A stretch of DNA of 64,000 nucleotides from assembly GCF_011065895.1 (NCBI RefSeq), contig NZ_JAALCR010000031.1:1-64000 (forward strand), written 5' to 3'. Numbering within the stretch: the first letter of the stretch is position 1; every line of letters starts with the position of its first letter. Positions 1-64,000 of this stretch are shown piece by piece. The DNA comes from Paludisphaera rhizosphaerae (GTDB lineage: Bacteria > Planctomycetota > Planctomycetia > Isosphaerales > Isosphaeraceae). The translations under genes were made by a program, and so were the position numbers. A model generated the notes under the pieces. It made no database searches and was not told the origin of the DNA. It saw only the letters and a list, made by a program, of their open reading frames with translations.

Positions 1-363
1 GTTATTTGTCGTCGCGGCCCGGCATGGTCAACCGTAAAACCTAATGCGGACGTAGTTTACGATCACACTCGGCTCTGGGAAATTCCCCGAATTCGCTTGG
101 AGCGCGATCAGCTTTAGGGAGGGAAATCGGCTCCATGACGACGACTCTCAGAGGAGAGGATCTTGCTTCAGCCTCATCCACGCTGTACAAGAGGGAGAGG
201 AGTCAAAGAATTGTTGAACGCCACCATCAAGATGGGCCGGGCGATCTTCTTCTCACGCTGATCCTTGGTAGCGGTCCACTCGATTCGCCGAGACTCCCGC
301 CTGCTCGACTCGTCCCTCTCGGTCACGCTCATTCCCTCCTCTGCGTGGTAAGGTCGGCTCGCC
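1..363. other. Leading non-coding stretch
   Basis: No convincing gene is seen before the cytochrome gene. Two overlapping short frames (135-455 plus, 174-470 minus) run into the first gene, have no family features and no good ribosome-binding site, and look like chance frames in GC-rich DNA. The region presumably carries the promoter of the downstream cytochrome/DUF1552 pair, but no clear sigma-70 boxes were recognised. Confidence 0.5.
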
Positions 364-2700
364 ATGAGAACTCTCCTCCCTATGGCCGATCGTTGGATGC
401 CCGTGGTTTTGGCCCTGGCGATGGTCGCGCTGTCACGTCCCGTCCAAGGGGATGAGGCGACGAAGGGCAAAGCTATCTACTTGAAGCAGTGCGCATCGTG
501 CCACGGTCTAGCGGGTGAAGGCGCCGAGGACTATCCGCACGCGCTCGTGGGGGACAAGTCGATCAAGGAGCTTGCCAAGTACATCGCCAAGACGATGCCA
601 GAGGACGACCCGGGGACCTGTGTGGGCGACGATGCCGATGAGGTCGCCGCTTATATTCACGACGCCTTCTATTCGAGCGTCGCGCAGGCGCGAAACAAGC
701 CGGCTCGGATCGAGTTGTCTCGGCTGACGGTACGCCAGCACCAGAACGCCCTGGCCGATCTGATCGGCTCGTTCCGAGGCTCCATGGAGTGGGACGGGCC
801 GAAGGGCCTTCAGGGCGACTACTTCAAGTCCCAACGCAGTCGTCAGGAAGACCGATTGATCGACCGCGTCGATCCGTCGGTCCAGTTCGACTTCGGAGTC
901 AATCTGCCTGGCTCGGACGAGGTCGGGCATCGATTCTTCATCCGATGGCAGGGCGGAGTGCTCGCGCCGGACTCGGGGGATTACGAGTTCGTCGTCCGGA
1001 CCGAGCATTCGGTGAAGCTCTGGGTGAACGATCTTGAGAAGCCGCTCATCGACCGCTGGGTGAAGTCGGGAAAGGACAACGAGTACCGCGAGACGATCCG
1101 GCTGATCGGTGGTCGGGTCTATCCGATCCGGATGGAGATGGCGAAGGGGAAGCAAGGGGTCAACGACGACAAGAAGAAGGGCCCGCCGCCCCCGACTCCG
1201 GCGAGCATCGCCCTGCTCTGGAAGCGGCCGAAGGGGGTGGTGGAGACGCTCTCCGCACGATATCTCTCTCCCAAGAAGACCCCCGAGGTTTTCGTCCTCC
1301 ACACGCCCTTCCCCCCGGATGATCGCAGCATGGGCTACGAGCGGGGGACGTCGGTCTCGCGGGCCTGGGACGAAGCCGCGACCGATGCGGCGTTGGAGAC
1401 GGCCGGGTACGTCGTCGACCACCTGAACCGCCTAGCGGAAACGAGCACCGACGCGTCCGACCGTCGGGAGAAAGTCCAGGCGTTCTGCAAGCGGTTCGTC
1501 GAACGAGCTTTCCGCCGGCCGCTCGACGACGAGCAGAAACAGATGTATGTCGACCGTCGCTTCGGCGACGGCGTCGACCTGGAAATCGCCGTGAAGCGGG
1601 TCGTGCTGTCGACCCTGCTCTCGCCGGCGTTTCTCTATCAGGAGGCCTCGGCGAACCCGGACCAGTACGACCTGGCCTCGCGGCTCTCGTTCGGCCTCTG
1701 GGACTCGATCCCCGATCAGGAACTGCTGGAAGCCGCTGCGAAGGGCGAATTGAAGAACCGCGATCAGGTGGCGAAGCAGGCCGAGCGGATGGTGAACGAC
1801 GTCCGCACGAAGGCCAAATTGCGGGAGTTCCTCCTCCAGTGGCTCCGAGTCGACCGGGTGGCCGACCTGTCCAAGGACCCGAAGGCGTTCCCCGAGTTCG
1901 ACGAAGCGACGGCGGCCGATTTGCGAACCTCGCTGGAGATGTTCCTGGACGACGTGGCCTGGTCGGACGGTTCGGACTTCCGACGCTTCCTGGAATCGGA
2001 CGAACTGTACCTCAACGGCCGGCTCGGGAAGCTGTACGGGGCGTCGCTGCCGGCCGACGCGCCGTTCCAGAAGATCAAACTCAGCGATGAGCCTCGCGCG
2101 GGGTTGTTGACCCATCCGTACCTGATGGCGAGCTTCGCCTACACGGCGACCAGTTCCCCGATTCATCGCGGCGTTTTCCTGGCGAGAGGCGTTCTGGGTC
2201 GAGCCCTGGCGGCGCCTCCGGCGGCCGTTGCGCCGCTCGCCCCAGACCTTCACGCCGGGCTGACGACCCGCGAGCGAGTGGCTCTGCAGACGAGCCCCAA
2301 GGAATGCCGGATGTGCCATGATATGATCAACTCGGTGGGATTCACGCTGGAGAACTTCGACGCCCTCGGCCGCTTCCGCAAGGAGGAGAACGGCAAGCCG
2401 ATCGACGCCAGCGGGACCTATCAGGCGACGTCGGGCGAGTCGATCGTCCTGCGCGGGCCTCGCGAGTTGGCGGACTACCTTGTGAAGGCGGACGAGACGC
2501 GGACGGCCTTCTCCCAGCAGTTGTTCCACAACCTGGTCAAGCAGCCGGTCAACGCCTTCGGCCCCGACGAACTCAAGAAGCTGGCAACGGCCTTCGAGAA
2601 GGCCGATTTCAACATCCGCAAGCTGATGGTCGAGATGATGGCCGACTCGGCGACGGCCTCCCGACAGCCTGCTGAAAAGACGGTGGCGGCGACTCCCTAA
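364..2700 (+). CDS. Exported c-type cytochrome, PA14 and DUF1587/1595/1592/1588/1585 protein
   Basis: A 778-residue exported protein of the large planctomycete cytochrome family. Residues 1-29 form a signal peptide. A c-type heme site CASCH is at 43-47, followed by a DUF1587-like motif near 118-134, a PA14-like beta domain at about 150-300, then DUF1595 (around the FxxRAFRRPL motif), DUF1592, DUF1588 and DUF1585. A second CxxCH (CRMCH, 648-652) sits inside the DUF1588 block. The family is almost always followed by a DUF1552 gene, as here, 57 bases downstream. The role is not established; redox chemistry or polysaccharide breakdown at the cell surface is often proposed. PA14 suggests carbohydrate binding (inference). 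The start may be ATG 364 or ATG 382; neither has a strong ribosome-binding site. Confidence 0.93.
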   Translation: MRTLLPMADRWMPVVLALAMVALSRPVQGDEATKGKAIYLKQCASCHGLAGEGAEDYPHALVGDKSIKELAKYIAKTMPEDDPGTCVGDDADEVAAYIHDAFYSSVAQARNKPARIELSRLTVRQHQNALADLIGSFRGSMEWDGPKGLQGDYFKSQRSRQEDRLIDRVDPSVQFDFGVNLPGSDEVGHRFFIRWQGGVLAPDSGDYEFVVRTEHSVKLWVNDLEKPLIDRWVKSGKDNEYRETIRLIGGRVYPIRMEMAKGKQGVNDDKKKGPPPPTPASIALLWKRPKGVVETLSARYLSPKKTPEVFVLHTPFPPDDRSMGYERGTSVSRAWDEAATDAALETAGYVVDHLNRLAETSTDASDRREKVQAFCKRFVERAFRRPLDDEQKQMYVDRRFGDGVDLEIAVKRVVLSTLLSPAFLYQEASANPDQYDLASRLSFGLWDSIPDQELLEAAAKGELKNRDQVAKQAERMVNDVRTKAKLREFLLQWLRVDRVADLSKDPKAFPEFDEATAADLRTSLEMFLDDVAWSDGSDFRRFLESDELYLNGRLGKLYGASLPADAPFQKIKLSDEPRAGLLTHPYLMASFAYTATSSPIHRGVFLARGVLGRALAAPPAAVAPLAPDLHAGLTTRERVALQTSPKECRMCHDMINSVGFTLENFDALGRFRKEENGKPIDASGTYQATSGESIVLRGPRELADYLVKADETRTAFSQQLFHNLVKQPVNAFGPDELKKLATAFEKADFNIRKLMVEMMADSATASRQPAEKTVAATP

Positions 2701-2757
2701 TCGAACGGACCTCCTTTCCTCTCGGCGACGCGTCGCCTCAAGCTCGGAGAAGTAACC

Positions 2758-4080
2758 ATGGCCCGATCCCGCTCGCGACGCGACTTCATCCGCGACCTCG
2801 GCCTTGGCTCGGCGGCGCTGCCGTTCCTGCTGAACCTCCCGAGCCTGGGCTTCGCTGGGACCTCCGCGCGGAAGAAGCGGCTCATCGTCATGTTCAGCCC
2901 CAACGGCATCATCCCGGACGCCTTCTGGCCCGATGAGGAAGGGGCGGATTTCAAGCTCAAGGAGAGCCTGACCCCGTTGGAGCCGTTCAAGGACAAGACC
3001 CTGATCCTGCACGGCGTCTGCGACAAGGTCCGCGGCGACGGCGACAACCACATGCGCGGGATGGGCTGCCTGCTGACGGGGATTGAGCTGTTCCCCGGCA
3101 ACATCCAGGGGGGCTCGGACACGCCGGCCGGCTGGGCGAGCGGGCTGTCGATCGACCAGGAGATCAAGAAGAAGTATCAGGCCGACGAGGCGACCCGCAC
3201 CCGGTTCGGCTCGCTGGAGTTCGGCGTAATGGTCCCCGACCGGGCCGACACCTGGACCCGCATGGTCTACGACGGCCCCAACAAGCCAATCGCCCCGATC
3301 GACGACCCCTACCAGATGTTCAACAAGCTCTACGGTCGGATGAAAGACCAGGCCACCCTCAGGAGCGTCCTCGACGACGTTCAGGGGGACCTGAAGAAGA
3401 TCGAGTCCGCCGTGAGCGTCGAAGACCGCCGGATCCTTGAGGAACATGCGACGTTCGTCCGCGAAATGGAGCGCGAGCTGAAGTCGACCGAGGGTTCCGG
3501 CCTCGACCACGCCGTCCCTCAGCTTGAGCCAGGCATCAAGACGGCCAACGACGAGATGCCGAGGATCAGCAAGGCCCAGATCGACCTGATGGTCCAGAGC
3601 TTCGCCGCCGACTTCGCCCGCGTCGCGACGCTCCAGTACACGAACTCCGTCGGCGGGGCCAAGATGCACTGGTTGGGGGTGAACGAGGGCCATCACGAGC
3701 TTTCCCACAACCCGGACAGCGACAAGGCGTCGGTGGAGAAGCTCACCAAGATCAACAAGTGGTACTGCGAGCAACTCGCCTACCTGTCGAAGCGACTCGC
3801 CGAAACCCCCGAGCCCGGCGGCCCCGGCAGCTTGCTGGACAACACGACGATCATCTGGACCAACGAGCTGGGCAAGGGGAACTCGCACACGCTCGACAAC
3901 ATTCCCTTCGTGCTGGTCGGCAACGGGCTCGACTTCAAGATGGGGCGGTCGCTCAAGTACAAGAAGACGCCCCACAACCGGCTCCTGCTGGCGGTCGCCC
4001 ACGGCATGGGTCACACCGAACTGAACAGGTTCGGCAACCCCGACTTCTGCGGCGACGGTCCGCTCACCAACCTGACCTGA
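2758..4080 (+). CDS. DUF1552 Tat-exported protein
   Basis: A 440-residue DUF1552 protein. The N-terminus has a twin-arginine signal ([19 protein letters not shown], about residues 5-23), so it should be exported folded. The body contains the family pattern of an early IVMFSPNGI strand, an [11 protein letters not shown] segment and a C-terminal [13 protein letters not shown] segment. A GGAG lies 8 bases before the ATG. It is the standard partner of the DUF1592-type cytochrome just upstream and is probably co-transcribed with it. The enzymatic role of DUF1552 is unknown; the fold resembles sulfatase/alkaline-phosphatase-like proteins of the DUF1501 group (family knowledge, not shown here). Confidence 0.93.
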
Positions 4081-4144
4081 GCGAATTCGCCTGGTAGAAT
4101 GCGCCTCCGTCGAACGAACCAGATTCGTGGCGGAGGGCGCGACG

Positions 4145-6697
4145 ATGCGACGGATGATGCGGTTGGTCGGCTGGCTGGGCCTGGCGGCGACGGCTGGGAC
4201 TTCCTGGGGACAGGTCGTTACCGATAAGCCGCCGCGGGCCGAGGCGGTCGTCTGGCCAGGCGTGAAGCCCTCGGGCTCGGTGCTGCTGCCGAACGGCTGG
4301 TCGCTGAAGCCCGTGGGGCGGCAGACCGCCCTCGGCGATTTCCCGATCCTGCTGGCCGAGCATCCGTCGAAGCCGGTCCTGGCCGTGCTTCACGCGGGAT
4401 ACGGCGAGCACGAGGCGGTAACGATCGACACGGCGACGCACCACGTGATCGGCCGAGTCGCCGTGCCCGAGACCTACGGCGGACTGACGTGGTCGGCCGA
4501 CGGCTCGAAGCTCTTCGTCGGCGGCGGATTCGACGACCTCGTCTACGTCTTCGACCACGCCGACGGCCTGCTCTCGAACCGCCGTCCGCTGTCGCTCCAC
4601 GCCCCCGCGCCGGCGGCCGAGGCCGACCCGGTCGCCCCGCTCCCCCGCACGCGCCGAGGCGTCGACGAGATCCGAGGCGCGGTGGCCGGTCTGGCCGCCA
4701 CGAAGGACGGCTCGACGCTCTGGGTCGCCGACGCCTGGGGCCATCGGGTCGTCCAGATCGACCTGGCGGCGGGTAAAGCCGTCGGCGAAATCCCTCTGCC
4801 GGTTGACAGCTACCCCTACGGTCTGGCGCTCAACGAGACTCGCGGCCGGCTCTACGTCAGCCTGTGGGGCAAGGCCGAGGTCGCCGTCATCGCCACGGCC
4901 GACCGCAAGGTGGTCGCCTCCTGGAAGACCGAGGAGCACCCCAACGAACTGCTCCTGACCAAGGGCGGTCGATACCTTTTCGTCGCCAACGCCAACCGCA
5001 ACACGGTCAGCGTCTTCGAGGCCAGCGACGAGATCCCCCTGCCCACGATCGGCACGGCCATCCATCCGAAGGCCCCGTCGGGGAGCACGCCCAACTCGCT
5101 GGCCGTCTCGCCGGATGAATCCCTGCTGTTCGTGGCCAACGCCAACACCAACGACGTGGCCGTGGTGAACATCGCCGACCCCGAACACAGCGCCCCGCTG
5201 GGGTTCATCCCGGCCGGCTGGTATCCGACCTCCGTCCGGGTCTCGCGGGACGGCAAGAGCCTCTGGATCGCCAACGGCAAGGGGACCTCGTCCAGGGCCA
5301 ATCGCGAAGGGCCGGTGCCGGGGATCGCGACCCCCTCGCTCCGCGAGTATATCGCCGGCCTGCTCAAGGGGACGCTCTCCACCGTCCCGATGCCCACTCC
5401 AAAGCAGATGGTTGCGTACACAAGAACCGTCTACGAATGCTGCCCGCTCCCCGCCGAGGGCTCGGCCGTGGCCGCCGGCCCGAAGCCGCCGGCCGGCAAC
5501 CCGATCCCGGCGAAGGTCGGCGATCCTTCCCCGATCAAGCACTGCATCTACATCGTCAAGGAGAACCGGACCTACGACCACGTCTTCGGCGACATGCCCG
5601 AAGGCAACGGCGACCCCAAGCTCTGTCTCTTCCCCGAAGAGATCACCCCGAACCACCACGCGCTGGCCCGGGAGTTCGTGCTGCTGGACAACTTCTACGT
5701 CGATGGCGAGGTCTCCGCCGACGGCCACGAATGGACGATGGGAGCCTACGCCACCGACTTCGTCGAACGCACCTGGCCGCTGAGCTATCGGGGCGACCGG
5801 CGCGTCCCATATCCCTCGGAAGGAAAGATGCCGATCGCTTTCCCCTCGGGCGGGTATCTCTGGGACAAGGCCAAGGAGAAAGGGATTTCCTACCGGTCGT
5901 ACGGCGAGTTCGTCGCCCGGAGCGGCGGTCCAGGAACCCCCATGACGACCAAGATGCCCGCCCTGGAAGGCCACTTCGATCCCGAGTTCCCCACTTTCGA
6001 TCTGACGATCACCGACGTCTCGCGGGCCGACCGCTTCCTGACCGAGTTGAAAGGCTTCGAGGAGAAAGGGGAGATGCCCGCCCTCATCGTCCTGCGACTC
6101 CCCAACGACCACACCGCCGGCGCCAAGCCAGGCAGCCCCACGGTGCAGGCGATGGTCGCCGACAACGACCTGGCGCTCGGCCGTGTGATCGAAGGCCTGA
6201 GCCGTTCTCGGTTCTGGAAGGATACGGCCGTCTTCGTCGTCGAGGACGACGCCCAGAACGGCTCGGACCACGTCGACGCCCATCGGACCGTCGCCCTGGC
6301 GATCAGCCCCTACACGCGTAACCGCGGGGTGGACTCCACGATGTACTCCACCTCCTCGATGCTCCGGACCATGGAGCTGATCCTGGGCCTCAACCCCATG
6401 AGCCAGTTCGACGCCGCCGCCCGCCCGATGTGGGCCTCCTTCTCCTCGACCGCCGATCTCACCCCCTATCAGAACCGCCCGGCGCGGATCGACCTCAACC
6501 AACGAAACGCTGCAGACGCCCCAGGTGCGGAGGCGTCCCTTGAGCTGGACCTCGACGAGGAGGACGAGGCCGACGACCTGGTCTTCAACGAGATCATCTG
6601 GAAGGCCGTCCGCGGCGTCGACTCCCCCATGCCTCCCCCCGTCCGCGCCGCGTTCGTCCTCCCCAGACCAGGGGGCGACAAGGACGACGACGATTGA
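4145..6697 (+). CDS. Exported YncE-type beta-propeller fused to a phosphoesterase
   Basis: An 850-residue bifunctional protein. The chosen ATG at 4145 has GGAGG about 10 bases upstream and gives a clean signal peptide ending near residue 23; a GTG at 4127 in the same frame would add six residues with no benefit. Residues 30-430 are YVTN/YncE-like propeller blades (repeats such as LFVANANTNDVAVVN). Residues 450-790 are a PF04185-type phosphoesterase of the alkaline phosphatase superfamily, seen from KENRTYDHVFG and DNFYVDGEVSADGHEW, the usual metal-site segments. The C-terminus is acidic and ends in Asp repeats. It probably acts outside the inner membrane on phosphate esters; the substrate is unknown. 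It is 64 bases after the DUF1552 gene. Confidence 0.9.
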   Translation: MRRMMRLVGWLGLAATAGTSWGQVVTDKPPRAEAVVWPGVKPSGSVLLPNGWSLKPVGRQTALGDFPILLAEHPSKPVLAVLHAGYGEHEAVTIDTATHHVIGRVAVPETYGGLTWSADGSKLFVGGGFDDLVYVFDHADGLLSNRRPLSLHAPAPAAEADPVAPLPRTRRGVDEIRGAVAGLAATKDGSTLWVADAWGHRVVQIDLAAGKAVGEIPLPVDSYPYGLALNETRGRLYVSLWGKAEVAVIATADRKVVASWKTEEHPNELLLTKGGRYLFVANANRNTVSVFEASDEIPLPTIGTAIHPKAPSGSTPNSLAVSPDESLLFVANANTNDVAVVNIADPEHSAPLGFIPAGWYPTSVRVSRDGKSLWIANGKGTSSRANREGPVPGIATPSLREYIAGLLKGTLSTVPMPTPKQMVAYTRTVYECCPLPAEGSAVAAGPKPPAGNPIPAKVGDPSPIKHCIYIVKENRTYDHVFGDMPEGNGDPKLCLFPEEITPNHHALAREFVLLDNFYVDGEVSADGHEWTMGAYATDFVERTWPLSYRGDRRVPYPSEGKMPIAFPSGGYLWDKAKEKGISYRSYGEFVARSGGPGTPMTTKMPALEGHFDPEFPTFDLTITDVSRADRFLTELKGFEEKGEMPALIVLRLPNDHTAGAKPGSPTVQAMVADNDLALGRVIEGLSRSRFWKDTAVFVVEDDAQNGSDHVDAHRTVALAISPYTRNRGVDSTMYSTSSMLRTMELILGLNPMSQFDAAARPMWASFSSTADLTPYQNRPARIDLNQRNAADAPGAEASLELDLDEEDEADDLVFNEIIWKAVRGVDSPMPPPVRAAFVLPRPGGDKDDDD

Positions 6698-7402
6698 CTC
6701 GGCGGGTTCGATTGGCTTCGGTTGCTGGTCGTCGCAACCGAAGCCGTTCGACGCAACCTTCCAATGGGAAACGCCTTAGCATCGACAATACGATCCCGCG
6801 CAGCGGCTTCGTTCCGCCCGTATTCTAGGACCTGTCGCTCGGCTCAACCTAAGTAACCCCAGGCTGGGTTCCCTGACCACGCCGGTGTCATGCGACATCA
6901 GGCGTGGTCATGATTTCCGCTCCCTATCCCAACCTGAAGGCCAGGCCATACACCAAACGCGCTCCAGGGATGATTGGCTTCGATTGACTCCCCTCGTCCC
7001 ATCGCGGCACCCAGCCATTCGCCCTAAGCCATTGTCACATCTATCATTTCAACTTCGGAATCCTCCCCGCAAATTGGGTCCGTTCGACTCATTTCGCCGA
7101 CATCGTACGAGGGTCGCCCCCCATCGCAGATGGACCAACGGCCGGATTGTCAAAGAACAACGTCTATTAATACGCTGGTCTCGGATCACGATCCCGGTTC
7201 GGAAATCCGCCCGCTTCTCGAGAACTTTAGGATCGCCTGTTCCGGAAAACACGGTCAGAACGAATCCCCGGAATGGCGGGCGAGGATGGATGAAAGATCG
7301 GCCGACGCCGACGCGTTCTATTTGAGGCCGATGATTCAACGGTGAAATTGGCCGTGAGTCGTCCTCCTCACCATCTCGGTTGACCCTTCGGAGGTTTCGT
7401 CG
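6698..7402. other. 705-base gene-poor gap
   Basis: Apart from the hairpin at 6714-6745 I see no gene here. Frames at 6885-7325 (plus) and 7049-7657 (minus) show no family features, and the latter overlaps the next gene antisense. Base composition is more AT-rich than flanking genes. No tRNA fold was found. It may contain a decayed gene or long regulatory leader, but nothing specific supports this. Confidence 0.5.
6714..6745 (+). terminator. 12-bp perfect hairpin after the phosphoesterase gene
   Basis: Bases 6714-6725 (GGCTTCGGTTGC) and 6734-6745 are perfect reverse complements with an 8-base loop. It begins 17 bases after the phosphoesterase stop. No clear T tract follows, so it may be a non-canonical terminator or an RNA-stabilising 3' stem. 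Confidence 0.55.
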
Positions 7403-7759
7403 ATGCCTGCGAAGACTCGAACGATGTTCCACGGCAACCTGGACATGTCCACAGACGCCTTCTTCCTGATCAACGGGACTGCCCCGAATCATCTGCTCTT
7501 GCTGAGCGACGGGACATCGCCGGGCCAGGAGCCCGGGGTTCTGGAGACGGTTAATAGTCGCCCGACTCCACACGTTTCGATCGTCGGTCGCTTCTTGACG
7601 GAGGGAGAGGTCGACGGCCCCGGCCCGAGATTCGTCCTCGAGAAGTTCGTCACCCACGAGTCGATCGCCGGACGAGCCTTCGAGATCTTCACCTCGTCCG
7701 GGAGCGGCTCGGCGGAGGCCGATTGGCTCCGCGCCGAGCGGGAACTTCTCGGCCTTTGA
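7403..7759 (+). CDS. Small hypothetical protein
   Basis: An unrecognised 118-residue protein. A CGGAGG ribosome-binding site lies 8-9 bases before the ATG, which supports translation. No signal peptide or membrane segment is visible; it has mixed alpha/beta composition with hydrophobic strands (FFLING, HLLLLS, HVSIVGRF). The C-terminus (AEADWLRAERELLGL) resembles the W..AE.EL ending of small DUF2934-type proteins, but this is too short to assign. It stands alone between two non-coding stretches. Confidence 0.6.
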   Translation: MPAKTRTMFHGNLDMSTDAFFLINGTAPNHLLLLSDGTSPGQEPGVLETVNSRPTPHVSIVGRFLTEGEVDGPGPRFVLEKFVTHESIAGRAFEIFTSSGSGSAEADWLRAERELLGL

Positions 7760-7907
7760 ATAGTCGTCGCCTCAGGACGATCCGGCCACGTCGGAGCGCA
7801 CCCGAGACACGCTGTGAAAACGGTCGATCACCGGGTGGAAGGTGGTTCCCGGCGCGACGGTTTCCAGCCTTCGGGGAGCGTCCGACGTATCAGCATCCGC
7901 CTGATGC

Positions 7908-8168
7908 TTACTCCATCTCGTCGTGCGGTTCAGCCGCCTTTGGTGAGTCGAGCCCTTCCGCCATGATTCGCCCCAGGGCCGGACTCATGGAGAACATTAC
8001 AATTCCGGCGACCGTCCAGCTGAACGAGGCCCCGAGCCTATCGGATGATCCAGGAAGGGCCTGGAACCGCATCACGAAGTAGTCAAGAAAGCCCATAAGC
8101 CCGGTGGCCAGTGTGTAGACGGCATACGCACGAACGACAAATACGCCGATCTTCTGGTAGTGGCCCAT
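7908..8168 (-). CDS. Small two-helix membrane protein
   Basis: An 86-residue protein with two predicted membrane segments, at about residues 6-32 and 47-70, and a charged C-terminal tail (PKAAEPHDEME). No family was recognised. The upstream ribosome-binding site is poor. Support comes from the clear amphipathic and hydrophobic pattern, unlike chance GC-rich frames. It is divergent from the esterase gene, separated by 178 bases. Confidence 0.55.
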   Translation of the reverse strand: MGHYQKIGVFVVRAYAVYTLATGLMGFLDYFVMRFQALPGSSDRLGASFSWTVAGIVMFSMSPALGRIMAEGLDSPKAAEPHDEME

Positions 8169-8346
8169 GATGAGTGCTTCGCCTCGGAATGGGGGGGCAA
8201 TTTCACCGTCCGACGCTCATCAATACCACACCCGAGGACTTGCCCGACGGAACCGCTGACTCTCGGAGAAGAATGATTCGTGGAGGCTCGACGGCGCCGT
8301 AGCATGGGAGGCGTACAACCCGCCACCAACGGATGGAAGCCCTCCC

Positions 8347-9543
8347 ATGACGATCCGCCCCCTGCCGACATGGCTCGCTTTGCTGTTCCTCGCCGCATCG
8401 GCCTTTGGTCAGTCGCCGCCGCCGATGCAGGCGAAGCCGGAACTCTTCAACGCCCCGAAGAGCCGTCCCGCCGAGGGCTTTCAGAGCGACGGGCTCTCCG
8501 CCGTCTTCTACGAGGGGATGCCCTGGAAGGGGAAGCGGACCGAGGTTTTCGCCTGGGTCGGACTGCCGAAACTCCCGGCCGGCGAGAAAGCGCCGGGGAT
8601 GGTGCTGGTCCACGGCGGCGGCGGGACGGCTTTCGAGGCCTGGGTGAAGCTCTGGACGAGTCGGGGATACGCCGCTATCGCCATGGATACGACCGGAACG
8701 GTCCCGCGCGGGTCGTACGCCAAGTGGGAACGGCACGAAAACGGCGGCCCTCCTCCCGACCACTTCGGCGAAGCGCTCGGCCCTCCGGAAGATCAGTGGC
8801 CCTATCACGCCGTCTCCGATGTCCTGCTGGCGCACTCGCTGCTGCGGTCGCTCCCCGAGGTCGACGCCGACCGGATCGGCCTGACGGGGATCTCCTGGGG
8901 CGGCTACCTGACCTGCGTCGTCTCGGGCCTCGACGACCGCTTCAAGTTCGCCGTCCCCGTCTACGGCTGCGGGTTCCTCGGCGAGAACTCAACGTGGAAG
9001 GATCAGCTCGGGAAGATGGGCCCGGCCGGCGAACGCTGGCTGGCGCTCTGGGATCCGTCCCACTACCTGCCCAAGGGCGTCATGCCGAAGCTCTGGGTGA
9101 CGGGCACCAACGATTTCGCCTACCCGCTCGACTCGCTGCAGAAGTCGTACCGGGCTGCCGGCGGCCCCTCGACGCTGGCCGTCCGACTCCGCATGCCCCA
9201 CGGCCACGGCGGCGCCGGCGAGAACCCCGAGGAAATCCACGCCTTCGCCGACTCCATCCTCAAGGGCGGCCCTCCCCTCCCTCGCATAGGCAAACTCGAA
9301 ACCCAGGAAGACCGCGTCCAGGCGTCGTACGAGCCCCACACCCCCGTCCAGAAGGCCGAACTGCTCTGGACGGCCGACCTCGGCAAATGGTCAGACCGAA
9401 AATGGGAGTCGAAGGCGGCCGAAATCGACCAGGCGGCCAAGCGCGTCTCCGCGCCTGTGCCGACCGGAGCCCGAGTCTACTTCCTGAACCTGTACGACGA
9501 CCAGGGACGCGTCGTCAGCACGGAGCACGCGGAGGCACCCTAA
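8347..9543 (+). CDS. Exported alpha/beta hydrolase (acetylxylan esterase / prolyl oligopeptidase type)
   Basis: A 398-residue secreted esterase-like enzyme. Residues 1-21 form a signal peptide ending AFG-Q. An oxyanion-hole motif HGGGG is at 89-93 and the nucleophile elbow GISWGG has Ser183. The likely acid is in the WVTGTNDFAYPLDS segment and the base is His in MPHGHGGAGENP. The family cleaves ester bonds of acetylated sugars or peptides; here a role in plant polysaccharide use is inferred only. A C-terminal beta extension of about 100 residues follows the hydrolase core. It is convergent with the HNH gene, 54 bases apart. Confidence 0.88.
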   Translation: MTIRPLPTWLALLFLAASAFGQSPPPMQAKPELFNAPKSRPAEGFQSDGLSAVFYEGMPWKGKRTEVFAWVGLPKLPAGEKAPGMVLVHGGGGTAFEAWVKLWTSRGYAAIAMDTTGTVPRGSYAKWERHENGGPPPDHFGEALGPPEDQWPYHAVSDVLLAHSLLRSLPEVDADRIGLTGISWGGYLTCVVSGLDDRFKFAVPVYGCGFLGENSTWKDQLGKMGPAGERWLALWDPSHYLPKGVMPKLWVTGTNDFAYPLDSLQKSYRAAGGPSTLAVRLRMPHGHGGAGENPEEIHAFADSILKGGPPLPRIGKLETQEDRVQASYEPHTPVQKAELLWTADLGKWSDRKWESKAAEIDQAAKRVSAPVPTGARVYFLNLYDDQGRVVSTEHAEAP

Positions 9544-9597
9544 TCCAGGTCCTTGCCACACGGGTCCTTCAATGCCGTGCCGACGCCCGACCAGGTC

Positions 9598-10002
9598 TTA
9601 TCGACCCGGGAATCTGCCCTCTTCGATGAGCGCCTCGCGAGCGGCTACCATGTCTGGGTCATTGATCGCGAGAACCTCGATGGTGGTACGACCGATGGGA
9701 GTGCGCCCCTTGAGCACGGCTCCCGTCCAGGCGAAATGCTCGCGCCAGCGGTGAATACGGGGATGATAAAGCCGTGTAAATTCGCCCGTGCTGGGATCTA
9801 GCCCGGCGATATTCGGCCCCTTGTGGGCGTTGCAGTGAGGGCAGCTTTGCGCGAGGTTGTCAGCCTCGGTCGCGCCGCCGTGCTGCCGGGCGATGATATG
9901 GTCGATGGGGAAGGTGAATTCAGAGGCAAAGCGGGGGAGCCGGCAGTATTCGCAGCGTCCTCTCGCACGTCGCCGAACGCGACGTTCCAGTGTGGGCGTC
10001 AT
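9598..10002 (-). CDS. HNH endonuclease-like protein
   Basis: A 134-residue protein with a complete HNH core: zinc pairs C17-x2-C20 and C54-x2-C57, D34-H35, N49 and H60. It starts three bases after the stop of the 97-residue gene upstream, so the two are almost certainly co-transcribed. HNH proteins of this size nick or cut DNA. No homing-element, phage or restriction gene is adjacent, so the biological role is open. Sequence after residue 70 has no recognised domain. Confidence 0.87.
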   Translation of the reverse strand: MTPTLERRVRRRARGRCEYCRLPRFASEFTFPIDHIIARQHGGATEADNLAQSCPHCNAHKGPNIAGLDPSTGEFTRLYHPRIHRWREHFAWTGAVLKGRTPIGRTTIEVLAINDPDMVAAREALIEEGRFPGR

Positions 10003-10005
10003 GCT

Positions 10006-10299
10006 TTAGGACTTCAGCCCGGCGCGCTTAAGCGAGAGCCGAGCCTTCGACTTGAGCACAGAGAGAAAGGCGTCGGCGCGAAGGTATTCGTCAAGCTCGG
10101 CCCGCTCGTCCGCAGTGAGTCCAGCCTCCTGATTCTTCGCGAGCAAAGCGGCCACTCGCTCCTTGTCCTCTTCCGGAAACGTAAACTTCAGGATCGAGCG
10201 GGCGGCCTCCGGGTGCAAAGACGGGTCGTCGGGGTTGATGACCCGGCCGAGGATGGCCGCTCCGTTCTTCGATGATGTGCCGACGAGTCCTGTTGACAT
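10006..10299 (-). CDS. Small helical protein paired with the HNH nuclease
   Basis: A 97-residue soluble protein with no signal peptide. Its order is a short N-terminal beta-like segment (AAILGRVINP), a PEAARSILKFTF motif, an acidic helix with LTADERAELDEYL, and a basic end (LKSKARLSLKRAGLKS). I recall the combination with a downstream HNH gene from other planctomycetes and cyanobacteria, but no function is known to me. The arrangement looks like a regulator or inhibitor preceding its nuclease (inference). The acidic middle would be consistent with binding a basic nuclease. Confidence 0.75.
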   Translation of the reverse strand: MSTGLVGTSSKNGAAILGRVINPDDPSLHPEAARSILKFTFPEEDKERVAALLAKNQEAGLTADERAELDEYLRADAFLSVLKSKARLSLKRAGLKS

Positions 10300-10390
10300 A
10301 CCCCAATATTAGCACGGCGACTGGAGCGTATCCATGCCGGCCAGCCGTCGGACCAACGCTGCTACCCCTCACACATGCGACTTCATCAGT

Positions 10391-12508
10391 TCACGGCTTT
10401 TCCGCGTTGATCCAGACGGGCTGGGTGAAGGCCCCGTCGCCGGCGACGTCCCATGCCTCGAATCTCGCCCAGGTGCAGTTCTTGAGGTCGATTGGGATGC
10501 GAAGCTTGCGGGAGCCGAATTCCTCGGTGTCTGTGAGGTCGATGTGCTGGCGGAAGATGCGCCGGCCCTCGCCGGAGACGACCTCGGCGAAGGCCATGGG
10601 GAAGGTCCATTCCAGGGTCGCTTCCAGCATGACGGGCCCGTCGCCGATGGGTCCGAGGGTCTGGCCTGAGGGCTTGCCGCCGATGGTGAGATCCGGGATC
10701 AGGACCTCGCCCGTGGTGGTGAAGAACCGACCGCCGCGGAGGACGTCAAGCACCGGCTTCCAGCCGTCGGCGAAACGCGGCGAGGCGTCGAGCTTGAGGT
10801 AATTGATGTTCATGTGCGCGTAGGTTTCGTAGTCGGGCTCCATGCGGAACAGGTCCGCCTCGCCGAGGACCTGTTTCCGCGCGTCCCAGTTCTCCATGTC
10901 GTCGAGCAGGTCGAGCACGCGCCAGCCGAGGGTGGGCCGCGATAGGTCGGCCTGCATCGCCTTCCAGGCGGCGCCGAGGAAATGCTCGGAGCGGAAGAAG
11001 TCGCGGTCCTTGTACTTGTCGGGGAAGCCGATGGCCCCCTTGATCCGGGGATGGGCCGTCCACATCAGGCCGTCTTCCAACTCCATCAACCGGAGGACGT
11101 CGTCCGCGCTGCCGACTCGGTAGACCTTGCCGTAGCCCTCGACCTCCTCCACGAACGGCTGGCCGTCCTGACGGTTCAGCACCCAGTAGACCGGCTTCGG
11201 GAAGAAGCTCAGCCAATGTCCGCCCAGGTGGACGTTCGGCTCCTCGCCCGGCAGAACGAGCAACCCCTTCTCGGAGAGGCGGGCGCATTCCTCGTGCAGG
11301 AGCTTCAACTGCGGGAGCCGTTCGGCGTCGCCGAGCTTCGGGGTCTGGCCGTTGTGGAATTCGGCGAGGTGGACGATGTCGACCCCACGGGCCTTGAACG
11401 TCTCGACGAGTCCCGGCGTTTCGAGTTCGCGTGGGAGGCCCGTCGTCCCCTGATCCTTCTGCCGGCGAAGGTATTCGAGAGTGTGCTCGATGTGATAGTG
11501 GCTGGTGAACGTCTGATAGCCCGCCAGCACCTTGTATCGGTCGCCTCGCGTGTACTTCGCGACGGCGTCGAGAGCTCTGCGACCGTCGCCCGACGACACC
11601 AGCAGGTAGACGCCCAGGTGCTGCTCCGTCCCGGGAGGCGCATTGAACCAGGGGACGAATCGCTTATCCCCAGTAATGGATTGGCGGATCCCGATGCCGT
11701 ACCCGCTGGTAGAGCCGCCGTAGTCTCGGCCATGCCAGACGAATTTCAGGTTGAACGCCTCGTCCTGGGGGTAGAAGAAGCGATGCGGCTCCGGGAAAAC
11801 GGCGAGCGCCCCGCCGCTTGACTCGGCCGCGACGGACCGGCCGGCGACCGCGAGAGGAGTCGCCGGAGAGTTCGGATCGACCGCAGCCTTCTTCGGGGCG
11901 CGCAACGCATCGTTCCAGACGATCGCCTCCCATCCCGGACTCGCGCCCGCGAAGCCGACATCGTAGACGATCGCCCGTCCGTCCTCCTGCGTGGCGACGA
12001 CCGCTTCCGCCCGGATCAAGGGACTGTTGCGGTAGAACGTGAACCGAAGGTCCCCGCGAAACGACGCGGCGGAGACCTCGGCGATGCTCACGGTGGTCCT
12101 GGAGCCCAGGCTACTCACGACCGCCCGTCGCTTCCCCAGCACGACGGGATAGGTCTGGTGTGGACGCAGAGGAGGGTTGTCGAAGAACGCGACCCACCCA
12201 GCCGGGTTCTTCAGATCGCGGCTCCCCACGGTCAGAGTCATCACCGGGTTCAAGCCCGTCGCGACCGGCTTCACGCTCCCTTTTGCCGCTGTCGTCCCGA
12301 GCGATTCGATGAGGGGCTTCGCGGGATCGAGGCTGAAGACCGCCGAACCACTCTCGCCGTTGGAGATCGGCCAGGTCACTCGCACACGGTGGTCAGCCTC
12401 TTCAACCTGGACGCCCGAGTCGACGGCCCAGGCCTTCGGGAGGTCCAGCCAAAGCGAGCCGACGATGCAGGCCGTCCCGATCAATCGAAGTGTTCGCGTC
12501 ATCTTCAA
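10391..12508 (-). CDS. Exported PHP-type (CehA/McbA-like) metallohydrolase
   Basis: A 705-residue protein with a signal peptide (about 1-28, ending AWA). Residues 30-330 are a beta-rich N-terminal part. From about residue 335 the metal-ligand segments of a PHP domain appear in order: TSHYHIEHT, DIVHLAEFHN, LPGEEPNVHLGGHW and WTAHPRIKG. A beta-sandwich region closes the protein. PHP proteins hydrolyse phosphoesters or related bonds; secreted planctomycete members have unknown substrates. It lies 34 bases downstream of the amidase gene on the same strand and is probably the last gene of a run beginning at clpX. Confidence 0.75.
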   Translation of the reverse strand: MKMTRTLRLIGTACIVGSLWLDLPKAWAVDSGVQVEEADHRVRVTWPISNGESGSAVFSLDPAKPLIESLGTTAAKGSVKPVATGLNPVMTLTVGSRDLKNPAGWVAFFDNPPLRPHQTYPVVLGKRRAVVSSLGSRTTVSIAEVSAASFRGDLRFTFYRNSPLIRAEAVVATQEDGRAIVYDVGFAGASPGWEAIVWNDALRAPKKAAVDPNSPATPLAVAGRSVAAESSGGALAVFPEPHRFFYPQDEAFNLKFVWHGRDYGGSTSGYGIGIRQSITGDKRFVPWFNAPPGTEQHLGVYLLVSSGDGRRALDAVAKYTRGDRYKVLAGYQTFTSHYHIEHTLEYLRRQKDQGTTGLPRELETPGLVETFKARGVDIVHLAEFHNGQTPKLGDAERLPQLKLLHEECARLSEKGLLVLPGEEPNVHLGGHWLSFFPKPVYWVLNRQDGQPFVEEVEGYGKVYRVGSADDVLRLMELEDGLMWTAHPRIKGAIGFPDKYKDRDFFRSEHFLGAAWKAMQADLSRPTLGWRVLDLLDDMENWDARKQVLGEADLFRMEPDYETYAHMNINYLKLDASPRFADGWKPVLDVLRGGRFFTTTGEVLIPDLTIGGKPSGQTLGPIGDGPVMLEATLEWTFPMAFAEVVSGEGRRIFRQHIDLTDTEEFGSRKLRIPIDLKNCTWARFEAWDVAGDGAFTQPVWINAEKP

Positions 12509-12542
12509 CCTCTCGGCATTCGGAGTTCATCGCGCGAGGTCA

Positions 12543-14261
12543 TCAACGCCCCGACTCGGCCAGCCACCGTTCCATCGGCGGTCGGCGCGAGGGATCGGCT
12601 GCGGCCGATTCGCAGGCAAGGGCGATCGAAAGGAGGGTCGACTCGTCGTACAGGCGGCCTGTCAAGGTGAGGAGACGGGGGGTGGGACGTCCGTCGCGGT
12701 CGGTCAGGCCGATGGGAAAGATGACCGAAGGATGGCCGGTGAGGTTGGTGATCGTCAGGTCGGGACTCCCCCAGGCGAGGAAGGCGTCGACCTTCTCGAA
12801 GAGCTTGGCCATGTCGTTCATGAGGAGCGTCCGCACCCGCGCCGCGCGGAGGTACTCGACGGCCGGCGTGAGCTGGCCGACGCGGAACGTCTCGGGCCAC
12901 TCGTTAAGGCCCTCGGTGACGTGCCCGCGCGTCAGGCCGTCAAAGACGGCGGCGGCCTCGGTTCCTAGCATCAGGGAGATTGCCGAGGCCGGGTACCGCG
13001 TGGGCAGCTCGATGGGAACCGTCTCGATGCCGACGCCTCGCAGCAGGGCCACCTCTGGGCGATCGTCAACGGGTCGATCCTGGAGGGCGGGGACGCCGAC
13101 CTTGATCCGGGAGAGATCGACGGCCGGCGGCCACGCGAACGGTTGGTCGACGGCCGTGGGGTCAAGGCCGTCGTGACCGTGGATCGCGTCAAGGATCAGA
13201 GCGCAGTCTTCCACCGAGCGGGTGATCGGCCCAAGCTTGTCCATCGTCCACGAAAGCGACATGCAGCCGTGGCGACTCACCCTTCCGAACGTCGGTCGGA
13301 GCCCCGTGCAGCCGCAAGCCCGGCACGGTGAGATGATGCTGCCGAGCGTCTCACTGCCGATGGCGAAACCGACCAGCCCGGCCGCCGCCGCCGAGGCCGA
13401 GCCGGCCGACGACCCGCTCGATCCCCGACGCGGATCCCAGGGGCTCCGGGTCATGCCGCCGTGCCAGCGGTCGCCCATCGCCAGAGCCCCCATGCTCAGC
13501 TTGGCGACCAGCACGGCCCCCGCCTCTTCCAGCCGCGCGGCGACCGTCGCCTTGCGGTCGATCACGCGGTCCTTGAACTGCGGCGCCCCCCAGGTCGTCG
13601 GATATCCCGGATAGGCGATCAGGTCCTTCGCGCCCCACGGAATCCCGTGCAAGGGGCCTCGATACTTACCCGCGGCGATCTCGGCGTCGGCCGCCTCGGC
13701 CTGCTTGAGCGCGAGCTCTTCCGTCAGGGTGACGACGCACTTCAGCAGCGGGTCGAAGCGGCGGAGCCGCGACAGGTAGAGCTTCGTCAACTCCACCGAC
13801 GAGACCTTGCGGGCGCGAACCAACTCGGCAAGCTTCGCGACAGGGAGAAACGCGAGATCCTCCTCGGACGTCGGCCGCTCGATCGTCGCCGAGGCGATGG
13901 GGCGGGCCTGGTTGCGCGTGACTCCCTCAGCCGGCTTAAGCCCCGGCGCGGGGTTGAACTGGATGGCGGGGCTGACGTCGTAGTCGACGTCGACCTTGCG
14001 GAGAGCCTCGAAACGGGCGAGGCTGCCACGGGCGGATCGGGCCACCTGCTCGCGCTCGGCGTCGGTGAATGTAACGCCCGCGATCCACTCGGCGGCGCGG
14101 ACCATTTCGGGAGTCACGTCGGCGGCCTGGGCGGCCTCTGCTGCGAGCGCCCGATGGAAGACGGGACCGCCGATTCCCAGTCCCGCCAGCCCTTTCAGGA
14201 CGGCCCGACGGCGCTGGAGGGGGATTGAGCCGGCTTCGGGGTCGTTCTCCGCCAGATCCAT
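12543..14261 (-). CDS. Tat-exported amidase-signature enzyme
   Basis: A 572-residue amidase. A twin-arginine signal (QRRRAVLKGLAGLG, from residue 16) shows export, unlike cytoplasmic GatA. The Ser-cisSer-Lys triad is visible: K212 in GIPWGAKD, Ser284 in GSSAGSA and Ser308 in GSETLGS, with the usual 24-residue spacing between the two serines. Residues 50-125 are an N-terminal extension. The family hydrolyses carboxamides; a periplasmic substrate is likely. It begins 25 bases after the membrane protein gene and is followed by the PHP hydrolase. It is not a GatA: there is no GatB/GatC nearby and it has an export signal. Confidence 0.9.
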   Translation of the reverse strand: MDLAENDPEAGSIPLQRRRAVLKGLAGLGIGGPVFHRALAAEAAQAADVTPEMVRAAEWIAGVTFTDAEREQVARSARGSLARFEALRKVDVDYDVSPAIQFNPAPGLKPAEGVTRNQARPIASATIERPTSEEDLAFLPVAKLAELVRARKVSSVELTKLYLSRLRRFDPLLKCVVTLTEELALKQAEAADAEIAAGKYRGPLHGIPWGAKDLIAYPGYPTTWGAPQFKDRVIDRKATVAARLEEAGAVLVAKLSMGALAMGDRWHGGMTRSPWDPRRGSSGSSAGSASAAAAGLVGFAIGSETLGSIISPCRACGCTGLRPTFGRVSRHGCMSLSWTMDKLGPITRSVEDCALILDAIHGHDGLDPTAVDQPFAWPPAVDLSRIKVGVPALQDRPVDDRPEVALLRGVGIETVPIELPTRYPASAISLMLGTEAAAVFDGLTRGHVTEGLNEWPETFRVGQLTPAVEYLRAARVRTLLMNDMAKLFEKVDAFLAWGSPDLTITNLTGHPSVIFPIGLTDRDGRPTPRLLTLTGRLYDESTLLSIALACESAAADPSRRPPMERWLAESGR

Positions 14262-14286
14262 GATCGCGTCTCCTCCGAATCGGTCT

Positions 14287-15654
14287 CTACCAGCGTTTGC
14301 GGCCCTCGCGGAGGCAACGGACGACCTCGTTGTCGCGCCAGTCCCAGAGTCGCTCGTGGTTGAGGTCGACGGTGGCCGGGGCCAGGTTCCAGGAACTTGG
14401 ATAACAGAACGCGCCGATCGCCTGGATGGCGATCGACCAGACGATGACGACCGCGAACGGAACGAGCAGCCAGCGGCTCCGGCTCCAGGCCCAATCCAGC
14501 GCGAAGGCGAGCAGGATGGCGAAGAGCGGCGTCACCTCGGTCCAGTAGCGCGGGCCGAACGAGAAGCCGGCCCACCAGACCGAATACTTGGAGATCAGCA
14601 GACCGAACGGGATCAGCGCCCAAAGCATCCAGACGACGGCCGGAAACGCGGCCAGCCGGCGAGCCGTGGCGGGGATCGCCAGCAGCGCGAGCGCAACCCA
14701 GGGCGAGAAGACGAACAGCCCTCGCGCCGGGCTGAAGAGCGTGCCGGCGGCGCCGTCGAGGATGTTCCCCGTCCAGACGCCCTCGACTCCGTGAAGCCGG
14801 GGGTGGAACGCTTCAAGCTGGGCCTGGCCCCCCTCCAACGACCTGAAATACCAGAGGTTGTACCCCAGCAAGGCGGCGGCGATCGGGATCACCGGGATCA
14901 AGAACCAGATGAAATCCCTGGGGCGGGCCTTCAGCACCCAGAGCGCGACCGCCACGGAAAAGACGACGTCGACCAGGCGGATCGCCGTCAGAGACGCGGC
15001 GGTCAGACCGGCCGCCGCCAACCGCCAGCGCGAGACCTTCCCCGGCGAGAGCAGCCGCACCAGCACGATCAACGCCAGCGCCGCCGGGCCGTGCGCCCAC
15101 AACTCCTGACTCCCCACCACCCAGAGATCCGACCCCAGCGCCGCCGCCAGGGCGGTCGGCACGGCGACGCGTCTCAGGCCGTGGCGATCCAGAACCTGGA
15201 TCAGCACCACGGAGATCAGGGCGGCGATCGCCGCCGCGGCGTTTTTGGAGAACCGCCCGCAATAGCCGGCGACCAGGAAGGGGTCGTTCCGCCATCCCGG
15301 CCAGGCCCAATCCACAAACCACATCTGCACCAGGTAAAACGGCGCGGCGATGATCGCTGGGGCGACGGGGTGGCGCGAGAGGATCCGCCCGTTCATGAAG
15401 GCGACCTCGTCCTCCCGAGCGCCCTGAAGATCCCAGTACCACTTGAATTGATCGAGGAACGGACCGTCGCCAACGACGAAGGTGTAAGCCAGAAGCTGGT
15501 TGGGTCCCGTGTCGTCCGCCGCCAAGATCCCCCGACGGTTGCACGAGTAAATCGCCAGTACCAGCAGTCCGAAGAGCCACGGCCGCATCCCGTCGACCCA
15601 GCGACGGGACGCGGTCGGGGCGGGCTCCGAACTCCCGGAAGTCTCTTCGGTCAT
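14287..15654 (-). CDS. Polytopic membrane protein, glycosyltransferase-39-like
   Basis: A 455-residue protein with about ten membrane helices. The N-terminal region has an early luminal/periplasmic loop with acidic residues, and long loops follow (ADDTGPNQLLAY, then GDGPFLDQFKWYW), the general layout of GT-C lipid-linked-sugar transferases such as ArnT/PMT. No specific substrate can be given. The chosen ATG at 15654 has GGGG 9 bases upstream; an ATG at 15663 would lie directly against that site. It starts 22 bases after clpX ends, on the same strand. It could also be an uncharacterised membrane protein without transferase activity. Confidence 0.75.
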   Translation of the reverse strand: MTEETSGSSEPAPTASRRWVDGMRPWLFGLLVLAIYSCNRRGILAADDTGPNQLLAYTFVVGDGPFLDQFKWYWDLQGAREDEVAFMNGRILSRHPVAPAIIAAPFYLVQMWFVDWAWPGWRNDPFLVAGYCGRFSKNAAAAIAALISVVLIQVLDRHGLRRVAVPTALAAALGSDLWVVGSQELWAHGPAALALIVLVRLLSPGKVSRWRLAAAGLTAASLTAIRLVDVVFSVAVALWVLKARPRDFIWFLIPVIPIAAALLGYNLWYFRSLEGGQAQLEAFHPRLHGVEGVWTGNILDGAAGTLFSPARGLFVFSPWVALALLAIPATARRLAAFPAVVWMLWALIPFGLLISKYSVWWAGFSFGPRYWTEVTPLFAILLAFALDWAWSRSRWLLVPFAVVIVWSIAIQAIGAFCYPSSWNLAPATVDLNHERLWDWRDNEVVRCLREGRKRW

Positions 15655-15676
15655 GACGATCATCCCCGAGAGGAAG

Positions 15677-16948
15677 TCACACCTTCGCGGCGGGCTCGAA
15701 CAGCCGGGCCTCCTTGCGAACGATCTTGTCGGTGATCGTGTAGGTCTGGCCGGGCTCGCGTTCGGGAAGCTCGTACATGATCTCGAGCATCAGGTTTTCC
15801 ATGATCGATCGCAACGCCCGCGCGCCGGTGCCCCGCGCCTTGGCCAGCAGAGCGATTTCGTGGATGGCCTCGGGGGTGAATTCGAGCTTCGCGTCGTCGA
15901 GGTGGAAGAGGACGCGGTACTGCTTGCTCAGCGAGTCCCGAGGTTCCACGAGGATCTTCTCGAGGTCCTCGACCGAAAGCTGGTCAAGCGTCGCGATGAT
16001 CGGCAGTCGGCCGACGAGTTCGGGGATCATGCCGAAGCGTTCGAGATCCTCGGGCGTGACCTGGGCGACCAACTCGTTGCGTTCGAGTTCGCGGTCGGTG
16101 GCCTCCTCGCCGCGGCCGAAGCCGATCATCTTGCGGCCCAACCGCTTGGCGATGATCTCCTCAAGCCCGACGAACGTGCCGCCGCAGATGAAGAGGATGT
16201 CGGTGGTATTGACCTGGAGATACTGCTGCTCCGGATGCTTGCGGCCCCCCTGGGGCGGGACGTTGGCCGTCGTCCCTTCCAGGAGCTTCAGCAGAGCCTG
16301 CTGGACTCCCTCGCCAGAGACGTCGCGCGTGATGGAGACGTTCTGGCTGGTCTTGCCGATCTTGTCGATCTCGTCGATGTAGATGATCCCCTTCTCGGCC
16401 GCGGCGATGTCGTAATCGGCCGCCATGACGAGCTTGAGGATCAGATTCTCCACGTCCTCGCCGACGTAACCGGCCTCGGTCAGCGTGGTGGCGTCGCCGA
16501 TGGCGAAAGGAACGTGCAGCCGACGGGCGAGCGTCTGGGCCAGGGCCGTCTTGCCGCAGCCGGTGGGGCCGATCAGGAGGACGTTGCTCTTGGCGACCTC
16601 GACGTCTTGCAGGTCGGGGTCGGTGATCTCGCGGCCCAGAACTCGCTTGTAGTGGTTGACGACGGCGACAGCCAGGGTCTTCTTGACGTTCTCCTGGCCG
16701 ATGATGTAGTCGTCAAGATGAGCGACGAGTTCGCGGGGCGTGGGGACCTTGTCGATCTGGATCTTGGCCCGGTCGTGTTGCTGAAAGATCCCGTCGCAAA
16801 CGTCGACGCAGTTGGAGCAGATGTGAGAGATCGGCCGGCCCGGCACGATCGGCTGGAGGGCCTTCCCCTCGATCATCGGCCCAGCCTCGGAGGCGGGGCG
16901 TCCGCAGAAGTCGCAGGCCAGTTGTGCAGGCGTGCTGCCGTCGCTCAT
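15677..16948 (-). CDS. clpX: ATP-dependent Clp protease ATP-binding subunit ClpX
   Basis: A 423-residue AAA+ unfoldase that feeds proteins to ClpP. The N-terminal zinc-binding domain has C12-x2-C15 and C44-x2-C47; the 28-residue gap between the pairs is longer than the roughly 18 of Escherichia coli. Walker A GPTGCGKT is at 127-134, pore loop GYVG at 160-163, Walker B IIYIDE at 188-193, then the RKHPEQQY sensor segment and a small C-terminal domain. No clpP or tig gene is adjacent in the window, unlike the common tig-clpP-clpX order. It is divergent from a kinase gene, 132 bases apart. Confidence 0.97.
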   Translation of the reverse strand: MSDGSTPAQLACDFCGRPASEAGPMIEGKALQPIVPGRPISHICSNCVDVCDGIFQQHDRAKIQIDKVPTPRELVAHLDDYIIGQENVKKTLAVAVVNHYKRVLGREITDPDLQDVEVAKSNVLLIGPTGCGKTALAQTLARRLHVPFAIGDATTLTEAGYVGEDVENLILKLVMAADYDIAAAEKGIIYIDEIDKIGKTSQNVSITRDVSGEGVQQALLKLLEGTTANVPPQGGRKHPEQQYLQVNTTDILFICGGTFVGLEEIIAKRLGRKMIGFGRGEEATDRELERNELVAQVTPEDLERFGMIPELVGRLPIIATLDQLSVEDLEKILVEPRDSLSKQYRVLFHLDDAKLEFTPEAIHEIALLAKARGTGARALRSIMENLMLEIMYELPEREPGQTYTITDKIVRKEARLFEPAAKV

Positions 16949-17080
16949 GTCGTCGAACTCTTTCCTTGCAGGTAGTCGAGCGTTTTCCGGGGGGAGATTG
17001 TCTCATATCCGCCCCGGTTCCTCCTAGAGGAGGAGTCGGCAGGTCCAGCGAACCCGCCCTGCGCTCCCGGGAGAACATCC

Positions 17081-19618
17081 GTGCCGAATAACGACGATTC
17101 GGATCTGGCCGTCGGCCTGCGGGCCCTCCGCGAGGGGTTCGTAGACACCGAGGCGCTCCTGGCCGCCTTCGAAGCCTGGGAACGCGAGCCCGGCGCGACG
17201 ATGGCCGAGATCCTCCGACGACGGACGCGGCTGACCCCGGCTCAGCTCGCCCGTCTCGCGGAGCCCTCGTCGGCTCCCGTGTCGACCGAGACCGTCGCCT
17301 ACACCGGCCCGCCGATCGAAGCGGGCGGCGACGTCCCCGAAACGCCGACGCCCACGCCCGCGACCGGCCGATACCGCGTCGGCAAGCTCCACGCGCAGGG
17401 GGGCCTGGGAGTGGTCTTCGAAGCCCTCGACCTGGAGTTGGACCGGAAGGTGGCCCTGAAGGAGTTGCAGCCCCGCCACGCGCACGACGAGATCTGCCAG
17501 CTCCGATTCCTCCAGGAGGCCGAGATCACCGGCCGGCTGGAACACCCCGGCGTCGTGCCGGTCTACGGACTGGGGCGGCACGCCGACGGTCGGCCCTACT
17601 ACGCGATGCGGCTCGTGGAGGGGGAGACCTTCCATGCGGCCGTCGTCCGCTTCCACCGAGCCGCTCGTGGGGAGCCGAGGGAAGGGCGCGAGTTGACCTT
17701 CCGCCGCCTCTTGCGGAGCGTCGTCGAGGTCTGCTACGCCCTGGGATACGCTCACAGCCGAGGCGTCGTCCACCGCGACGTCAAACCCGAGAACATCATG
17801 CTCGGCCGCTTCGGCGAAACGCTCCTGCTGGACTGGGGCATCGCCAAGACGCTCGACTCGCGGGCTCCGGACGCGTCCCCTCCCCTGCCCCTTTTCGACC
17901 ATGATCCCCGCGCCCTGCCGTACATGACCCGTCCCGGCTCGGCGATCGGCACCCCCGCTTACATGAGTCCCGAGCAGGCGGCCGGGGACGTGGATCGGAT
18001 CGGTCCGGCGAGCGACGTCTACGGCGTCGGCGCGACCTTGTACTTCTTGCTCGTCGGCCGGCCGCCATTCGTCGGCGAAGATCTCGGCGAGATGCTTGAG
18101 CAGGTCAGCCGAGGAGTCTTTCCCTCCCCCCGCCGCGAGCGCAAGGACGTCGACGCCGAACTAGAGGCGATCTGCCTCAAGGCGATGGCTGTACGTCCAA
18201 CCGATCGCTACGCCTCGCCGCTGGCGATGGCCGACGCCCTGGAAAGCTGGCTGGCGGCGATCCGCTTCCGCGACGAACAACAGGAGGCGCTCGAGGCGGT
18301 CCGCGAATCCCAGGCCCGGCTGGCCGTCGAAAGGGCCTCGACGTGCTTCCACCGCGGCCGAGACGGCGAGGGGATGCTCTGGCTGGCCAGGGCGCTCGAA
18401 CGGGGCCCCACCGACCGCGACCGTGGCATTCGCACCAGCCTCTCCGCCTGGCACCGCCGCGACAAGATGGTCGAAAGGACGATCGCGCACGTCGGCGAGG
18501 TCCACATCCTCCGGTTCAGCCCCGACGGCAAACGTCTGGCGACCGCTTCGGCGGACGGAGTGGTCCGGATCTGGGACGTCTCACGATCCACGCCCCTGGG
18601 AACTCCGATGGTCCACCCCTGCCCGGTCCGGGCGATGGAGTTCTCGCCCGACGGACGACGCCTGGCCACCGGCTGCGAGGGGGGCGTCGTCCGGCGCTGG
18701 GACGGCCTTTCCGGCGAGCCCCAGACCGAATCGTCGGCCATGGGCGCGGGGGTCGTCCATCTGTATTCCGGCGGCGACGGCTCGTGCCTGGCCGTGCTGG
18801 ATCGGGAGGCTCGGGGATGGCTCCGCGACGTGGACGCAAATCTCGCCGTGGCGGAGGATCCACGGCCGCTGCTGGGCTCGGCTCGAGAATTGACGGCGCT
18901 CGGAGGGTCTCTCCTCGCGTTGGCGACCGGCGACGGCGAGGTGTGGGCCTGGGATCTCCTGACCCGCCGCCGGAGCGAACGTCCGCTGGTCCACGCCGAG
19001 ACCGTCACCGCGATCGCCGCATCATCGGCGGGCGATCGCGTCCTGACCTGTTCCCACGACGGGTTGATCCGGCTCTGGAACCTGTTCGATGGGAGCACCC
19101 TCTTCGAGATCCCCTGCCACGACGAAATCGCCTGGGTCGGGTTCAGCCCCTCCGGAGAGACCTTCGCGACGGCGTCGAAGCTTGGCGAGGCCAGGCTGCA
19201 CTCGGCCCGCGATGGATCGCCGCTCGGTGAGCCGTTCGTCCATGACGGACGGGACGTCTCCCCCGTCTTCCATCCGGAGGGATCACTGGTCGCCTCGCGC
19301 GGCCGAGACGGCTCGGCCCGCCTGTGGGACGCCGCATCGGGCCTGGCGGTGGGGCCGTCGATGTCTCAGGGGGGGCGAACGCTGGCCCTCGCCTTCGCCC
19401 CCGACGGCCGTCGGCTGGCCGTTGCCGGCTCGGACGGGTCAGTCAGGCTCCGTAAAGTCCCCGAACCCGCCCCGGGCGACGTGGAGCGGATCGGCTGCTG
19501 GGTCCGGGTCGCCGTCGACCTGGATTTCGAGGGCGAGGTCGTTCGCCCGCTCGACGCTCTCGCCGGCTGGGAGATGCGCCGGCGGTTGCATGAGATGGGC
19601 GGGCCGCCGGTCAAATAG
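17081..19618 (+). CDS. Ser/Thr protein kinase with C-terminal WD40 propeller
   Basis: An 845-residue signalling protein with a GTG start preceded by GGGAG. Residues 1-90 hold a short helical segment. The kinase spans about 98-385: glycine loop GKLHAQGGLGVVF, ATP-binding K127, catalytic HRD 231-233 and the metal-binding triplet, which reads DWG (251-253) instead of DFG. WD40 repeats (for example LRFSPDGKRLATASADG) fill about 455-815. No transmembrane helix is seen between kinase and propeller, so it may be cytoplasmic, unlike many relatives. DWG still keeps the Asp, so activity is possible. Confidence 0.92.
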   Translation: MPNNDDSDLAVGLRALREGFVDTEALLAAFEAWEREPGATMAEILRRRTRLTPAQLARLAEPSSAPVSTETVAYTGPPIEAGGDVPETPTPTPATGRYRVGKLHAQGGLGVVFEALDLELDRKVALKELQPRHAHDEICQLRFLQEAEITGRLEHPGVVPVYGLGRHADGRPYYAMRLVEGETFHAAVVRFHRAARGEPREGRELTFRRLLRSVVEVCYALGYAHSRGVVHRDVKPENIMLGRFGETLLLDWGIAKTLDSRAPDASPPLPLFDHDPRALPYMTRPGSAIGTPAYMSPEQAAGDVDRIGPASDVYGVGATLYFLLVGRPPFVGEDLGEMLEQVSRGVFPSPRRERKDVDAELEAICLKAMAVRPTDRYASPLAMADALESWLAAIRFRDEQQEALEAVRESQARLAVERASTCFHRGRDGEGMLWLARALERGPTDRDRGIRTSLSAWHRRDKMVERTIAHVGEVHILRFSPDGKRLATASADGVVRIWDVSRSTPLGTPMVHPCPVRAMEFSPDGRRLATGCEGGVVRRWDGLSGEPQTESSAMGAGVVHLYSGGDGSCLAVLDREARGWLRDVDANLAVAEDPRPLLGSARELTALGGSLLALATGDGEVWAWDLLTRRRSERPLVHAETVTAIAASSAGDRVLTCSHDGLIRLWNLFDGSTLFEIPCHDEIAWVGFSPSGETFATASKLGEARLHSARDGSPLGEPFVHDGRDVSPVFHPEGSLVASRGRDGSARLWDAASGLAVGPSMSQGGRTLALAFAPDGRRLAVAGSDGSVRLRKVPEPAPGDVERIGCWVRVAVDLDFEGEVVRPLDALAGWEMRRRLHEMGGPPVK

Positions 19619-19724
19619 GCGGGGGGTCTTGGAGGATTCTGCAAAATATCGACCGGCCGGCGGCGAATCGGTCATCGACAGAGCGCCTCGAAACCGTCCC
19701 CCACCCCTCCATGAGGGTAGTCGC

Positions 19725-19928
19725 ATGCAGCACGTCGAAGTCGCGGGGAGCCTGCTCAACGTCCTCCCCTGGTTCGCCTGGATCGCGTTGGTCGCCATCC
19801 TTTCCGGGGCGGTGAGCGGCATCGTCAAGATGATTATCACGCACCGCGAGCGGATGGCCATGATCCGCTGCGGCATGGACCCCGACGCCCCCCACCGTAA
19901 GCCGGTCTACGAGGACGCCGAGATCTGA
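19725..19928 (+). CDS. Small single-helix membrane protein with HRERMAMI motif
   Basis: A 67-residue protein with one membrane helix (about 13-37), followed by the motif THRERMAMIRCGMDPD. Short membrane proteins with this motif (DUF6249/PspB-like in appearance) are widespread; their role is unclear. It begins 106 bases after the kinase stop and could share its transcript. A short hairpin (6 bp plus 3 bp with one bulge) lies at 19933-19963, across the junction with the convergent gene. Confidence 0.7.
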   Translation: MQHVEVAGSLLNVLPWFAWIALVAILSGAVSGIVKMIITHRERMAMIRCGMDPDAPHRKPVYEDAEI

Positions 19929-19945
19929 TGCGGACGGCCCGTTCG

Positions 19946-20803
19946 TCAACGGCGACGGGCGTCCCCCTGAGCCTGCGAGGCGTCCGCCATCACGACCGGC
20001 CGGCCTTCGGAGGCGTCCGGGCGGCGATTCTGGGCGACGAACGTCCGGAACTGGGCGCGGGTCTCCGGCGTGGCCTCGGGCTCGCGATTGGCGACCTCGG
20101 TGGCCCAGTTCGGGTAGCTGACCACCAACCGCGTCATCAGCGAGATGAACTGGCCGGCTTCTTTCACCTGGTCGTCCAGCAGCCGCTCGACCACCGGACG
20201 GAAGGTCCGAGCCAGAGTCTTCCAGCCCTTGGAGTCGACCTTCACGAACGCCTCGACGTCGTGCTGGATGTACGGCTCCTTGTTGACCTCGCGGTAGTAG
20301 CCCGCACGCAGGATCAGGACGACCCGGGCGTCGATCCGGGTTGAGCCTCGCGTGCCGCCGACGTAGGCCAGGTTGGCCAGGACGACGTGGATCTTGGGCG
20401 ACCGCAACACGTACTGCCATGCCGCCGAGGAGCCCGACCCGTCCTCGCCGGTGTAGCTGTCGGGTCCAGTCCGCTTGATCCGGACCGGGTTGTCCGCGAG
20501 ATCCTTCCACAGAGCCAGCGTGATGGCCGGCTCGTTGACCAGCGAGAGATAGAGCGAGGGATCGCAGGGGAACGCCTCGGAGTCCCCTCGGCGATGGAAG
20601 GTGTGATCCCGGATGACCTCGCTGATCGACTCGCGGAACTCCGCCGGGATCTGCTCGAGCGGAACCACCTGGGAGGGCTCGGTCCGACTCCAGCCAATCC
20701 CTGCCCCCGTCGCCGCGTGCGTGAGGCCGATGGAGAGGGTCAACATCAACCCGACGGCCTTGCCGACCGCCGATCGCAAGCGATCGTCGCCAGTTCCGGT
20801 CAT
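19946..20803 (-). CDS. Exported hypothetical protein
   Basis: A 285-residue protein, unrecognised. The chosen ATG 20803 has GGAG 6 bases upstream and leads to a hydrophobic signal segment (VGLMLTLSIGLTHAATGAG); a start at 20815 is an alternative. After this come the segment FHRRGDSEAFPCDPSLYLSLVNEPAITLALWKDL and a mixed alpha/beta domain. One Cys is in the mature part. A low-complexity tail ends the protein. Similar exported proteins of unknown role occur in planctomycetes. It faces the small membrane protein gene tail to tail, 17 bases apart. Confidence 0.7.
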   Translation of the reverse strand: MTGTGDDRLRSAVGKAVGLMLTLSIGLTHAATGAGIGWSRTEPSQVVPLEQIPAEFRESISEVIRDHTFHRRGDSEAFPCDPSLYLSLVNEPAITLALWKDLADNPVRIKRTGPDSYTGEDGSGSSAAWQYVLRSPKIHVVLANLAYVGGTRGSTRIDARVVLILRAGYYREVNKEPYIQHDVEAFVKVDSKGWKTLARTFRPVVERLLDDQVKEAGQFISLMTRLVVSYPNWATEVANREPEATPETRAQFRTFVAQNRRPDASEGRPVVMADASQAQGDARRR

Positions 20804-21177
20804 AGCGCGCTCCATCCTGTCTCGGCCGCCGCTCCCGCGTCGGCTACTCCTCGGGACTCCGTCCCCGAGTCTGCCTCTCCACACTCCTAGGGATCGGTCG
20901 ATCGGCCCTGAATCCTGACCGGATCCCAAGCAAACCAGGTAATTTCCGCACCCCAAGAAAAACCAGGCAACTTAGGAAGACCCTAAGATCGCGTGAGGTC
21001 CCTGGGACATGTAGTCGGATCTCGCGCGCGTCGGCCGACGCGCGGCGAAACTGGAGGCGAAATCGAGATCGATCTTGCCGACGAGGCGTTTGTCACTAAG
21101 ATCCACGCCCATCACTTGGAGCGCGCGATCGGCGCGGGAATCACGGACAGGTTCCGACAAAAGGCAAGGAGGCCGAC
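20804..21177. other. 374-base divergent intergenic region
   Basis: Upstream of both the exported hypothetical gene (minus) and the HEAT lipoprotein gene (plus). An inverted repeat CTTAGG/CCTAAG with a 5-base loop is at 20971-20987. The motif ACCAGG occurs twice near 20935-20965. No coding sequence is convincing; a frame from 20993 is a GC-rich chance frame. Promoters for both flanking genes should be here but no clear consensus was seen. Confidence 0.45.
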
Positions 21178-22380
21178 ATGCCACAGCGAAGCGGGGCTGG
21201 ACTTTGGATCAGAGGCGGTCTGGCCGTCGTTGCGGCCGGTGCGGGCCTGGTTTTCACGGCGAGCGGTTGCGGCTCGGCGAGCGACCCGAAGTCCGCCGCC
21301 ACGACGTCGCCGACGAAGACGTACAGCGACTCCAACTCGGTTGAGGAGTTGGCGGCCGGTCTTCGTGAGGGCGACGCCCGAGCGCTGGAAGAGACGCAGA
21401 AGCGAGTGGCCGGCAAGGCTGACGCGCCTCGCGCCGCCGTGGCCGATACTGAGATCGGCGGATTTCTCGACCTGATCTCGGGGATCCGAGCCGGCTTCTT
21501 GAAGTTCCCGCCCGCCGGCCGAGGCGCTGCCACGGTCGTCGCCGGGACGATGATCGAGCGGTTCGGCGCCGATCCGGCCCCGGCTCGGTTCATGGAATCG
21601 TTGAAGCCGATTCACGACATCTACAACGCGGCCCTGTCCGACTCCAATCCGGACGTCCGCTTTGCAGCCCTGGGCCAGACGAGCAAGTTCTGGTCGTGGA
21701 TTCCGGGGCGGACTCTCTCACAGGAAGACGAGAACTCCGTCGCCGTCTGGAAGGAGAATCTCCACAAGCCGGTCGTCCGCTGCCTGGCCTCCAATGACGT
21801 CCGCACCCGCGCCGCGGCGGTTTACTCGCTCGGCTTCCTGCCGATTGACTCGGCCGCCGCGCCGGCCCTGGCGCACCTGGACGACCCGGCCGTGGAAGTC
21901 CGTCGCCAGACGATCCTCTCCTTCGCCTCCCGTCCCACGCTGCTGAGCGAAGACCTTTTGCTCCAGCGGATCCACGACAGCGACGGCCCGATCAGCAGCG
22001 CCTCGATCTCGGCTCTGAAGCTCCGGGGTCTGAGCCAGGAGCAGATCAGTCTGGGCGGCTTGATGACCAGCCCCCGCGCTGACCAGCGAGCCTCGGTGGT
22101 GGCCCTGGTCAAGGACCGCACCGACATCGATCCCGTGATCTGGCTGCTGCGGCTCTCGCACGACGCCGACCATTCGGTCCGGATGCAGGCCGTTCAGGCT
22201 CTCGGCGAGCGGAAGACCGAGGACCCCGCGGTGAAGCGACGAATTGTTGAGATGGCCAAGTCGGACGCCTCGTCCGACGTCCGAGAAGCCGCCGCCAAGC
22301 TCATGCCCTCGAACGAGGAGACGACCGCCTCGCTCCCGCCGCTGCCGGGCTCGACGCTGTTGAACCCCAAGGCGAACTGA
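21178..22380 (+). CDS. HEAT-repeat lipoprotein
   Basis: A 400-residue exported protein. The N-terminus has a basic start, a hydrophobic stretch and a lipobox (TASGC, Cys31), so it is probably a lipoprotein. From about residue 120 it is made of helical HEAT/PBS-lyase-type repeats (for example NPDVRFAALGQ, DVRTRAAAVYSLG, AVEVRRQTILSFA, SVRMQAVQALGE, DVREAAAKL). Such repeats are protein-binding scaffolds. A strong AAGGAGG site lies 5 bases before the ATG. The partner is unknown. Confidence 0.85.
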   Translation: MPQRSGAGLWIRGGLAVVAAGAGLVFTASGCGSASDPKSAATTSPTKTYSDSNSVEELAAGLREGDARALEETQKRVAGKADAPRAAVADTEIGGFLDLISGIRAGFLKFPPAGRGAATVVAGTMIERFGADPAPARFMESLKPIHDIYNAALSDSNPDVRFAALGQTSKFWSWIPGRTLSQEDENSVAVWKENLHKPVVRCLASNDVRTRAAAVYSLGFLPIDSAAAPALAHLDDPAVEVRRQTILSFASRPTLLSEDLLLQRIHDSDGPISSASISALKLRGLSQEQISLGGLMTSPRADQRASVVALVKDRTDIDPVIWLLRLSHDADHSVRMQAVQALGERKTEDPAVKRRIVEMAKSDASSDVREAAAKLMPSNEETTASLPPLPGSTLLNPKAN

Positions 22381-22459
22381 ACCTGAACCGGGGTCGGAAA
22401 ACAAACCACACCGGCGCGGTCCCCTTACACGAGCGGGCCGCGCCGTCGGCTTTTCGAAA

Positions 22460-23464
22460 TCAAATCGATCGGACCAAACTCACGGCATGGGCCTGGAGAT
22501 CGCGATCCAACTCGTTGAGATCGCCGAGGAATTGCTTGGCATCGTCGAGGCGGTGGTCGGGTTTCGTACGTGACCGCACGGCCTTGAGGTACTCGCGGAA
22601 GCCGACGATCCGGTCCTTGTCGTGAAGCAGCAGGTGCGCCAGAGCCCACGATTCGGCGTATGCGAGCATCACACGGCCGAAGGAGCCGGACCGGAGAATC
22701 ACGTCGGCGGCGAGAAGTTCGCGGGCCGGGATCCAGGGGATGCTGCGGCGGAGCTTGGCCAGATCGTCGGCCCGTTGCAGGTTCATCCGGCCGAGTTCGC
22801 TGGGACCGATCACCTTGCGCGGTTCCCCGTAGGTTCCCAGTCCCTCGATCACCGCGAGCGGCACGTCGGCTGCCCTGTCGAGCAACCCCGTGTTGAAGGT
22901 CAACTGGTGGGTCCCCTCGTGGGAGACGGTCTGGACGTTCTTGCTGGCCGCTCGGCTGGCCATGGGAACGTTCCGCCAGTCAAAGACGCTCAGGATGTTG
23001 GTCGTCTTGTCATACATCCCGACCGGCTGGGGACCGCCCTCCATCAGCGACGGCATCTTGTGAAAGCGACCGAACGAACGATCGTCGCGGAAGGCGACCA
23101 CAATCAACGGCTTCGTCGGTTCGTGGACGTCAAAGCCTCGGTCCTTGAAGTGCTGGAGATACTCCAGCAACAGCATCTCGCAGTCCGTAAGGCTCGACCT
23201 CATGAACGACTCGGCGGCGTCGCCGATCGCCAGGTAGTGGTTCGATCGCAGCTTTCTCGGCTCGCCCAGCCCGGCCTCACGGACATTGCGGACGATCTCG
23301 TCGGGATCGACGTCGCGGACGACCAGAGGCGTCGACGTTGACGGGGCAACGTCCTGGAAGGCGGCCAAGGTGCGTCCGACGCACCCACACCCAAGTACGC
23401 CCGCAGCCGTCGCGCGGAGCCAGCCCCGCCTGTCAATTCCTCCGTCGTTCACTCTGGTCGCCAT
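22460..23464 (-). CDS. DUF1570-type exported putative metalloprotease
   Basis: A 334-residue protein with a twin-arginine signal (DRRGWLRATAAGVLG). The HEGTH motif (182-186) and a following VIEGLGTYGE segment with Glu207 fit a gluzincin-like zinc site (His, His, Glu), as in DUF1570 proteins of planctomycetes. It lies between the HEAT lipoprotein (convergent, 79 bases) and the DUF1080 gene (divergent). The substrate is unknown; a peptidase role is inferred from the motif only. Confidence 0.82.
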   Translation of the reverse strand: MATRVNDGGIDRRGWLRATAAGVLGCGCVGRTLAAFQDVAPSTSTPLVVRDVDPDEIVRNVREAGLGEPRKLRSNHYLAIGDAAESFMRSSLTDCEMLLLEYLQHFKDRGFDVHEPTKPLIVVAFRDDRSFGRFHKMPSLMEGGPQPVGMYDKTTNILSVFDWRNVPMASRAASKNVQTVSHEGTHQLTFNTGLLDRAADVPLAVIEGLGTYGEPRKVIGPSELGRMNLQRADDLAKLRRSIPWIPARELLAADVILRSGSFGRVMLAYAESWALAHLLLHDKDRIVGFREYLKAVRSRTKPDHRLDDAKQFLGDLNELDRDLQAHAVSLVRSI

Positions 23465-23701
23465 GCCCGCTCTCCTGCATTGCCGTGCATCCGCATCCAG
23501 ATCCAGCCCTTTTATCTTTCTTCATCATAGGGCGCGGCCTTCCAGGAAATCGTCGAGAACGGGCTCGAGCGTGCGACGAATCCGCAAAGGCCGACTGTAC
23601 GCCAGGTCGACCCGACGGGACGGTTCGATTAGCATCGGGTGGATCGACCGCCGGACGCGGCGATCGATGGAATGAGCCGCTCGTTTCGCAAGGAGTCGGG
23701 C

Positions 23702-24367
23702 ATGCCGAGCATTCTGGCCCTCATCATCTGCTTCGGGGCCTTCGCCGCGGAGGAGCCTCCCCCGAAAGCCCCGGAAGCGCGTTCTCTGTTCGACGGGGCG
23801 ACTCTGGAAGGCTGGGAAAAGACGGACTATTACAAGGCCCAGACGCTCAATGTCCGAGTGGCCGACGGTGCGATCGTGCTCCCAGTGGGCGACTCGCTCT
23901 CGGGCGTGACGACGACACGCAAGGACTTGCCGACCGCCGACTACGAGCTCTCTTACGAGGCCATGCGGACTGAAGGGAACGATTTCTTCGCCGCCGCAAC
24001 GTTCCCCGTTCGCGACGGCTTCCTCACGTTCGTCAACGGCGGCTGGGGCGGGAATATTACCGGCCTGTCCTGCCTTGACGGCGCGGACGCCTCGGAGAAC
24101 GAGACGACCACCGGATTCACCTACAAGGACAAGACCTGGTACCGCTTCCGCATCCGCGTCACGGCCGACGCCGTTCGATGCTGGATCGACGACAAGGAGA
24201 TCGTGAAGGTCGACGTCCGGAACCGCGAACTCTCGACGCGGATCCAGGTCCGAGCCAGCGAGCCGATGGGCTTCTCCGCGTGGGATTCCGCCGGCCTCGT
24301 CCGCAAAATCGCGATCCGACCGCTGACGAAGGCTGAAGTCGCCGCCAATCACGTCGGCGAGCCCTGA
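23702..24367 (+). CDS. DUF1080 / 3-keto-disaccharide hydrolase-type exported protein
   Basis: A 221-residue secreted protein. The ATG at 23702 has AAGGAG 6 bases upstream and starts a signal peptide of about 15 residues; the longer frame from 23639 would add 21 residues before it. The jelly-roll core begins with SLFDGATLEGWEK, the hallmark of DUF1080 (PF06439), and ends with KIAIRPL. Some family members act in 3-keto-glycoside metabolism, while others bind sugars. It stands 10 bases before an ECF sigma factor gene, which may be accidental. Confidence 0.88.
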   Translation: MPSILALIICFGAFAAEEPPPKAPEARSLFDGATLEGWEKTDYYKAQTLNVRVADGAIVLPVGDSLSGVTTTRKDLPTADYELSYEAMRTEGNDFFAAATFPVRDGFLTFVNGGWGGNITGLSCLDGADASENETTTGFTYKDKTWYRFRIRVTADAVRCWIDDKEIVKVDVRNRELSTRIQVRASEPMGFSAWDSAGLVRKIAIRPLTKAEVAANHVGEP

Positions 24368-24377
24368 GGTTCAGCCC

Positions 24378-24989
24378 ATGGCCGAGGAAGACCGTGGATC
24401 AGTCACCCACTGGCTGGGCGATCTGAAGGTAGGCGATCTGGCGGCCGCGCAGCCGCTCTGGGAACGCTACTTCGGCAAGCTCGTCGTGCTCGCCCGCGCC
24501 AAGCTCAAGGGCCTGCACAAGACGGGCGCCGAGGGCGATGAAGAGGACGCCGCGCTCTCGGCGTTCAACAGCTTCTGCGCCGGGGCGGCGGGCGGGAAGT
24601 TCCCCAAGCTCGACGACCGCGAGGACCTCTGGAAGCTGCTCGTCGTCATCACGGCGCGGAAGGCGTTCGCCCAGGTGGGACGCGAACGCCGCCTGAAACG
24701 GGGCGGCGGCCGGCGTTCAAGCGACGCCGACCGCGATCCCAAAGGTCTGGATCTCCTGGCCGGCTCCGAGCCCACCCCCGAGTTCGCCGCGATGGTCGCC
24801 GAGGAGTTTCAGCGCCTGCTCGACGCCCTGGAGGACGACGGTCTCCGCGAGGTCGCTCTGCGTCGGATGGAAGGATACACCTGCGACGAGATCGCCGAGC
24901 GACTCGGTTGCGCGCGGCGGACCGTGGCCCGACGGCTCGACCTGATCCGCAAAACCTGGTCTCACGGCGAGGACGAACCCGGATGGTGA
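24378..24989 (+). CDS. ECF-type RNA polymerase sigma factor
   Basis: A 203-residue sigma-70 family factor of planctomycete ECF type. The sigma-2 region lies at about 20-110 (WERYFGKLVVLARAKL then a DDREDLWKLL segment), and sigma-4 at about 140-195 with a helix-turn-helix (YTCDEIAERLGCARRTVARRL). The adjacent kinase gene overlaps its stop by 7 bases, implying translational coupling. In this phylum such pairs are thought to signal by kinase-dependent control of the sigma factor rather than by a classical anti-sigma. No anti-sigma gene is nearby. Confidence 0.9.
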   Translation: MAEEDRGSVTHWLGDLKVGDLAAAQPLWERYFGKLVVLARAKLKGLHKTGAEGDEEDAALSAFNSFCAGAAGGKFPKLDDREDLWKLLVVITARKAFAQVGRERRLKRGGGRRSSDADRDPKGLDLLAGSEPTPEFAAMVAEEFQRLLDALEDDGLREVALRRMEGYTCDEIAERLGCARRTVARRLDLIRKTWSHGEDEPGW

Positions 24990-26788
24990 ACCGTCAGTCG
25001 GCCCATGTCGACGGCCCGGAATCCCTGGCCGCCGCGCGACGAGTCCACGCCGCCTGCGAGCGTTTTGAGACCGACTGGCGAGCCTCCGCACGCCCCCGAG
25101 TCGAGGACTATCTGGGCCCTCCCGACGACCCCGCTCGACCGAAGCTGATCGAAGAGCTCGCCGGTCTGGAAATCGAACTCCGGCGCGACCAGGGGGAGCA
25201 TCCCTCCAGGCGCGAGTATCTCGAACGCTTCCCGTTCCAGGCCGACGTCGTCGCTCGTCTGTTCGGGCATGATCCCGCTGAGTCTGATACGGAATCACTC
25301 CTCTGTCCACCGACGCTGACGGACGAAGCGCCCCGGCCGATTTCTCCGTCATCGTCCGCGCCGCCCGCTCAGGGAGAACGGTTCGGGCGTTACGAATTGC
25401 TCTCCGAACTGGCCCGAGGCGGCATGGGGGTCGTCTACAAGGCCCGCGACACGATCCTCAACCGCGTCGTGGCGATCAAGATGATCCTCAGTGGGGCGAT
25501 GGCCACCGACTCCGAACGCGAGCGGTTCCGCCGCGAGGCCGCCCTGGCCGCGAAGCTCGACCACCCCAACGTCGTGCCGATCTACGAGGTCGGCGAACAG
25601 GATGGGTTCCTGTACTTCACGATGCGGCTCATCGAGGGCGGCAGTCTGGCCGGCCGCATCCAGGACTATCGCGACGATCCCAACGCCGCGGCTCGATTGC
25701 TGGAAGTGCTTGCAAGGGCCGTCGAGTACGCCAACGGCCTGGGCTTCATCCACTGCGACCTGAAGCCGTCGAACATCCTCATCGACCGCGACGGCTCGCC
25801 CCAGATCACCGACTTCGGCCTGGCGCGCCACGCCGCCGAAGCGAGCGGCCTAACCGCTTCCGGCGCCGTCATGGGAACGCCCAGCTACATGGCTCCGGAA
25901 CAGGCCTCGGGCGATCGCACAAACCTCGGCCCGACGACCGACGTTCACGGCCTGGGAGCGATCCTCTACGAACTCCTCGCCGGCCGGCCGCCGTTCCGGA
26001 TGTCGACGACGATGGAAACGGTCATGCAGGCGATCTATTGCGACCCAACCCCTCCGCGAGAGCTTCGCCCGAGCGTACCTCGCGAGTTGGAGTTCATCTG
26101 CCTCAAGTGCCTTGAGAAAGCCCCCGCCGAGCGTTACGCCACGGCCGCCGCACTCGCCGACGACCTCACGCGATTCCTTCAGGGAGATGCGATCGACGCC
26201 TCCGGACCGTGGCAGAAACTCCGAAGGTGGGCGCGGAGGGAGCCTGAGATCGTCGCCCGTTTGTCAGGCCTGGGACTCGTCAGCATCCTGACCGAGTTGA
26301 ACTACCGGTTCTTTACGCCCCACCCCGACGCCCGTGCCCACGCCTGGGTTCAGACGGTGCTCGGCCTCTGGGCCCTGCTGACCTTGCTGTTCCAGCAGTT
26401 GCACCGCCGCGGCTGGCAGTCCGATGCCCTCCGTGGGGGCTGGATCTTCGGCGACATGGCCTGCCTGACGATGCTCCTCTGGATCATGCGCGACCTGGAT
26501 ACGCCGCTGCTTGTCGGCTATCCGCTGATGATCGCCGCGTCGGGGCTCTGGTTCCGCGAGAGCCTGGTGTGGCTCACCGCGGCCCTGGCCATCGCCGGCT
26601 ACGTTGCCCTGTATGCGTTGGCAGGCCTGCACTGGGATGCCACGACACCCGGCTGGTCCAGGCCCGACGCCCTTCCTTACGCCAACGTGTATCTGGCTTG
26701 TCTGGCGCTTACGGGCTACGTCGTCTCGCGGATGGTCAAGCGGATTCGGGCGATCAGTCAGTATTACGAGGTTCGCCGACAGGTCTGA
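24983..26788 (+). CDS. Membrane-anchored Ser/Thr kinase coupled to the ECF sigma factor
   Basis: A 601-residue kinase whose ATG at 24983 overlaps the sigma stop. Residues 1-120 are a helical N-terminal region shared by sigma-linked kinases. The kinase core begins at FGRYELLSELARGGMGVVY, with ATP-binding Lys in VVAIKMI. The catalytic loop reads FIHCDLKPSN, with Cys in place of the usual Arg of HRD, and DFG is intact. The C-terminal 170 residues form about five membrane helices, ending in a short basic tail. Its 3' end overlaps ribF, in the opposite direction, by 35 bases. Confidence 0.92.
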   Translation: MVNRQSAHVDGPESLAAARRVHAACERFETDWRASARPRVEDYLGPPDDPARPKLIEELAGLEIELRRDQGEHPSRREYLERFPFQADVVARLFGHDPAESDTESLLCPPTLTDEAPRPISPSSSAPPAQGERFGRYELLSELARGGMGVVYKARDTILNRVVAIKMILSGAMATDSERERFRREAALAAKLDHPNVVPIYEVGEQDGFLYFTMRLIEGGSLAGRIQDYRDDPNAAARLLEVLARAVEYANGLGFIHCDLKPSNILIDRDGSPQITDFGLARHAAEASGLTASGAVMGTPSYMAPEQASGDRTNLGPTTDVHGLGAILYELLAGRPPFRMSTTMETVMQAIYCDPTPPRELRPSVPRELEFICLKCLEKAPAERYATAAALADDLTRFLQGDAIDASGPWQKLRRWARREPEIVARLSGLGLVSILTELNYRFFTPHPDARAHAWVQTVLGLWALLTLLFQQLHRRGWQSDALRGGWIFGDMACLTMLLWIMRDLDTPLLVGYPLMIAASGLWFRESLVWLTAALAIAGYVALYALAGLHWDATTPGWSRPDALPYANVYLACLALTGYVVSRMVKRIRAISQYYEVRRQV

Positions 26789-27737
26789 CCGGATCGACGT
26801 CCTGGACGATTCGGCTCGCCAGCTCGATATCCCGGCCGATCTGTTCCAGCAGATCGTTGAGCCCGGCAAAGGCGCGGGTGGGCCGGATCCGCTCCAGGAA
26901 ATCGAGTTCGATGGTCCGGCCGTAGAGGTCCGCCTTGAAGTTGATCAGGTGGGCCTCGACCTTGAACCGCTGCTCGCCGAACGTCGGGTTGGGGCCGATG
27001 TTGCAGGCGGCGGCGTGGCGTTCGGGAGGGCCGCCGCAAGGGTCGGGAACGCGGGCCACGGCCGCGTAAACGCCCTCGGCGGGGATGAGGACGTCGATCT
27101 CCTCCAGGTTGGCCGTCGGCACGCCGATCCCCGCTCCCCGGCCGGCTCCGTGGGAGACGACGCCTCGGATCCGGTGCGGCCGGCCGAGCAGCCGGCGGGC
27201 CTCGGCTACGTCCCCTTCGGTCAAGTCCTGCCGGATTCGCGAGGAGGAGATCAGTCGGCCGCCGTCTGTGAGGGGCTCGGCGACGTGGAGCGACACTCCT
27301 GATTCCTCGCACCACTCGCCGAGGATCCGGACGTCCCCTCGTCGATCGCGGCCGAAGAAGAAGTTAGGCCCCTCGACCATCCCCCGAACGCCGAACTGGC
27401 GAATCACGACCTGCTCGAAGAACTCCCGCGCGGAAAGCCCGAGCAGCCAGGGACCGGTGTGAAAAACGGCGACCTCGTCGACGCCTGCCGCTTTCAACAA
27501 CTCGATCTCACGTTCCATCCAGCTCAGCGGCTCCGGTGCCGCTTCGGGACGGAGAAGCACCGCCGGGTGGGGATTGAAGGTGACGGCTATCGCTGGAACG
27601 CCGGCGTCGCGGGCGCGCTGGACGAGTTCGGAGATCAGGCGGGCGTGGCCGCGATGGACGCCGTCGAAGTTGCCGATCGTGACAAACGCACTTCGCGCCC
27701 GGGCGGGGAAGTCATGGACGTTCTCGATCGTGATCAC
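26754..27737 (-). CDS. ribF: Bifunctional riboflavin kinase / FAD synthetase
   Basis: A 327-residue RibF. The N-terminal FMN adenylyltransferase half has GNFDGVHRGHARLI (22-35, the HIGH-like motif) and ISSSRIR (KMSKS-like). The C-terminal riboflavin kinase half has the GIGVPTANLE segment and GVYAA. It converts riboflavin to FMN and then FAD in the cytoplasm. Length is typical. No riboflavin-biosynthesis neighbours are seen. An upstream gene on the same strand ends 109 bases before it. Confidence 0.96.
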   Translation of the reverse strand: MITIENVHDFPARARSAFVTIGNFDGVHRGHARLISELVQRARDAGVPAIAVTFNPHPAVLLRPEAAPEPLSWMEREIELLKAAGVDEVAVFHTGPWLLGLSAREFFEQVVIRQFGVRGMVEGPNFFFGRDRRGDVRILGEWCEESGVSLHVAEPLTDGGRLISSSRIRQDLTEGDVAEARRLLGRPHRIRGVVSHGAGRGAGIGVPTANLEEIDVLIPAEGVYAAVARVPDPCGGPPERHAAACNIGPNPTFGEQRFKVEAHLINFKADLYGRTIELDFLERIRPTRAFAGLNDLLEQIGRDIELASRIVQDVDPVRPVGEPRNTD

Positions 27738-27846
27738 CGACGCGAATCCCCCGCCTTTGCCGAACCTCTCGAATTCTGGAACGTCCGCCTCGAAGGCCTC
27801 GTCCTTGAGAAATTATCACCGGGCCGGCTGGACTCGGTCAATCCGG

Positions 27847-29706
27847 TCAAAGCTCACGGATGTAGTCGGCGGCGAAGGAACGGACGTGCTTGCCGTTCAG
27901 AACGTGGAAGGTCCTCAGCCGCTCGATCATCTGACCGCTAAAGCGTTTGAGAGGAAGATGGACGATCTTTCGGCCGTAGGAACGAGCCAGTCGTCGCCAG
28001 GATGCCCAGGGCGGCCCCGGACTGACCACGGCGACGTGGCGGTCGCGGCTGTGGAGAAAGCCGGCGGCGAGCAGCCGCTCCTCCAGCGTGTCGAGCCGGG
28101 CGATCCGGGAATCGGTCCAGATCTCCGGAATCGGCCGCGCGGGAAAAAGGAAAAGAGCGCCGCCGTACTGGGCCTGAGCAATCCCGGGCCCGATCATGTT
28201 CTGGAAGGGGTCGGTGGCGTAGAAGGCCAGCGTCGATTCCTCGGAATGCTCGGCGTACCAGGTCGCTCGGTTGGTGTAGACCTTGGGGTCGGCGGGGACG
28301 TCGAAGAGGAAGACGACGACCTCGATCGAACCGCGTCCGGGGGGGACGACCTTCACGTAGACGTCGCCGGTGTGCCAGTTGCGGAGGGTCTCCCGGATGT
28401 CCAGGCCGTCGCGGACGCTCGTGGTGAACTTCTCCGACCGCGCCAGGTCCGCGCCGAGGATCGCCCGGGCCTGCTCTTTCACATGACGGTGGAAGCTCTC
28501 GATTCGATCGTCCTCCGGCGGCCACGAGCACATCCCGTAAGGATCCCAGCGCTGAAGCCATCGCTTCCGCTCCGGTTCCTGGGGCCGGGGACGCAGCCGG
28601 CAGGTGCGCCAGGTCGTCGCCTGGCCGGGGAGCCGGTTGACGACCGTCGCGAGCCCCCAGCCGGGAATGTCGGCGCGGCCGACTCCCATGCGAAACACCC
28701 CGGGATCGTCCTCGTCGCGGACGTCGGGGAGGGGCTCGGCATATGCGTACTCGCGAGCGGTTTCGGCGACGGCCAGGGCGAAGTCGTCGCCGGCCGTCTG
28801 TCTGGCGGCGGTGACCAGCGTGTAGAGGTCGGGCGTCAGTCGACGGTCGATGAGGGCGAGGTTCCGGACGTACCGCGAGAGCGTCGCCAGCAGCGAAGGC
28901 GTCACCCGCGCCGCAAGCTTCGGCCGGTCGCCGCGAAGGGACTCGCGAGCCTGGAGAATCAGTTCCTTGATCCCGTCGACCGAGAGATTGTCGTCGGGCG
29001 TGAGTTCCCGTCTCCCTCGTTCATACAACGCGGTGAGGAACGGCAACTCGCCGAGGAAGAATAGCAAGGTCCCGGGGTCGACGCGGTGGCTCGCGGTGGA
29101 CTCGAAGACAGGTTCCGGCTCAGGCGCTTCGAGCTCACGACGGTAGGCGTCGCGGATCCAGGGCCAGTCGAGGATCGAGCAGACGAGAAGCGTCAACTTC
29201 CGCCTGCGCGAGATCTCGCGAAGGCGAGAGGCCATCCAGGCGATCCGCTCGGTTTGAAAGCCCTCGCTGGGCCTGGGAATCGCTGGCAAAAGAGCCGCGG
29301 AGAACCGCTCGACGGACACCCGTTTGAGGGCGTAGGGGTCTGGGAAAACTCCCTGCACGGCCTCGAACCGCGGAGAGTCCAGGTCGATGTACTCGCGTGG
29401 GATCCGCTCGCCGATCGCCGTCCGGATCGCCGCGACGACTCCCTGGCAGGGGTCGATCGGAACAAAGCTGAACCCCTCGTCGCCGACATCCTGCCGAACA
29501 ACGGCCGAGATCTCCGGAAGCCGTTCGACAGCCTCCTCAACGTCCTCCTGAAAGGCCGGCGGCAACGGCACGGCCACAGCGTCATATGGCCGAGCAAGCA
29601 ACTCCTCTCGGACGCGAATTGCGAAATCTCCCGAACCATGAACAATCGGTAAGACGCGGATCCCCGAAGCGATTGTCAGAAAATCGTCCGCAACGGCTTT
29701 CGGCAT
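27847..29706 (-). CDS. Unrecognised 619-residue cytoplasmic protein
   Basis: I do not recognise this protein. The frame is open for 154 more codons upstream, but that part is low-complexity Arg/Ser/Gly-rich. The start ATG 29706 has GGGGGA a few bases upstream and gives a natural N-terminus. No signal peptide or membrane helix is evident. The N-terminal third (IRVLPIVHGSGDFA, then QTERIAWMASRLREIS) recalls the ChaN/TraB/EreA-type superfamily, but this is weak. The middle is helical; the C-terminal third is beta-rich (DVYVKVVPPGRGSIEVVVFLF). It is divergent from the STAS-FHA-STAS gene, across a 453-base gap. Confidence 0.6.
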   Translation of the reverse strand: MPKAVADDFLTIASGIRVLPIVHGSGDFAIRVREELLARPYDAVAVPLPPAFQEDVEEAVERLPEISAVVRQDVGDEGFSFVPIDPCQGVVAAIRTAIGERIPREYIDLDSPRFEAVQGVFPDPYALKRVSVERFSAALLPAIPRPSEGFQTERIAWMASRLREISRRRKLTLLVCSILDWPWIRDAYRRELEAPEPEPVFESTASHRVDPGTLLFFLGELPFLTALYERGRRELTPDDNLSVDGIKELILQARESLRGDRPKLAARVTPSLLATLSRYVRNLALIDRRLTPDLYTLVTAARQTAGDDFALAVAETAREYAYAEPLPDVRDEDDPGVFRMGVGRADIPGWGLATVVNRLPGQATTWRTCRLRPRPQEPERKRWLQRWDPYGMCSWPPEDDRIESFHRHVKEQARAILGADLARSEKFTTSVRDGLDIRETLRNWHTGDVYVKVVPPGRGSIEVVVFLFDVPADPKVYTNRATWYAEHSEESTLAFYATDPFQNMIGPGIAQAQYGGALFLFPARPIPEIWTDSRIARLDTLEERLLAAGFLHSRDRHVAVVSPGPPWASWRRLARSYGRKIVHLPLKRFSGQMIERLRTFHVLNGKHVRSFAADYIREL

Positions 29707-30159
29707 ACGTCCCCCAGCGTGCTCGGCGCGGTTGGTCTGCGTCTCCACGGCCAGTCTACCAGGCCTCGCCGCGACGGGCGACGCAACCTGAGGTTGGTTG
29801 CGTCTACGTCCTTCCGAACAAAATTCAAACCGGCTGGGACGGCCTCCGGTGGAATGTCGCCTAGTGAGGTTGTGAGCCAGTGCCGAGGGCCGCGAACGAG
29901 CGGTCAGGCCCGGCCCACAAGGGAATCCGAAACGGCTTCCCGAGCTGTGAATCCTTCCCCCTTTTGGGGAGCGTCCCGACGTTCGGTCGGGGCCTCCACC
30001 TGTGCCGAAACTTAACAAAACGCAACCACGGGTTCGGTCTGCGCGCCCGGGTTGCTTGGTCGTGACCGTCCTGGCCGATGGACGTGACGCGCCGACGCCT
30101 GAGTGCGCCGTCGGTGCTCGTCGTCGGCCCGTCCTCGATTCCCGCGGAGCGTTCCGGCG
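29707..30159. other. 453-base divergent intergenic region
   Basis: Lies between the 619-residue orphan gene (minus) and the STAS-FHA-STAS gene (plus). A 9-bp inverted repeat GACGCAACC/GGTTGCGTC with a 7-base loop is at 29780-29804. A shorter one, CCCGAC/GTCGGG, is at 29975-29991. A minus-strand open frame continues through the region but reads as low-complexity Arg/Ser/Gly and is rejected as coding. No promoter was resolved. Confidence 0.45.
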
Positions 30160-31794
30160 ATGGCCCAAGGCGAACTGATCCTCATGACCGGCGACGCCTC
30201 AGCCTCCAAGGGCAAGTCGCGGAGCGTCCGCCTGACCGCAGCGCCCGAATCGGCCGCTCTCGACCGCCGATTGGAGGACTGGATCACCCTCAACCTCGAC
30301 CCCGAGGTCGAGCGGCCGGCCACGAACTTGTGGACGCAGTTGGTCGGCAATCTGCCGACGGCCCGCAAGAAGCCCCGCAGCGACGGGAAGCCTGAAAAAG
30401 GCTTCAAATCGCGGGGCGGCTGGGATCGGTTCAGCGTCGTCTACAAGCGGGGAGTGACCATCGTCCGACTCACCGACCGCAACCTCGTGCAACAGGCCGA
30501 CATCAACGAACTGGCCGACGACCTGCGCGACCTGATCGAGGTCGGCAATCACCGGATGGTCCTGAACTTCTCCAAGGTCGAACGGCTGGGAAGCTGGATC
30601 GTTGCCGCCGTCGTCGACGCCCATCGTCGCTGCGAGGCCGTCAGCGGGGGTCGGCTGAAAGTCTGCCACCTGGAACCACAGCTTCGCGAAATCTTCAATC
30701 TGATCGGGATGGGTCGTCGGATCGTCGTCTGCCCCGATGAAGCCGCGGCGCTCGAAAGCCCCTGGCCTGGCTCCGCCCCGCGGTCGCTGCCGGTCGACAT
30801 CATCGAGGCTCTTGCGGCTGCGTCCGCTCTGCCTCCCATCGGCGGCGGCGCCCCTGTCGACGCCTCCGGAAGCGCGGACAGCGGCGTGATGGAGTTGGAG
30901 CTCGGCCCCGAGCCCGAGTCCCGAAGGCCCATGCTCCTCCCCGGCGAGCGTGAGTCCCGTCCCGATCGTCCGCTCGACGGCAAGGTCTGGCTCCGCGTCG
31001 AATACGAAGGGTTCGAGGGCCGCATGCTGGCGATCAGCAAGAAGCGGTTCCTCATCGGCCGGGACCACGGCAGCCAACTGCGGCTGGGCTCCTCGAAGGT
31101 CAGCAAACGCCACGCGAGCATCGAAATCCGCGGCTCTCAGGTGTTCGTGCGAGACCTCGGCAGCACCAACGGCACCCAGGTCAACGGCGAAACCCTCCAT
31201 GACGCCGAGGTCGAATTGCACACTCTCGACGAGGTGGTCGTCGGTCCGGCTCACTTCAAGATCTGGGTCGGCGTCACGCGGGAAGAGATGGAGCAACTCG
31301 GCGCGATCGAGCCCTCCTGGACGGCTCCGCCTGAACCCGTCGTCGAAGAAACGCCCCCACTCACCGAAGCTGCGCCGACCGACGAGGTCTCAACCTACGA
31401 CCCCGAGGAGGCCGACCCGGCCTCGCGGATCAAGCACGAGGTCGTGCAGGACGTCCTGGTCGTGACGCCCGTGTTGACCGACCTCGACGATGAGGCGGCC
31501 AACGAAGCGCTCCGGCAGCGGCTGATCGACCTGGCCGCTCAGCCCGTGCCGCGGCGGGTCGTCCTGGACCTGGAATTCGTCGGCCGGATGTCGCGACGGA
31601 CGATCGGAGTGATCCTGGCGCACCACCTCCGGCTGGAACAGGCGGGCGGCGGCGTTCGGGTCTGCGAAGCCCATCCCCGGATCATGGCGTTGCTGGACCA
31701 GGTCCGCTTCACCATGCTCGTCGACTGCTTCCCGGGCCGGGACGAAGCCGTCCTCGCCTCGTGGAACGCTCCGGTTCGTCCCGGCTCGAATTGA
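30160..31794 (+). CDS. STAS-FHA-STAS domain protein
   Basis: A 544-residue cytoplasmic signalling protein. ATG 30160 is chosen because the upstream 19 codons are Arg-rich and GGAG lies 11 bases before it. Residues 88-195 look like a STAS domain (RGVTIVRL, LNFSKVERLGSWIVAAVV, with Ser145 at the usual phosphoacceptor position). Residues 283-370 are an FHA phosphothreonine-binding domain (IGRD, SKRHASI, STNGTQVNG). Residues 422-535 are a second STAS domain (VVLDLEFVGRMSRRTIGVIL). This architecture suggests assembly of phospho-partners in a partner-switch pathway (inference). It ends 15 bases from the convergent MoxR gene. Confidence 0.88.
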   Translation: MAQGELILMTGDASASKGKSRSVRLTAAPESAALDRRLEDWITLNLDPEVERPATNLWTQLVGNLPTARKKPRSDGKPEKGFKSRGGWDRFSVVYKRGVTIVRLTDRNLVQQADINELADDLRDLIEVGNHRMVLNFSKVERLGSWIVAAVVDAHRRCEAVSGGRLKVCHLEPQLREIFNLIGMGRRIVVCPDEAAALESPWPGSAPRSLPVDIIEALAAASALPPIGGGAPVDASGSADSGVMELELGPEPESRRPMLLPGERESRPDRPLDGKVWLRVEYEGFEGRMLAISKKRFLIGRDHGSQLRLGSSKVSKRHASIEIRGSQVFVRDLGSTNGTQVNGETLHDAEVELHTLDEVVVGPAHFKIWVGVTREEMEQLGAIEPSWTAPPEPVVEETPPLTEAAPTDEVSTYDPEEADPASRIKHEVVQDVLVVTPVLTDLDDEAANEALRQRLIDLAAQPVPRRVVLDLEFVGRMSRRTIGVILAHHLRLEQAGGGVRVCEAHPRIMALLDQVRFTMLVDCFPGRDEAVLASWNAPVRPGSN

Positions 31795-31809
31795 GCCGCC
31801 GAGCTTCGA

Positions 31810-32775
31810 TCAGTCCTCGTCCTCCTCGTCATCCTCCTGGAGGTCGGGGTGGAGCGGATCGTCAGGGTCGAAGAAGAGATCGCCGAGCCCAAAGGGGGCG
31901 TGTGCGCTCTCCTGCGCCCGGCGCTTGCGACGCGAGAGGGCGTCGAGGTCGGCCGCCTCGTCGCCTAGCACCTTGGACAGCGCCTCGCGCCAGGCGGCGT
32001 CGCGGCCAAGGGGGTGCTCCCGGTCCTGGGCCATCCGCTTCAGCGCGAACCGGACGATGTTGATGCCGTCGCGCGGCGAGAAATCGAGCTTCAGCGCGTG
32101 GGCTTCCTGGAGGAACTCCACCGTGATCGCCAGCAGTTCGGGCTCGGCGAACGGGAGATGGTACTGGAGGATGGCCATTTCGTCGTCGCGGTCGGGGAAA
32201 CCCAACTCCAGGGTCGGCTGGAGGCGAGAGAGGATATAGTCGGGAACCTCGTAGGTCGACTCGTCCTCGTTCATCGTGACACAAACGCGAAACTCCGGGT
32301 CGGCCGGGATGGTAATCCCTGCGACGATGCTCTCGACGTAGCGACGGTGATCGAGGAGTGGGGCGAGGCTCGCCCACGACTTCTCGTTCATCCGGTTCCC
32401 CTCGTCGAGCACGCAGACGCCGCCCGTGAGCATGGCCGTGACAAGGGGAGAGGCGTGATAGGCGATCTTGCCGCTCTCCGCAAGCACCGGCGTGACGATC
32501 AGATCCTCGGGGCGGGTGTCGGCCGTGCACTGGGAGATGTAGAGCGGCCGGCCGCGGAGCTTGGCAGCGGCCGTGGCGAGGGTCGTCTTACCGATCCCTG
32601 GCGGCCCGACCAGCCTGGGCGAGAGCGGACGATCCCGAGGGTCGACCGTCAGCCAGCAGGCCGAAAGTTGGCGCAAGACCTCGTCCTGGCCGATCCATCC
32701 TAGATCCGTGGAGGCAGGCTCGGCCAGGTGGAGCGTGACGCCGCCGATTTCCCGAGTCTTGTCGCCTGCGCTCAT
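31810..32775 (-). CDS. MoxR-type AAA+ ATPase
   Basis: A 321-residue AAA+ ATPase. Walker [10 protein letters not shown] is at 57-65, Walker B GGVCVLDE at 118-125, followed by arginine-finger and sensor segments ([25 protein letters not shown]). The C-terminal tail is acidic (DDEEDED) after a long linker. The start at 32775 removes a 71-residue non-conserved prefix; other in-frame ATG codons at 32844 and 32829 are possible. MoxR ATPases normally act with von Willebrand A proteins on protein or metal-centre maturation. No VWA gene is adjacent in this window. Confidence 0.88.
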
Positions 32776-32842
32776 GATGATCAAATCCTTCCTCCACAGC
32801 TTTCGCTCGCCGACGCTCAACGACGGCATTAAGATTACACGC

Positions 32843-33805
32843 ATGAACGAACCGGAGCCAACCCCGACTACAACCGAGGCCCCATCTCTCTCGCACCGAC
32901 GCCGTTGGCGAAGGTCTCGAAGGTGGGCGATTACGTTCGTCGGACTGACGGCCGCGTGGCTGATGATCTCATTCGCCGTGGCATTCAAGCTAACGCAGCG
33001 GAAGCACGCTCCTTATCCCGAACCGCCGCCGCCCGTCTCGTGGGCGAAGTTCGAGGGGCTGCGGTTGAAGACAAACGACGGCCAGGAAATCGGCGGTTGG
33101 TTCGCCGACGGTCGCTCGGACGCACCGACTGTCCTTTTCCTCCACGGCAACGGCGGCGGGCGAAAGCACTGCCTGGGCCGCGCGGAAATCCTGGCGAAAG
33201 AACTGGGCTGCGCCTTGATGCTGATCTCGCTGCGGGCTCACGGCGATTCGACGGGAGACTTCAACGACATCGGCCTGAGCGCCCGTCGCGACGTCGTCGC
33301 CGCGGTCGACTTCCTCCGCGACCGGCGGCCGGGCCAGCCCGTCGTCGTCTTCGGCGTCTCGCTGGGCTCGGCCGCGGCGGCCTTCGCCGGGGGGGAACTC
33401 GGCGACGACGTGGACGGCTACGTCCTGGAAAGCCCCTATCAGGATCTCACGACGGCGGTTCGAAACCGCACTCGCGCCGCGTTGCCGACGCCCTTCGAGC
33501 AGATCGCCTACGCGGGCCTGCGATTCGCTGGGCTCTTTCTGCTGCCGCAACTTGACGAGATCGCGCCGGTGAAGGCGGTCGCCGCGATTCCGGAGCGCGT
33601 ACCGATCCTCATCATGTCGGGCGAGGACGACGACCTGGCGACTCCGGCCGAAGCGAAGGCGATCTTCGATCAGGTCCGCACACACGCCCGGCTGGAAAGC
33701 TTCCCTCTGGCGAAGCACAACAACCTCGCCGAGGTCGACCCGGAGCGTTATCGTCGGCTGATCGTCGGGTTCACGGCCGGCGTCCATCGCCCTGGCGGTC
33801 CTTGA
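32843..33805 (+). CDS. Membrane-anchored alpha/beta hydrolase
   Basis: A 320-residue protein with an N-terminal cytoplasmic tail, one membrane helix (about residues 29-50) and a serine aminopeptidase S33-like hydrolase outside. Oxyanion-hole HGNGG and nucleophile elbow GVSLGSA are visible. The acid is in SGEDDDLA, and a base His sits in AKHNNLAE. The substrate is not known; lipid or peptide hydrolysis is possible. It is divergent from the MoxR gene, 67 bases apart. The start ATG 32843 is preferred; an open frame continues 94 codons upstream antisense to the MoxR gene. Confidence 0.82.
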
Positions 33806-33812
33806 GGACCCC

Positions 33813-33842
33813 TTTACAAGGCTCTCCCCCCCACCCCACAAT
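33813..33842 (+). promoter_or_regulatory. Candidate sigma-70 promoter of the methyltransferase gene
   Basis: A -35-like TTTACA at 33813-33818 and a -10-like CACAAT at 33837-33842 are separated by 18 bases. They match the consensus at 5 and 4 of 6 positions. The methyltransferase start is 95 bases downstream. Sigma use in this phylum is not well mapped, so this is only a candidate. Confidence 0.3.
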
Positions 33843-33937
33843 ACGGTCTTGCACGAAGCCGCCCCGCTCTTGCGATCCGCGTATGGGCCTGGGTCGGTCG
33901 ATCTTCCTTCCTCACGCAATCCGAGCCTGAACCCATC

Positions 33938-34750
33938 ATGAGTGGCACGCAAGCCGCGTCGGAAGCCTCGAAGCAGAAGTTCGACAACAACGGCCAGTAC
34001 AGCCGGAACTCGATCCTCCGCTACGAGAAAATCTTCGGCGACAACTACATCAGCACCGGCGGTCCCGAAACCACCGACAACCTCACCGGCCGGCTCCAGG
34101 GCTTCCTCAAGCCGGGAGTCCGCGTCCTGGACGTCGGCAGCGGCATCGGCGGCGCGGCGTTCCACCTGGTCGAGAAGTACGGCGCGCAGGTCGTCGGCAT
34201 CGACCTGGCCGAGGAAATGATCGCCGTCGGCCACGAGCGCGCCACGACCGCCGGCATGTCCGACAAGGTCCAGTTCATCCTGGGCGACGTCCTGGAGACG
34301 ACGTTCCCGGAGAAGTTCGACCTCGCCTGGAGCCGGGACGCTTTCATGCACATCCCGGACAAGAAGAAGCTCTTCACCACGCTGTTCGGCCTTCTCAAGC
34401 CGGGCGGCAAGCTGATCATCACCGACTACGCTCGCGGCAAGACCCCCGGCTCGCACGAGTTCGAGGATTACATCAAGAAGACCGGCTACAGCGTCATTGA
34501 GCCGGAGCAGTACGGCAAGGTGCTGGAGTCCGTCGGCTTCACGGACGTCGTCGTCGACGACGCCACCGAGACCTTCGTCGACATCCTCAAGCGCGAGGAG
34601 AGGCGGCTGGTCGAGGAGCGCCAGACCTTCCTCAGCGACTTCAGTGAGAAGGACCTGGACTACCTGGTCGACCGCTGGAATATGAAGATCGGCTTCTGCA
34701 AGGCCGGCGACATGAAGTGGGGCATCTACCTGGCCACCAAGCCGGCCTGA
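33938..34750 (+). CDS. pmt: Phosphoethanolamine N-methyltransferase (plant/Plasmodium type)
   Basis: A 270-residue SAM-dependent methyltransferase. It matches PfPMT in signature segments: YEKIFGDNYISTGG (29-42), SAM motif LDVGSGIGG (64-72), SRDAFMH (132-138), ITDY (161-164) and the C-terminal DRWNMKI...WGIYLATK. The Plasmodium catalytic dyad Tyr19/His132 aligns with Tyr21 (in NNGQY) and His138. The Arg that contacts the phosphate in PfPMT (Arg179) aligns with Thr182, so substrate handling may differ. The reaction would be methylation of phosphoethanolamine to phosphocholine in three steps. It lies 196 bases before an APC permease gene, which precedes a phosphatidylcholine synthase gene. Confidence 0.88.
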   Translation: MSGTQAASEASKQKFDNNGQYSRNSILRYEKIFGDNYISTGGPETTDNLTGRLQGFLKPGVRVLDVGSGIGGAAFHLVEKYGAQVVGIDLAEEMIAVGHERATTAGMSDKVQFILGDVLETTFPEKFDLAWSRDAFMHIPDKKKLFTTLFGLLKPGGKLIITDYARGKTPGSHEFEDYIKKTGYSVIEPEQYGKVLESVGFTDVVVDDATETFVDILKREERRLVEERQTFLSDFSEKDLDYLVDRWNMKIGFCKAGDMKWGIYLATKPA

Positions 34751-34803
34751 CCCCCAACAAGTTCATCAGGGAAATTCAACGTCGATCCGTCTCCAACGGA
34801 GAC

Positions 34804-34828
34804 CATGCCCGCGCTCGCCGTGGGCATG
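34804..34828 (+). terminator. 7-bp hairpin after the methyltransferase gene
   Basis: CATGCCC at 34804-34810 pairs with GGGCATG at 34822-34828 across an 11-base loop. It begins 53 bases after the stop and lacks a T tract. It could be a terminator or part of a longer leader. Confidence 0.3.
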
Positions 34829-34868
34829 AATCGGCGTGGGATATCGGCAAGTCCGTCGCCGGTCGCAT

Positions 34869-34887
34869 GGCCACGACGAGCGTGGCC
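34869..34887 (+). terminator. 7-bp hairpin before the permease gene
   Basis: GGCCACG (34869-34875) and CGTGGCC (34881-34887) form a perfect stem with a 5-base loop, directly followed by TTGACA. It lies 59 bases before the permease ATG, in the 196-base gap. It may be an operator, attenuator stem or terminator; no riboswitch fold was recognised. Confidence 0.35.
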
Positions 34888-34946
34888 TTGACACCCAAGT
34901 CTCATCGAAAGCGAAAGTCGAGGGGCGACCAGCAGTGGAAAGCCGC

Positions 34947-36524
34947 ATGCCGGGAACCGCGAACGACGACGTCCGCGACCTGGCGGCGTTCGGCTACAAG
35001 CAGGAGCTCGACCGCTCGCTGGGGAGCTTCTCCTCGTTCGCGGCGGGCTTCTCTTATATTTCGATCCTCACCGGCGTCCCGCAGATGTTCTACCTCGGCT
35101 ACGCCGCGGGTGGGCCTGCGTGCTTCTGGACATGGCCGGCGGTGTTCCTGGGCCAGTTCCTGGTGGCGCTCTGCTTCGCCGAACTCGCCTCGGCGTACCC
35201 GCTGTCGGGGGGCGTCTACCAGTGGTCGAAGCAGGTCGGCTCGCCGATGGTCGGCTGGCTGACGGGTTGGGTCTATCTGGCCTGCCAGATCCTCTCCCTC
35301 GCCGCCGTGGCGTTGGCGTTGCAGAACACGATGCCTCAGATTTCCGCCTGGTTTCAGTGGTTCGGCGACGGCTCAAACCCCGTGGACCAGGCGAAGAACG
35401 CAGTACTGCTGGGCTGCATACTGATCGCTCTGACGACGATCATCAACGCCGTCGGCGTGCGGCTGATGGCGATCGTCAACAACGTGGGCGTCGCGGCGGA
35501 GTTGACCGGCGTCGTCTTGTTAATCCTGCTGCTTGGGGCGAACGCCCAACGAGGGCCGGCGCTCCTTCTGGACACCCAAGGACGCGGCGCGGGGGGCCCG
35601 ACCGGCTGGCTGGCAGCCTTCCTGGCGGCGTCGGTGATGGCGTCGTACGTCCTGTATGGATTCGACACAGCGGGGACCCTGGCCGAGGAGACCTCGAACC
35701 CGCGTCGACGCGCCCCCTGGGCGATCCTCCGGGCCCTCGCGGCGGCCGGAGTGGCGGGAGCCCTGTTGATCGCGACCGGGATTCTCGCCATGCCTGACCC
35801 GACCGCCCCTGAGCTGAGTCAGGTCTCCGGCGGACTCCCCATGGTCATGAAGTCAGTGCTCGGCCCGAAGCTGGGAACCGTCTTCCTGATCGAGGTCGTC
35901 TTCGCGGTCTCGGTCTGCGCCCTCGCTGTGCACGCGGGGACCGTCCGCTTGATCTTCGCGATGGCCCGCGACAACAGCCTGCCGTTCGCGGAGGCTCTTG
36001 CAAAGGTGACCGGGGAAACCCGCACGCCGATCGCGCCGGCCGTCGTGACGGGAGTTCTGGCCGCGACCGTCTTGCTCGCCAATGTCAACGCCCCCAGGTT
36101 GATCGAGACGTTCTGTTCGGTCGCCCTGGTGTGGGCCAACCTGGCTTACCTCATGGTCACAGGGCCGATGCTGGCGAGCCGTCTTCGTAGTCGAAGCGAA
36201 ACCGAAGAAGCCGAGCCCGACCCCGCCGGAGATCGGTTCAGCCTCGGCCGTTGGGGATTGCCGATCAATCTGGCGGCAGTCGCCTGGGGCGTCTTCGTGG
36301 TGGCTAACATGAGTTGGCCGAGACCCGAGATCTACGGCGACCACCCGATCGGCCGGTACGCCGCGGCGCTCGCGACGGCAGGGTTGCTATCGGTAGGCGC
36401 GGCCTGGTATTTGTCGGTCGGCCGCTTCCGCGCCGGCGTGCGGCCCGAACACGCGGCCGTCGAGGAAGAGTTCGAAGAACCGCCGCCGATCGGCATTCAG
36501 CTCGCGCCTGGGGAATCGTCGTAA
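34947..36524 (+). CDS. APC superfamily permease, candidate choline/ethanolamine carrier
   Basis: A 525-residue permease with about twelve membrane helices. The N-terminal LGSFSSFAAGFSYISILTG and the following GGPACFWTWP segment place it in the amino acid/choline transporter group of APC proteins (GABA, choline and ethanolamine carriers). Start ATG 34947 is preferred over an upstream frame that adds 37 Arg-rich residues. Its stop is 22 bases before the phosphatidylcholine synthase ATG, so the two are likely co-transcribed. By context choline import is the best guess, but amino acid transport is equally allowed by sequence. Confidence 0.85.
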   Translation: MPGTANDDVRDLAAFGYKQELDRSLGSFSSFAAGFSYISILTGVPQMFYLGYAAGGPACFWTWPAVFLGQFLVALCFAELASAYPLSGGVYQWSKQVGSPMVGWLTGWVYLACQILSLAAVALALQNTMPQISAWFQWFGDGSNPVDQAKNAVLLGCILIALTTIINAVGVRLMAIVNNVGVAAELTGVVLLILLLGANAQRGPALLLDTQGRGAGGPTGWLAAFLAASVMASYVLYGFDTAGTLAEETSNPRRRAPWAILRALAAAGVAGALLIATGILAMPDPTAPELSQVSGGLPMVMKSVLGPKLGTVFLIEVVFAVSVCALAVHAGTVRLIFAMARDNSLPFAEALAKVTGETRTPIAPAVVTGVLAATVLLANVNAPRLIETFCSVALVWANLAYLMVTGPMLASRLRSRSETEEAEPDPAGDRFSLGRWGLPINLAAVAWGVFVVANMSWPRPEIYGDHPIGRYAAALATAGLLSVGAAWYLSVGRFRAGVRPEHAAVEEEFEEPPPIGIQLAPGESS

Positions 36525-36546
36525 TCGCAGGATCGAAGGAACGAAG

Positions 36547-37332
36547 ATGGTCGAGTCGCTAGCAACCGCCCCTGCCTCCAAGGTCAGCCTGCTCCGTCGC
36601 TTCCTCGGCTGGTGCGTCCACGCCTTCACGGCTTCCGGGATCGCCATCGCCGCTGTGATCCTGTACCTGCTCGTTCAGGGGGGCCCCGACGCGTTCCGCT
36701 GGTCGTTTCTGCTGATGATCCTGGCCACGCTCGTGGACGCCGTCGACGGCACATTCGCCCGCGCGGTCCGCATCAAGGAGGCCGTCCCGAGCTTCGACGG
36801 CCGACGGCTCGACGACATCACCGACTGGCTCACCTACACCTGCCTGCCGCTGATGCTCATCTGGCGAGCGGGACTCATCCCCGAGCACACGGTCCCCTGG
36901 CTCATCGCCCCGCTCCTGGCTAGCGCCTATGGCTTCTGCCAGGTCGACATCAAAACGCACGACGGCTATTTCCTGGGCTTTCCATCCCTCTGGAACGTGG
37001 TGGCGTTGTACATCTACGCCCTACCGGTTCCGCCCTGGCCAGCGCTTTACCTGCTGCTCTTACTGGCGTTCCTCACCTTCGTGCCGGTCAAGCATCTCTA
37101 TCCGTCGATGCCGGGCAAACTGAATCGATTCGCCACGATCACCGGCGCCGTGTGGGGCGTGTTGGTCGTCGCGCTGGTCTTCCTACTGCCGACGTCCGCT
37201 GAGCCAGAGCGATCAACGGCCGAGCGCGTGATGGCCTACGGCTCGATGATCTATCCGGCGTTCTACATGGTCACGTCGTGGTACATCACGCTGAAGGGAT
37301 GGGCTCAGCAACCGGCTCCGTCGACTCCCTGA
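36547..37332 (+). CDS. pcs: Phosphatidylcholine synthase
   Basis: A 261-residue polytopic membrane enzyme of the CDP-alcohol phosphatidyltransferase family. The motif DGx2ARx12Gx3Dx3D is present exactly: D67, G68, A71, R72, G85, D89, D93. The 12-residue spacer, rather than the 8 of other family members, is characteristic of Pcs, which joins choline to CDP-diacylglycerol. About seven membrane helices and an AAGGA site 6 bases before ATG support it. Its 3' end overlaps the convergent MFS gene by 47 bases. Confidence 0.9.
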   Translation: MVESLATAPASKVSLLRRFLGWCVHAFTASGIAIAAVILYLLVQGGPDAFRWSFLLMILATLVDAVDGTFARAVRIKEAVPSFDGRRLDDITDWLTYTCLPLMLIWRAGLIPEHTVPWLIAPLLASAYGFCQVDIKTHDGYFLGFPSLWNVVALYIYALPVPPWPALYLLLLLAFLTFVPVKHLYPSMPGKLNRFATITGAVWGVLVVALVFLLPTSAEPERSTAERVMAYGSMIYPAFYMVTSWYITLKGWAQQPAPSTP

Positions 37333-38725
37333 GGTCCCATTCCTTCGCCAGCCGCTGCCCCTGCTCGACGTCCACCATCAGCAGCAACAGCCCTCCGACC
37401 ACGAAGAAGCCGATGACCCCCAGGATGGCGTCGCGGCTGGAGCCGAACGCGAAGTTGATCGCGGCGAACATCGCCGGCCCGAAAATCCCCGCGAACTTCT
37501 CAAACACGGCGAAGAACCCGAAGAACTCGCCCGACTTGGACCGAGGAATGAGGCTGGCGAACAATGACCGCGAGAGCGCCTGGGTCCCCCCCTGCACCAC
37601 GCCGACCATCCCAGCGAGCAGCAGGAAATCCCGCGAAGTCTTCATCCAGTATCCGACGATGCAAATGACGGTGTAGGTCGCCAGTCCCAGGAGGATGGTC
37701 CGTTTGACGCCGAACACGCCGGCCAGCGAGCCGAACAGGAACGAGCACGGGATCCCCACGAACTGGACGACCAGGATCGAGGCGATCATCGCGTTCTGAT
37801 CGATCCCCAGTTCGTTGCCGTAGACCGTTGCCATGCGGATGATCGTGCCCATGCCGTCGTTGTAGATCAGAAAGGCCAGGAGCATCAAGAAGCCCTGGCG
37901 GCACCGACTCAGCTCTCCTGCCGTCTCGCGGAGGCGGGCGAAGGAAGCGCGTACCGGGTGCAGGTGAGCCCAGCGCTCGCCGCCGGGAACTCGGGGTTCC
38001 GGGACTCGACGGAACAACGGGATCGAAAAGAGGAACCACCAGACGGCCACCGAAACGAAGGCCAGCCGGATCCGAAGGGTACGCCCTGCCTCAGTCGGGG
38101 CGTCCTGCCCCGGCAGGCCGAACCATTCGGGCTTGGTGATCCACGCCAGATTCAGCGCGAGGAGAAGGCCGCCGCCGACGTATCCCAGCGCATAACCGGC
38201 CGTGGAGACCCGGTCGATCTCGTCCTCGTTCGCGATATGGGGCAAGAGGGCATCATAGAAGACGAAGCTGGCGTTGGCCCCGATGTTCGCCAGGATGAAC
38301 AGCACCGAGGCCAGGATCCAGTCGCCGGTGTGGATGAAGTACATGGCGGCCGTGGCGATCAGGCCTAGCCCCAGGAATACACCCAGCAGCGGTTTCTTCC
38401 GGGACGTATGGTCGGCGTAAGCGCCAAGGACCGGGGATATCAGTGCGACGATCACCATGCCCAGCGTCGTCACCGCGGCGAACCATCCAGAAGCCACGTG
38501 GGGCGGTTCGCCAGCGCAGGCGACCTCCGAGTAATAGATCGGGAAGACGGCCGTGATGATCGTGCACATGAAGGCCGAGTTGGCCCAGTCGTACATCGCC
38601 CAGGCGCGCAGTTCGGGCCGGTTGAGCCCCAGCACGTGCAGCCAACGACGGCCGGGCGAGGCCTCGTCGCGCGTCTCAAGCTGATCCGCAGCCATCTCCG
38701 GCGCCTCCTTGTTGTCGGACGACAT
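37286..38725 (-). CDS. MFS transporter of the UMF1/Atg22-like type
   Basis: A 479-residue MFS protein with about 12 helices. The N-terminal segment [23 protein letters not shown] is the signature of the UMF1 (Atg22-like) family, whose yeast relative exports amino acids from the vacuole. The bacterial substrate is unknown. The 3' end overlaps pcs by 47 bases on the opposite strand. It is divergent from the RND adaptor gene. Confidence 0.88.
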
Positions 38726-39092
38726 CGCCCGCGGTCTTGTTCTAAGTTCGTTCCCGCAGTTTGGCTAGGGCATCTTGCGGAGGCCGACCCACGGCCCCTT
38801 AAATCCAGCTAACATAGCGAAATGTTGGTGGACAATCCGCACCTTCGAGGCGGATAGTTAGGGGGGTGAGCGAGAGCGGCCCTCCAGGATCGGCGGCCCG
38901 CCTCAGGTGATCGCACGACCCGATGCGAGGCCGTCAGGGGACGGTCGGCCGGTGTCGCTCTCCCCGAAGTCCTCCATCCCAGCGGGTTTGCCGCGACCCA
39001 GTCGTCGTGCCCCGCACCCCGACCGACCGCCGTCTCTTCCCCGGCGCATCGGCTCAATTCGGCTCGTCGCCCACGAACCGTATCGAGGCATC
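38726..39092. other. 367-base divergent intergenic region before the RND genes
   Basis: Lies between the UMF1 gene (minus) and the RND adaptor gene (plus). An inverted repeat ATCCGC/GCGGAT with a 9-base loop is at 38835-38855 and could be an operator for a metal- or drug-responsive regulator. An open frame from 38907 leads into the adaptor but reads as Arg/Pro-rich, so it is treated as non-coding. No regulator gene is adjacent. Confidence 0.4.
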
Positions 39093-40691
39093 ATGACACG
39101 TTTTGTTCCGTTTCGCGTGACGTCCACCTGGACCTGGTCGATTCTTGGGCTGCTGGCTGCAGCGGCGGCTTTCGGCGTCTGGAGCTACTCGAAGAGTTCG
39201 TCCGCGCCGCCGGCGGAATCAGCCACTGCAACGGTCAAAACCCAAACGCCCCCCCCGGCGACGTCGAAGGCTGTGGAACGGGTCGTCAGGATCTCCGCCG
39301 AACAGCAGAAACTCATCGGCGTCGAGGTCCAGCCCGTGAACCTGGAACCTGAGACGATCATGGTCCGCGTTCCGGGACGAATCGCGCCCGACGAGAGCCG
39401 CTACGCGTTCATCACGCCGAGAGCGCCAGGGATCGTCCGCAGCGTCGCCGTGAGGATCGGCCAGGACGTCAAGGCAGGCGACGTGCTGGCCACGATCGAA
39501 AGCGCGTCGGTGGGCCAGGCCCGGCTCGACCTGCTGATGAATCTTCAGGCTCTCGACGTCGCCCAGACGCAGGCCGGCTGGCAGGAGATGATCCTGAAGA
39601 ACACCCTGGAGTTGATCGATCGGCTGAAGGCTGGAGACTCGCCCGAGGTGATCAACGACAAGTTCGCCGACAAGCCGGTGGGGACCAATCGTGAACGTCT
39701 GATGACAGCCTACACCGCCCACCGGCTCGCCAAGGCGAATCTCGCCCGCCAGAGCGATCTCTACGACCAGGAGATCATCCGCGGCCGGCTCATCGAGGAA
39801 TCAAAGGCCCGCTACGACGCCGACCTGGCCGCGTATCAGACGATTCTGGATCAGATGGGCTTTGAGACGACGCTGGCCAACACCCGCGCCCAGCAGGCCC
39901 TGCGGCAGGCTGAGACGTCCGTCCTCGTCTCCCGCGAGAAGTTGCAGGTGCTGGGGGTCGATCCGGACGACGACGATTACATCCCCAAAACCCTCCGGCA
40001 ACGCATCGTCGAACAGCCCGTCGTGAAGCCCCCCGTCTCCCCCGGCGAGGTGGCGGCGACCGAACCGGTCGCGCCGAAGCCGCTCCCGGAAGAGCCCGCG
40101 AGTCTCTACAAGCTGAAGGCGCCCTTCTCGGGTACGATTCTCGACCGCGAGTTGATCGTCCCGGGCGTGGCCGTCGACGTGACGCATCGAATCTTCACGC
40201 TGGCCAACCTGGAACACGTCTGGGTCGAGGCCAACGTCAACCCCAGCAACCTCCCGTACGTTCACGACGGCGAGAACGTCACAATCAGCTTCTCGTCCGA
40301 CGTCTACCCCGAGAAGCAATTCACGGCCCGGTTGCTCTACAAGGGCGACCTCGTCGCCGAGAAGACGCAGACCCTCACACTCCTCTCCCGCGCCGAGAAC
40401 GCCGACCGCCTGCTGAAGCCGGGCATGTACGTCGACGTCGCCTTGCAGGTCCGGTCCGACGAGCAGGTCCCGTCGGTCCCCAGCGACGCCCTTCTCTCCG
40501 ACGACGAGCGTTGGATCGCCTTCGTGCGGACCGGCCCCGAAGAGTTCGAGATGCGCGAGGTGAAAACGCGAGGCCCCGGCGAGGACCGGACGGCCGTTTT
40601 CTCGGGGCTTCGCCCCGGAGAGGAAGTCGTGACCCGGGGCGCGTTCAAGCTCAAGGCTGAGTGGATCCGCCTGGCCTCGTCCGACTCCTGA
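39093..40691 (+). CDS. RND efflux periplasmic adaptor subunit (CusB/CzcB-like)
   Basis: A 532-residue membrane-fusion protein. ATG 39093 has GAGG 5 bases upstream and starts a membrane anchor (about 13-34) followed by a Pro/Ala-rich linker. Barrel-sandwich halves are seen at RAPGIVRSVAVRIGQDVKAGDVLATI and KLKAPFSGTILDRELIVPGVAV, separated by an extended coiled coil (about 160-290). It links the inner-membrane pump to an outer-membrane channel. No outer-membrane component gene is next to it. It is followed 54 bases later by the pump gene. Confidence 0.92.
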   Translation: MTRFVPFRVTSTWTWSILGLLAAAAAFGVWSYSKSSSAPPAESATATVKTQTPPPATSKAVERVVRISAEQQKLIGVEVQPVNLEPETIMVRVPGRIAPDESRYAFITPRAPGIVRSVAVRIGQDVKAGDVLATIESASVGQARLDLLMNLQALDVAQTQAGWQEMILKNTLELIDRLKAGDSPEVINDKFADKPVGTNRERLMTAYTAHRLAKANLARQSDLYDQEIIRGRLIEESKARYDADLAAYQTILDQMGFETTLANTRAQQALRQAETSVLVSREKLQVLGVDPDDDDYIPKTLRQRIVEQPVVKPPVSPGEVAATEPVAPKPLPEEPASLYKLKAPFSGTILDRELIVPGVAVDVTHRIFTLANLEHVWVEANVNPSNLPYVHDGENVTISFSSDVYPEKQFTARLLYKGDLVAEKTQTLTLLSRAENADRLLKPGMYVDVALQVRSDEQVPSVPSDALLSDDERWIAFVRTGPEEFEMREVKTRGPGEDRTAVFSGLRPGEEVVTRGAFKLKAEWIRLASSDS

Positions 40692-40745
40692 GGCCAGGCG
40701 CGTCGATTCCCCCCACCTTCCCGCAAAGCGAAGCTAGACGAGAAT

Positions 40746-43700
40746 ATGTTCGACCGTCTCATCGACTGGGCACTTCGCAATCGGTCGCTGGTCCTCCTCC
40801 TGCTCGTCGGTCTGTTGCTCTGGGGCGTGCGATCGCTTCTGAAGCTGCCGATCGACGCCACGCCCGACATCACCAACGTTCAGGTCATGGCGCTGACGAG
40901 TTCGCCGGGGCTGGGCCCGGTGGAAGTCGAGCAGTTCATCACGATCCCCGTCGAAAACGCGATGAATGGGATCCCCAAGATCCAGGAGGTCCGGTCGTTC
41001 TCGCAGTTCGGTCTCTCGGGCGTGACGATCGTCTTTGAGGAAGGGACCGACATTTACTGGGCTCGTCAGCAGGTCGGTGAGAGGCTCGTCGACGTTCGCT
41101 CGTCGATCCCGCCCGAGTTCGGCCAGCCCGAAATGGGGCCGATCACCACAGGTCTCGGCGAGGTCTTCCAGTTCGAGGTCAGGAACGCTCCCGACGCGGC
41201 CCGGCCACGCTCGCTGATGGAGCTGCGGACGATCCTCGACTGGGAGGTGGCCCGGCCCTTGAAAAGCGTCCCGGGCGTGGTGGAAGTGAACGCATTCGGC
41301 GGCGAGTTGAAGACGTATGAGGTTCGGCTCGACCCTGAACAACTCCTGGCCCGCAACATCCCGGTGAACCGGGTGTTTGAGGCGATCCGCCAGAACAACA
41401 GCAATGCCGGCGGCGGCTACCTCGAACGCCTGGGAGAACAGCGCGTCATCCGGGCGGTCGGCCTGGTGAGCGACCTGAAGGATCTGGCCGACATCGTCCT
41501 GGATACAACGCCGACCGGAACGCCGGTCTACGTTCGCGATGTGGCTGACGTTCGTTTCGCCCCCCTGATCCGCAACGGGGCCGTCACCCGCGACGGCCGC
41601 GGCGAGGTCGTCACCGCGACGGCCATGATGCTCGCCGGCGAGAATTCCCGCGTCGTCGTCGACCGGATCAAGGCCAAGCTCGACGAGATTCGCCCCCGGC
41701 TCCCCGAAGGAGTCGTCGTCGAACCCTACTACGACCGCGCCGTCCTCATCAGCCGGACGATCACCACGGTCGCCTCGAACCTGGCGGAAGGCGGCATCCT
41801 CGTTGTGGCCGTTCTTCTGGCGATGCTCGGCAACCTGAAGGCGGGGCTGGTCGTCGCCCTGGCGATCCCCCTCTCGATGCTCTTCGCCATCAACATGATG
41901 GTCTATTACGGCATCGCAGGCAGCCTGATGAGCCTGGGGGCGATCGACTTCGGCCTGATCGTGGACAGCTCCGTCATCATGATGGAGAACTGCGTCAGCC
42001 ACCTCGCTCACGCCGACCGTCGCCGAAAGGCGGTCGACGTGGTCCGCGAGGCCGCCTTCGAGGTCCGCAAGCCGGTCGTCTTCGGCGTGGCGATCATCAC
42101 GATCGTCCACCTCCCCTTGCTGGCGCTGGAAGGGGTGGAAGGAAAAATGTTCCGGCCGATGGCGCTGACTGTCGTCTTCGCCCTGGTCGGCTCGCTGATC
42201 CTGTCGCTGACGGCGACCCCGGTGCTTGCTTCCATGATCCTCAAGCCGGGCGCCTCGGAAGTCGAGACGCTTCCGGTTCGGCTGGGCAAGCGGATCTATC
42301 GCCCGTTCCTTCGCATGGCACTGGATCATCCCGTCGCCGTCGTATTGCTCTCGCTGATCGCGTTCGCGGCGACCATGCCGATCGCCTTGAGCCTGGGCGG
42401 CGAGTTCATCCCCAGGCTCGACGAGGGCGACGTGCTGATCGTCGTCACTCGACCGCCGTCCGCCTCGCTCAGCGAGAGCCTTGAGGACTCCACCCGGATC
42501 GAGAAATCGTTGAAAGCGAAGTTCCCCGACGAGATCGATTCCATTGTCTGTCGGACCGGACGCCCTGAGATCGGCATCGATCCCGCGGGGGTCAATCAGA
42601 CCGATGTCTTCGTCTATCTAAAGAAGCACCAGGACACCTATCTCGACCTCGCGCTGAAGCCGATCCATCCCCTGATCGCTCTGTTCCAGGGGGGCGAACA
42701 TGGTCGTTCCAAGGCCGAGTTGATTCGGGACATGGAAAAGGTCTGCCAACAGGAACTTCCCGGGGCCTTCTTCAACTTCGGCCAACCGATCGAGGTGCGT
42801 TTCAACGAGATGCTCGCCGGCGTCCGGGCCGACCTCGGCATCGGTGTCTATGGCGACGACCTGGAAGTCCTTCAGACCAAGGTGAACGAGATCGCCGCAG
42901 TGGTCGAGGACATCCCCGGAGCCGCCGACGTCAGGGCTCAGGTCCTCGGCGGCCTGCCGTTTCTGAGAATTCAGATCAATCGCGACGACATCGCCCGCCA
43001 CGCCGTCAACGCCTCGTCCATCCTGGACGTGGTGACGGCCCTGGGAGGGAAGGTCGTCGGCCAGGTCATCGAGGGGCAGCGTACCTTCGACCTTCAGGTC
43101 CGCTTCGACCCCAGCGCCCGCGACGACGTGGATTCGATCAAGCGTCTCAAGATCGCCTCGGCCACCGGTTTGCTGGTTCCACTTTCAGAGCTGGCGGAAT
43201 TCCGACTCGAAGACGGGGCGTACGAGATCTGGCGTAAAGACCGCCAGAGGCGGGCGATGGTTCAGGCCAACGTCCGCGACCGCGACCTGGCCACGTTCGT
43301 CTCCGATGCGAAGAAAAGAGTCGCCGATCAGGTTGAACTCCCACGGGGCTACTTCCTGGAGTGGGGCGGGACCTTCCAGAACCTGCAATCGGCCACCCAG
43401 CGGTTGACGATCGTCGTGCCGGTCGCACTGGCGCTGATCTTCCTCTTGCTGTACGGGACGTTCCAGTCCGTCAAGCTGGGAACGCTGATCTTCCTTTCGG
43501 TCCCTCTTGGAGCCATGGGCGGCATTCTCGCCCTCTGGCTGCGAGGGATGAATCTCAGCATCTCCGCCGGCGTCGGCTTCATCGCGCTGTCGGGCGTGGC
43601 GGTGCTCGACGGCCTGGTCATCGTCTCGGCGATCCGCTCTCGTGTGGAGACCGGTGAGCCGATGCGACAGGCGGTGGCCGAGGCCTCGATGGGGAGGCTG

Positions 43701-43949
43701 CGTCCCGTGCTCATGACGGCGCTGGTCGCGAGCCTGGGCTTTATCCCAATGGCCTTCTCCACCGGATCCGGGGCGGATGTTCAACGGCCGTTGGCGACCG
43801 TCGTCATCGGCGGCCTCGTCACAAGCACAGCGCTCAAGCTACTGCTGATCCCTGCTACCTACGCCTGGTTCGATCCGGGCGTCGCCGACGACGACGACGA
43901 CGAAGAGGATTTTGAGGCCGGCGAAGGACTCCATAACGAAGGCGAATGA
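40746..43949 (+). CDS. RND efflux pump, heavy-metal (HME) type
   Basis: A 1067-residue inner-membrane pump of normal RND length with two six-helix halves. The N-terminus (LKLPIDATPDITNVQV) and the segment DFGLIVDSSVIMMEN in helix 4 are characteristic of the CzcA/CusA group; the acidic pair D and E in that helix carries protons. The metal (Cu, Ag, Zn, Co, Ni) cannot be assigned. The C-terminus is acidic (five Asp, EEDFE). It forms an operon with the adaptor upstream. It was not named czcA or cusA because the substrate residues were not resolved. Confidence 0.92.
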   Translation: MFDRLIDWALRNRSLVLLLLVGLLLWGVRSLLKLPIDATPDITNVQVMALTSSPGLGPVEVEQFITIPVENAMNGIPKIQEVRSFSQFGLSGVTIVFEEGTDIYWARQQVGERLVDVRSSIPPEFGQPEMGPITTGLGEVFQFEVRNAPDAARPRSLMELRTILDWEVARPLKSVPGVVEVNAFGGELKTYEVRLDPEQLLARNIPVNRVFEAIRQNNSNAGGGYLERLGEQRVIRAVGLVSDLKDLADIVLDTTPTGTPVYVRDVADVRFAPLIRNGAVTRDGRGEVVTATAMMLAGENSRVVVDRIKAKLDEIRPRLPEGVVVEPYYDRAVLISRTITTVASNLAEGGILVVAVLLAMLGNLKAGLVVALAIPLSMLFAINMMVYYGIAGSLMSLGAIDFGLIVDSSVIMMENCVSHLAHADRRRKAVDVVREAAFEVRKPVVFGVAIITIVHLPLLALEGVEGKMFRPMALTVVFALVGSLILSLTATPVLASMILKPGASEVETLPVRLGKRIYRPFLRMALDHPVAVVLLSLIAFAATMPIALSLGGEFIPRLDEGDVLIVVTRPPSASLSESLEDSTRIEKSLKAKFPDEIDSIVCRTGRPEIGIDPAGVNQTDVFVYLKKHQDTYLDLALKPIHPLIALFQGGEHGRSKAELIRDMEKVCQQELPGAFFNFGQPIEVRFNEMLAGVRADLGIGVYGDDLEVLQTKVNEIAAVVEDIPGAADVRAQVLGGLPFLRIQINRDDIARHAVNASSILDVVTALGGKVVGQVIEGQRTFDLQVRFDPSARDDVDSIKRLKIASATGLLVPLSELAEFRLEDGAYEIWRKDRQRRAMVQANVRDRDLATFVSDAKKRVADQVELPRGYFLEWGGTFQNLQSATQRLTIVVPVALALIFLLLYGTFQSVKLGTLIFLSVPLGAMGGILALWLRGMNLSISAGVGFIALSGVAVLDGLVIVSAIRSRVETGEPMRQAVAEASMGRLRPVLMTALVASLGFIPMAFSTGSGADVQRPLATVVIGGLVTSTALKLLLIPATYAWFDPGVADDDDDEEDFEAGEGLHNEGE

Positions 43950-44066
43950 GCTCCGCGCGTGGAGCATCGCTTGTGGTCGGCCTCGCACGGATGCTAAACT
44001 ACGCCCGATAGTCCTTTCTCGGGCCTTAGGATGGGCCCGCACCGCCCTCGAATCGTCGAGGACGTC

Positions 44067-47000
44067 ATGTCGACGACTGCGCCCCAGAACGAATCGGTTC
44101 GAAAGCGCCGGGAGGCGTGCGACCGGCTTCGTCGTCGACTTGAGGAGTCGAGCACGGCCCGAGTGGAAGGGATCCTCGCCGACGAGCCGAGCCTGGCCGC
44201 CGACGACGACGCGATTCTCGACCTGATCCTCGTCGAGATGGCCGCCCGTCGCACTCGAGGCGACGAACCGTTGGCCGCTGAATGGGAGGCTCGCATCCAG
44301 GAGATGGTCTCCACGCCGCGACGGCGCGAGGCCATCTTGAGCCTTCTCTCCACTGAGATGAAGACCCTTGGGCCAAGCCCTGGGACCGTCGTCCCGCCTG
44401 CCGGGCCGCGGGTACGTATCGGCCGTTACCATGTGCTGGAGGAGATCGGCCGTGGCGGTATGGGCGTCGTGTACAAGGCGCGCCAGCTCACGCCAGGTCG
44501 AATGGTCGCGATCAAAATGATCCTTGCCGGCGACCTCGCCAACGCGCGCGAGAAGGCCCGCCTCCGCACCGAGGCCGAGGCCGCAGCCAAGCTGGCCCAT
44601 CCCAACATCGTTCAGATCCTTGACGCCGACACGCACGAGGGCCTGCCGTTCCTGGTGATGGAGTACGTCGACGGCGGAACGCTCGCCCAGATGATCCGAG
44701 CCCTGCCCCAGCCGATCCGCTGGTCGTCTCGACTGACCGAGACCTTAGCGCGCGCCATCCACACGGCTCACCGTTGCGGCATCGTTCATCGCGACATCAA
44801 CCCGTCGAACATCCTGATGACTCAGGCCGGAACGCCCAAGATCGGCGACTTCGGCCTGGCCAAGTTCGTGCTCGCCGACGGCGGCAGCCAGTCCGGTCGA
44901 CTGCTGGGAACGCCCTCGTACATGGCGCCCGAGCAACTCGGAGACGCAGTGGGGGAGGTAAGCCCCCGCACCGACGTCTACGCGCTGGGGGCGGTCCTCT
45001 ACGAGATGCTCACCGGAACCCCGCCGTACCGCGGCTTGACCCCCATGGAGACGCTCTGCCAGGTGGCGGAAGGAGAAATCGTCCCTCCGTCGAAGCTTCG
45101 CCACGGGCTTCCCGAAGACCTGGAGACGATCTGCCTGAAATGCCTGGAGCGAAATCCGGCCTCCCGTTACAACGACGCGCTCGCCCTGGCCGACGACCTT
45201 CAAAGATTCCAAAACCGCGAGCCGATTCGGGCGAAGCGCACGCCGCGTCTGCGCCGGCTCATGCAGTGGGCTGGCCGCGAACCTCAGGCCGCGGCTTTCC
45301 TCGTCCTTAGCATCCTACTTCTCTCAGCCCTGCTGACGCTTGCGACCGTTGGCATCATCCATGTCAAGGACCTCTACGCGGATGGCCAGCGTCAGCGCAA
45401 CGAGCTCGACATCCAAAAGACGATCCGCGACACCTTCAAAAGCCGTGTCGACACCGAGAACGACCTTACGCAGCGCAGCAAGTACGACCACGATCTCAGT
45501 CGCGTCTTCGACCATGCGGGACGCAACGAGCTGGAGGTCGCCATCGAAGGCTTCGACGAGTTGCGTCGCAACGCGCCTGGAAAGCGCGGCTTCGAGTGGC
45601 GTTACGTCGACGGCCTGATCCACTCCTCGGCCCAACTGTTGAGCAACGAGGCGGCCCACAAGGCGCCCGTTCGACACCTCGCCACCTCACGCGACGCCCG
45701 AACCCTGATCACGGGAGACGTCGACGGCATGGTCGTCGAGTGGGACCTCGACTCGCTCATGCATACTCAGGTCCTCGCGAAAGGGAACGCGGTTCCGGTG
45801 CGTGGGCTTGCCTGCGCCAGCGATCTCCAGGGCCGATCCACCAACTACGCGGCCGTACACGTCGACGATGATTCGGCCGTCGTTGACGTGTGGGGAGACC
45901 GAGGCCGAACCGGCCACTGGAGTTTCAAGGAGACGCTCCGCGAGGTCGCCGAAATGGGCTTCACCCAGGACGGGAATCGACTCGCGGTCCGTTGCCGGGT
46001 TGCTGCCGACGCCCCCTGGCGCACCATCTTCTTCAGCCTCCGCGACGGCGAATGGATCGAAGAAGAGGCCGACGAACTCCCCGACACCAGTTGGTTGTCC
46101 TTCTCCCACGCCGGCGATCAGATGGCCGTGGGTCTTGGGGACGGTTCGGTCCTCCTGCTCGGGCCGAGACCAGGTGATCGAAGGCTACTCCGAACACCTG
46201 AATTCGCACGGCCGATTTCGGCATGCTTCTCCGCAGACGGAGCATCCTTGGCGACAGGTTGGTCCAATGGCCAGGTGGTTCTCTGGAACGTTCTCGAAGG
46301 CCGTTCCCAGGCCGAGTTGGAATGCGTCGACGGCCCCCCTTCCTACATCGCCTTCTGCCGAGGCGGACGCGGGCTCGTGATCCTTGAGGGGACGCAAACG
46401 CTCGCCGTCCACAGCCTCGAAAGCCTGGGCACTCGCAGAACCTTGACGACGATCGGCAAAGCGCCGATCCGCCTGGCGACCTCGCCGGGGGGAGACGCCC
46501 TGGTGGCCGGTTACGAATCCGAGTCAGTGCGATACTGGAACCTCCAGAAGCCCGCCGAGGAACCCAAGGTTTTGAGCCGGTTCCGATCCCCGAGCTGCCT
46601 GGAGTTTTCGCCGGCCGGCGGAACCCTGCTCATGAACTTCGATGAGCCGTCGGTCTTCGTATGGAAGACGCCGACCGCCACCCCCCCGCGGCTGGCACTT
46701 GCCGGCCACCAGGCGGAAGCCTGGGCGCTGGCTTTCTCGACCGACGGCCGAATCCTTGCGTCTGGGGCCGACGACCATCAAATCAAGCTCTGGAACGTCG
46801 CCGACGGGCGAGAGTTGGCGAGCATCGAGGCCCATTCGCAAACCGTTTCGGGGCTTGCATTTTCTCCAGACGGGGCACACCTCGCCAGCGTGAGCCTCGA
46901 CGGCTCCTGGAAGATCTGGCGAGTCGTTCGGTCCGATGCCGACGCCTCCTCAGTCCGCCTTGAAATCCTTCGTGTCCTCCGGCCCGAGGGTCGGAGCCAA

Positions 47001-47624
47001 CTCCGATGCGTAGCCTACTCCCCGGACGGCAAGCGAGTCGCCGCATCCGGTCTGACGCCGGACATCCTGCTCGATTCGGCCCCCAATTACGACGCCCCGG
47101 CGACCATCTCCAACGCCCACACGCAGATGGTTACAGCCATAGCGTTCTCAGAGGCCCAATCGGTCGTCCTCGCTTCCGTTTCTTGCGACGGCCGGCTCAA
47201 GATCTGGAATACCGACGACCAGACCTGCTTCGCCGACAAACGAGGCGATGGATCGTTGATGGCCGTCGCGTTCCGCAAACCTGAAGGCTCGCTCAGTTCG
47301 ATGCTGGCGTTAGGAGGGTCCCAGCGAGTGATCCAAATCCTCGACATGGGAACCACAGACTTTGTGCGAGCGGTTAAGGGACATCCCGATTCCGTCCGCG
47401 CCCTGGCCTTCTCGCACGATCGGCTCACGCTCGCCACGGGATGCGACGACGGCTGCATCCGCCTCTGCGACGCCGAAACCCAAGAAATCGTCCTGCGTCT
47501 AAACGGCCATAATGCCCGGATCAACGCCGTCGCTTTCTCGCGCGACGACACGGTGCTCGCCACCTGCAGTCATTCCGGCGAGGTCTTTCTCTGGAAGGCT
47601 CCCCCCCCCAGGTCTGCTCCGTGA
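44067..47624 (+). CDS. Ser/Thr protein kinase with a membrane helix and WD40 repeats
   Basis: An 1185-residue protein. ATG 44067 has GAGG 5 bases upstream. Residues 1-115 are a helical N-terminal part, with the kinase at 118-400: IGRGGMGVVY loop, K150, HRDINPSN (241-248), DFG (261-263). The catalytic-loop Lys of HRDxKPxN is Asn here. One membrane helix lies at about 410-435, so the long C-terminal part with about twelve WD40 units (for example LAFSTDGRILASGADDHQIKLW) would be outside or in the paryphoplasm. The next gene starts inside its stop codon, with a 4-base GTGA overlap. Confidence 0.93.
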   Translation: MSTTAPQNESVRKRREACDRLRRRLEESSTARVEGILADEPSLAADDDAILDLILVEMAARRTRGDEPLAAEWEARIQEMVSTPRRREAILSLLSTEMKTLGPSPGTVVPPAGPRVRIGRYHVLEEIGRGGMGVVYKARQLTPGRMVAIKMILAGDLANAREKARLRTEAEAAAKLAHPNIVQILDADTHEGLPFLVMEYVDGGTLAQMIRALPQPIRWSSRLTETLARAIHTAHRCGIVHRDINPSNILMTQAGTPKIGDFGLAKFVLADGGSQSGRLLGTPSYMAPEQLGDAVGEVSPRTDVYALGAVLYEMLTGTPPYRGLTPMETLCQVAEGEIVPPSKLRHGLPEDLETICLKCLERNPASRYNDALALADDLQRFQNREPIRAKRTPRLRRLMQWAGREPQAAAFLVLSILLLSALLTLATVGIIHVKDLYADGQRQRNELDIQKTIRDTFKSRVDTENDLTQRSKYDHDLSRVFDHAGRNELEVAIEGFDELRRNAPGKRGFEWRYVDGLIHSSAQLLSNEAAHKAPVRHLATSRDARTLITGDVDGMVVEWDLDSLMHTQVLAKGNAVPVRGLACASDLQGRSTNYAAVHVDDDSAVVDVWGDRGRTGHWSFKETLREVAEMGFTQDGNRLAVRCRVAADAPWRTIFFSLRDGEWIEEEADELPDTSWLSFSHAGDQMAVGLGDGSVLLLGPRPGDRRLLRTPEFARPISACFSADGASLATGWSNGQVVLWNVLEGRSQAELECVDGPPSYIAFCRGGRGLVILEGTQTLAVHSLESLGTRRTLTTIGKAPIRLATSPGGDALVAGYESESVRYWNLQKPAEEPKVLSRFRSPSCLEFSPAGGTLLMNFDEPSVFVWKTPTATPPRLALAGHQAEAWALAFSTDGRILASGADDHQIKLWNVADGRELASIEAHSQTVSGLAFSPDGAHLASVSLDGSWKIWRVVRSDADASSVRLEILRVLRPEGRSQLRCVAYSPDGKRVAASGLTPDILLDSAPNYDAPATISNAHTQMVTAIAFSEAQSVVLASVSCDGRLKIWNTDDQTCFADKRGDGSLMAVAFRKPEGSLSSMLALGGSQRVIQILDMGTTDFVRAVKGHPDSVRALAFSHDRLTLATGCDDGCIRLCDAETQEIVLRLNGHNARINAVAFSRDDTVLATCSHSGEVFLWKAPPPRSAP

Positions 47625-49270
47625 TCCGCCTGCTTCCAGCGCTCCTGCTGGTGGCGACCGCCCTCACAGCGAACGCCGCGGACATCTGCTTCGAAGATGT
47701 CGCACGATCCGCTGGGATCGACTTCCAGTTCCACGCCGGCTCCCGAGGACGCCATGACCTCCCGGAGATCATGGCCGGCGGCTTAGCCCTGTTCGACGCG
47801 GACGGCGACGGGCTTCTGGACGTCTTCCTCTGCCAGGGTGGACCAATCCAGCCGACCCCCGGCGCAATTGATCCCCCCTGCCGTCTCTACCGCAATCTCG
47901 GTGGTCTCAAGTTCGAGGATCGAACAGCGACCGCCGGCATACCTGGCCCCAGTTACGCGATGGGGGTCGCCCCTGCGGACTTCGACGGGGACGGCCGAAT
48001 CGACCTCTTCGTCACGGGGTGGCGAGGACGACGACTCTATCGGAATCTAGGCGACTGCCGCTTCGAAGACGTCACTGTCGCCGCGGGCGTCGCCGGCGAG
48101 AGTTGGACGACCGGAGCCGCTTGGGCCGACCTCGATGGAGACGGCGATCTGGACCTCTACGTCGCCGGCTACGTCGCTTTTGATCCAGCCGCCGCCCCCT
48201 ACTGCGCCGCCCCCGACGGTCGTCGCGACTTCTGCGCGCCCGAGGACTTCGACCCCGAGCCCGACCACATCTACCGGAACGACGGCGGCCGATTCGTCGA
48301 CGTCGTTCGCGAAGCCGGCTTGCCGCAAAGGGAGGAGCGCGGACTCGGCGTGTTAATCGCTGATTTCGACGGCGACCGACGCCCCGACGTCTTCGTGGCG
48401 AACGACGGCGGCCGCTGCTGGATGCTGGCGAATCGCGGGGGCCTCCACTTCGAGGACGTCGCCGAGGCAGCCGGCACGGCCCGCGACGGCGGGGGGCGAG
48501 CACTCGCTGGAATGGGAACGGCCGCCGCCGATCTCGACGGCGACGGCCTCATCGACCTGGCCGTCACCAACTTCCTGGGCCGTTCAACGATCGCCTTTCG
48601 AGGACTCGACGGCCGGGGCGGCTTCCGCGATGAATCCAGCCGTCTGGGAATCGCCGCCGCCACTCGCGAGGTACTCGGGTTCGGCGTCGTCGCGGCTGAC
48701 TTCGACGCCGACGGCCGCATCGACCTCCTCCAGGCCAACGGCCATGTCCTCGACCGCGCCCGCCTCGGCGTCCCCTTCGCCATGCGCCCGATTCTCCTAC
48801 AGGGTCGTGCAGGCGGTTTCGACGACGCCTCGAAGCGGGGAGGCCCCTGGTTTTCGCGTCCTGCCCTGGGGCGAGGACTCGCCGTGGGCGACCTGGACGA
48901 CGACGGCCGACTGGATGTCGCCGCCGCGTCGCTCGACGTTCCGTTCGCCCTTCTGGTCAATCGGACGCCTGCCGCCTCGGTCGTCCACATCGACCTCGTG
49001 AACCGTCAGGGCGTTCCCGCGATCGGGGCCCGCGTGACGGCTCGGATCGGAGGCCGGACGGAGGTTACGGGTCTGGTCGGCGGAGCCGGGTACCTCTCGT
49101 CCTCACCTCCCCGGCTGACATTCAGCCTTGGTTCGGCTTCAGCGATCGAGACCCTGGAAATCGCCTGGCCCTGGGGAGGCGTCGAGATCCGCCGCGATAT
49201 TCGGCCGGGAATGCCGCTGCGCATCGTGGAAAACGCTCCGGCGGTCAGTCCTGATCCGCCTGACCGCTGA
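47621..49270 (+). CDS. Exported CRTAC1/ASPIC-UnbV FG-GAP repeat protein
   Basis: A 549-residue secreted protein with a GTG start inside the kinase stop, so translation is coupled. A signal peptide ends at about residue 19 (ANA-A). Seven Asp-rich loops of the calcium-binding FG-GAP type (such as DADGDGLLD, DFDGDGRID, DLDGDGDLD) make a propeller. The C-terminus has an ASPIC/UnbV-like sandwich (GARVTARIGG, GYLSSSPPRLTFSLG). Such proteins are thought to bind extracellular partners. Its last 26 bases overlap the HTH gene on the other strand. Confidence 0.9.
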   Translation: MIRLLPALLLVATALTANAADICFEDVARSAGIDFQFHAGSRGRHDLPEIMAGGLALFDADGDGLLDVFLCQGGPIQPTPGAIDPPCRLYRNLGGLKFEDRTATAGIPGPSYAMGVAPADFDGDGRIDLFVTGWRGRRLYRNLGDCRFEDVTVAAGVAGESWTTGAAWADLDGDGDLDLYVAGYVAFDPAAAPYCAAPDGRRDFCAPEDFDPEPDHIYRNDGGRFVDVVREAGLPQREERGLGVLIADFDGDRRPDVFVANDGGRCWMLANRGGLHFEDVAEAAGTARDGGGRALAGMGTAAADLDGDGLIDLAVTNFLGRSTIAFRGLDGRGGFRDESSRLGIAAATREVLGFGVVAADFDADGRIDLLQANGHVLDRARLGVPFAMRPILLQGRAGGFDDASKRGGPWFSRPALGRGLAVGDLDDDGRLDVAAASLDVPFALLVNRTPAASVVHIDLVNRQGVPAIGARVTARIGGRTEVTGLVGGAGYLSSSPPRLTFSLGSASAIETLEIAWPWGGVEIRRDIRPGMPLRIVENAPAVSPDPPDR

Positions 49271-49544
49271 ACCTCGGCCCGTCGCCGGTAAGTAGCCAGT
49301 TGGGATTTGCGCCGGTCACCTCCAGAAATCGCAATAGCGCAGGTCCGGGCATCGTAGCGCCGGACTCATAGCGCACCCAGTTGCGGTAGGGGACGTCGAT
49401 GGCCGACGCCAGCATCGGTCCCCCATGCTCGCCGTAAAGCTCTAGCCGGATCTCGCGCACACGCCGCGAAACCTCGCGTTTGAGTTCGTTCCACTCCGCC
49501 GAGTGGGATTCAGAATCGCCCATCTCAACCCCGTCACAACTCAT
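49245..49544 (-). CDS. Small XRE-like helix-turn-helix protein
   Basis: A 99-residue DNA-binding protein. The region MLASAIDVPYRNWVRYESGATMPGPALLRF fits an XRE-type helix-turn-helix, followed by LEVTGANPNWLLTGDG, a common ending of small planctomycete XRE regulators. The start is either ATG 49544 or ATG 49523; the second has GGGG upstream. No effector domain is present. It may bind the palindrome at 49563-49593 just upstream of its own start (inference). Confidence 0.75.
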   Translation of the reverse strand: MSCDGVEMGDSESHSAEWNELKREVSRRVREIRLELYGEHGGPMLASAIDVPYRNWVRYESGATMPGPALLRFLEVTGANPNWLLTGDGPRFSGQADQD

Positions 49545-49554
49545 TCACTTGCCC

Positions 49555-49603
49555 CTACGCCTCTCGGACAGGAAGGACGACCCCTTCCCCGAGGCTACGC
49601 CTC
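49555..49603. repeat. Interrupted palindrome flanked by a 9-base direct repeat
   Basis: CTACGCCTC occurs at 49555-49563 and again at 49595-49603. Between them CTCGG (49563-49567) pairs with CCGAG (49589-49593), and GGAAGG (49571-49576) with CCTTCC (49583-49588), leaving a 3-base bulge and a 6-base loop. It lies 11 bases upstream of the longer start of the HTH gene and could be its operator. Confidence 0.5.
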
Positions 49604-49799
49604 CCTAGAGCGAGGAGCTTGCAAATCGCCTCATTTAACCAGATACAGGCCATTTATAACTCTTCAAATGACCCATGGAGCCGATTCTCGGTTTCCACTT
49701 TGAGGGATCGCACCGTCAATCTCGAGAAGCAGCGAATTTTTCTCGTCAGAAATCTCGAACTTCCGGAATCCGACCTGTCGCCGAGGCCGGCGGATCACG

Positions 49800-50483
49800 G
49801 TGGATGATGTCGAGGGAGACGAGAACCCGCAACCGCCTCCCGAAACAGGCCCTGCCGATTTCGGATTGTCATCATTATTAGGGGTTGGACCGGTGTCACT
49901 CGCCTCACGTCACGAGATCGAACGGCTGGCCGGTCGGATCCAGAACGCCTGCCGTCGGCGAGGCTTCCGATGGCATGACGGCTGCTCGACGGCCCGCGTT
50001 TGGGAGGCCGCCGCGCTCGCTCTGATCCAATGCCACATCGAGGATCCCGAACTGCCGGTCGACCCGGAGTTGTTCGTGGCCTCCCAGACGGTCGACAACC
50101 CATGGACCGACCTGGCCTCACCGCTCGCCCAAAAGCGTTATCGAAATCAGGTCGTGACGATCATACGCCAACTCAGAAGCGAACTAGCCCGCGAAATCCG
50201 TCGCGCCGAGGAATTGATCGAACGAGGACGTTCGATTGGCGACGTTGTGGGAGGCGCCAACGCCAAGCTGTCGCCACTCGGCCGCTACATCGTCGCCCGA
50301 AGGGCCCTGAGGCCCGATCTCGCCGATGAATGGAGCCGCGAGGCGCTGGCCCAACACGACAGTTGCCCGCTGTACCGGTCGGCATGCTGCGACTTCCTTC
50401 CCGTCGAAGCTTATCCCGTCGGGATCGAGCTTACATCGCCAGCGTCGATCCGAACCTATTCGACGCTTTCCTCGCTCAACTAA
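49800..50483 (+). CDS. Unrecognised 227-residue protein
   Basis: A soluble protein of unknown role. The GTG start at 49800 gives an acidic, Pro-rich N-terminus; an alternative GTG at 49893 has AGGGG 8 bases upstream and removes the first 31 residues. The core (about 37-180) is helical with HEIERLAGRIQNACRRRG and a WTDLASPLAQKRYRNQVVTIIRQLRSELAREIRRAE coil, and the C-terminal part contains Cys residues. No domain is recognised. It is in an AT-rich intergenic neighbourhood near the HTH gene. Confidence 0.6.
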   Translation: MDDVEGDENPQPPPETGPADFGLSSLLGVGPVSLASRHEIERLAGRIQNACRRRGFRWHDGCSTARVWEAAALALIQCHIEDPELPVDPELFVASQTVDNPWTDLASPLAQKRYRNQVVTIIRQLRSELAREIRRAEELIERGRSIGDVVGGANAKLSPLGRYIVARRALRPDLADEWSREALAQHDSCPLYRSACCDFLPVEAYPVGIELTSPASIRTYSTLSSLN

Positions 50484-50516
50484 AAAGTGCGTCTTTTACC
50501 ACCGGTTCAATTCCAA

Positions 50517-50553
50517 ATTCGGCGAGTTTCGACATAAGTTCTATTCGCCGAAT
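50517..50553 (+). terminator. 9-bp inverted repeat after the unknown gene
   Basis: ATTCGGCGA (50517-50525) is the reverse complement of TCGCCGAAT (50545-50553), with a 19-base loop. It begins 34 bases after the preceding stop. It could terminate that transcript or serve as an operator for the following small gene; no T tract follows. Confidence 0.4.
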
Positions 50554-50747
50554 ATAGATATCACCGATCGAATTTGGGAGCACGGTCGAGAGACGTCGCC
50601 GCCGCCGTCTCAACCTAACACCGTCTCCACCTAGACTTTGGTCGCCCCCCACCCGCAGTTCTTCTCGCTCGTCGCGCCGATTACGCTTTTCAAGACCCAA
50701 TCTCTCATCCCTTAGCTTTACCTAATCCTGCCTGAGGAGGCCTGACC

Positions 50748-50984
50748 ATGCGCACGCGCCGCGCTTTCCGCCCCGTCGTCGAAACGCTGTCCCTTCGTCT
50801 TGTCTTGTCCACCCTGGCCACCACCGATCCCATGGCCCCAATTCTAGTTCCGAAAACATCACCCACGGTGAGCCCGCTTCCGACGGATCCCGTCAAGATC
50901 ACAGATACCACGACGACCGACGAAACTTACGTCGGTTCCGACACCTCGACGAGCATCGATCCTCCCGCCACGGTGAACGCCTGA
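50748..50984 (+). CDS. Mini LEPR-XLL-like protein
   Basis: A 78-residue protein. Its first 20 residues RRAFRPVVETLSLRLVLS resemble the LEPR-XLL signal-like element (LExLExRxLLS) found at the N-terminus of giant planctomycete surface proteins. The rest is Thr/Ser/Pro-rich with no fold (KITDTTTTDETYVGSDTST). A strong GAGGAGG site lies 8 bases before ATG. It stands alone between two hairpins; no large surface protein is near. Its function is unknown. Confidence 0.6.
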   Translation: MRTRRAFRPVVETLSLRLVLSTLATTDPMAPILVPKTSPTVSPLPTDPVKITDTTTTDETYVGSDTSTSIDPPATVNA

Positions 50985-51355
50985 GGCCACTTTCCGGCAC
51001 GCAGAACCGCCTACCTAAACAACATTCTTCCCTCCCGCCGGATGAATGTTGAAAAAAAGCAACACTCGCCTTCGCATTCAAGCTATTTTTTGACTCCTGG
51101 GACTTGCTTGATCAGGAATCACATCTTATCTTTCCATGAGTTTGCGACTCCGTTGGTGGAGACGCGAGTCCCTTGATGCGTCGTCGCCTGAAATCCCCCC
51201 CGAGACCTCTTCCCGAGGTGCCGTACATCGTTACAATTAACGAAGTCGCTCAAGGCTGGGATCCTGAGATGACGCCTAACTTCTCGGAAACGACATCAAC
51301 TATCGCCTGAGGCGACCGTCGATGCTTCCCTAGACCCACGCGGGAGGGGCCCATC
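50985..51355. other. 371-base AT-rich region before the sigma/kinase pair
   Basis: No gene is seen. It contains the hairpin at 51020-51051 and an AT-rich stretch near 51080-51140. The promoter of the downstream sigma factor gene should be here; no consensus is certain. Local AT content is visibly higher than in flanking genes. Confidence 0.45.
51020..51051 (+). terminator. Hairpin after the mini LEPR-XLL-like gene
   Basis: CAACATTC (51020-51027) pairs with GAATGTTG (51044-51051); after a T-T mismatch, TCC (51029-51031) pairs with GGA (51040-51042), leaving an 8-base loop. It is followed by an A-rich run. Placed 35 bases after the small gene stop, it is a plausible terminator. Confidence 0.5.
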
Positions 51356-51943
51356 ATGGCGCCGTTGTCGAATCGCGGGATCGACGACGATCTGAGCCAG
51401 ACGCTTAAAGAAGCACAAAGTGGCGATCAGCTGGCCTGGGAAAAGCTCTTTCGAGAGTATTATCCCAAGGTGCGCCGCGTTGTCAGGCGCAAGATGGGCC
51501 ACTCGATGAGATCGGTCTACGATTCGACCGATTTCGCCAGCGATGTCATGAAAAGCCTGGCAGCAAATCTAGGCCGGCTCGATTTCCCCTCCTCCGAGCA
51601 TCTCGTTGCTTTTTTGGCCCAGGTCGCGGAGCAGAAGGTCGTCGACGAATATCGTCGCCGGCGGACCTTGAAACGCGATGTGACCCGTGAGCGCCGCATC
51701 GAGGCCGCCTCGACACCCGTCCAGCTTGCTTCCGACGAGCCCACCGCAAGTCAGTTGGCCCAGGCCAATGAAGCGGAAGCGATCCTGCTGAGCCAGCGGG
51801 ATGAAATCGAGCGGACGATCATCGACCTGCGTCGGCAGGGGCATGACAACAACGACATCGCCGATAAGACCGGCTGGAACATCCGAAAGGTCCAGCGGTT
51901 TCTCAAACGCCTCCACGACTCGCTGCACAGCGGAGGGCGGTAG
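51356..51943 (+). CDS. ECF-type RNA polymerase sigma factor
   Basis: A 195-residue ECF sigma factor with GGGAGGGG a few bases before the ATG. Sigma-2 spans about 18-100 (AWEKLFREYYPKVRRVVRRKM, then VYDSTDFASDVMKSL), and sigma-4 lies at about 140-190 (NDIADKTGWNIRKVQRFLKRL). The kinase gene starts 5 bases after its stop. It is clearly different from the sigma factor at 24378, so the two belong to different sub-groups. No anti-sigma factor is nearby. Confidence 0.9.
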   Translation: MAPLSNRGIDDDLSQTLKEAQSGDQLAWEKLFREYYPKVRRVVRRKMGHSMRSVYDSTDFASDVMKSLAANLGRLDFPSSEHLVAFLAQVAEQKVVDEYRRRRTLKRDVTRERRIEAASTPVQLASDEPTASQLAQANEAEAILLSQRDEIERTIIDLRRQGHDNNDIADKTGWNIRKVQRFLKRLHDSLHSGGR

Positions 51944-51948
51944 GCTCT

Positions 51949-54504
51949 ATGAGTGGTTTCGATTCCGACGATGTGAGCGCAGATGGTCTGGAGCGCATCG
52001 ACGTCGAAGTGGAACAATACCGTCGATACGTCGCCAGTGCTCGACACGTTGCTCTTCGACCTTACTGGATCGGTCGCTCCCCTCAGGCTCAGCTGATCAA
52101 CGAGGCGGAACGTCTCGTATGTCTCACCGCTCTTATCAAGGAAGACCTGGGACGTCGCTTCGAGCAGGGCGAATCCCCTTCGGTGTCGGCCTATCTCAAA
52201 GAATTCCCCGAACTACGCGAGGCCTCCAATCGCGTCGTAAGTCTTGTGTACGAGGAGTATTGTCTTCGCGAAGAACGCGGCGAGCCGCTTGACGTCGATT
52301 CGTTCTGTGACCGCTACGCTCCCTGGAAGGACTCCCTTAAAGCTCAGCTCGGCTATCACCGCATCCTGAGTCAAGCGGCTGGGCTGACGCCTCCTCGACC
52401 TTCCTTCCCCAAGGAAGGAGAGTGGTTTGAGGAATTCGAGCTTCTGAAGCAGATTGGCAAGGGGGGGTATTCGCGAGTTTTCCTGGCCGCTGACCATTCG
52501 TTGGGCGGTAAACGGGTCGTGCTGAAGGTGGCTCTCGACCGCGGCCGCGAGGCCGAAGCCCAGGGGGCGCTCGACCATCCCCATATCGTTCCGGTCAATT
52601 CCGTCGCCTTTCCAGACCAGGGGGAGTTTCGCGGCCTCTCGATGCCCTACCGGCCAGGGCTCCCTCTCGACGACGTGGTTCATCGTCTACGCGTCGACGG
52701 ACGCCGTCCCCGATCGGCGTCGGAACTCTGGGACGCCATGGCTGCGGGAGTTCGCAACTCGGCCGCTCCTATCAGCGAAGACCTGGCCAATGCCCTGAAG
52801 GTTGGGCCGAACAGCGACGGTTGGCGTGGGTTCCCCATCAACGGCTCGTTCGCACAAGGAGTCGCCTGGATCGGGATGGTGCTTGCACGAGCCCTGGCCT
52901 ATGCGCACGATCACCGGACTTTTCACCGCGACGTGAAGCCGGGGAACGTCCTGCTGACCGTCCAGCACGGCCCGCAACTCCTGGACTTCAACCTCGCCCA
53001 GTCACCGCACTCCGCCGACGAGGCCAATTCCGCCTTCCAGGGGGGAACTCTCCCCTACATGGCCCCCGAACAGATCGAGGCATTCCTCAATCCGGCGCGG
53101 TGGGCCGACGTGTCCGATCCAGCCGACGTTTATTCACTCGGACTCGTGCTCCGTGAGCTGCTCACCGGCGAGCCGCTTGACGCCCCTAACGGCAAACTTT
53201 TGACGCCCAGAGCTTTGCAGAATCTTCTGGACCGCCGCCTCTGTCTGGCGTCGGACATCCGCCGTCACGCCCCGAATACCCCGCACGGCCTTGAGGCGAT
53301 CGTTCAGAAGTGCCTCCTATACGATCCAGAAGAACGGTACAGCGCCCGTCAGCTCGCCGAGGACCTGGAACGATTCCTGCAGCGTTTGCCGCTCATCCAC
53401 ACCGAAAACCCGTCCCGCACGGAACGCCTAGGCAACTGGGCTGTGCGAAATCGCCGCCTGCTCGCCGCCAACGCTTTCTACCTCGCCGTCCTCGCGTTGA
53501 TCTCGCCACTGCTGATCCAGAAGGCGACTCTCCTCCTCTTGCCCGACCTCAAGAACCAGCCAGACATGCACCGCGCTGTACGAGCCGTCGATTCCGGCTC
53601 ATACACCGAAGCGGTGCCGATTCTTGAGAATCTGGTCAAACTTTATCCCGACTCTTCTCTCCTGCACTTCTACCTGAGCTTCGCCCGGAACGGGGTTGGT
53701 TCGTCCATGCCTTCACCGGCTCAGTTCGACTACGCCAAGGCGATCAAGCTACCTGGGGCCCACGAGGAACTTCGGGCCTGGTCGGCAGGTCGTTCGGAAG
53801 TCGTCGAGCATCTCATTGCATTTGCGAACAGCAGGCTGGGACATTACAACGACGAAACCCAGAAGAACCGGGACATGACCCCCGAGGAACTGGCCCCGCT
53901 GCGCGCGGAACTCGAGACGGCAGCCGACGCCTTCGAGATGGCCCTTGAACTTTCCAGCGTCCAGAATCTCCCTTTGGTCTCAGCCGACGCGCTTCAAGGG
54001 CTTGCCACCATCGCCGAGATCCACAGCGATCTCGAAAAGGCCTATGAGCGCCTTACGGCCGCTCTCGAGACCACCATCGACCCGAAAGAGGCGACCCAGA
54101 AGGCGCTGCTCGGCTCCCTTCGGACGCAACGCTGCCGAGTCTCGATCAGGCGCGCGAAGAAGGCCATCGAAGCGGATGATGAGGCTCGTGCAAAGGCTCT
54201 GCCGCAGATGGACGAGGCGCTAGCCGACCTGGATCTCGCGGATACGTTGAACAAGGCCGTGAATCAGTCGCTCCGCCGAGGATGCCGCACAGAAGCGTTA
54301 CTGACGAGGAGTCTCCTGCATCATCGTCTGGGGAACGATGAACGCGGGCGAACCGATTGTCTTAACGCCAAGGAAGCCTTGGACGACTGGATTGATATGG
54401 CTCGTGCCGAGGGCAATCCGATCGATCAGACGTTCGAAGACGAATACCGCCGTCGACACCGGGAACTCTTGCAGCGCTTTCCCACCTCGACCGACTCGGG
54501 ATAA
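51949..54504 (+). CDS. Membrane Ser/Thr kinase with C-terminal helical repeats, coupled to the sigma factor
   Basis: An 851-residue protein. Residues 1-150 are a helical N-terminal region with LIKEDLGRRFEQGESPSVSAYLKEFP. The kinase lies at about 163-480: IGKGGYSRVF, K193, HRDVK (326-330) and DFN (346-348) in place of DFG. A large insertion of about 60 residues precedes HRD. One or two membrane helices lie at about 500-530, followed by TPR-like helical repeats (about 555-780). The Gly to Asn change in DFG is unusual. It ends 6 bases from the convergent Xer gene. Confidence 0.92.
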   Translation: MSGFDSDDVSADGLERIDVEVEQYRRYVASARHVALRPYWIGRSPQAQLINEAERLVCLTALIKEDLGRRFEQGESPSVSAYLKEFPELREASNRVVSLVYEEYCLREERGEPLDVDSFCDRYAPWKDSLKAQLGYHRILSQAAGLTPPRPSFPKEGEWFEEFELLKQIGKGGYSRVFLAADHSLGGKRVVLKVALDRGREAEAQGALDHPHIVPVNSVAFPDQGEFRGLSMPYRPGLPLDDVVHRLRVDGRRPRSASELWDAMAAGVRNSAAPISEDLANALKVGPNSDGWRGFPINGSFAQGVAWIGMVLARALAYAHDHRTFHRDVKPGNVLLTVQHGPQLLDFNLAQSPHSADEANSAFQGGTLPYMAPEQIEAFLNPARWADVSDPADVYSLGLVLRELLTGEPLDAPNGKLLTPRALQNLLDRRLCLASDIRRHAPNTPHGLEAIVQKCLLYDPEERYSARQLAEDLERFLQRLPLIHTENPSRTERLGNWAVRNRRLLAANAFYLAVLALISPLLIQKATLLLLPDLKNQPDMHRAVRAVDSGSYTEAVPILENLVKLYPDSSLLHFYLSFARNGVGSSMPSPAQFDYAKAIKLPGAHEELRAWSAGRSEVVEHLIAFANSRLGHYNDETQKNRDMTPEELAPLRAELETAADAFEMALELSSVQNLPLVSADALQGLATIAEIHSDLEKAYERLTAALETTIDPKEATQKALLGSLRTQRCRVSIRRAKKAIEADDEARAKALPQMDEALADLDLADTLNKAVNQSLRRGCRTEALLTRSLLHHRLGNDERGRTDCLNAKEALDDWIDMARAEGNPIDQTFEDEYRRRHRELLQRFPTSTDSG

Positions 54505-54510
54505 CGCCAA

Positions 54511-55449
54511 TCAGGTCGACGACGTTCCAGGTGCCGACCGGGGATGAAAGCGTGCGTGGACCTGACGGAGGCGACTGAGTTCGACACGCGTGTAAATCTG
54601 GGTCGTCGCGATGGAGGCGTGTCCAAGCATCTCCTGCACGGCGCGCAGATCGGCGCCGCCGGCCAGAAGATGCGTGGCGAAACTGTGACGCAAGGTGTGA
54701 GGGCTGACTCCTTCTGGGAGACCCGCCGCTCTAGCGTGTTGCTTCACGATCCGCCACAATCCGACTCGCGAAAGCGGTTTGCCCGAACGTGTTACGAACA
54801 CGGCGTCCGTACCGGCCCGCCCGGCGGTCAACACAGGACGATCGCGCTTCAGGTAGGTGGTCAAGGCTTCCCGAGCCCTTGATCCGATGGGAACCACCCG
54901 CTCCTTATCGCCCTTGCCGATACAACGCGCCAGCCCCGCTTCCAGGTCGATGTCATTGGGGCGTAGGCCGACGACCTCCGAAGCCCGGCAGCCGGTCGCA
55001 TACAGCGTCTCAAGAGCCGCTCGGTCGCGACGTCCTAAACGAGTCTCGGCTGTCGGAGCCGACAGCAACCGCTCCACCGCGGCGGGGCCGAGGACGACCG
55101 GCAATCGATCCCACACCGCCGGAGCCGTCAGCAGTTTGGCAACGTTGTCCGCCAGCTTGCCCTCAAGCACGAGATACCGGAAAAACGTGGAGAGGCTCGC
55201 GAGATGTCGCGCGACACTGCTGGGAGCAAGCCCTCCCTGGACCAGCGCATCGACATACCCCCGAAGCGTCGGAACGTCCAATTCGGCGATCGGCCCCGAG
55301 GCGTGTTCGCGACGCCAACCGAGGAATCGCATCAGATCGGCCCGATAAGCAGCCAGCGTATGCGGCGACACGCCGCATTCGGCCATAAGATAGTGAAGGA
55401 ATGGACCGACCGGATCCTGGCTCCGGCCCGGACGATACGCGGTGGTCAC
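54511..55449 (-). CDS. Tyrosine recombinase of the XerC/XerD type
   Basis: A recombinase of about 312 residues from a GTG at 55449, preceded by AGGGGA. The open frame continues to GTG 55530. The N-terminal SAM-like DNA-binding domain is followed by a catalytic domain with the complete R-H-R-H-Y set: Arg in ATGCRASE, His and Arg in SPHTLRHSFATH, His in LGHASIATT and Tyr in QIYTRV. Xer enzymes resolve chromosome dimers at dif. I cannot tell XerC from XerD here. No dif site was recognised, and no phage or integron genes are adjacent. Confidence 0.92.
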   Translation of the reverse strand: MTTAYRPGRSQDPVGPFLHYLMAECGVSPHTLAAYRADLMRFLGWRREHASGPIAELDVPTLRGYVDALVQGGLAPSSVARHLASLSTFFRYLVLEGKLADNVAKLLTAPAVWDRLPVVLGPAAVERLLSAPTAETRLGRRDRAALETLYATGCRASEVVGLRPNDIDLEAGLARCIGKGDKERVVPIGSRAREALTTYLKRDRPVLTAGRAGTDAVFVTRSGKPLSRVGLWRIVKQHARAAGLPEGVSPHTLRHSFATHLLAGGADLRAVQEMLGHASIATTQIYTRVELSRLRQVHARFHPRSAPGTSST

Positions 55450-55638
55450 GGAGTTCTTCCCCTGCCGAGAATGGAGGCGGCGCACACGGTCATTCACCTT
55501 GAATCGGCGCTGCTCTGGCGGTGACTTCACCTCGGTTCAAGCGCGACGGCGGATGCGTCGGTCTCGTCAGGAGAGCCCGGGGCGGGTATAAAACAGAGTT
55601 GACCCACGCGATTTTCCTCGACGAGGCTTTTCTTGAAG

Positions 55639-57051
55639 ATGTCGTCCCCCGCATCCGGCTCGGCCGGAGTCGCTCCCGCGTCTCCCCGTCTGCTCCCGAC
55701 CATCGGCGGCCCCAACTTCGCCCTCGCCGTGTTGTTCGGGATGAATCTCCTGAACTACATCGACCGCTATTCGTTCTTCGCCGTCGGGGTGGATATCAAG
55801 AAGTCGTTCGACATCGACGACTTCTGGTACAGCGTGTTGGGCGTAGCCTTCATGGTAGTGTACACGGTCGTCTCGCCGGTCATGGGCTGGCTGGGAGACC
55901 GTTACGACCGCCGTCGACTGCTGGCGGGTGGAGTCGCGCTCTGGAGCTTCGCGACGGTCGGTTCTGCATTCTCACTCGATTTCTACCACATGTTCTTCTG
56001 GCGTTCGCTGCTGGGAGTGGGTGAGGCAAGCTACGGCGTCCTCGCTCCAACCCTGATCGCTGACCTCTTCCCGGTGGAGAAGCGCGGGAAGGCGATGGGA
56101 CTCTATTATCTGGCCCTTCCGCTCGGCGGTGCGCTCGGCTACGCCCTTGGGGGCTGGATCGGCGACCATTGGGGATGGTCGCGAGCGTTCCTGATCGTCG
56201 GGCTCCCCGGGCTGCTGGCCGCGGTGGCGGGGCTCTTGATCCACGACCCCGGACGCGGGGCGTCTGAAGGGGGCCAGCCGACCGGCTCGACCGATCGGCC
56301 GAGAATGATCGACTATCTCCGGTTGTTCAAGATTCCTACGTACGTCTTGAACACGGTTGGCATGGCCGCCGTGACGTTCGCGACGGGGGCGTACGCCGTC
56401 CATGGGGCGAACTTCTACCAGACGGTCCGCGGCATGTCCATGACCCGGGCGACCTCCTCGATCGGCATCCTGACCGCTCTGGCCGGCCTTTTGGGGATCG
56501 CTCTGGGGACGGGTCTAGCGGACTTCACGATGCGGTTCACCCGACGAGCCTATCTGCTCCTCGCGGCGATCGTGACAGCGGCGGCGGTTCCCCTCGGGCT
56601 TCTCGCCATCCTGGAGAAGGACACGGCCGTATCCTTGGGGCTGCTCTTTGGGGCGATGCTCCTGACGTCAATGGTCCTGGGCCCGTGCAACACGGTCATC
56701 GCCAACGTCGTGCCGGCGAACAAGCGAGCCTCAGGCTTCGCTCTGTACATCTTCCTGATCCACGTCTTCGGCGACATCAGCTCGCCGGTGATCCTGGGAT
56801 GGATCTCGACGTTCTTCGGCAGGCCTGACGTGGCCGAATCATGGCTGGGCTCCTTTTTCTCCTCGCTGGGCGCGACGCCCACCGGCGACGAGAACTTGAC
56901 CGTGGCCATGCTGGTGGTCGCTCCCGTGCTGGCGGTTGGAGCGGCGTTCTTCCTGTTCGGCTCGCGATATCTTCCCGAAGACCAGCAGCACGTAAAAGAC
57001 GCGGCGGCAGCCGCCGGCGTGGAACACGTTGAGGCGAACGTCTACCACTAA
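55639..57051 (+). CDS. MFS transporter, spinster-like
   Basis: A 470-residue MFS carrier with 12 helices. The motif GDRYDRRRLLAGG after helix 2 and the N-terminal NLLNYIDRYSFFAVGVDI fit the spinster-like MFS group. ATG 55639 is preferred over TTG 55633. A GAGG lies 12 bases upstream, so the ribosome-binding site is weak. The substrate is not predictable; lysophospholipid or sugar-phosphate-like relatives are known. Its last four bases overlap the opposite-strand kinase gene. Confidence 0.9.
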   Translation: MSSPASGSAGVAPASPRLLPTIGGPNFALAVLFGMNLLNYIDRYSFFAVGVDIKKSFDIDDFWYSVLGVAFMVVYTVVSPVMGWLGDRYDRRRLLAGGVALWSFATVGSAFSLDFYHMFFWRSLLGVGEASYGVLAPTLIADLFPVEKRGKAMGLYYLALPLGGALGYALGGWIGDHWGWSRAFLIVGLPGLLAAVAGLLIHDPGRGASEGGQPTGSTDRPRMIDYLRLFKIPTYVLNTVGMAAVTFATGAYAVHGANFYQTVRGMSMTRATSSIGILTALAGLLGIALGTGLADFTMRFTRRAYLLLAAIVTAAAVPLGLLAILEKDTAVSLGLLFGAMLLTSMVLGPCNTVIANVVPANKRASGFALYIFLIHVFGDISSPVILGWISTFFGRPDVAESWLGSFFSSLGATPTGDENLTVAMLVVAPVLAVGAAFFLFGSRYLPEDQQHVKDAAAAAGVEHVEANVYH

Positions 57052-58784
57052 ACGGGTGGCGGCTCCTCCGCCCGGGTCAAGAGTGGATCGTCGGGATCGG
57101 GTTCGCCCGGCGCGTCGATCCCCGGGAAATCGCGAACGACGAGCGTGGGACCGTGGAAGTCCTCGGAATCGATCGGCCGCTCTGTTTTAGAGTCCGGCTC
57201 GATCGGCTGGTGTTCTCGCCACCACACCTCGGCCTGATCGGCCGACCAGCCGCCGGCGTCCCGGCAGGACGCCAGAAGCCTCCCCAGTTCGCCGGCATCG
57301 GCCGGACGATCCTCGGGGACTTTCGCCAGACAGCGGAGCACAACGGCCTCCAGGTCGGAGGGGATGCTGGGTTCGAGGCGTGAGGGCGGCTCAACCTCGT
57401 CAGAAACGTGGGCCAACATGACAGCCACGGCGTCGGGCCCAAGGAACGGGGGCCTCCCGGTCAGCAGAAAGTAGGCGACCGCCCCAAGGCTGTACAGATC
57501 GGCCCGGCCGTCGGCGATCCGGTCTCGGGCGACTAACTCCGGCGCCATGTAGAGCGGCGACCCCGTCACGATTCCCTCCAGCGTGACCATCGGCGCATCG
57601 GCGTCGGCGATCAACTTCACAAGTCCGAAGTCGAGCACCTTGGCCACGTCGTATCGAGCTCCTCGATACGCGGCGAAGATGTTGGGAGGCTTCAGGTCGC
57701 GGTGGATCAATCCTTCCAGGTGAGCCTCCCGAAGGGCCTCGCAGACTTGCCGCAGCAGGTAGATCACTCGAGAGGCCGGAAGCCGACCGTGGACGTCGAC
57801 GAGTTCCTGTAGGCTCAGTCCGGGGAGATACTCCATCACGTAGAAGAACCGGCCGTCCTCGGTCCGCCCATAGTCGTAGACGTCCACCGTGTTCCAGTGC
57901 GAGAGTTTGGCTGTGGCTCGAACCTCGCGCTCGAACCGCCTGCGGGGGGTCTCGCTGTCAGTCAGTTTGGGAGCGATGAACTTGAGCGCGCAGGGCCGCT
58001 TGAGGAGGCAGTGCTCGGCCAGATAGACCTCCCCCATCCCCCCGCTGCCGATCTTCTCTTTCAACCGGTACTGGTTGATGGCGTGCTCGCGGGCCGCCTC
58101 AGTCCGGTAAGCGTTGATTGTGCGGACACCAAACACCGAGCCCGCAACGGCCGTCGCCAGCACCACGACATGCTCCGCCAGATTCTCAAGGCTCATGGCC
58201 GGATCGGATCCGACGAGAGCCCGGAAATCGGGCATTACCACGTAGAGAAGGCCAACCGCAGCCAGCGGAGCCAGAGCCATCGTCAGAATCATCCCCAGAG
58301 CGCGTCGCCAGTGGTTGGGGATGAAGACTGCGTAGATGAAAATCAGGGCCGTCATCACGGCGAGGTCGTTCTTGAAGAAGCTCGCCAGCCTCCAGGCGTC
58401 GACGTCGGGGTCGGGAACGCCCCGTCTCATGGCGAGAAACAGGTCGAACGCCGTGTAGAGAGTGATTCCGCCGAACAGCAGCGTTTCGATCCCCCGCAGG
58501 CGTCGCAGCGAGGGCTTCGCTCGATCGCTCAAGAGGACGGAGGCCGCAACGAGTAAGATTCCAAGCACCAGCCGTCCGAGAATCCCAACGGTCCGGCGGC
58601 TCGGAACAAGAGAGCCCTGAATCAGAAAGGCGACGTAAGCTCCGGCCAGCACGATCAGGCACGCCCTGAGTCGGTCGTGGAGCAGGTTTCGAAATTCTTC
58701 CGCCGCGGCCTCATCGCTGTGCGCGATCCAGTTCCGTGGTGCAAAGGTCTCGGGCAGATCTGGCACGCCGTGAACTCCAGGCAA
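57048..58784 (-). CDS. Ser/Thr kinase with N-terminal six-helix membrane domain
   Basis: A 578-residue protein with membrane helices first, kinase last. About six helices occupy residues 38-225. The kinase spans about 244-510: IGSGGMGEVY, Lys in CALKFI, HRDLKPPN and DFG, all canonical. The C-terminal tail is acidic. The reversed order, membrane domain before kinase, differs from the other kinases here. It follows modC at an 85-base gap on the same strand and may extend that transcript. Confidence 0.92.
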   Translation of the reverse strand: MPGVHGVPDLPETFAPRNWIAHSDEAAAEEFRNLLHDRLRACLIVLAGAYVAFLIQGSLVPSRRTVGILGRLVLGILLVAASVLLSDRAKPSLRRLRGIETLLFGGITLYTAFDLFLAMRRGVPDPDVDAWRLASFFKNDLAVMTALIFIYAVFIPNHWRRALGMILTMALAPLAAVGLLYVVMPDFRALVGSDPAMSLENLAEHVVVLATAVAGSVFGVRTINAYRTEAAREHAINQYRLKEKIGSGGMGEVYLAEHCLLKRPCALKFIAPKLTDSETPRRRFEREVRATAKLSHWNTVDVYDYGRTEDGRFFYVMEYLPGLSLQELVDVHGRLPASRVIYLLRQVCEALREAHLEGLIHRDLKPPNIFAAYRGARYDVAKVLDFGLVKLIADADAPMVTLEGIVTGSPLYMAPELVARDRIADGRADLYSLGAVAYFLLTGRPPFLGPDAVAVMLAHVSDEVEPPSRLEPSIPSDLEAVVLRCLAKVPEDRPADAGELGRLLASCRDAGGWSADQAEVWWREHQPIEPDSKTERPIDSEDFHGPTLVVRDFPGIDAPGEPDPDDPLLTRAEEPPPV

Positions 58785-58869
58785 GGACGTGGGGAAGCGG
58801 GGATGGAGCGCATTGTCGGCTGCCTTCCCTGAACGCTATATGAATCCCCCGAGCGACGCGCTGCAAGAA

Positions 58870-59979
58870 TCAGTCCGAGGAGCACTCAACGCGGACGCTC
58901 CGCGCCTTGATGATCATCGTCACGGGGCGTCCCGGCGCCAGGCTCAACTCGCCGGCAACGGAGGCCAGGACTCCGACGAACCAGCGCAGATCGCCGGTGC
59001 GGATGACCACCTCGGCCTCGCGGCCGTGCGCGGCGACCGCTTCTACCACTCCCTGGACCTGGTTCCTCGCGCTGAGGCCAGCGACTGGACCGACCGCCAG
59101 CAGGACATCGTCACCGTCCACCTCGGCGGTCGTAGACGCGCCGATCGGCAGATCAGTCCAGGGAACGATTAACGAGGGTCCCCCGTCGAGGTCGATCCGG
59201 GTCCATCCGCCGCCCTGGCTCTGCTCGGCGACAGCCCCCGCGAAGGCGTTGCGTACTCCCTCCAGGTGCCTGAAAGCCTCCCGAGAGGTTTCCGAGAGGA
59301 CTTCGGCGGGGGGGCCCTCGGCGACGATCCGACCGTTCTCCATCAGGAACAGCCGAGTCCCCAGAGTAATCGCCTCCGCCGGGCTGTGGGTGACATAGAG
59401 AATCGGAATTCCCTCAGCCCTCTGCACGCTCCGAAATCTGTCGAGCAATGTGTGGCGACCAGGGAGGTCCAGCGCCGAAACCGGCTCGTCGCAGAGCAGC
59501 AGCCGAGGCCGCGGCGCGAGCGCCCGCGCGAGGCCTACCCTTTGGCGTTCCCCCCCGGAAAGCGTGGCCACCCGACGGCCGAGCAAACCGGTCACCCCGC
59601 AGAGGGCCGCGACCTCCTCCGTCCGCCGGACGCAGTCAGACCGCGAGGCCCCTCGCAGTCCGAAGCCGATGTTCCTCGCAACGTCCAGGTGCGGAAACAA
59701 GAGATCGTCCTGAAAGATCATCCCCATCCGACGTCGTCTGAGTGGGACGTGGAGGCCTCGGGCCGAATCGAGGAGGAGTTCGCCGGAGAGCGAAATCCGT
59801 CCGGAGTCGGGCCGCGAAAGCCCGGCCAGTAATCGAAGGAGCGTCGACTTCCCAGCGCCTGAGGTTCCGAAGAGGACGCCGATCTCGTCACCCAATTGAA
59901 CGGTCGCGTCGATGGTCAGGCCCTCATGGACCCGACGTGTGACGTGTGCGTCCAGGAAGGTGGACGAACCGCCCCTCAA
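58870..59979 (-). CDS. modC: Molybdate ABC transporter ATP-binding protein ModC
   Basis: A 369-residue ABC ATPase. TTG 59979 is chosen: it overlaps the modB stop (TTGA) and has GGAG 8 bases upstream. Walker A GTSGAGKST (38-46), Q-loop FQDD, signature LSGGE (140-144) and Walker B LLLCDEP (160-166) are intact. The C-terminus (about 305-365) carries a Mop/TOBE-type domain (VQGVVEAVAA and VTMIIKARSV), typical of ModC and used to bind molybdate. It drives uptake together with ModA and ModB. Confidence 0.94.
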   Translation of the reverse strand: MRGGSSTFLDAHVTRRVHEGLTIDATVQLGDEIGVLFGTSGAGKSTLLRLLAGLSRPDSGRISLSGELLLDSARGLHVPLRRRRMGMIFQDDLLFPHLDVARNIGFGLRGASRSDCVRRTEEVAALCGVTGLLGRRVATLSGGERQRVGLARALAPRPRLLLCDEPVSALDLPGRHTLLDRFRSVQRAEGIPILYVTHSPAEAITLGTRLFLMENGRIVAEGPPAEVLSETSREAFRHLEGVRNAFAGAVAEQSQGGGWTRIDLDGGPSLIVPWTDLPIGASTTAEVDGDDVLLAVGPVAGLSARNQVQGVVEAVAAHGREAEVVIRTGDLRWFVGVLASVAGELSLAPGRPVTMIIKARSVRVECSSD

Positions 59980-60644
59980 GGCTTCCGCTCCACAGCGGGC
60001 AGCGTCCGTTGCACGAACGCCAACGCCGCGATTGAGATGAACGAGATCCACAGGGTCAATCGAGCCGCTCGCGCCGAGTCACCCACCTGAACGGCGTCGT
60101 AGAGCGCCAGCGAGGCCGTCTGGGTCAACCCTGGGATGTCGCCTGCCACCATCATCGTCGCGCCGAAGTCGCCCAGAGCTCTCGCGAAGGCCAGCGCGGT
60201 CCCTGCGGCCAGGCCGCGCCAGGCCAGAGGAAACGTCACGGCCAGAAAGACTGAGGCCTCGCTTCGCCCCAGGAGCCTCGCCACATCCTCCAGACCAGGG
60301 TCGACGGCCTCAAACGCTCCGCGGGCCGGCAGCAGGAACAGCGGGAACGCCGCAACCGCTGACGCCAGCACGGCCCCTGACCAGTGAAAGACGAGAACCA
60401 CGTCGAGATTGCGTTCCAGCCACGACCCCACCCAGGCGCGACGGCCGACGATCTGAAGCAACAGATAGCCCAGGACGGTCGGCGGCAGAACGAGCGGAAG
60501 CACCATGACGCCGGCGATGAGACCCTTGCCGGGGAACCGCGTTCTGGCCAGCAGATACGCAGCCGGAAGCCCCAGGAGAACCACCAGGCATGTCGCCGAG
60601 GTCGCTACCTTCAGAGACAGCCAGAGCGGCACAAGATCCGTCAT
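59976..60644 (-). CDS. modB: Molybdate ABC transporter permease ModB
   Basis: A 222-residue permease with about five helices. ATG 60644 gives the normal ModB length and has GAGG 9 bases upstream; a longer frame to 60878 would overlap modA. Family segments PLVLPPTVLGYLLL, the cytoplasmic loop ARLLGRSEASVFLAVTFPLAWRGL (EAA loop, contact to ModC) and FARALGDFGATMMVAG are all present. It starts 22 bases after modA ends and overlaps modC by 4 bases. Confidence 0.95.
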   Translation of the reverse strand: MTDLVPLWLSLKVATSATCLVVLLGLPAAYLLARTRFPGKGLIAGVMVLPLVLPPTVLGYLLLQIVGRRAWVGSWLERNLDVVLVFHWSGAVLASAVAAFPLFLLPARGAFEAVDPGLEDVARLLGRSEASVFLAVTFPLAWRGLAAGTALAFARALGDFGATMMVAGDIPGLTQTASLALYDAVQVGDSARAARLTLWISFISIAALAFVQRTLPAVERKP

Positions 60645-60666
60645 CGCGCGTCGCCTCGGGTCAGGT

Positions 60667-61449
60667 TCAAGGTTGCGGTGACTGAAACCCGCGCCGTTCC
60701 AGAATGAGCTGCCCGTCTTCACCTCGGAGGAATTCGATGAACCGCCGCGCCCGCTCCTTTTGAGTCGATCTCGCCACGATTCCAAGGCCCTGAATCCGAG
60801 GCGGATAGAGCGAAGGGTCGACATCCACGACCTTCGAAGCACCACCATCGACGAGCGAGCGACTGACGAGAGCCGCATCAGCGTTACCCTGTTCCACGTG
60901 CATCAAGGCCTGGGACACGGATCCGGCGATGACAAGCTTGGGCTGAAGGAGGTCCCAAAGCCCGGCCTTTTCCAGGGCGTTTCGGGCTGCCTGGCCGTAA
61001 GGGGCGATCTCTGGATTGGCCAATGCGATTTTGCGGACGCCCGGCGCCTGCAGATCGGCCAACGAGGCGACCTCGCCGGCGACGCTTGGATGAACAAGCA
61101 GCACCAACGCTCCTCGGGCGTAGGGGACGACGGAGCCCTTCTCGACGACTCCTTGAGCTTCGAGCGCTTCGGGGCGACTCATGTCGGCCGATAGAAAGAC
61201 GTCGAACGGCGCGCCGCCGCGAATCTGCTCGGCGAGGTCGCCGGAGGCGCCGAAGCTCGGCTCCGCGACGGAGTCGTCGCGAGCCTTGTACGCCGCGAGG
61301 AGATCGGGAAGAGCCCGCTGGAGGTCGGCGGCCGCCGCGATTCGAAGCGGCGGTGTTTCGGGGCCGACCACGGAATTGCCGCCGCAGCCAAGGACCAGCG
61401 ACAGCATTAAGATCATCGACAGGCTGATCGGCCGCAACGCTATGTTCAT
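60667..61449 (-). CDS. modA: Molybdate-binding protein ModA (lipoprotein)
   Basis: A 260-residue periplasmic binding protein. ATG 61449 starts a short signal with lipobox VLGC, so it is likely lipid-anchored. Family segments are present: IAAAADLQRALPDL (substrate site), SFGASGDLAEQIRGGAPFDVFLSAD and IALANPEIAPYGQAA. It captures molybdate or tungstate for ModBC. It is divergent from the ATPase gene at 61715. The longer upstream frame is rejected. Confidence 0.95.
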   Translation of the reverse strand: MNIALRPISLSMILMLSLVLGCGGNSVVGPETPPLRIAAAADLQRALPDLLAAYKARDDSVAEPSFGASGDLAEQIRGGAPFDVFLSADMSRPEALEAQGVVEKGSVVPYARGALVLLVHPSVAGEVASLADLQAPGVRKIALANPEIAPYGQAARNALEKAGLWDLLQPKLVIAGSVSQALMHVEQGNADAALVSRSLVDGGASKVVDVDPSLYPPRIQGLGIVARSTQKERARRFIEFLRGEDGQLILERRGFQSPQP

Positions 61450-61503
61450 CGGATCATCGGTCCTCCGGAGGCCTCTCGGAGACGCGGCGAGTGAAGCTCG
61501 GTT

Positions 61504-61509
61504 ATTATA
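61504..61509 (-). promoter_or_regulatory. Perfect -10 box upstream of modA
   Basis: Read on the minus strand, bases 61509-61504 give TATAAT. It lies about 55 bases before the modA start. A matching -35 box is not clear at the normal distance. A short CGG...CCG symmetry surrounds it, which could be a regulator site, but no ModE gene is in the window. Confidence 0.35.
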
Positions 61510-61714
61510 GCCCGACCTTCGATGATGGCGATGAGGTTGCGACCTGGCGTGATATCGGGTAAGAGGAATCGTCAGGCCGTCGCCGCGGCCTCCCACCTCG
61601 ACTTGATCCCGCGATGGGAAGCGGGAGACAATCTCCGGACGACGTCGCGCACGCTCGTCCCGACGCTGCAACGGCGCCAAGCCGCCTGAACTTCGAGGAA
61701 AGGCCCCGCCAAGG

Positions 61715-63187
61715 ATGAAGACGGAACAGTTTCTCCAGCACCACGGCATCAAGGGCAACCCGTTCAGCGAGGAAGACGCCCAGACCGACACCGTCTTCAA
61801 GCGGCGATGCCTGACGACGATCCACCACCCCGCCTGGAGCAAGGTCTTCGGCGAGCCGGAGAATCCCTCGACGGCCCTCGTCTTCGGCGAAAAGGGGAGC
61901 GGGAAGACGGCTCTGCGGCTGCAGATCACCTCGGAGATCGAGCAGTACAACCAGGCCAATCCCTCGGACCGAGTCTTCGTCATTTCGTACGACGACTTCA
62001 ACCCGTACCTGGACAACTTCCGATCGGCGACGCGGTCCTCCGACACGACCCAGGTGCTCAAGCGCTGGCAGCTTCAGGATCACATGGACGCGATCCTCTC
62101 GCTGGGCGTCACCCACCTGGTCGACCTGCTGACCTCGGACAAGGTGGATCTCTCGATCCTCAGCCTCGACCAGCGCCGCGACTTGCTCCTCCTGGCGGCT
62201 CTCTACGATTCCTCGACGGGCGAGCCGATCGAGCGGCGATGGAGTCGCTTGCGGCGTCGCTCGGGCTTCCGCCCGCTCTGGAGCCGTCGTGATCTGCAGA
62301 TCGGATTCGGGACCACGCTGGCCGTGATCGCCCTGGCCTACCTCTTCCCCGCTCTGCGGTCCTGGACGCTACTCCCCTGGCTTCTGGTTCCACTGGCGGC
62401 CGGCTGGCTTTACTGGGCCTGGCGGCTCGCCCGCGCTGAGTGGTACTCCCGCGACATCCGCCAGGGGTTGAAGGTCCTCAACCGCGACCCCTCTGCTCTA
62501 CGATGGGAACTGCTTTGGTTCAGCCCCACCGACCTCGGCGGCCAGCCCATGCCGACCGCCTCCAAGGGGCGAGCGGAAGAGCGATATGAACTCCTCCGGA
62601 AGTTCCAGGGGGTTCTCAAGACGCTGGGATACGGCGGGATCATCGTCCTCATCGACCGCGTCGACGAACCGCAGCAGATCGAGGGCGACCCGCGCAAGAT
62701 GAGGGCCTTGATCTGGCCTCTACTCGACAACAAGTTCCTTCGTCATCCCGGCATCGGCGTGAAGCTGCTGCTGCCAATCGAGCTTGCGTACTACCTGGAG
62801 AAGGAAGACAAGGAATTCTACGATCGAGCCCGGCCCGACAAGCTCAACATGATCAAGCCCCTGCGCTGGACTGGTCCCTCGCTCTACGACCTCGCCAGCG
62901 ACCGGTTGCGAGCCTGTCAGGCCACCCCATCGGAGGACGGCGACGGCGTCCGCCTCCGCGAGTTCATCGACGACACCGTCAGCGACGATTACCTGAAGGA
63001 ATCGCTGGGGAGTCTCCGCACACCGCGGCACCTCTTCAAATTCCTGCACCGGCTCGTCGAGGAACACTGTCATCGTCACACCGAGGACCAGCCTCGGTGG
63101 ACGATCGACTACGACACGTTCCGCACGACTTTCGCGTCGTACATGCGCGATCTCGACGCGTTCGACAGGGGCTATGGGCACGGTTGA
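61715..63187 (+). CDS. KAP-like P-loop ATPase with membrane hairpin
   Basis: A 490-residue ATPase. Walker A GEKGSGKT is at 58-65, Walker B GIIVLIDRVDEP at 308-319. Between them lie two membrane helices (about 196-213 and 216-236), the hallmark of KAP NTPases, where a membrane hairpin is inserted within the P-loop domain. The N-terminal region begins with GIKGNPFSEEDA. The C-terminal half is helical and charged. KAP proteins are linked to membrane-associated signalling or phage defence; no such role is shown. It is divergent from modA, 265 bases apart. Confidence 0.8.
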   Translation: MKTEQFLQHHGIKGNPFSEEDAQTDTVFKRRCLTTIHHPAWSKVFGEPENPSTALVFGEKGSGKTALRLQITSEIEQYNQANPSDRVFVISYDDFNPYLDNFRSATRSSDTTQVLKRWQLQDHMDAILSLGVTHLVDLLTSDKVDLSILSLDQRRDLLLLAALYDSSTGEPIERRWSRLRRRSGFRPLWSRRDLQIGFGTTLAVIALAYLFPALRSWTLLPWLLVPLAAGWLYWAWRLARAEWYSRDIRQGLKVLNRDPSALRWELLWFSPTDLGGQPMPTASKGRAEERYELLRKFQGVLKTLGYGGIIVLIDRVDEPQQIEGDPRKMRALIWPLLDNKFLRHPGIGVKLLLPIELAYYLEKEDKEFYDRARPDKLNMIKPLRWTGPSLYDLASDRLRACQATPSEDGDGVRLREFIDDTVSDDYLKESLGSLRTPRHLFKFLHRLVEEHCHRHTEDQPRWTIDYDTFRTTFASYMRDLDAFDRGYGHG

Positions 63188-63223
63188 CCTGACCCATCGC
63201 CCCGAGGAGTCTGGTTGAACGTC

Positions 63224-64000
63224 TCAGGCCCGGCCAGAGCGTCGCGAGGAACTCGCATCGACGGCCGGCGCCTCGAGACGGGTGGCGAGCGGGGCCGGCA
63301 AGGCGAGTCGCCGAAGATTCACGTGATCCGGTACGCTCGACAGGGCCATCCAGACGCCGTCGGCCGAGAAATCAAGCGTGCGGACCCAACCTGTCTCCCC
63401 ATCCAAGATTCCAGCCGAAGTCCCAGTCGTCGCATTCCAGAATCGGATGCGGTAGTCGGAACCGGCGGAAGCCAGCACACGCCCGTCGCGGGAAAACGTC
63501 AGGGCGTGCGTCTCGCGGTCCTCGGCTGGGCAGGTGGTCCGCAGGACGCCGGCGGCGACGTCCCAGATCTCGATCTGCCCAGAGTCGTCGTTCAGCCGGC
63601 TGACGGCGAGTGAGTCGCCCACGGGAGACATCGCCATCGTCAGGATCGGGCGTGAGGCGTCCTCAATCCCCGAGAAACGGGCGAGTGGACGTCCCTTTTC
63701 GAGGTCCCAGGTCTTGATAGCGCCGTCGAAACTGAGCGAGATCAGAAGGCGAGAATCCGAGGTGAACATCATCTTCCGTACAGCATCCTCGTGGCGACCG
63801 AGGATCGACGAGATACGTCCCTTCTCGGTGTCGACCATGTGAATCCTGCCGTCATATCCACCGAGCGCCAGAACTCGGCCATCGGGAGAGAACGCCAGCG
63901 CGCGACACGAACCGACGTCATTCAAGGTCTTCGGAGCGTCGTCTTCGCCCGTCCAGTTCCAGAGCGTCAGCCCCTCGATCCCCACAGCGGCGACGCATCG
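63224..64000 (-). CDS. WD40 repeat protein, 3' part (runs off the window)
   Basis: The reading frame stays open to the window end, so the start is outside; the visible 3' part is about 258 codons. At least five WD40 units are seen (for example ALAFSPDGRVLALGGYDGRI, MMFTSDSRLLISLSFDGAIKTWD, LTFSRDGRVLASAGSDYRIRFW). By analogy with the kinases at 17081 and 44067, the missing part could be a Ser/Thr kinase, but this cannot be told here. It is convergent with the KAP-like ATPase gene, 36 bases apart. Confidence 0.85.
   Translation of the reverse strand, partial: RCVAAVGIEGLTLWNWTGEDDAPKTLNDVGSCRALAFSPDGRVLALGGYDGRIHMVDTEKGRISSILGRHEDAVRKMMFTSDSRLLISLSFDGAIKTWDLEKGRPLARFSGIEDASRPILTMAMSPVGDSLAVSRLNDDSGQIEIWDVAAGVLRTTCPAEDRETHALTFSRDGRVLASAGSDYRIRFWNATTGTSAGILDGETGWVRTLDFSADGVWMALSSVPDHVNLRRLALPAPLATRLEAPAVDASSSRRSGRA

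What the first reader, a model, noticed from the sequence alone, without database searches (positions are those of the whole stretch)
9598..10299. HNH nuclease translated 3 bases after a small acidic-helix partner
Gap of 3 bases and conserved small partner suggest a regulated nuclease pair, possibly toxin-antitoxin-like or defence. The partner is too small to be a methylase and has no DNA-binding motif that I can see.
Basis: partly seen in the sequence, partly recalled or inferred. Interest (0 to 1): 0.5.

Follow-up and report, generated by a model that had tools for sequence, protein, structure and literature searches.

The report
HNH nuclease with toxin-antitoxin-like partner
A small gene and the nuclease gene right behind it form a widespread, often repeated and sometimes plasmid-borne pair that looks like an unnamed toxin-antitoxin family whose toxin would be an HNH nuclease; toxicity itself is untested.

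Summary
The pair is real: a 97-aa gene (10006-10299, minus) and, 3 bases on, a 134-aa HNH nuclease gene (9598-10002, minus). It belongs to a large two-gene family. A partner profile seeded from 16 sequences finds the partner just upstream in 75 of 82 HNH loci (64 of 71 distinct held-out places), with no stray hit at E<=0.01 in 3745 ORFs; of 20 loci with other or fragmentary HNH genes one has it. The partner's C-terminal helical hairpin is shared, its N-terminus varies; a few members match RHH, RelB, Phd or HTH models, mostly weakly. Pairs occur in several phyla, with up to 19 HNH matches per genome, fragments included; the nuclease is on 34 cyanobacterial plasmids. Partner and nuclease distances correlate, also among 14 pairs of one genome bin (r=0.70). 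Most likely it is a type II toxin-antitoxin-like module with an HNH nuclease toxin. Toxicity, neutralisation and substrate (DNA or RNA) are untested. The window's partner has no recognised DNA-binding domain and is not acidic overall. I found no library entry or paper naming the pair.

The parts
10006..10299 (-). Partner gene (putative antitoxin), 97 aa; first gene of the pair
   Evidence: homologues directly upstream of HNH genes with 27, 38, 64, 72
10024..10167 (-). Conserved C-terminal helical hairpin of the partner (about residues 45-92; L52, L61 and E65 nearly invariant in 99 partners); putative nuclease-binding part
   Evidence: conservation; predicted helices, pLDDT above 90 for much of it; weak DUF896/YnzC likeness
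10003..10005 (-). 3-base gap between the partner's stop codon and the nuclease's ATG
9598..10002 (-). HNH nuclease gene (putative toxin), 134 aa
   Evidence: (PF01844, PF14279)
9814..9969 (-). HNH/zinc core of the nuclease (residues 12-63: C17, C20, H35, N49, C54, C57, N58, K61)
   Evidence: invariant and nearly invariant columns

Best explanation
The two genes are a type II toxin-antitoxin-like module. The upstream 97-aa protein is the antitoxin: its C-terminal helical hairpin, the part common to the family, binds and silences the HNH nuclease made from the same message; in some relatives an N-terminal DNA-binding head would also repress the operon. The downstream HNH protein is the toxin, a small metal-dependent nuclease that would cut cellular nucleic acid (most likely DNA) when free. 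When the antitoxin is lost (plasmid loss, stress, possibly infection) the nuclease is freed. Shown here: gene order, cross-phylum conservation of the pair, correlated evolution, multi-copy and plasmid occurrence, conserved HNH motif, partners beside broken nuclease genes. Inferred: co-transcription, binding, neutralisation, toxicity, substrate, autoregulation.
For: Pairing: the 12 partner hits (in 6 of 294 Planctomycetota genomes) all lie directly upstream of HNH-profile hits, one of them a fragment; 75 of 82 HNH loci have a profile partner with 0 stray hits at E<=0.01 among 3745 ORFs; in 15 genomes 62 of 76 partner hits are adjacent to HNH hits and 56 of 68 full-length HNH genes have a profile partner. 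Of the 12 others, by eye, 9 have a small upstream ORF with a related motif, 2 doubtfully, 1 none. Control: of 20 loci with other or fragmentary HNH genes one has the partner, and its HNH is a 51-residue piece of this family. Decay: of 14 non-adjacent partner hits 6 have a broken or interrupted HNH beside them. Correlated evolution: Mantel r 0.72 over 99 pairs, 0.70 over 14 pairs of one genome bin, 0 of 2000 shuffles each; sets of 5 to 7 pairs r 0.72-0.89, 1 to 19 of 2000 shuffles as high. Mobility: nuclease on 34 plasmids, partner present in the 8 examined, ParA/ParB directly downstream in one, other toxin or antitoxin genes in the stretches; 2 to 19 matches in 9 of 9 genomes searched; phyla mixed on the HNH tree. 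Precedent that an HNH DNase can kill its own cell: MSMEG_1275 of M. smegmatis (PMC9416677, abstract).
Against: No toxicity or binding data. One full-length HNH locus has no partner-like ORF at all (L088). 8 of 14 non-adjacent partner hits have no HNH remnant; two of these (L221, L225) look like another protein. Broken partners beside intact nucleases were not looked for, so the decay asymmetry is only half tested. Of the 15 Pfam families matched by any of 99 partners only 5 are antitoxin or DNA-binding families, few members match them and their positions were not shown. The model of one supposed RHH partner shows no strand. No promoter and only short chance-like repeats upstream. The read-through model failed on the nuclease half. 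The 14-pair genome bin carries a species label that does not fit and may be mixed.
Confidence: 0.72

Rival explanations
1. The partner is an activating or targeting subunit: the two proteins form one nuclease aimed at foreign nucleic acid (restriction- or defence-like), and the partner's variable N-terminus sets the target.
For: Correlated evolution and constant pairing fit an obligate complex as well. Variable N-termini could be target readers. PADLOC's best HNH matches are Septu PtuB.
Against: The partner is about 100 aa with no recognised catalytic or ATPase domain; partners persist beside broken nuclease genes in 6 places, which an activating subunit has no reason to do; multi-copy sets and a place next to ParA/ParB are more TA-like.
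Confidence: 0.15
2. Free-standing selfish (homing-type) HNH endonuclease with a small accessory or regulator gene.
For: HNH genes are common homing enzymes (recalled); patchy distribution and plasmid carriage; an integrase or recombinase gene follows the nuclease in 4 of 8 plasmids examined.
Against: A cognate, co-varying partner is atypical for homing enzymes (recalled); no match in 50,697 phage records; the two insertions seen break the HNH gene rather than carry it.
Confidence: 0.06
3. A Septu-like or other multi-gene defence system of which only the HNH effector and a small protein are seen.
For: PtuB profiles match the HNH core (best E 1.2e-9, residues 4-62).
Against: No PtuA ATPase among the four large neighbouring ORFs scanned: an esterase-like protein, a 705-aa protein without family, an amidase and a phosphoesterase. 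By their annotation no third gene is common to all 8 plasmid stretches. 0 of 99 partners match PADLOC at E<=0.001.
Confidence: 0.04

Closest known systems
Type II toxin-antitoxin modules with antitoxin-first operons (VapBC, FitAB and the like; features recalled)
   Same: Two short, closely spaced genes with the putative antitoxin first, modular partner (varying head plus common tail), multi-copy, plasmid-linked, patchy.
   Different: The toxin would be an HNH nuclease, not PIN, RelE or MazF; the window's partner has no recognised DNA-binding head. The term HNH does not occur in the main text of Makarova 2009 (PMC2701414) or Kopfmann 2016 (PMC4963859) (term searches).
Septu PtuB (HNH) and other PADLOC HNH effectors
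   Same: HNH core alignable with PtuB profiles.
   Different: No PtuA ATPase beside it; 134 aa against PtuB profiles of about 204-310 positions. NetFlax (PMC10440598) mentions HNH once, as in PtuB (passage).
M. smegmatis MSMEG_1275 HNH nuclease with ArsR regulator MSMEG_6762
   Same: An HNH DNase whose raised expression kills its own cell (abstract of PMC9416677).
   Different: Its expression goes up with an ArsR regulator; no cognate small partner in the abstract or the passages seen.
Colicin-type HNH DNases with immunity proteins (recalled)
   Same: HNH nuclease plus small helical inhibitor.
   Different: Those are secreted multi-domain toxins; here a 134-aa protein without room for an export part, and the small gene comes first.
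YnzC/UPF0291 (DUF896)
   Same: Helical hairpin resembling the partner's C-terminal part (profile E 5.1e-4; 5 of 99 partners match DUF896, best 1e-4).
   Different: Different length; no HNH link known to me; the likeness may be generic.

Membership tests
Type II toxin-antitoxin system | Two small, closely spaced genes kept together | tested here: met
Type II toxin-antitoxin system | Correlated evolution of the two proteins | tested here: met
   r 0.72 (99 pairs), 0.70 (14 pairs of one genome bin)
Type II toxin-antitoxin system | Spread on mobile elements, patchy and multi-copy | tested here: met
   10 of 294 genomes at E<=1e-25; 60 of 244; 34 plasmids; 12 of 15
Type II toxin-antitoxin system | Antitoxin with DNA-binding domain and autoregulation | tested here: inconclusive
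   HTH_17 above cut-off in the gene upstream of the L039 HNH, but that HNH is divergent, the gene ends 88 bases before it and the partner profile did not hit it; other matches few and weak; none for the window protein; no operator found
Type II toxin-antitoxin system | Toxin harmful alone, protein antitoxin neutralises it by binding | not testable with these tools
   needs expression and binding assays
HNH nuclease (PF01844) | Profile match and conserved zinc and catalytic-type residues | tested here: met
Septu (PtuAB) | PtuA ATPase beside the HNH gene | tested here: not met
   (four large neighbouring ORFs scanned)
Ribbon-helix-helix antitoxin (for some cyanobacterial and Chloroflexi partners) | RHH profile or fold | tested here: inconclusive
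   RHH_5 in 4 of 99 and FitA-like RHH in 1 of 99; below the curated cut-off where it was printed; model of the L022 partner lacks a strand

The most novel reading that the evidence does not exclude
A previously unnamed cross-phylum toxin-antitoxin superfamily: one antitoxin tail (helical hairpin) dedicated to HNH nuclease toxins, carried on interchangeable DNA-binding heads, common in cyanobacteria and in the window's planctomycete family and used for plasmid maintenance; its toxins kill by cutting nucleic acid.
Probability: 0.5. Interest if true: 0.65.

Novelty: new variant of a known kind. Interest (0 to 1): 0.52.

Why it matters
Type II toxins known to me are mostly RNases or protein modifiers; a widespread module with an HNH nuclease toxin would add a DNA-damage (or RNA-cutting) branch, give a function to many genes now annotated as 'HNH endonuclease' plus 'hypothetical protein' (so in the 8 plasmids examined), and offer a directly testable plasmid-maintenance system in genetically tractable cyanobacteria.

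Tried and rejected
Septu: rejected, no PtuA seen. Colicin/immunity pair: rejected on architecture (recalled features). Phage origin: no match in 50,697 phage records; in viral contigs one weak match over about 50 residues. Operator or promoter upstream: no promoter-like site, only short repeats such as an AATATT palindrome at 10305-10310. Conserved neighbourhood: the two flanking genes lie at different places in the five same-genus genomes (in one of them, G550, one flank is at a contig edge), and none of the relatives' loci carries the pair within the 1.5 kb fetched; one, in another family, has an ordinary HNH gene. Complex model: partner and nuclease read through the partner's stop as one chain; the partner half was confident, the nuclease half was not, so nothing is concluded about the interface. 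RHH fold test by a model of the L022 partner: not confirmed. Fold searches: no match at E<=0.001. Literature: 10 searches, judged from listings plus passages of seven papers; none seen names this pair, but only open-licence papers are held and one survey of new TA families was not held. Rows dropped: I left out six weaker HNH rows (E 3.5e-12 to 7.5e-11) in those genomes as ordinary HNH genes; 22 of the 99 pairs (other phyla) were left out; two of the 25 loci (L040, L041) were not read; one of ten loci (L024) was not held.

Full report
WHAT IS THERE. On the minus strand a 97-aa ORF (10006-10299) is followed after three bases by a 134-aa ORF (9598-10002). The second is an HNH nuclease (PF01844 E 7e-11, PF14279 E 4.3e-7). 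In 19 aligned sequences, the window's included, C17, C20, H35, N49, C57, N58 and K61 are invariant, C54 nearly so, and a distinctive tail (PR..W..HF ... T..GR.T...L..N) follows the core. The first gene matches nothing reliably in Pfam, NCBIfam, PADLOC or PHROGs. It is not acidic overall (pI 8.0), only its middle is.

THE PAIR IS A FAMILY. One genome scan with the nuclease returned 25 loci named as planctomycetes, Phycisphaerales, Verrucomicrobia, Chloroflexi, a Gloeobacterales cyanobacterium, Thiomargarita and others (most are metagenome bins, so single names may be wrong, for instance one bin labelled Klebsiella). A partner-profile hit (E up to 0.0037) lies just upstream of the HNH gene in 21 of the 25; 13 of these 21 were in the profile's seed. 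In 294 Planctomycetota genomes the window's partner alone hits 12 places in 6 genomes, and each of the 12 lies directly upstream of a hit of the nuclease profile, one of them a fragment. The family proper (E<=1e-25; the next rows are at 7e-18 and weaker, some of them fragments) is in 10 of 294 genomes (my reading of the list), in 12 of 15 genomes of the window's own genus and family at E<=1e-15, and in 60 of 244 genomes of the phylum of L023, a Gloeobacterales cyanobacterium by title, at E<=1e-20. Nine genomes behind named loci hold 2 to 19 matches each at E<=1e-15, fragments included.

STATISTICS OF PAIRING. A partner profile seeded from 16 sequences finds the partner upstream of 75 of 82 HNH loci (72 at E<=0.001; -8 to 43 bases from the start of the HNH alignment), with no other hit at E<=0.01 among 3745 ORFs. 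Ten of the 75 were in the seed and one place is counted twice (L051/L107), leaving 64 of 71 held-out places. Of the seven without a hit, five (L105, L110, L131, L134, L135) have a small upstream ORF with a similar motif (by eye); L126 has none, but its HNH protein is identical in the part shown to that of a Rippkaea plasmid on which an IS4-family transposase gene lies between partner and nuclease; L088 has none. In 15 genomes 62 of 76 partner-profile hits are adjacent to HNH hits and 56 of 68 full-length HNH genes have a profile partner. Of the other 12, by eye, 9 have a small upstream ORF with a related motif, 2 doubtfully (L113, L233), 1 none (L088). As a control, 20 loci of weaker HNH hits have one partner hit, at L058, whose HNH is a 51-residue fragment of this family.

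DECAY. Of the 14 partner hits without an adjacent HNH hit, 6 have a frameshifted, truncated or interrupted HNH beside them (L213, L214, L215, L220, L224, L227); 8 have none, of which two (L221, L225) look like another, longer protein. Their downstream ORFs were only read by eye, not searched in a library; I recognised no other toxin there. The converse, broken partners beside intact nucleases, was not looked for. The window's genome has three copies: the window, an intact pair at C49, and one at C30 whose HNH gene is interrupted inside the zinc/HNH core by an element with a 714-aa large serine recombinase.

CORRELATED EVOLUTION AND MOBILITY. Distance matrices of 99 partner-nuclease pairs correlate (r 0.72), and so do those of 14 pairs in one genome bin (r 0.70; 0 of 2000 shuffles in both); four sets of 5 to 7 pairs give r 0.72 to 0.89 with 1 to 19 of 2000 shuffles as high. 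Within one genome the species tree cannot explain this, but the 14-pair bin has an ill-fitting label and may be mixed. On a tree of 77 of the 99 nucleases the planctomycete and cyanobacterial labels change 6 times, 5 forced by well-supported branches. 34 plasmid records carry the nuclease, all cyanobacterial by name. The partner is present in the 8 of 34 examined: in 7 the genes overlap by up to 11 bases or lie up to 9 apart, in one an IS lies between them. In Gloeothece Cy782204 the pair directly precedes ParA/ParB. An integrase or recombinase gene follows the nuclease in 4 of the 8.

HOW IT PROBABLY WORKS. The part common to the partners is the C-terminal helical hairpin (L52, L61, E65 nearly invariant in 99), predicted with high confidence. 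The N-terminus differs between groups. HTH_17 passes the Pfam cut-off in the gene upstream of the L039 HNH, though that case is doubtful (divergent HNH, 88 bases apart, no partner-profile hit). Of 99 partners, 4 match RHH_5, 2 RelB-like, and 1 each PhdYefM, FitA-like RHH and HTH_26 (E 7e-6) at E<=0.01; the ten other families matched are unrelated or of unknown function, and positions were not shown. The simplest reading is an antitoxin whose tail holds the nuclease and whose head, where present, binds the operator. The substrate is probably DNA by family, but RNA is open: the start of the abstract of PMC13096335, seen in the listing, says Septu cleaves a tRNA, and Septu's PtuB is the best PADLOC match here.

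WHAT IS KNOWN. Among solved structures the HNH core is nearest to Cas9/IscB-type nucleases. HNH is not mentioned in the main text of two TA surveys (term searches only) and once, as Septu, in NetFlax. The partner is named 'hypothetical protein' in all 8 plasmids examined. I therefore call it a new variant of the type II TA kind by anatomy, not a proven member: toxicity and neutralisation are untested.

Noticed in passing
G000:C30:46003-49617 (L044), own genome: Third copy of the pair: the HNH gene is interrupted in its zinc/HNH core by an element with a 714-aa large serine recombinase (Resolvase, Recombinase, zinc ribbon) and a DUF7674 protein.
   Followed up: partly
L040 / L227 (G301:C120): Another HNH gene of the family is interrupted near the same part of the core; the insert encodes a PemK/MazF-like toxin and a small upstream ORF. 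Two different insertions in one stretch may be chance or a preferred site.
   Followed up: partly
L148, L149, L252, L254 (cyanobacterial plasmids): An integrase or recombinase gene follows the nuclease in 4 of 8 plasmids examined; in two of them (L149, L254) two hypothetical genes follow as well.
   Followed up: no
L021:2078-4423: Tandem array of three partner genes and three HNH genes, two of the nucleases apparently shortened or internally deleted.
   Followed up: no
L088 (G300:C48), upstream of the HNH gene: The one HNH without a partner has a repeated translated motif (FNLLRSVEDIET) upstream, which looks like a CRISPR-type repeat array; not tested.
   Followed up: no
L025-L029, L038 (Fimbriiglobus, Gemmata, Phycisphaerales and other planctomycete bins), also L105, L228: A sub-branch with a different small partner (LGERKE.LT..E..ELLA.V.F...R..EKLEA), weakly or not hit by the partner profile yet in the same position.
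   Followed up: partly
window 8347-12508: The genes flanking the pair (esterase-like and a 705-aa protein without family) lie apart in the five same-genus genomes searched, so the pair sits at a synteny break (one flank at a contig edge in G550).
   Followed up: yes
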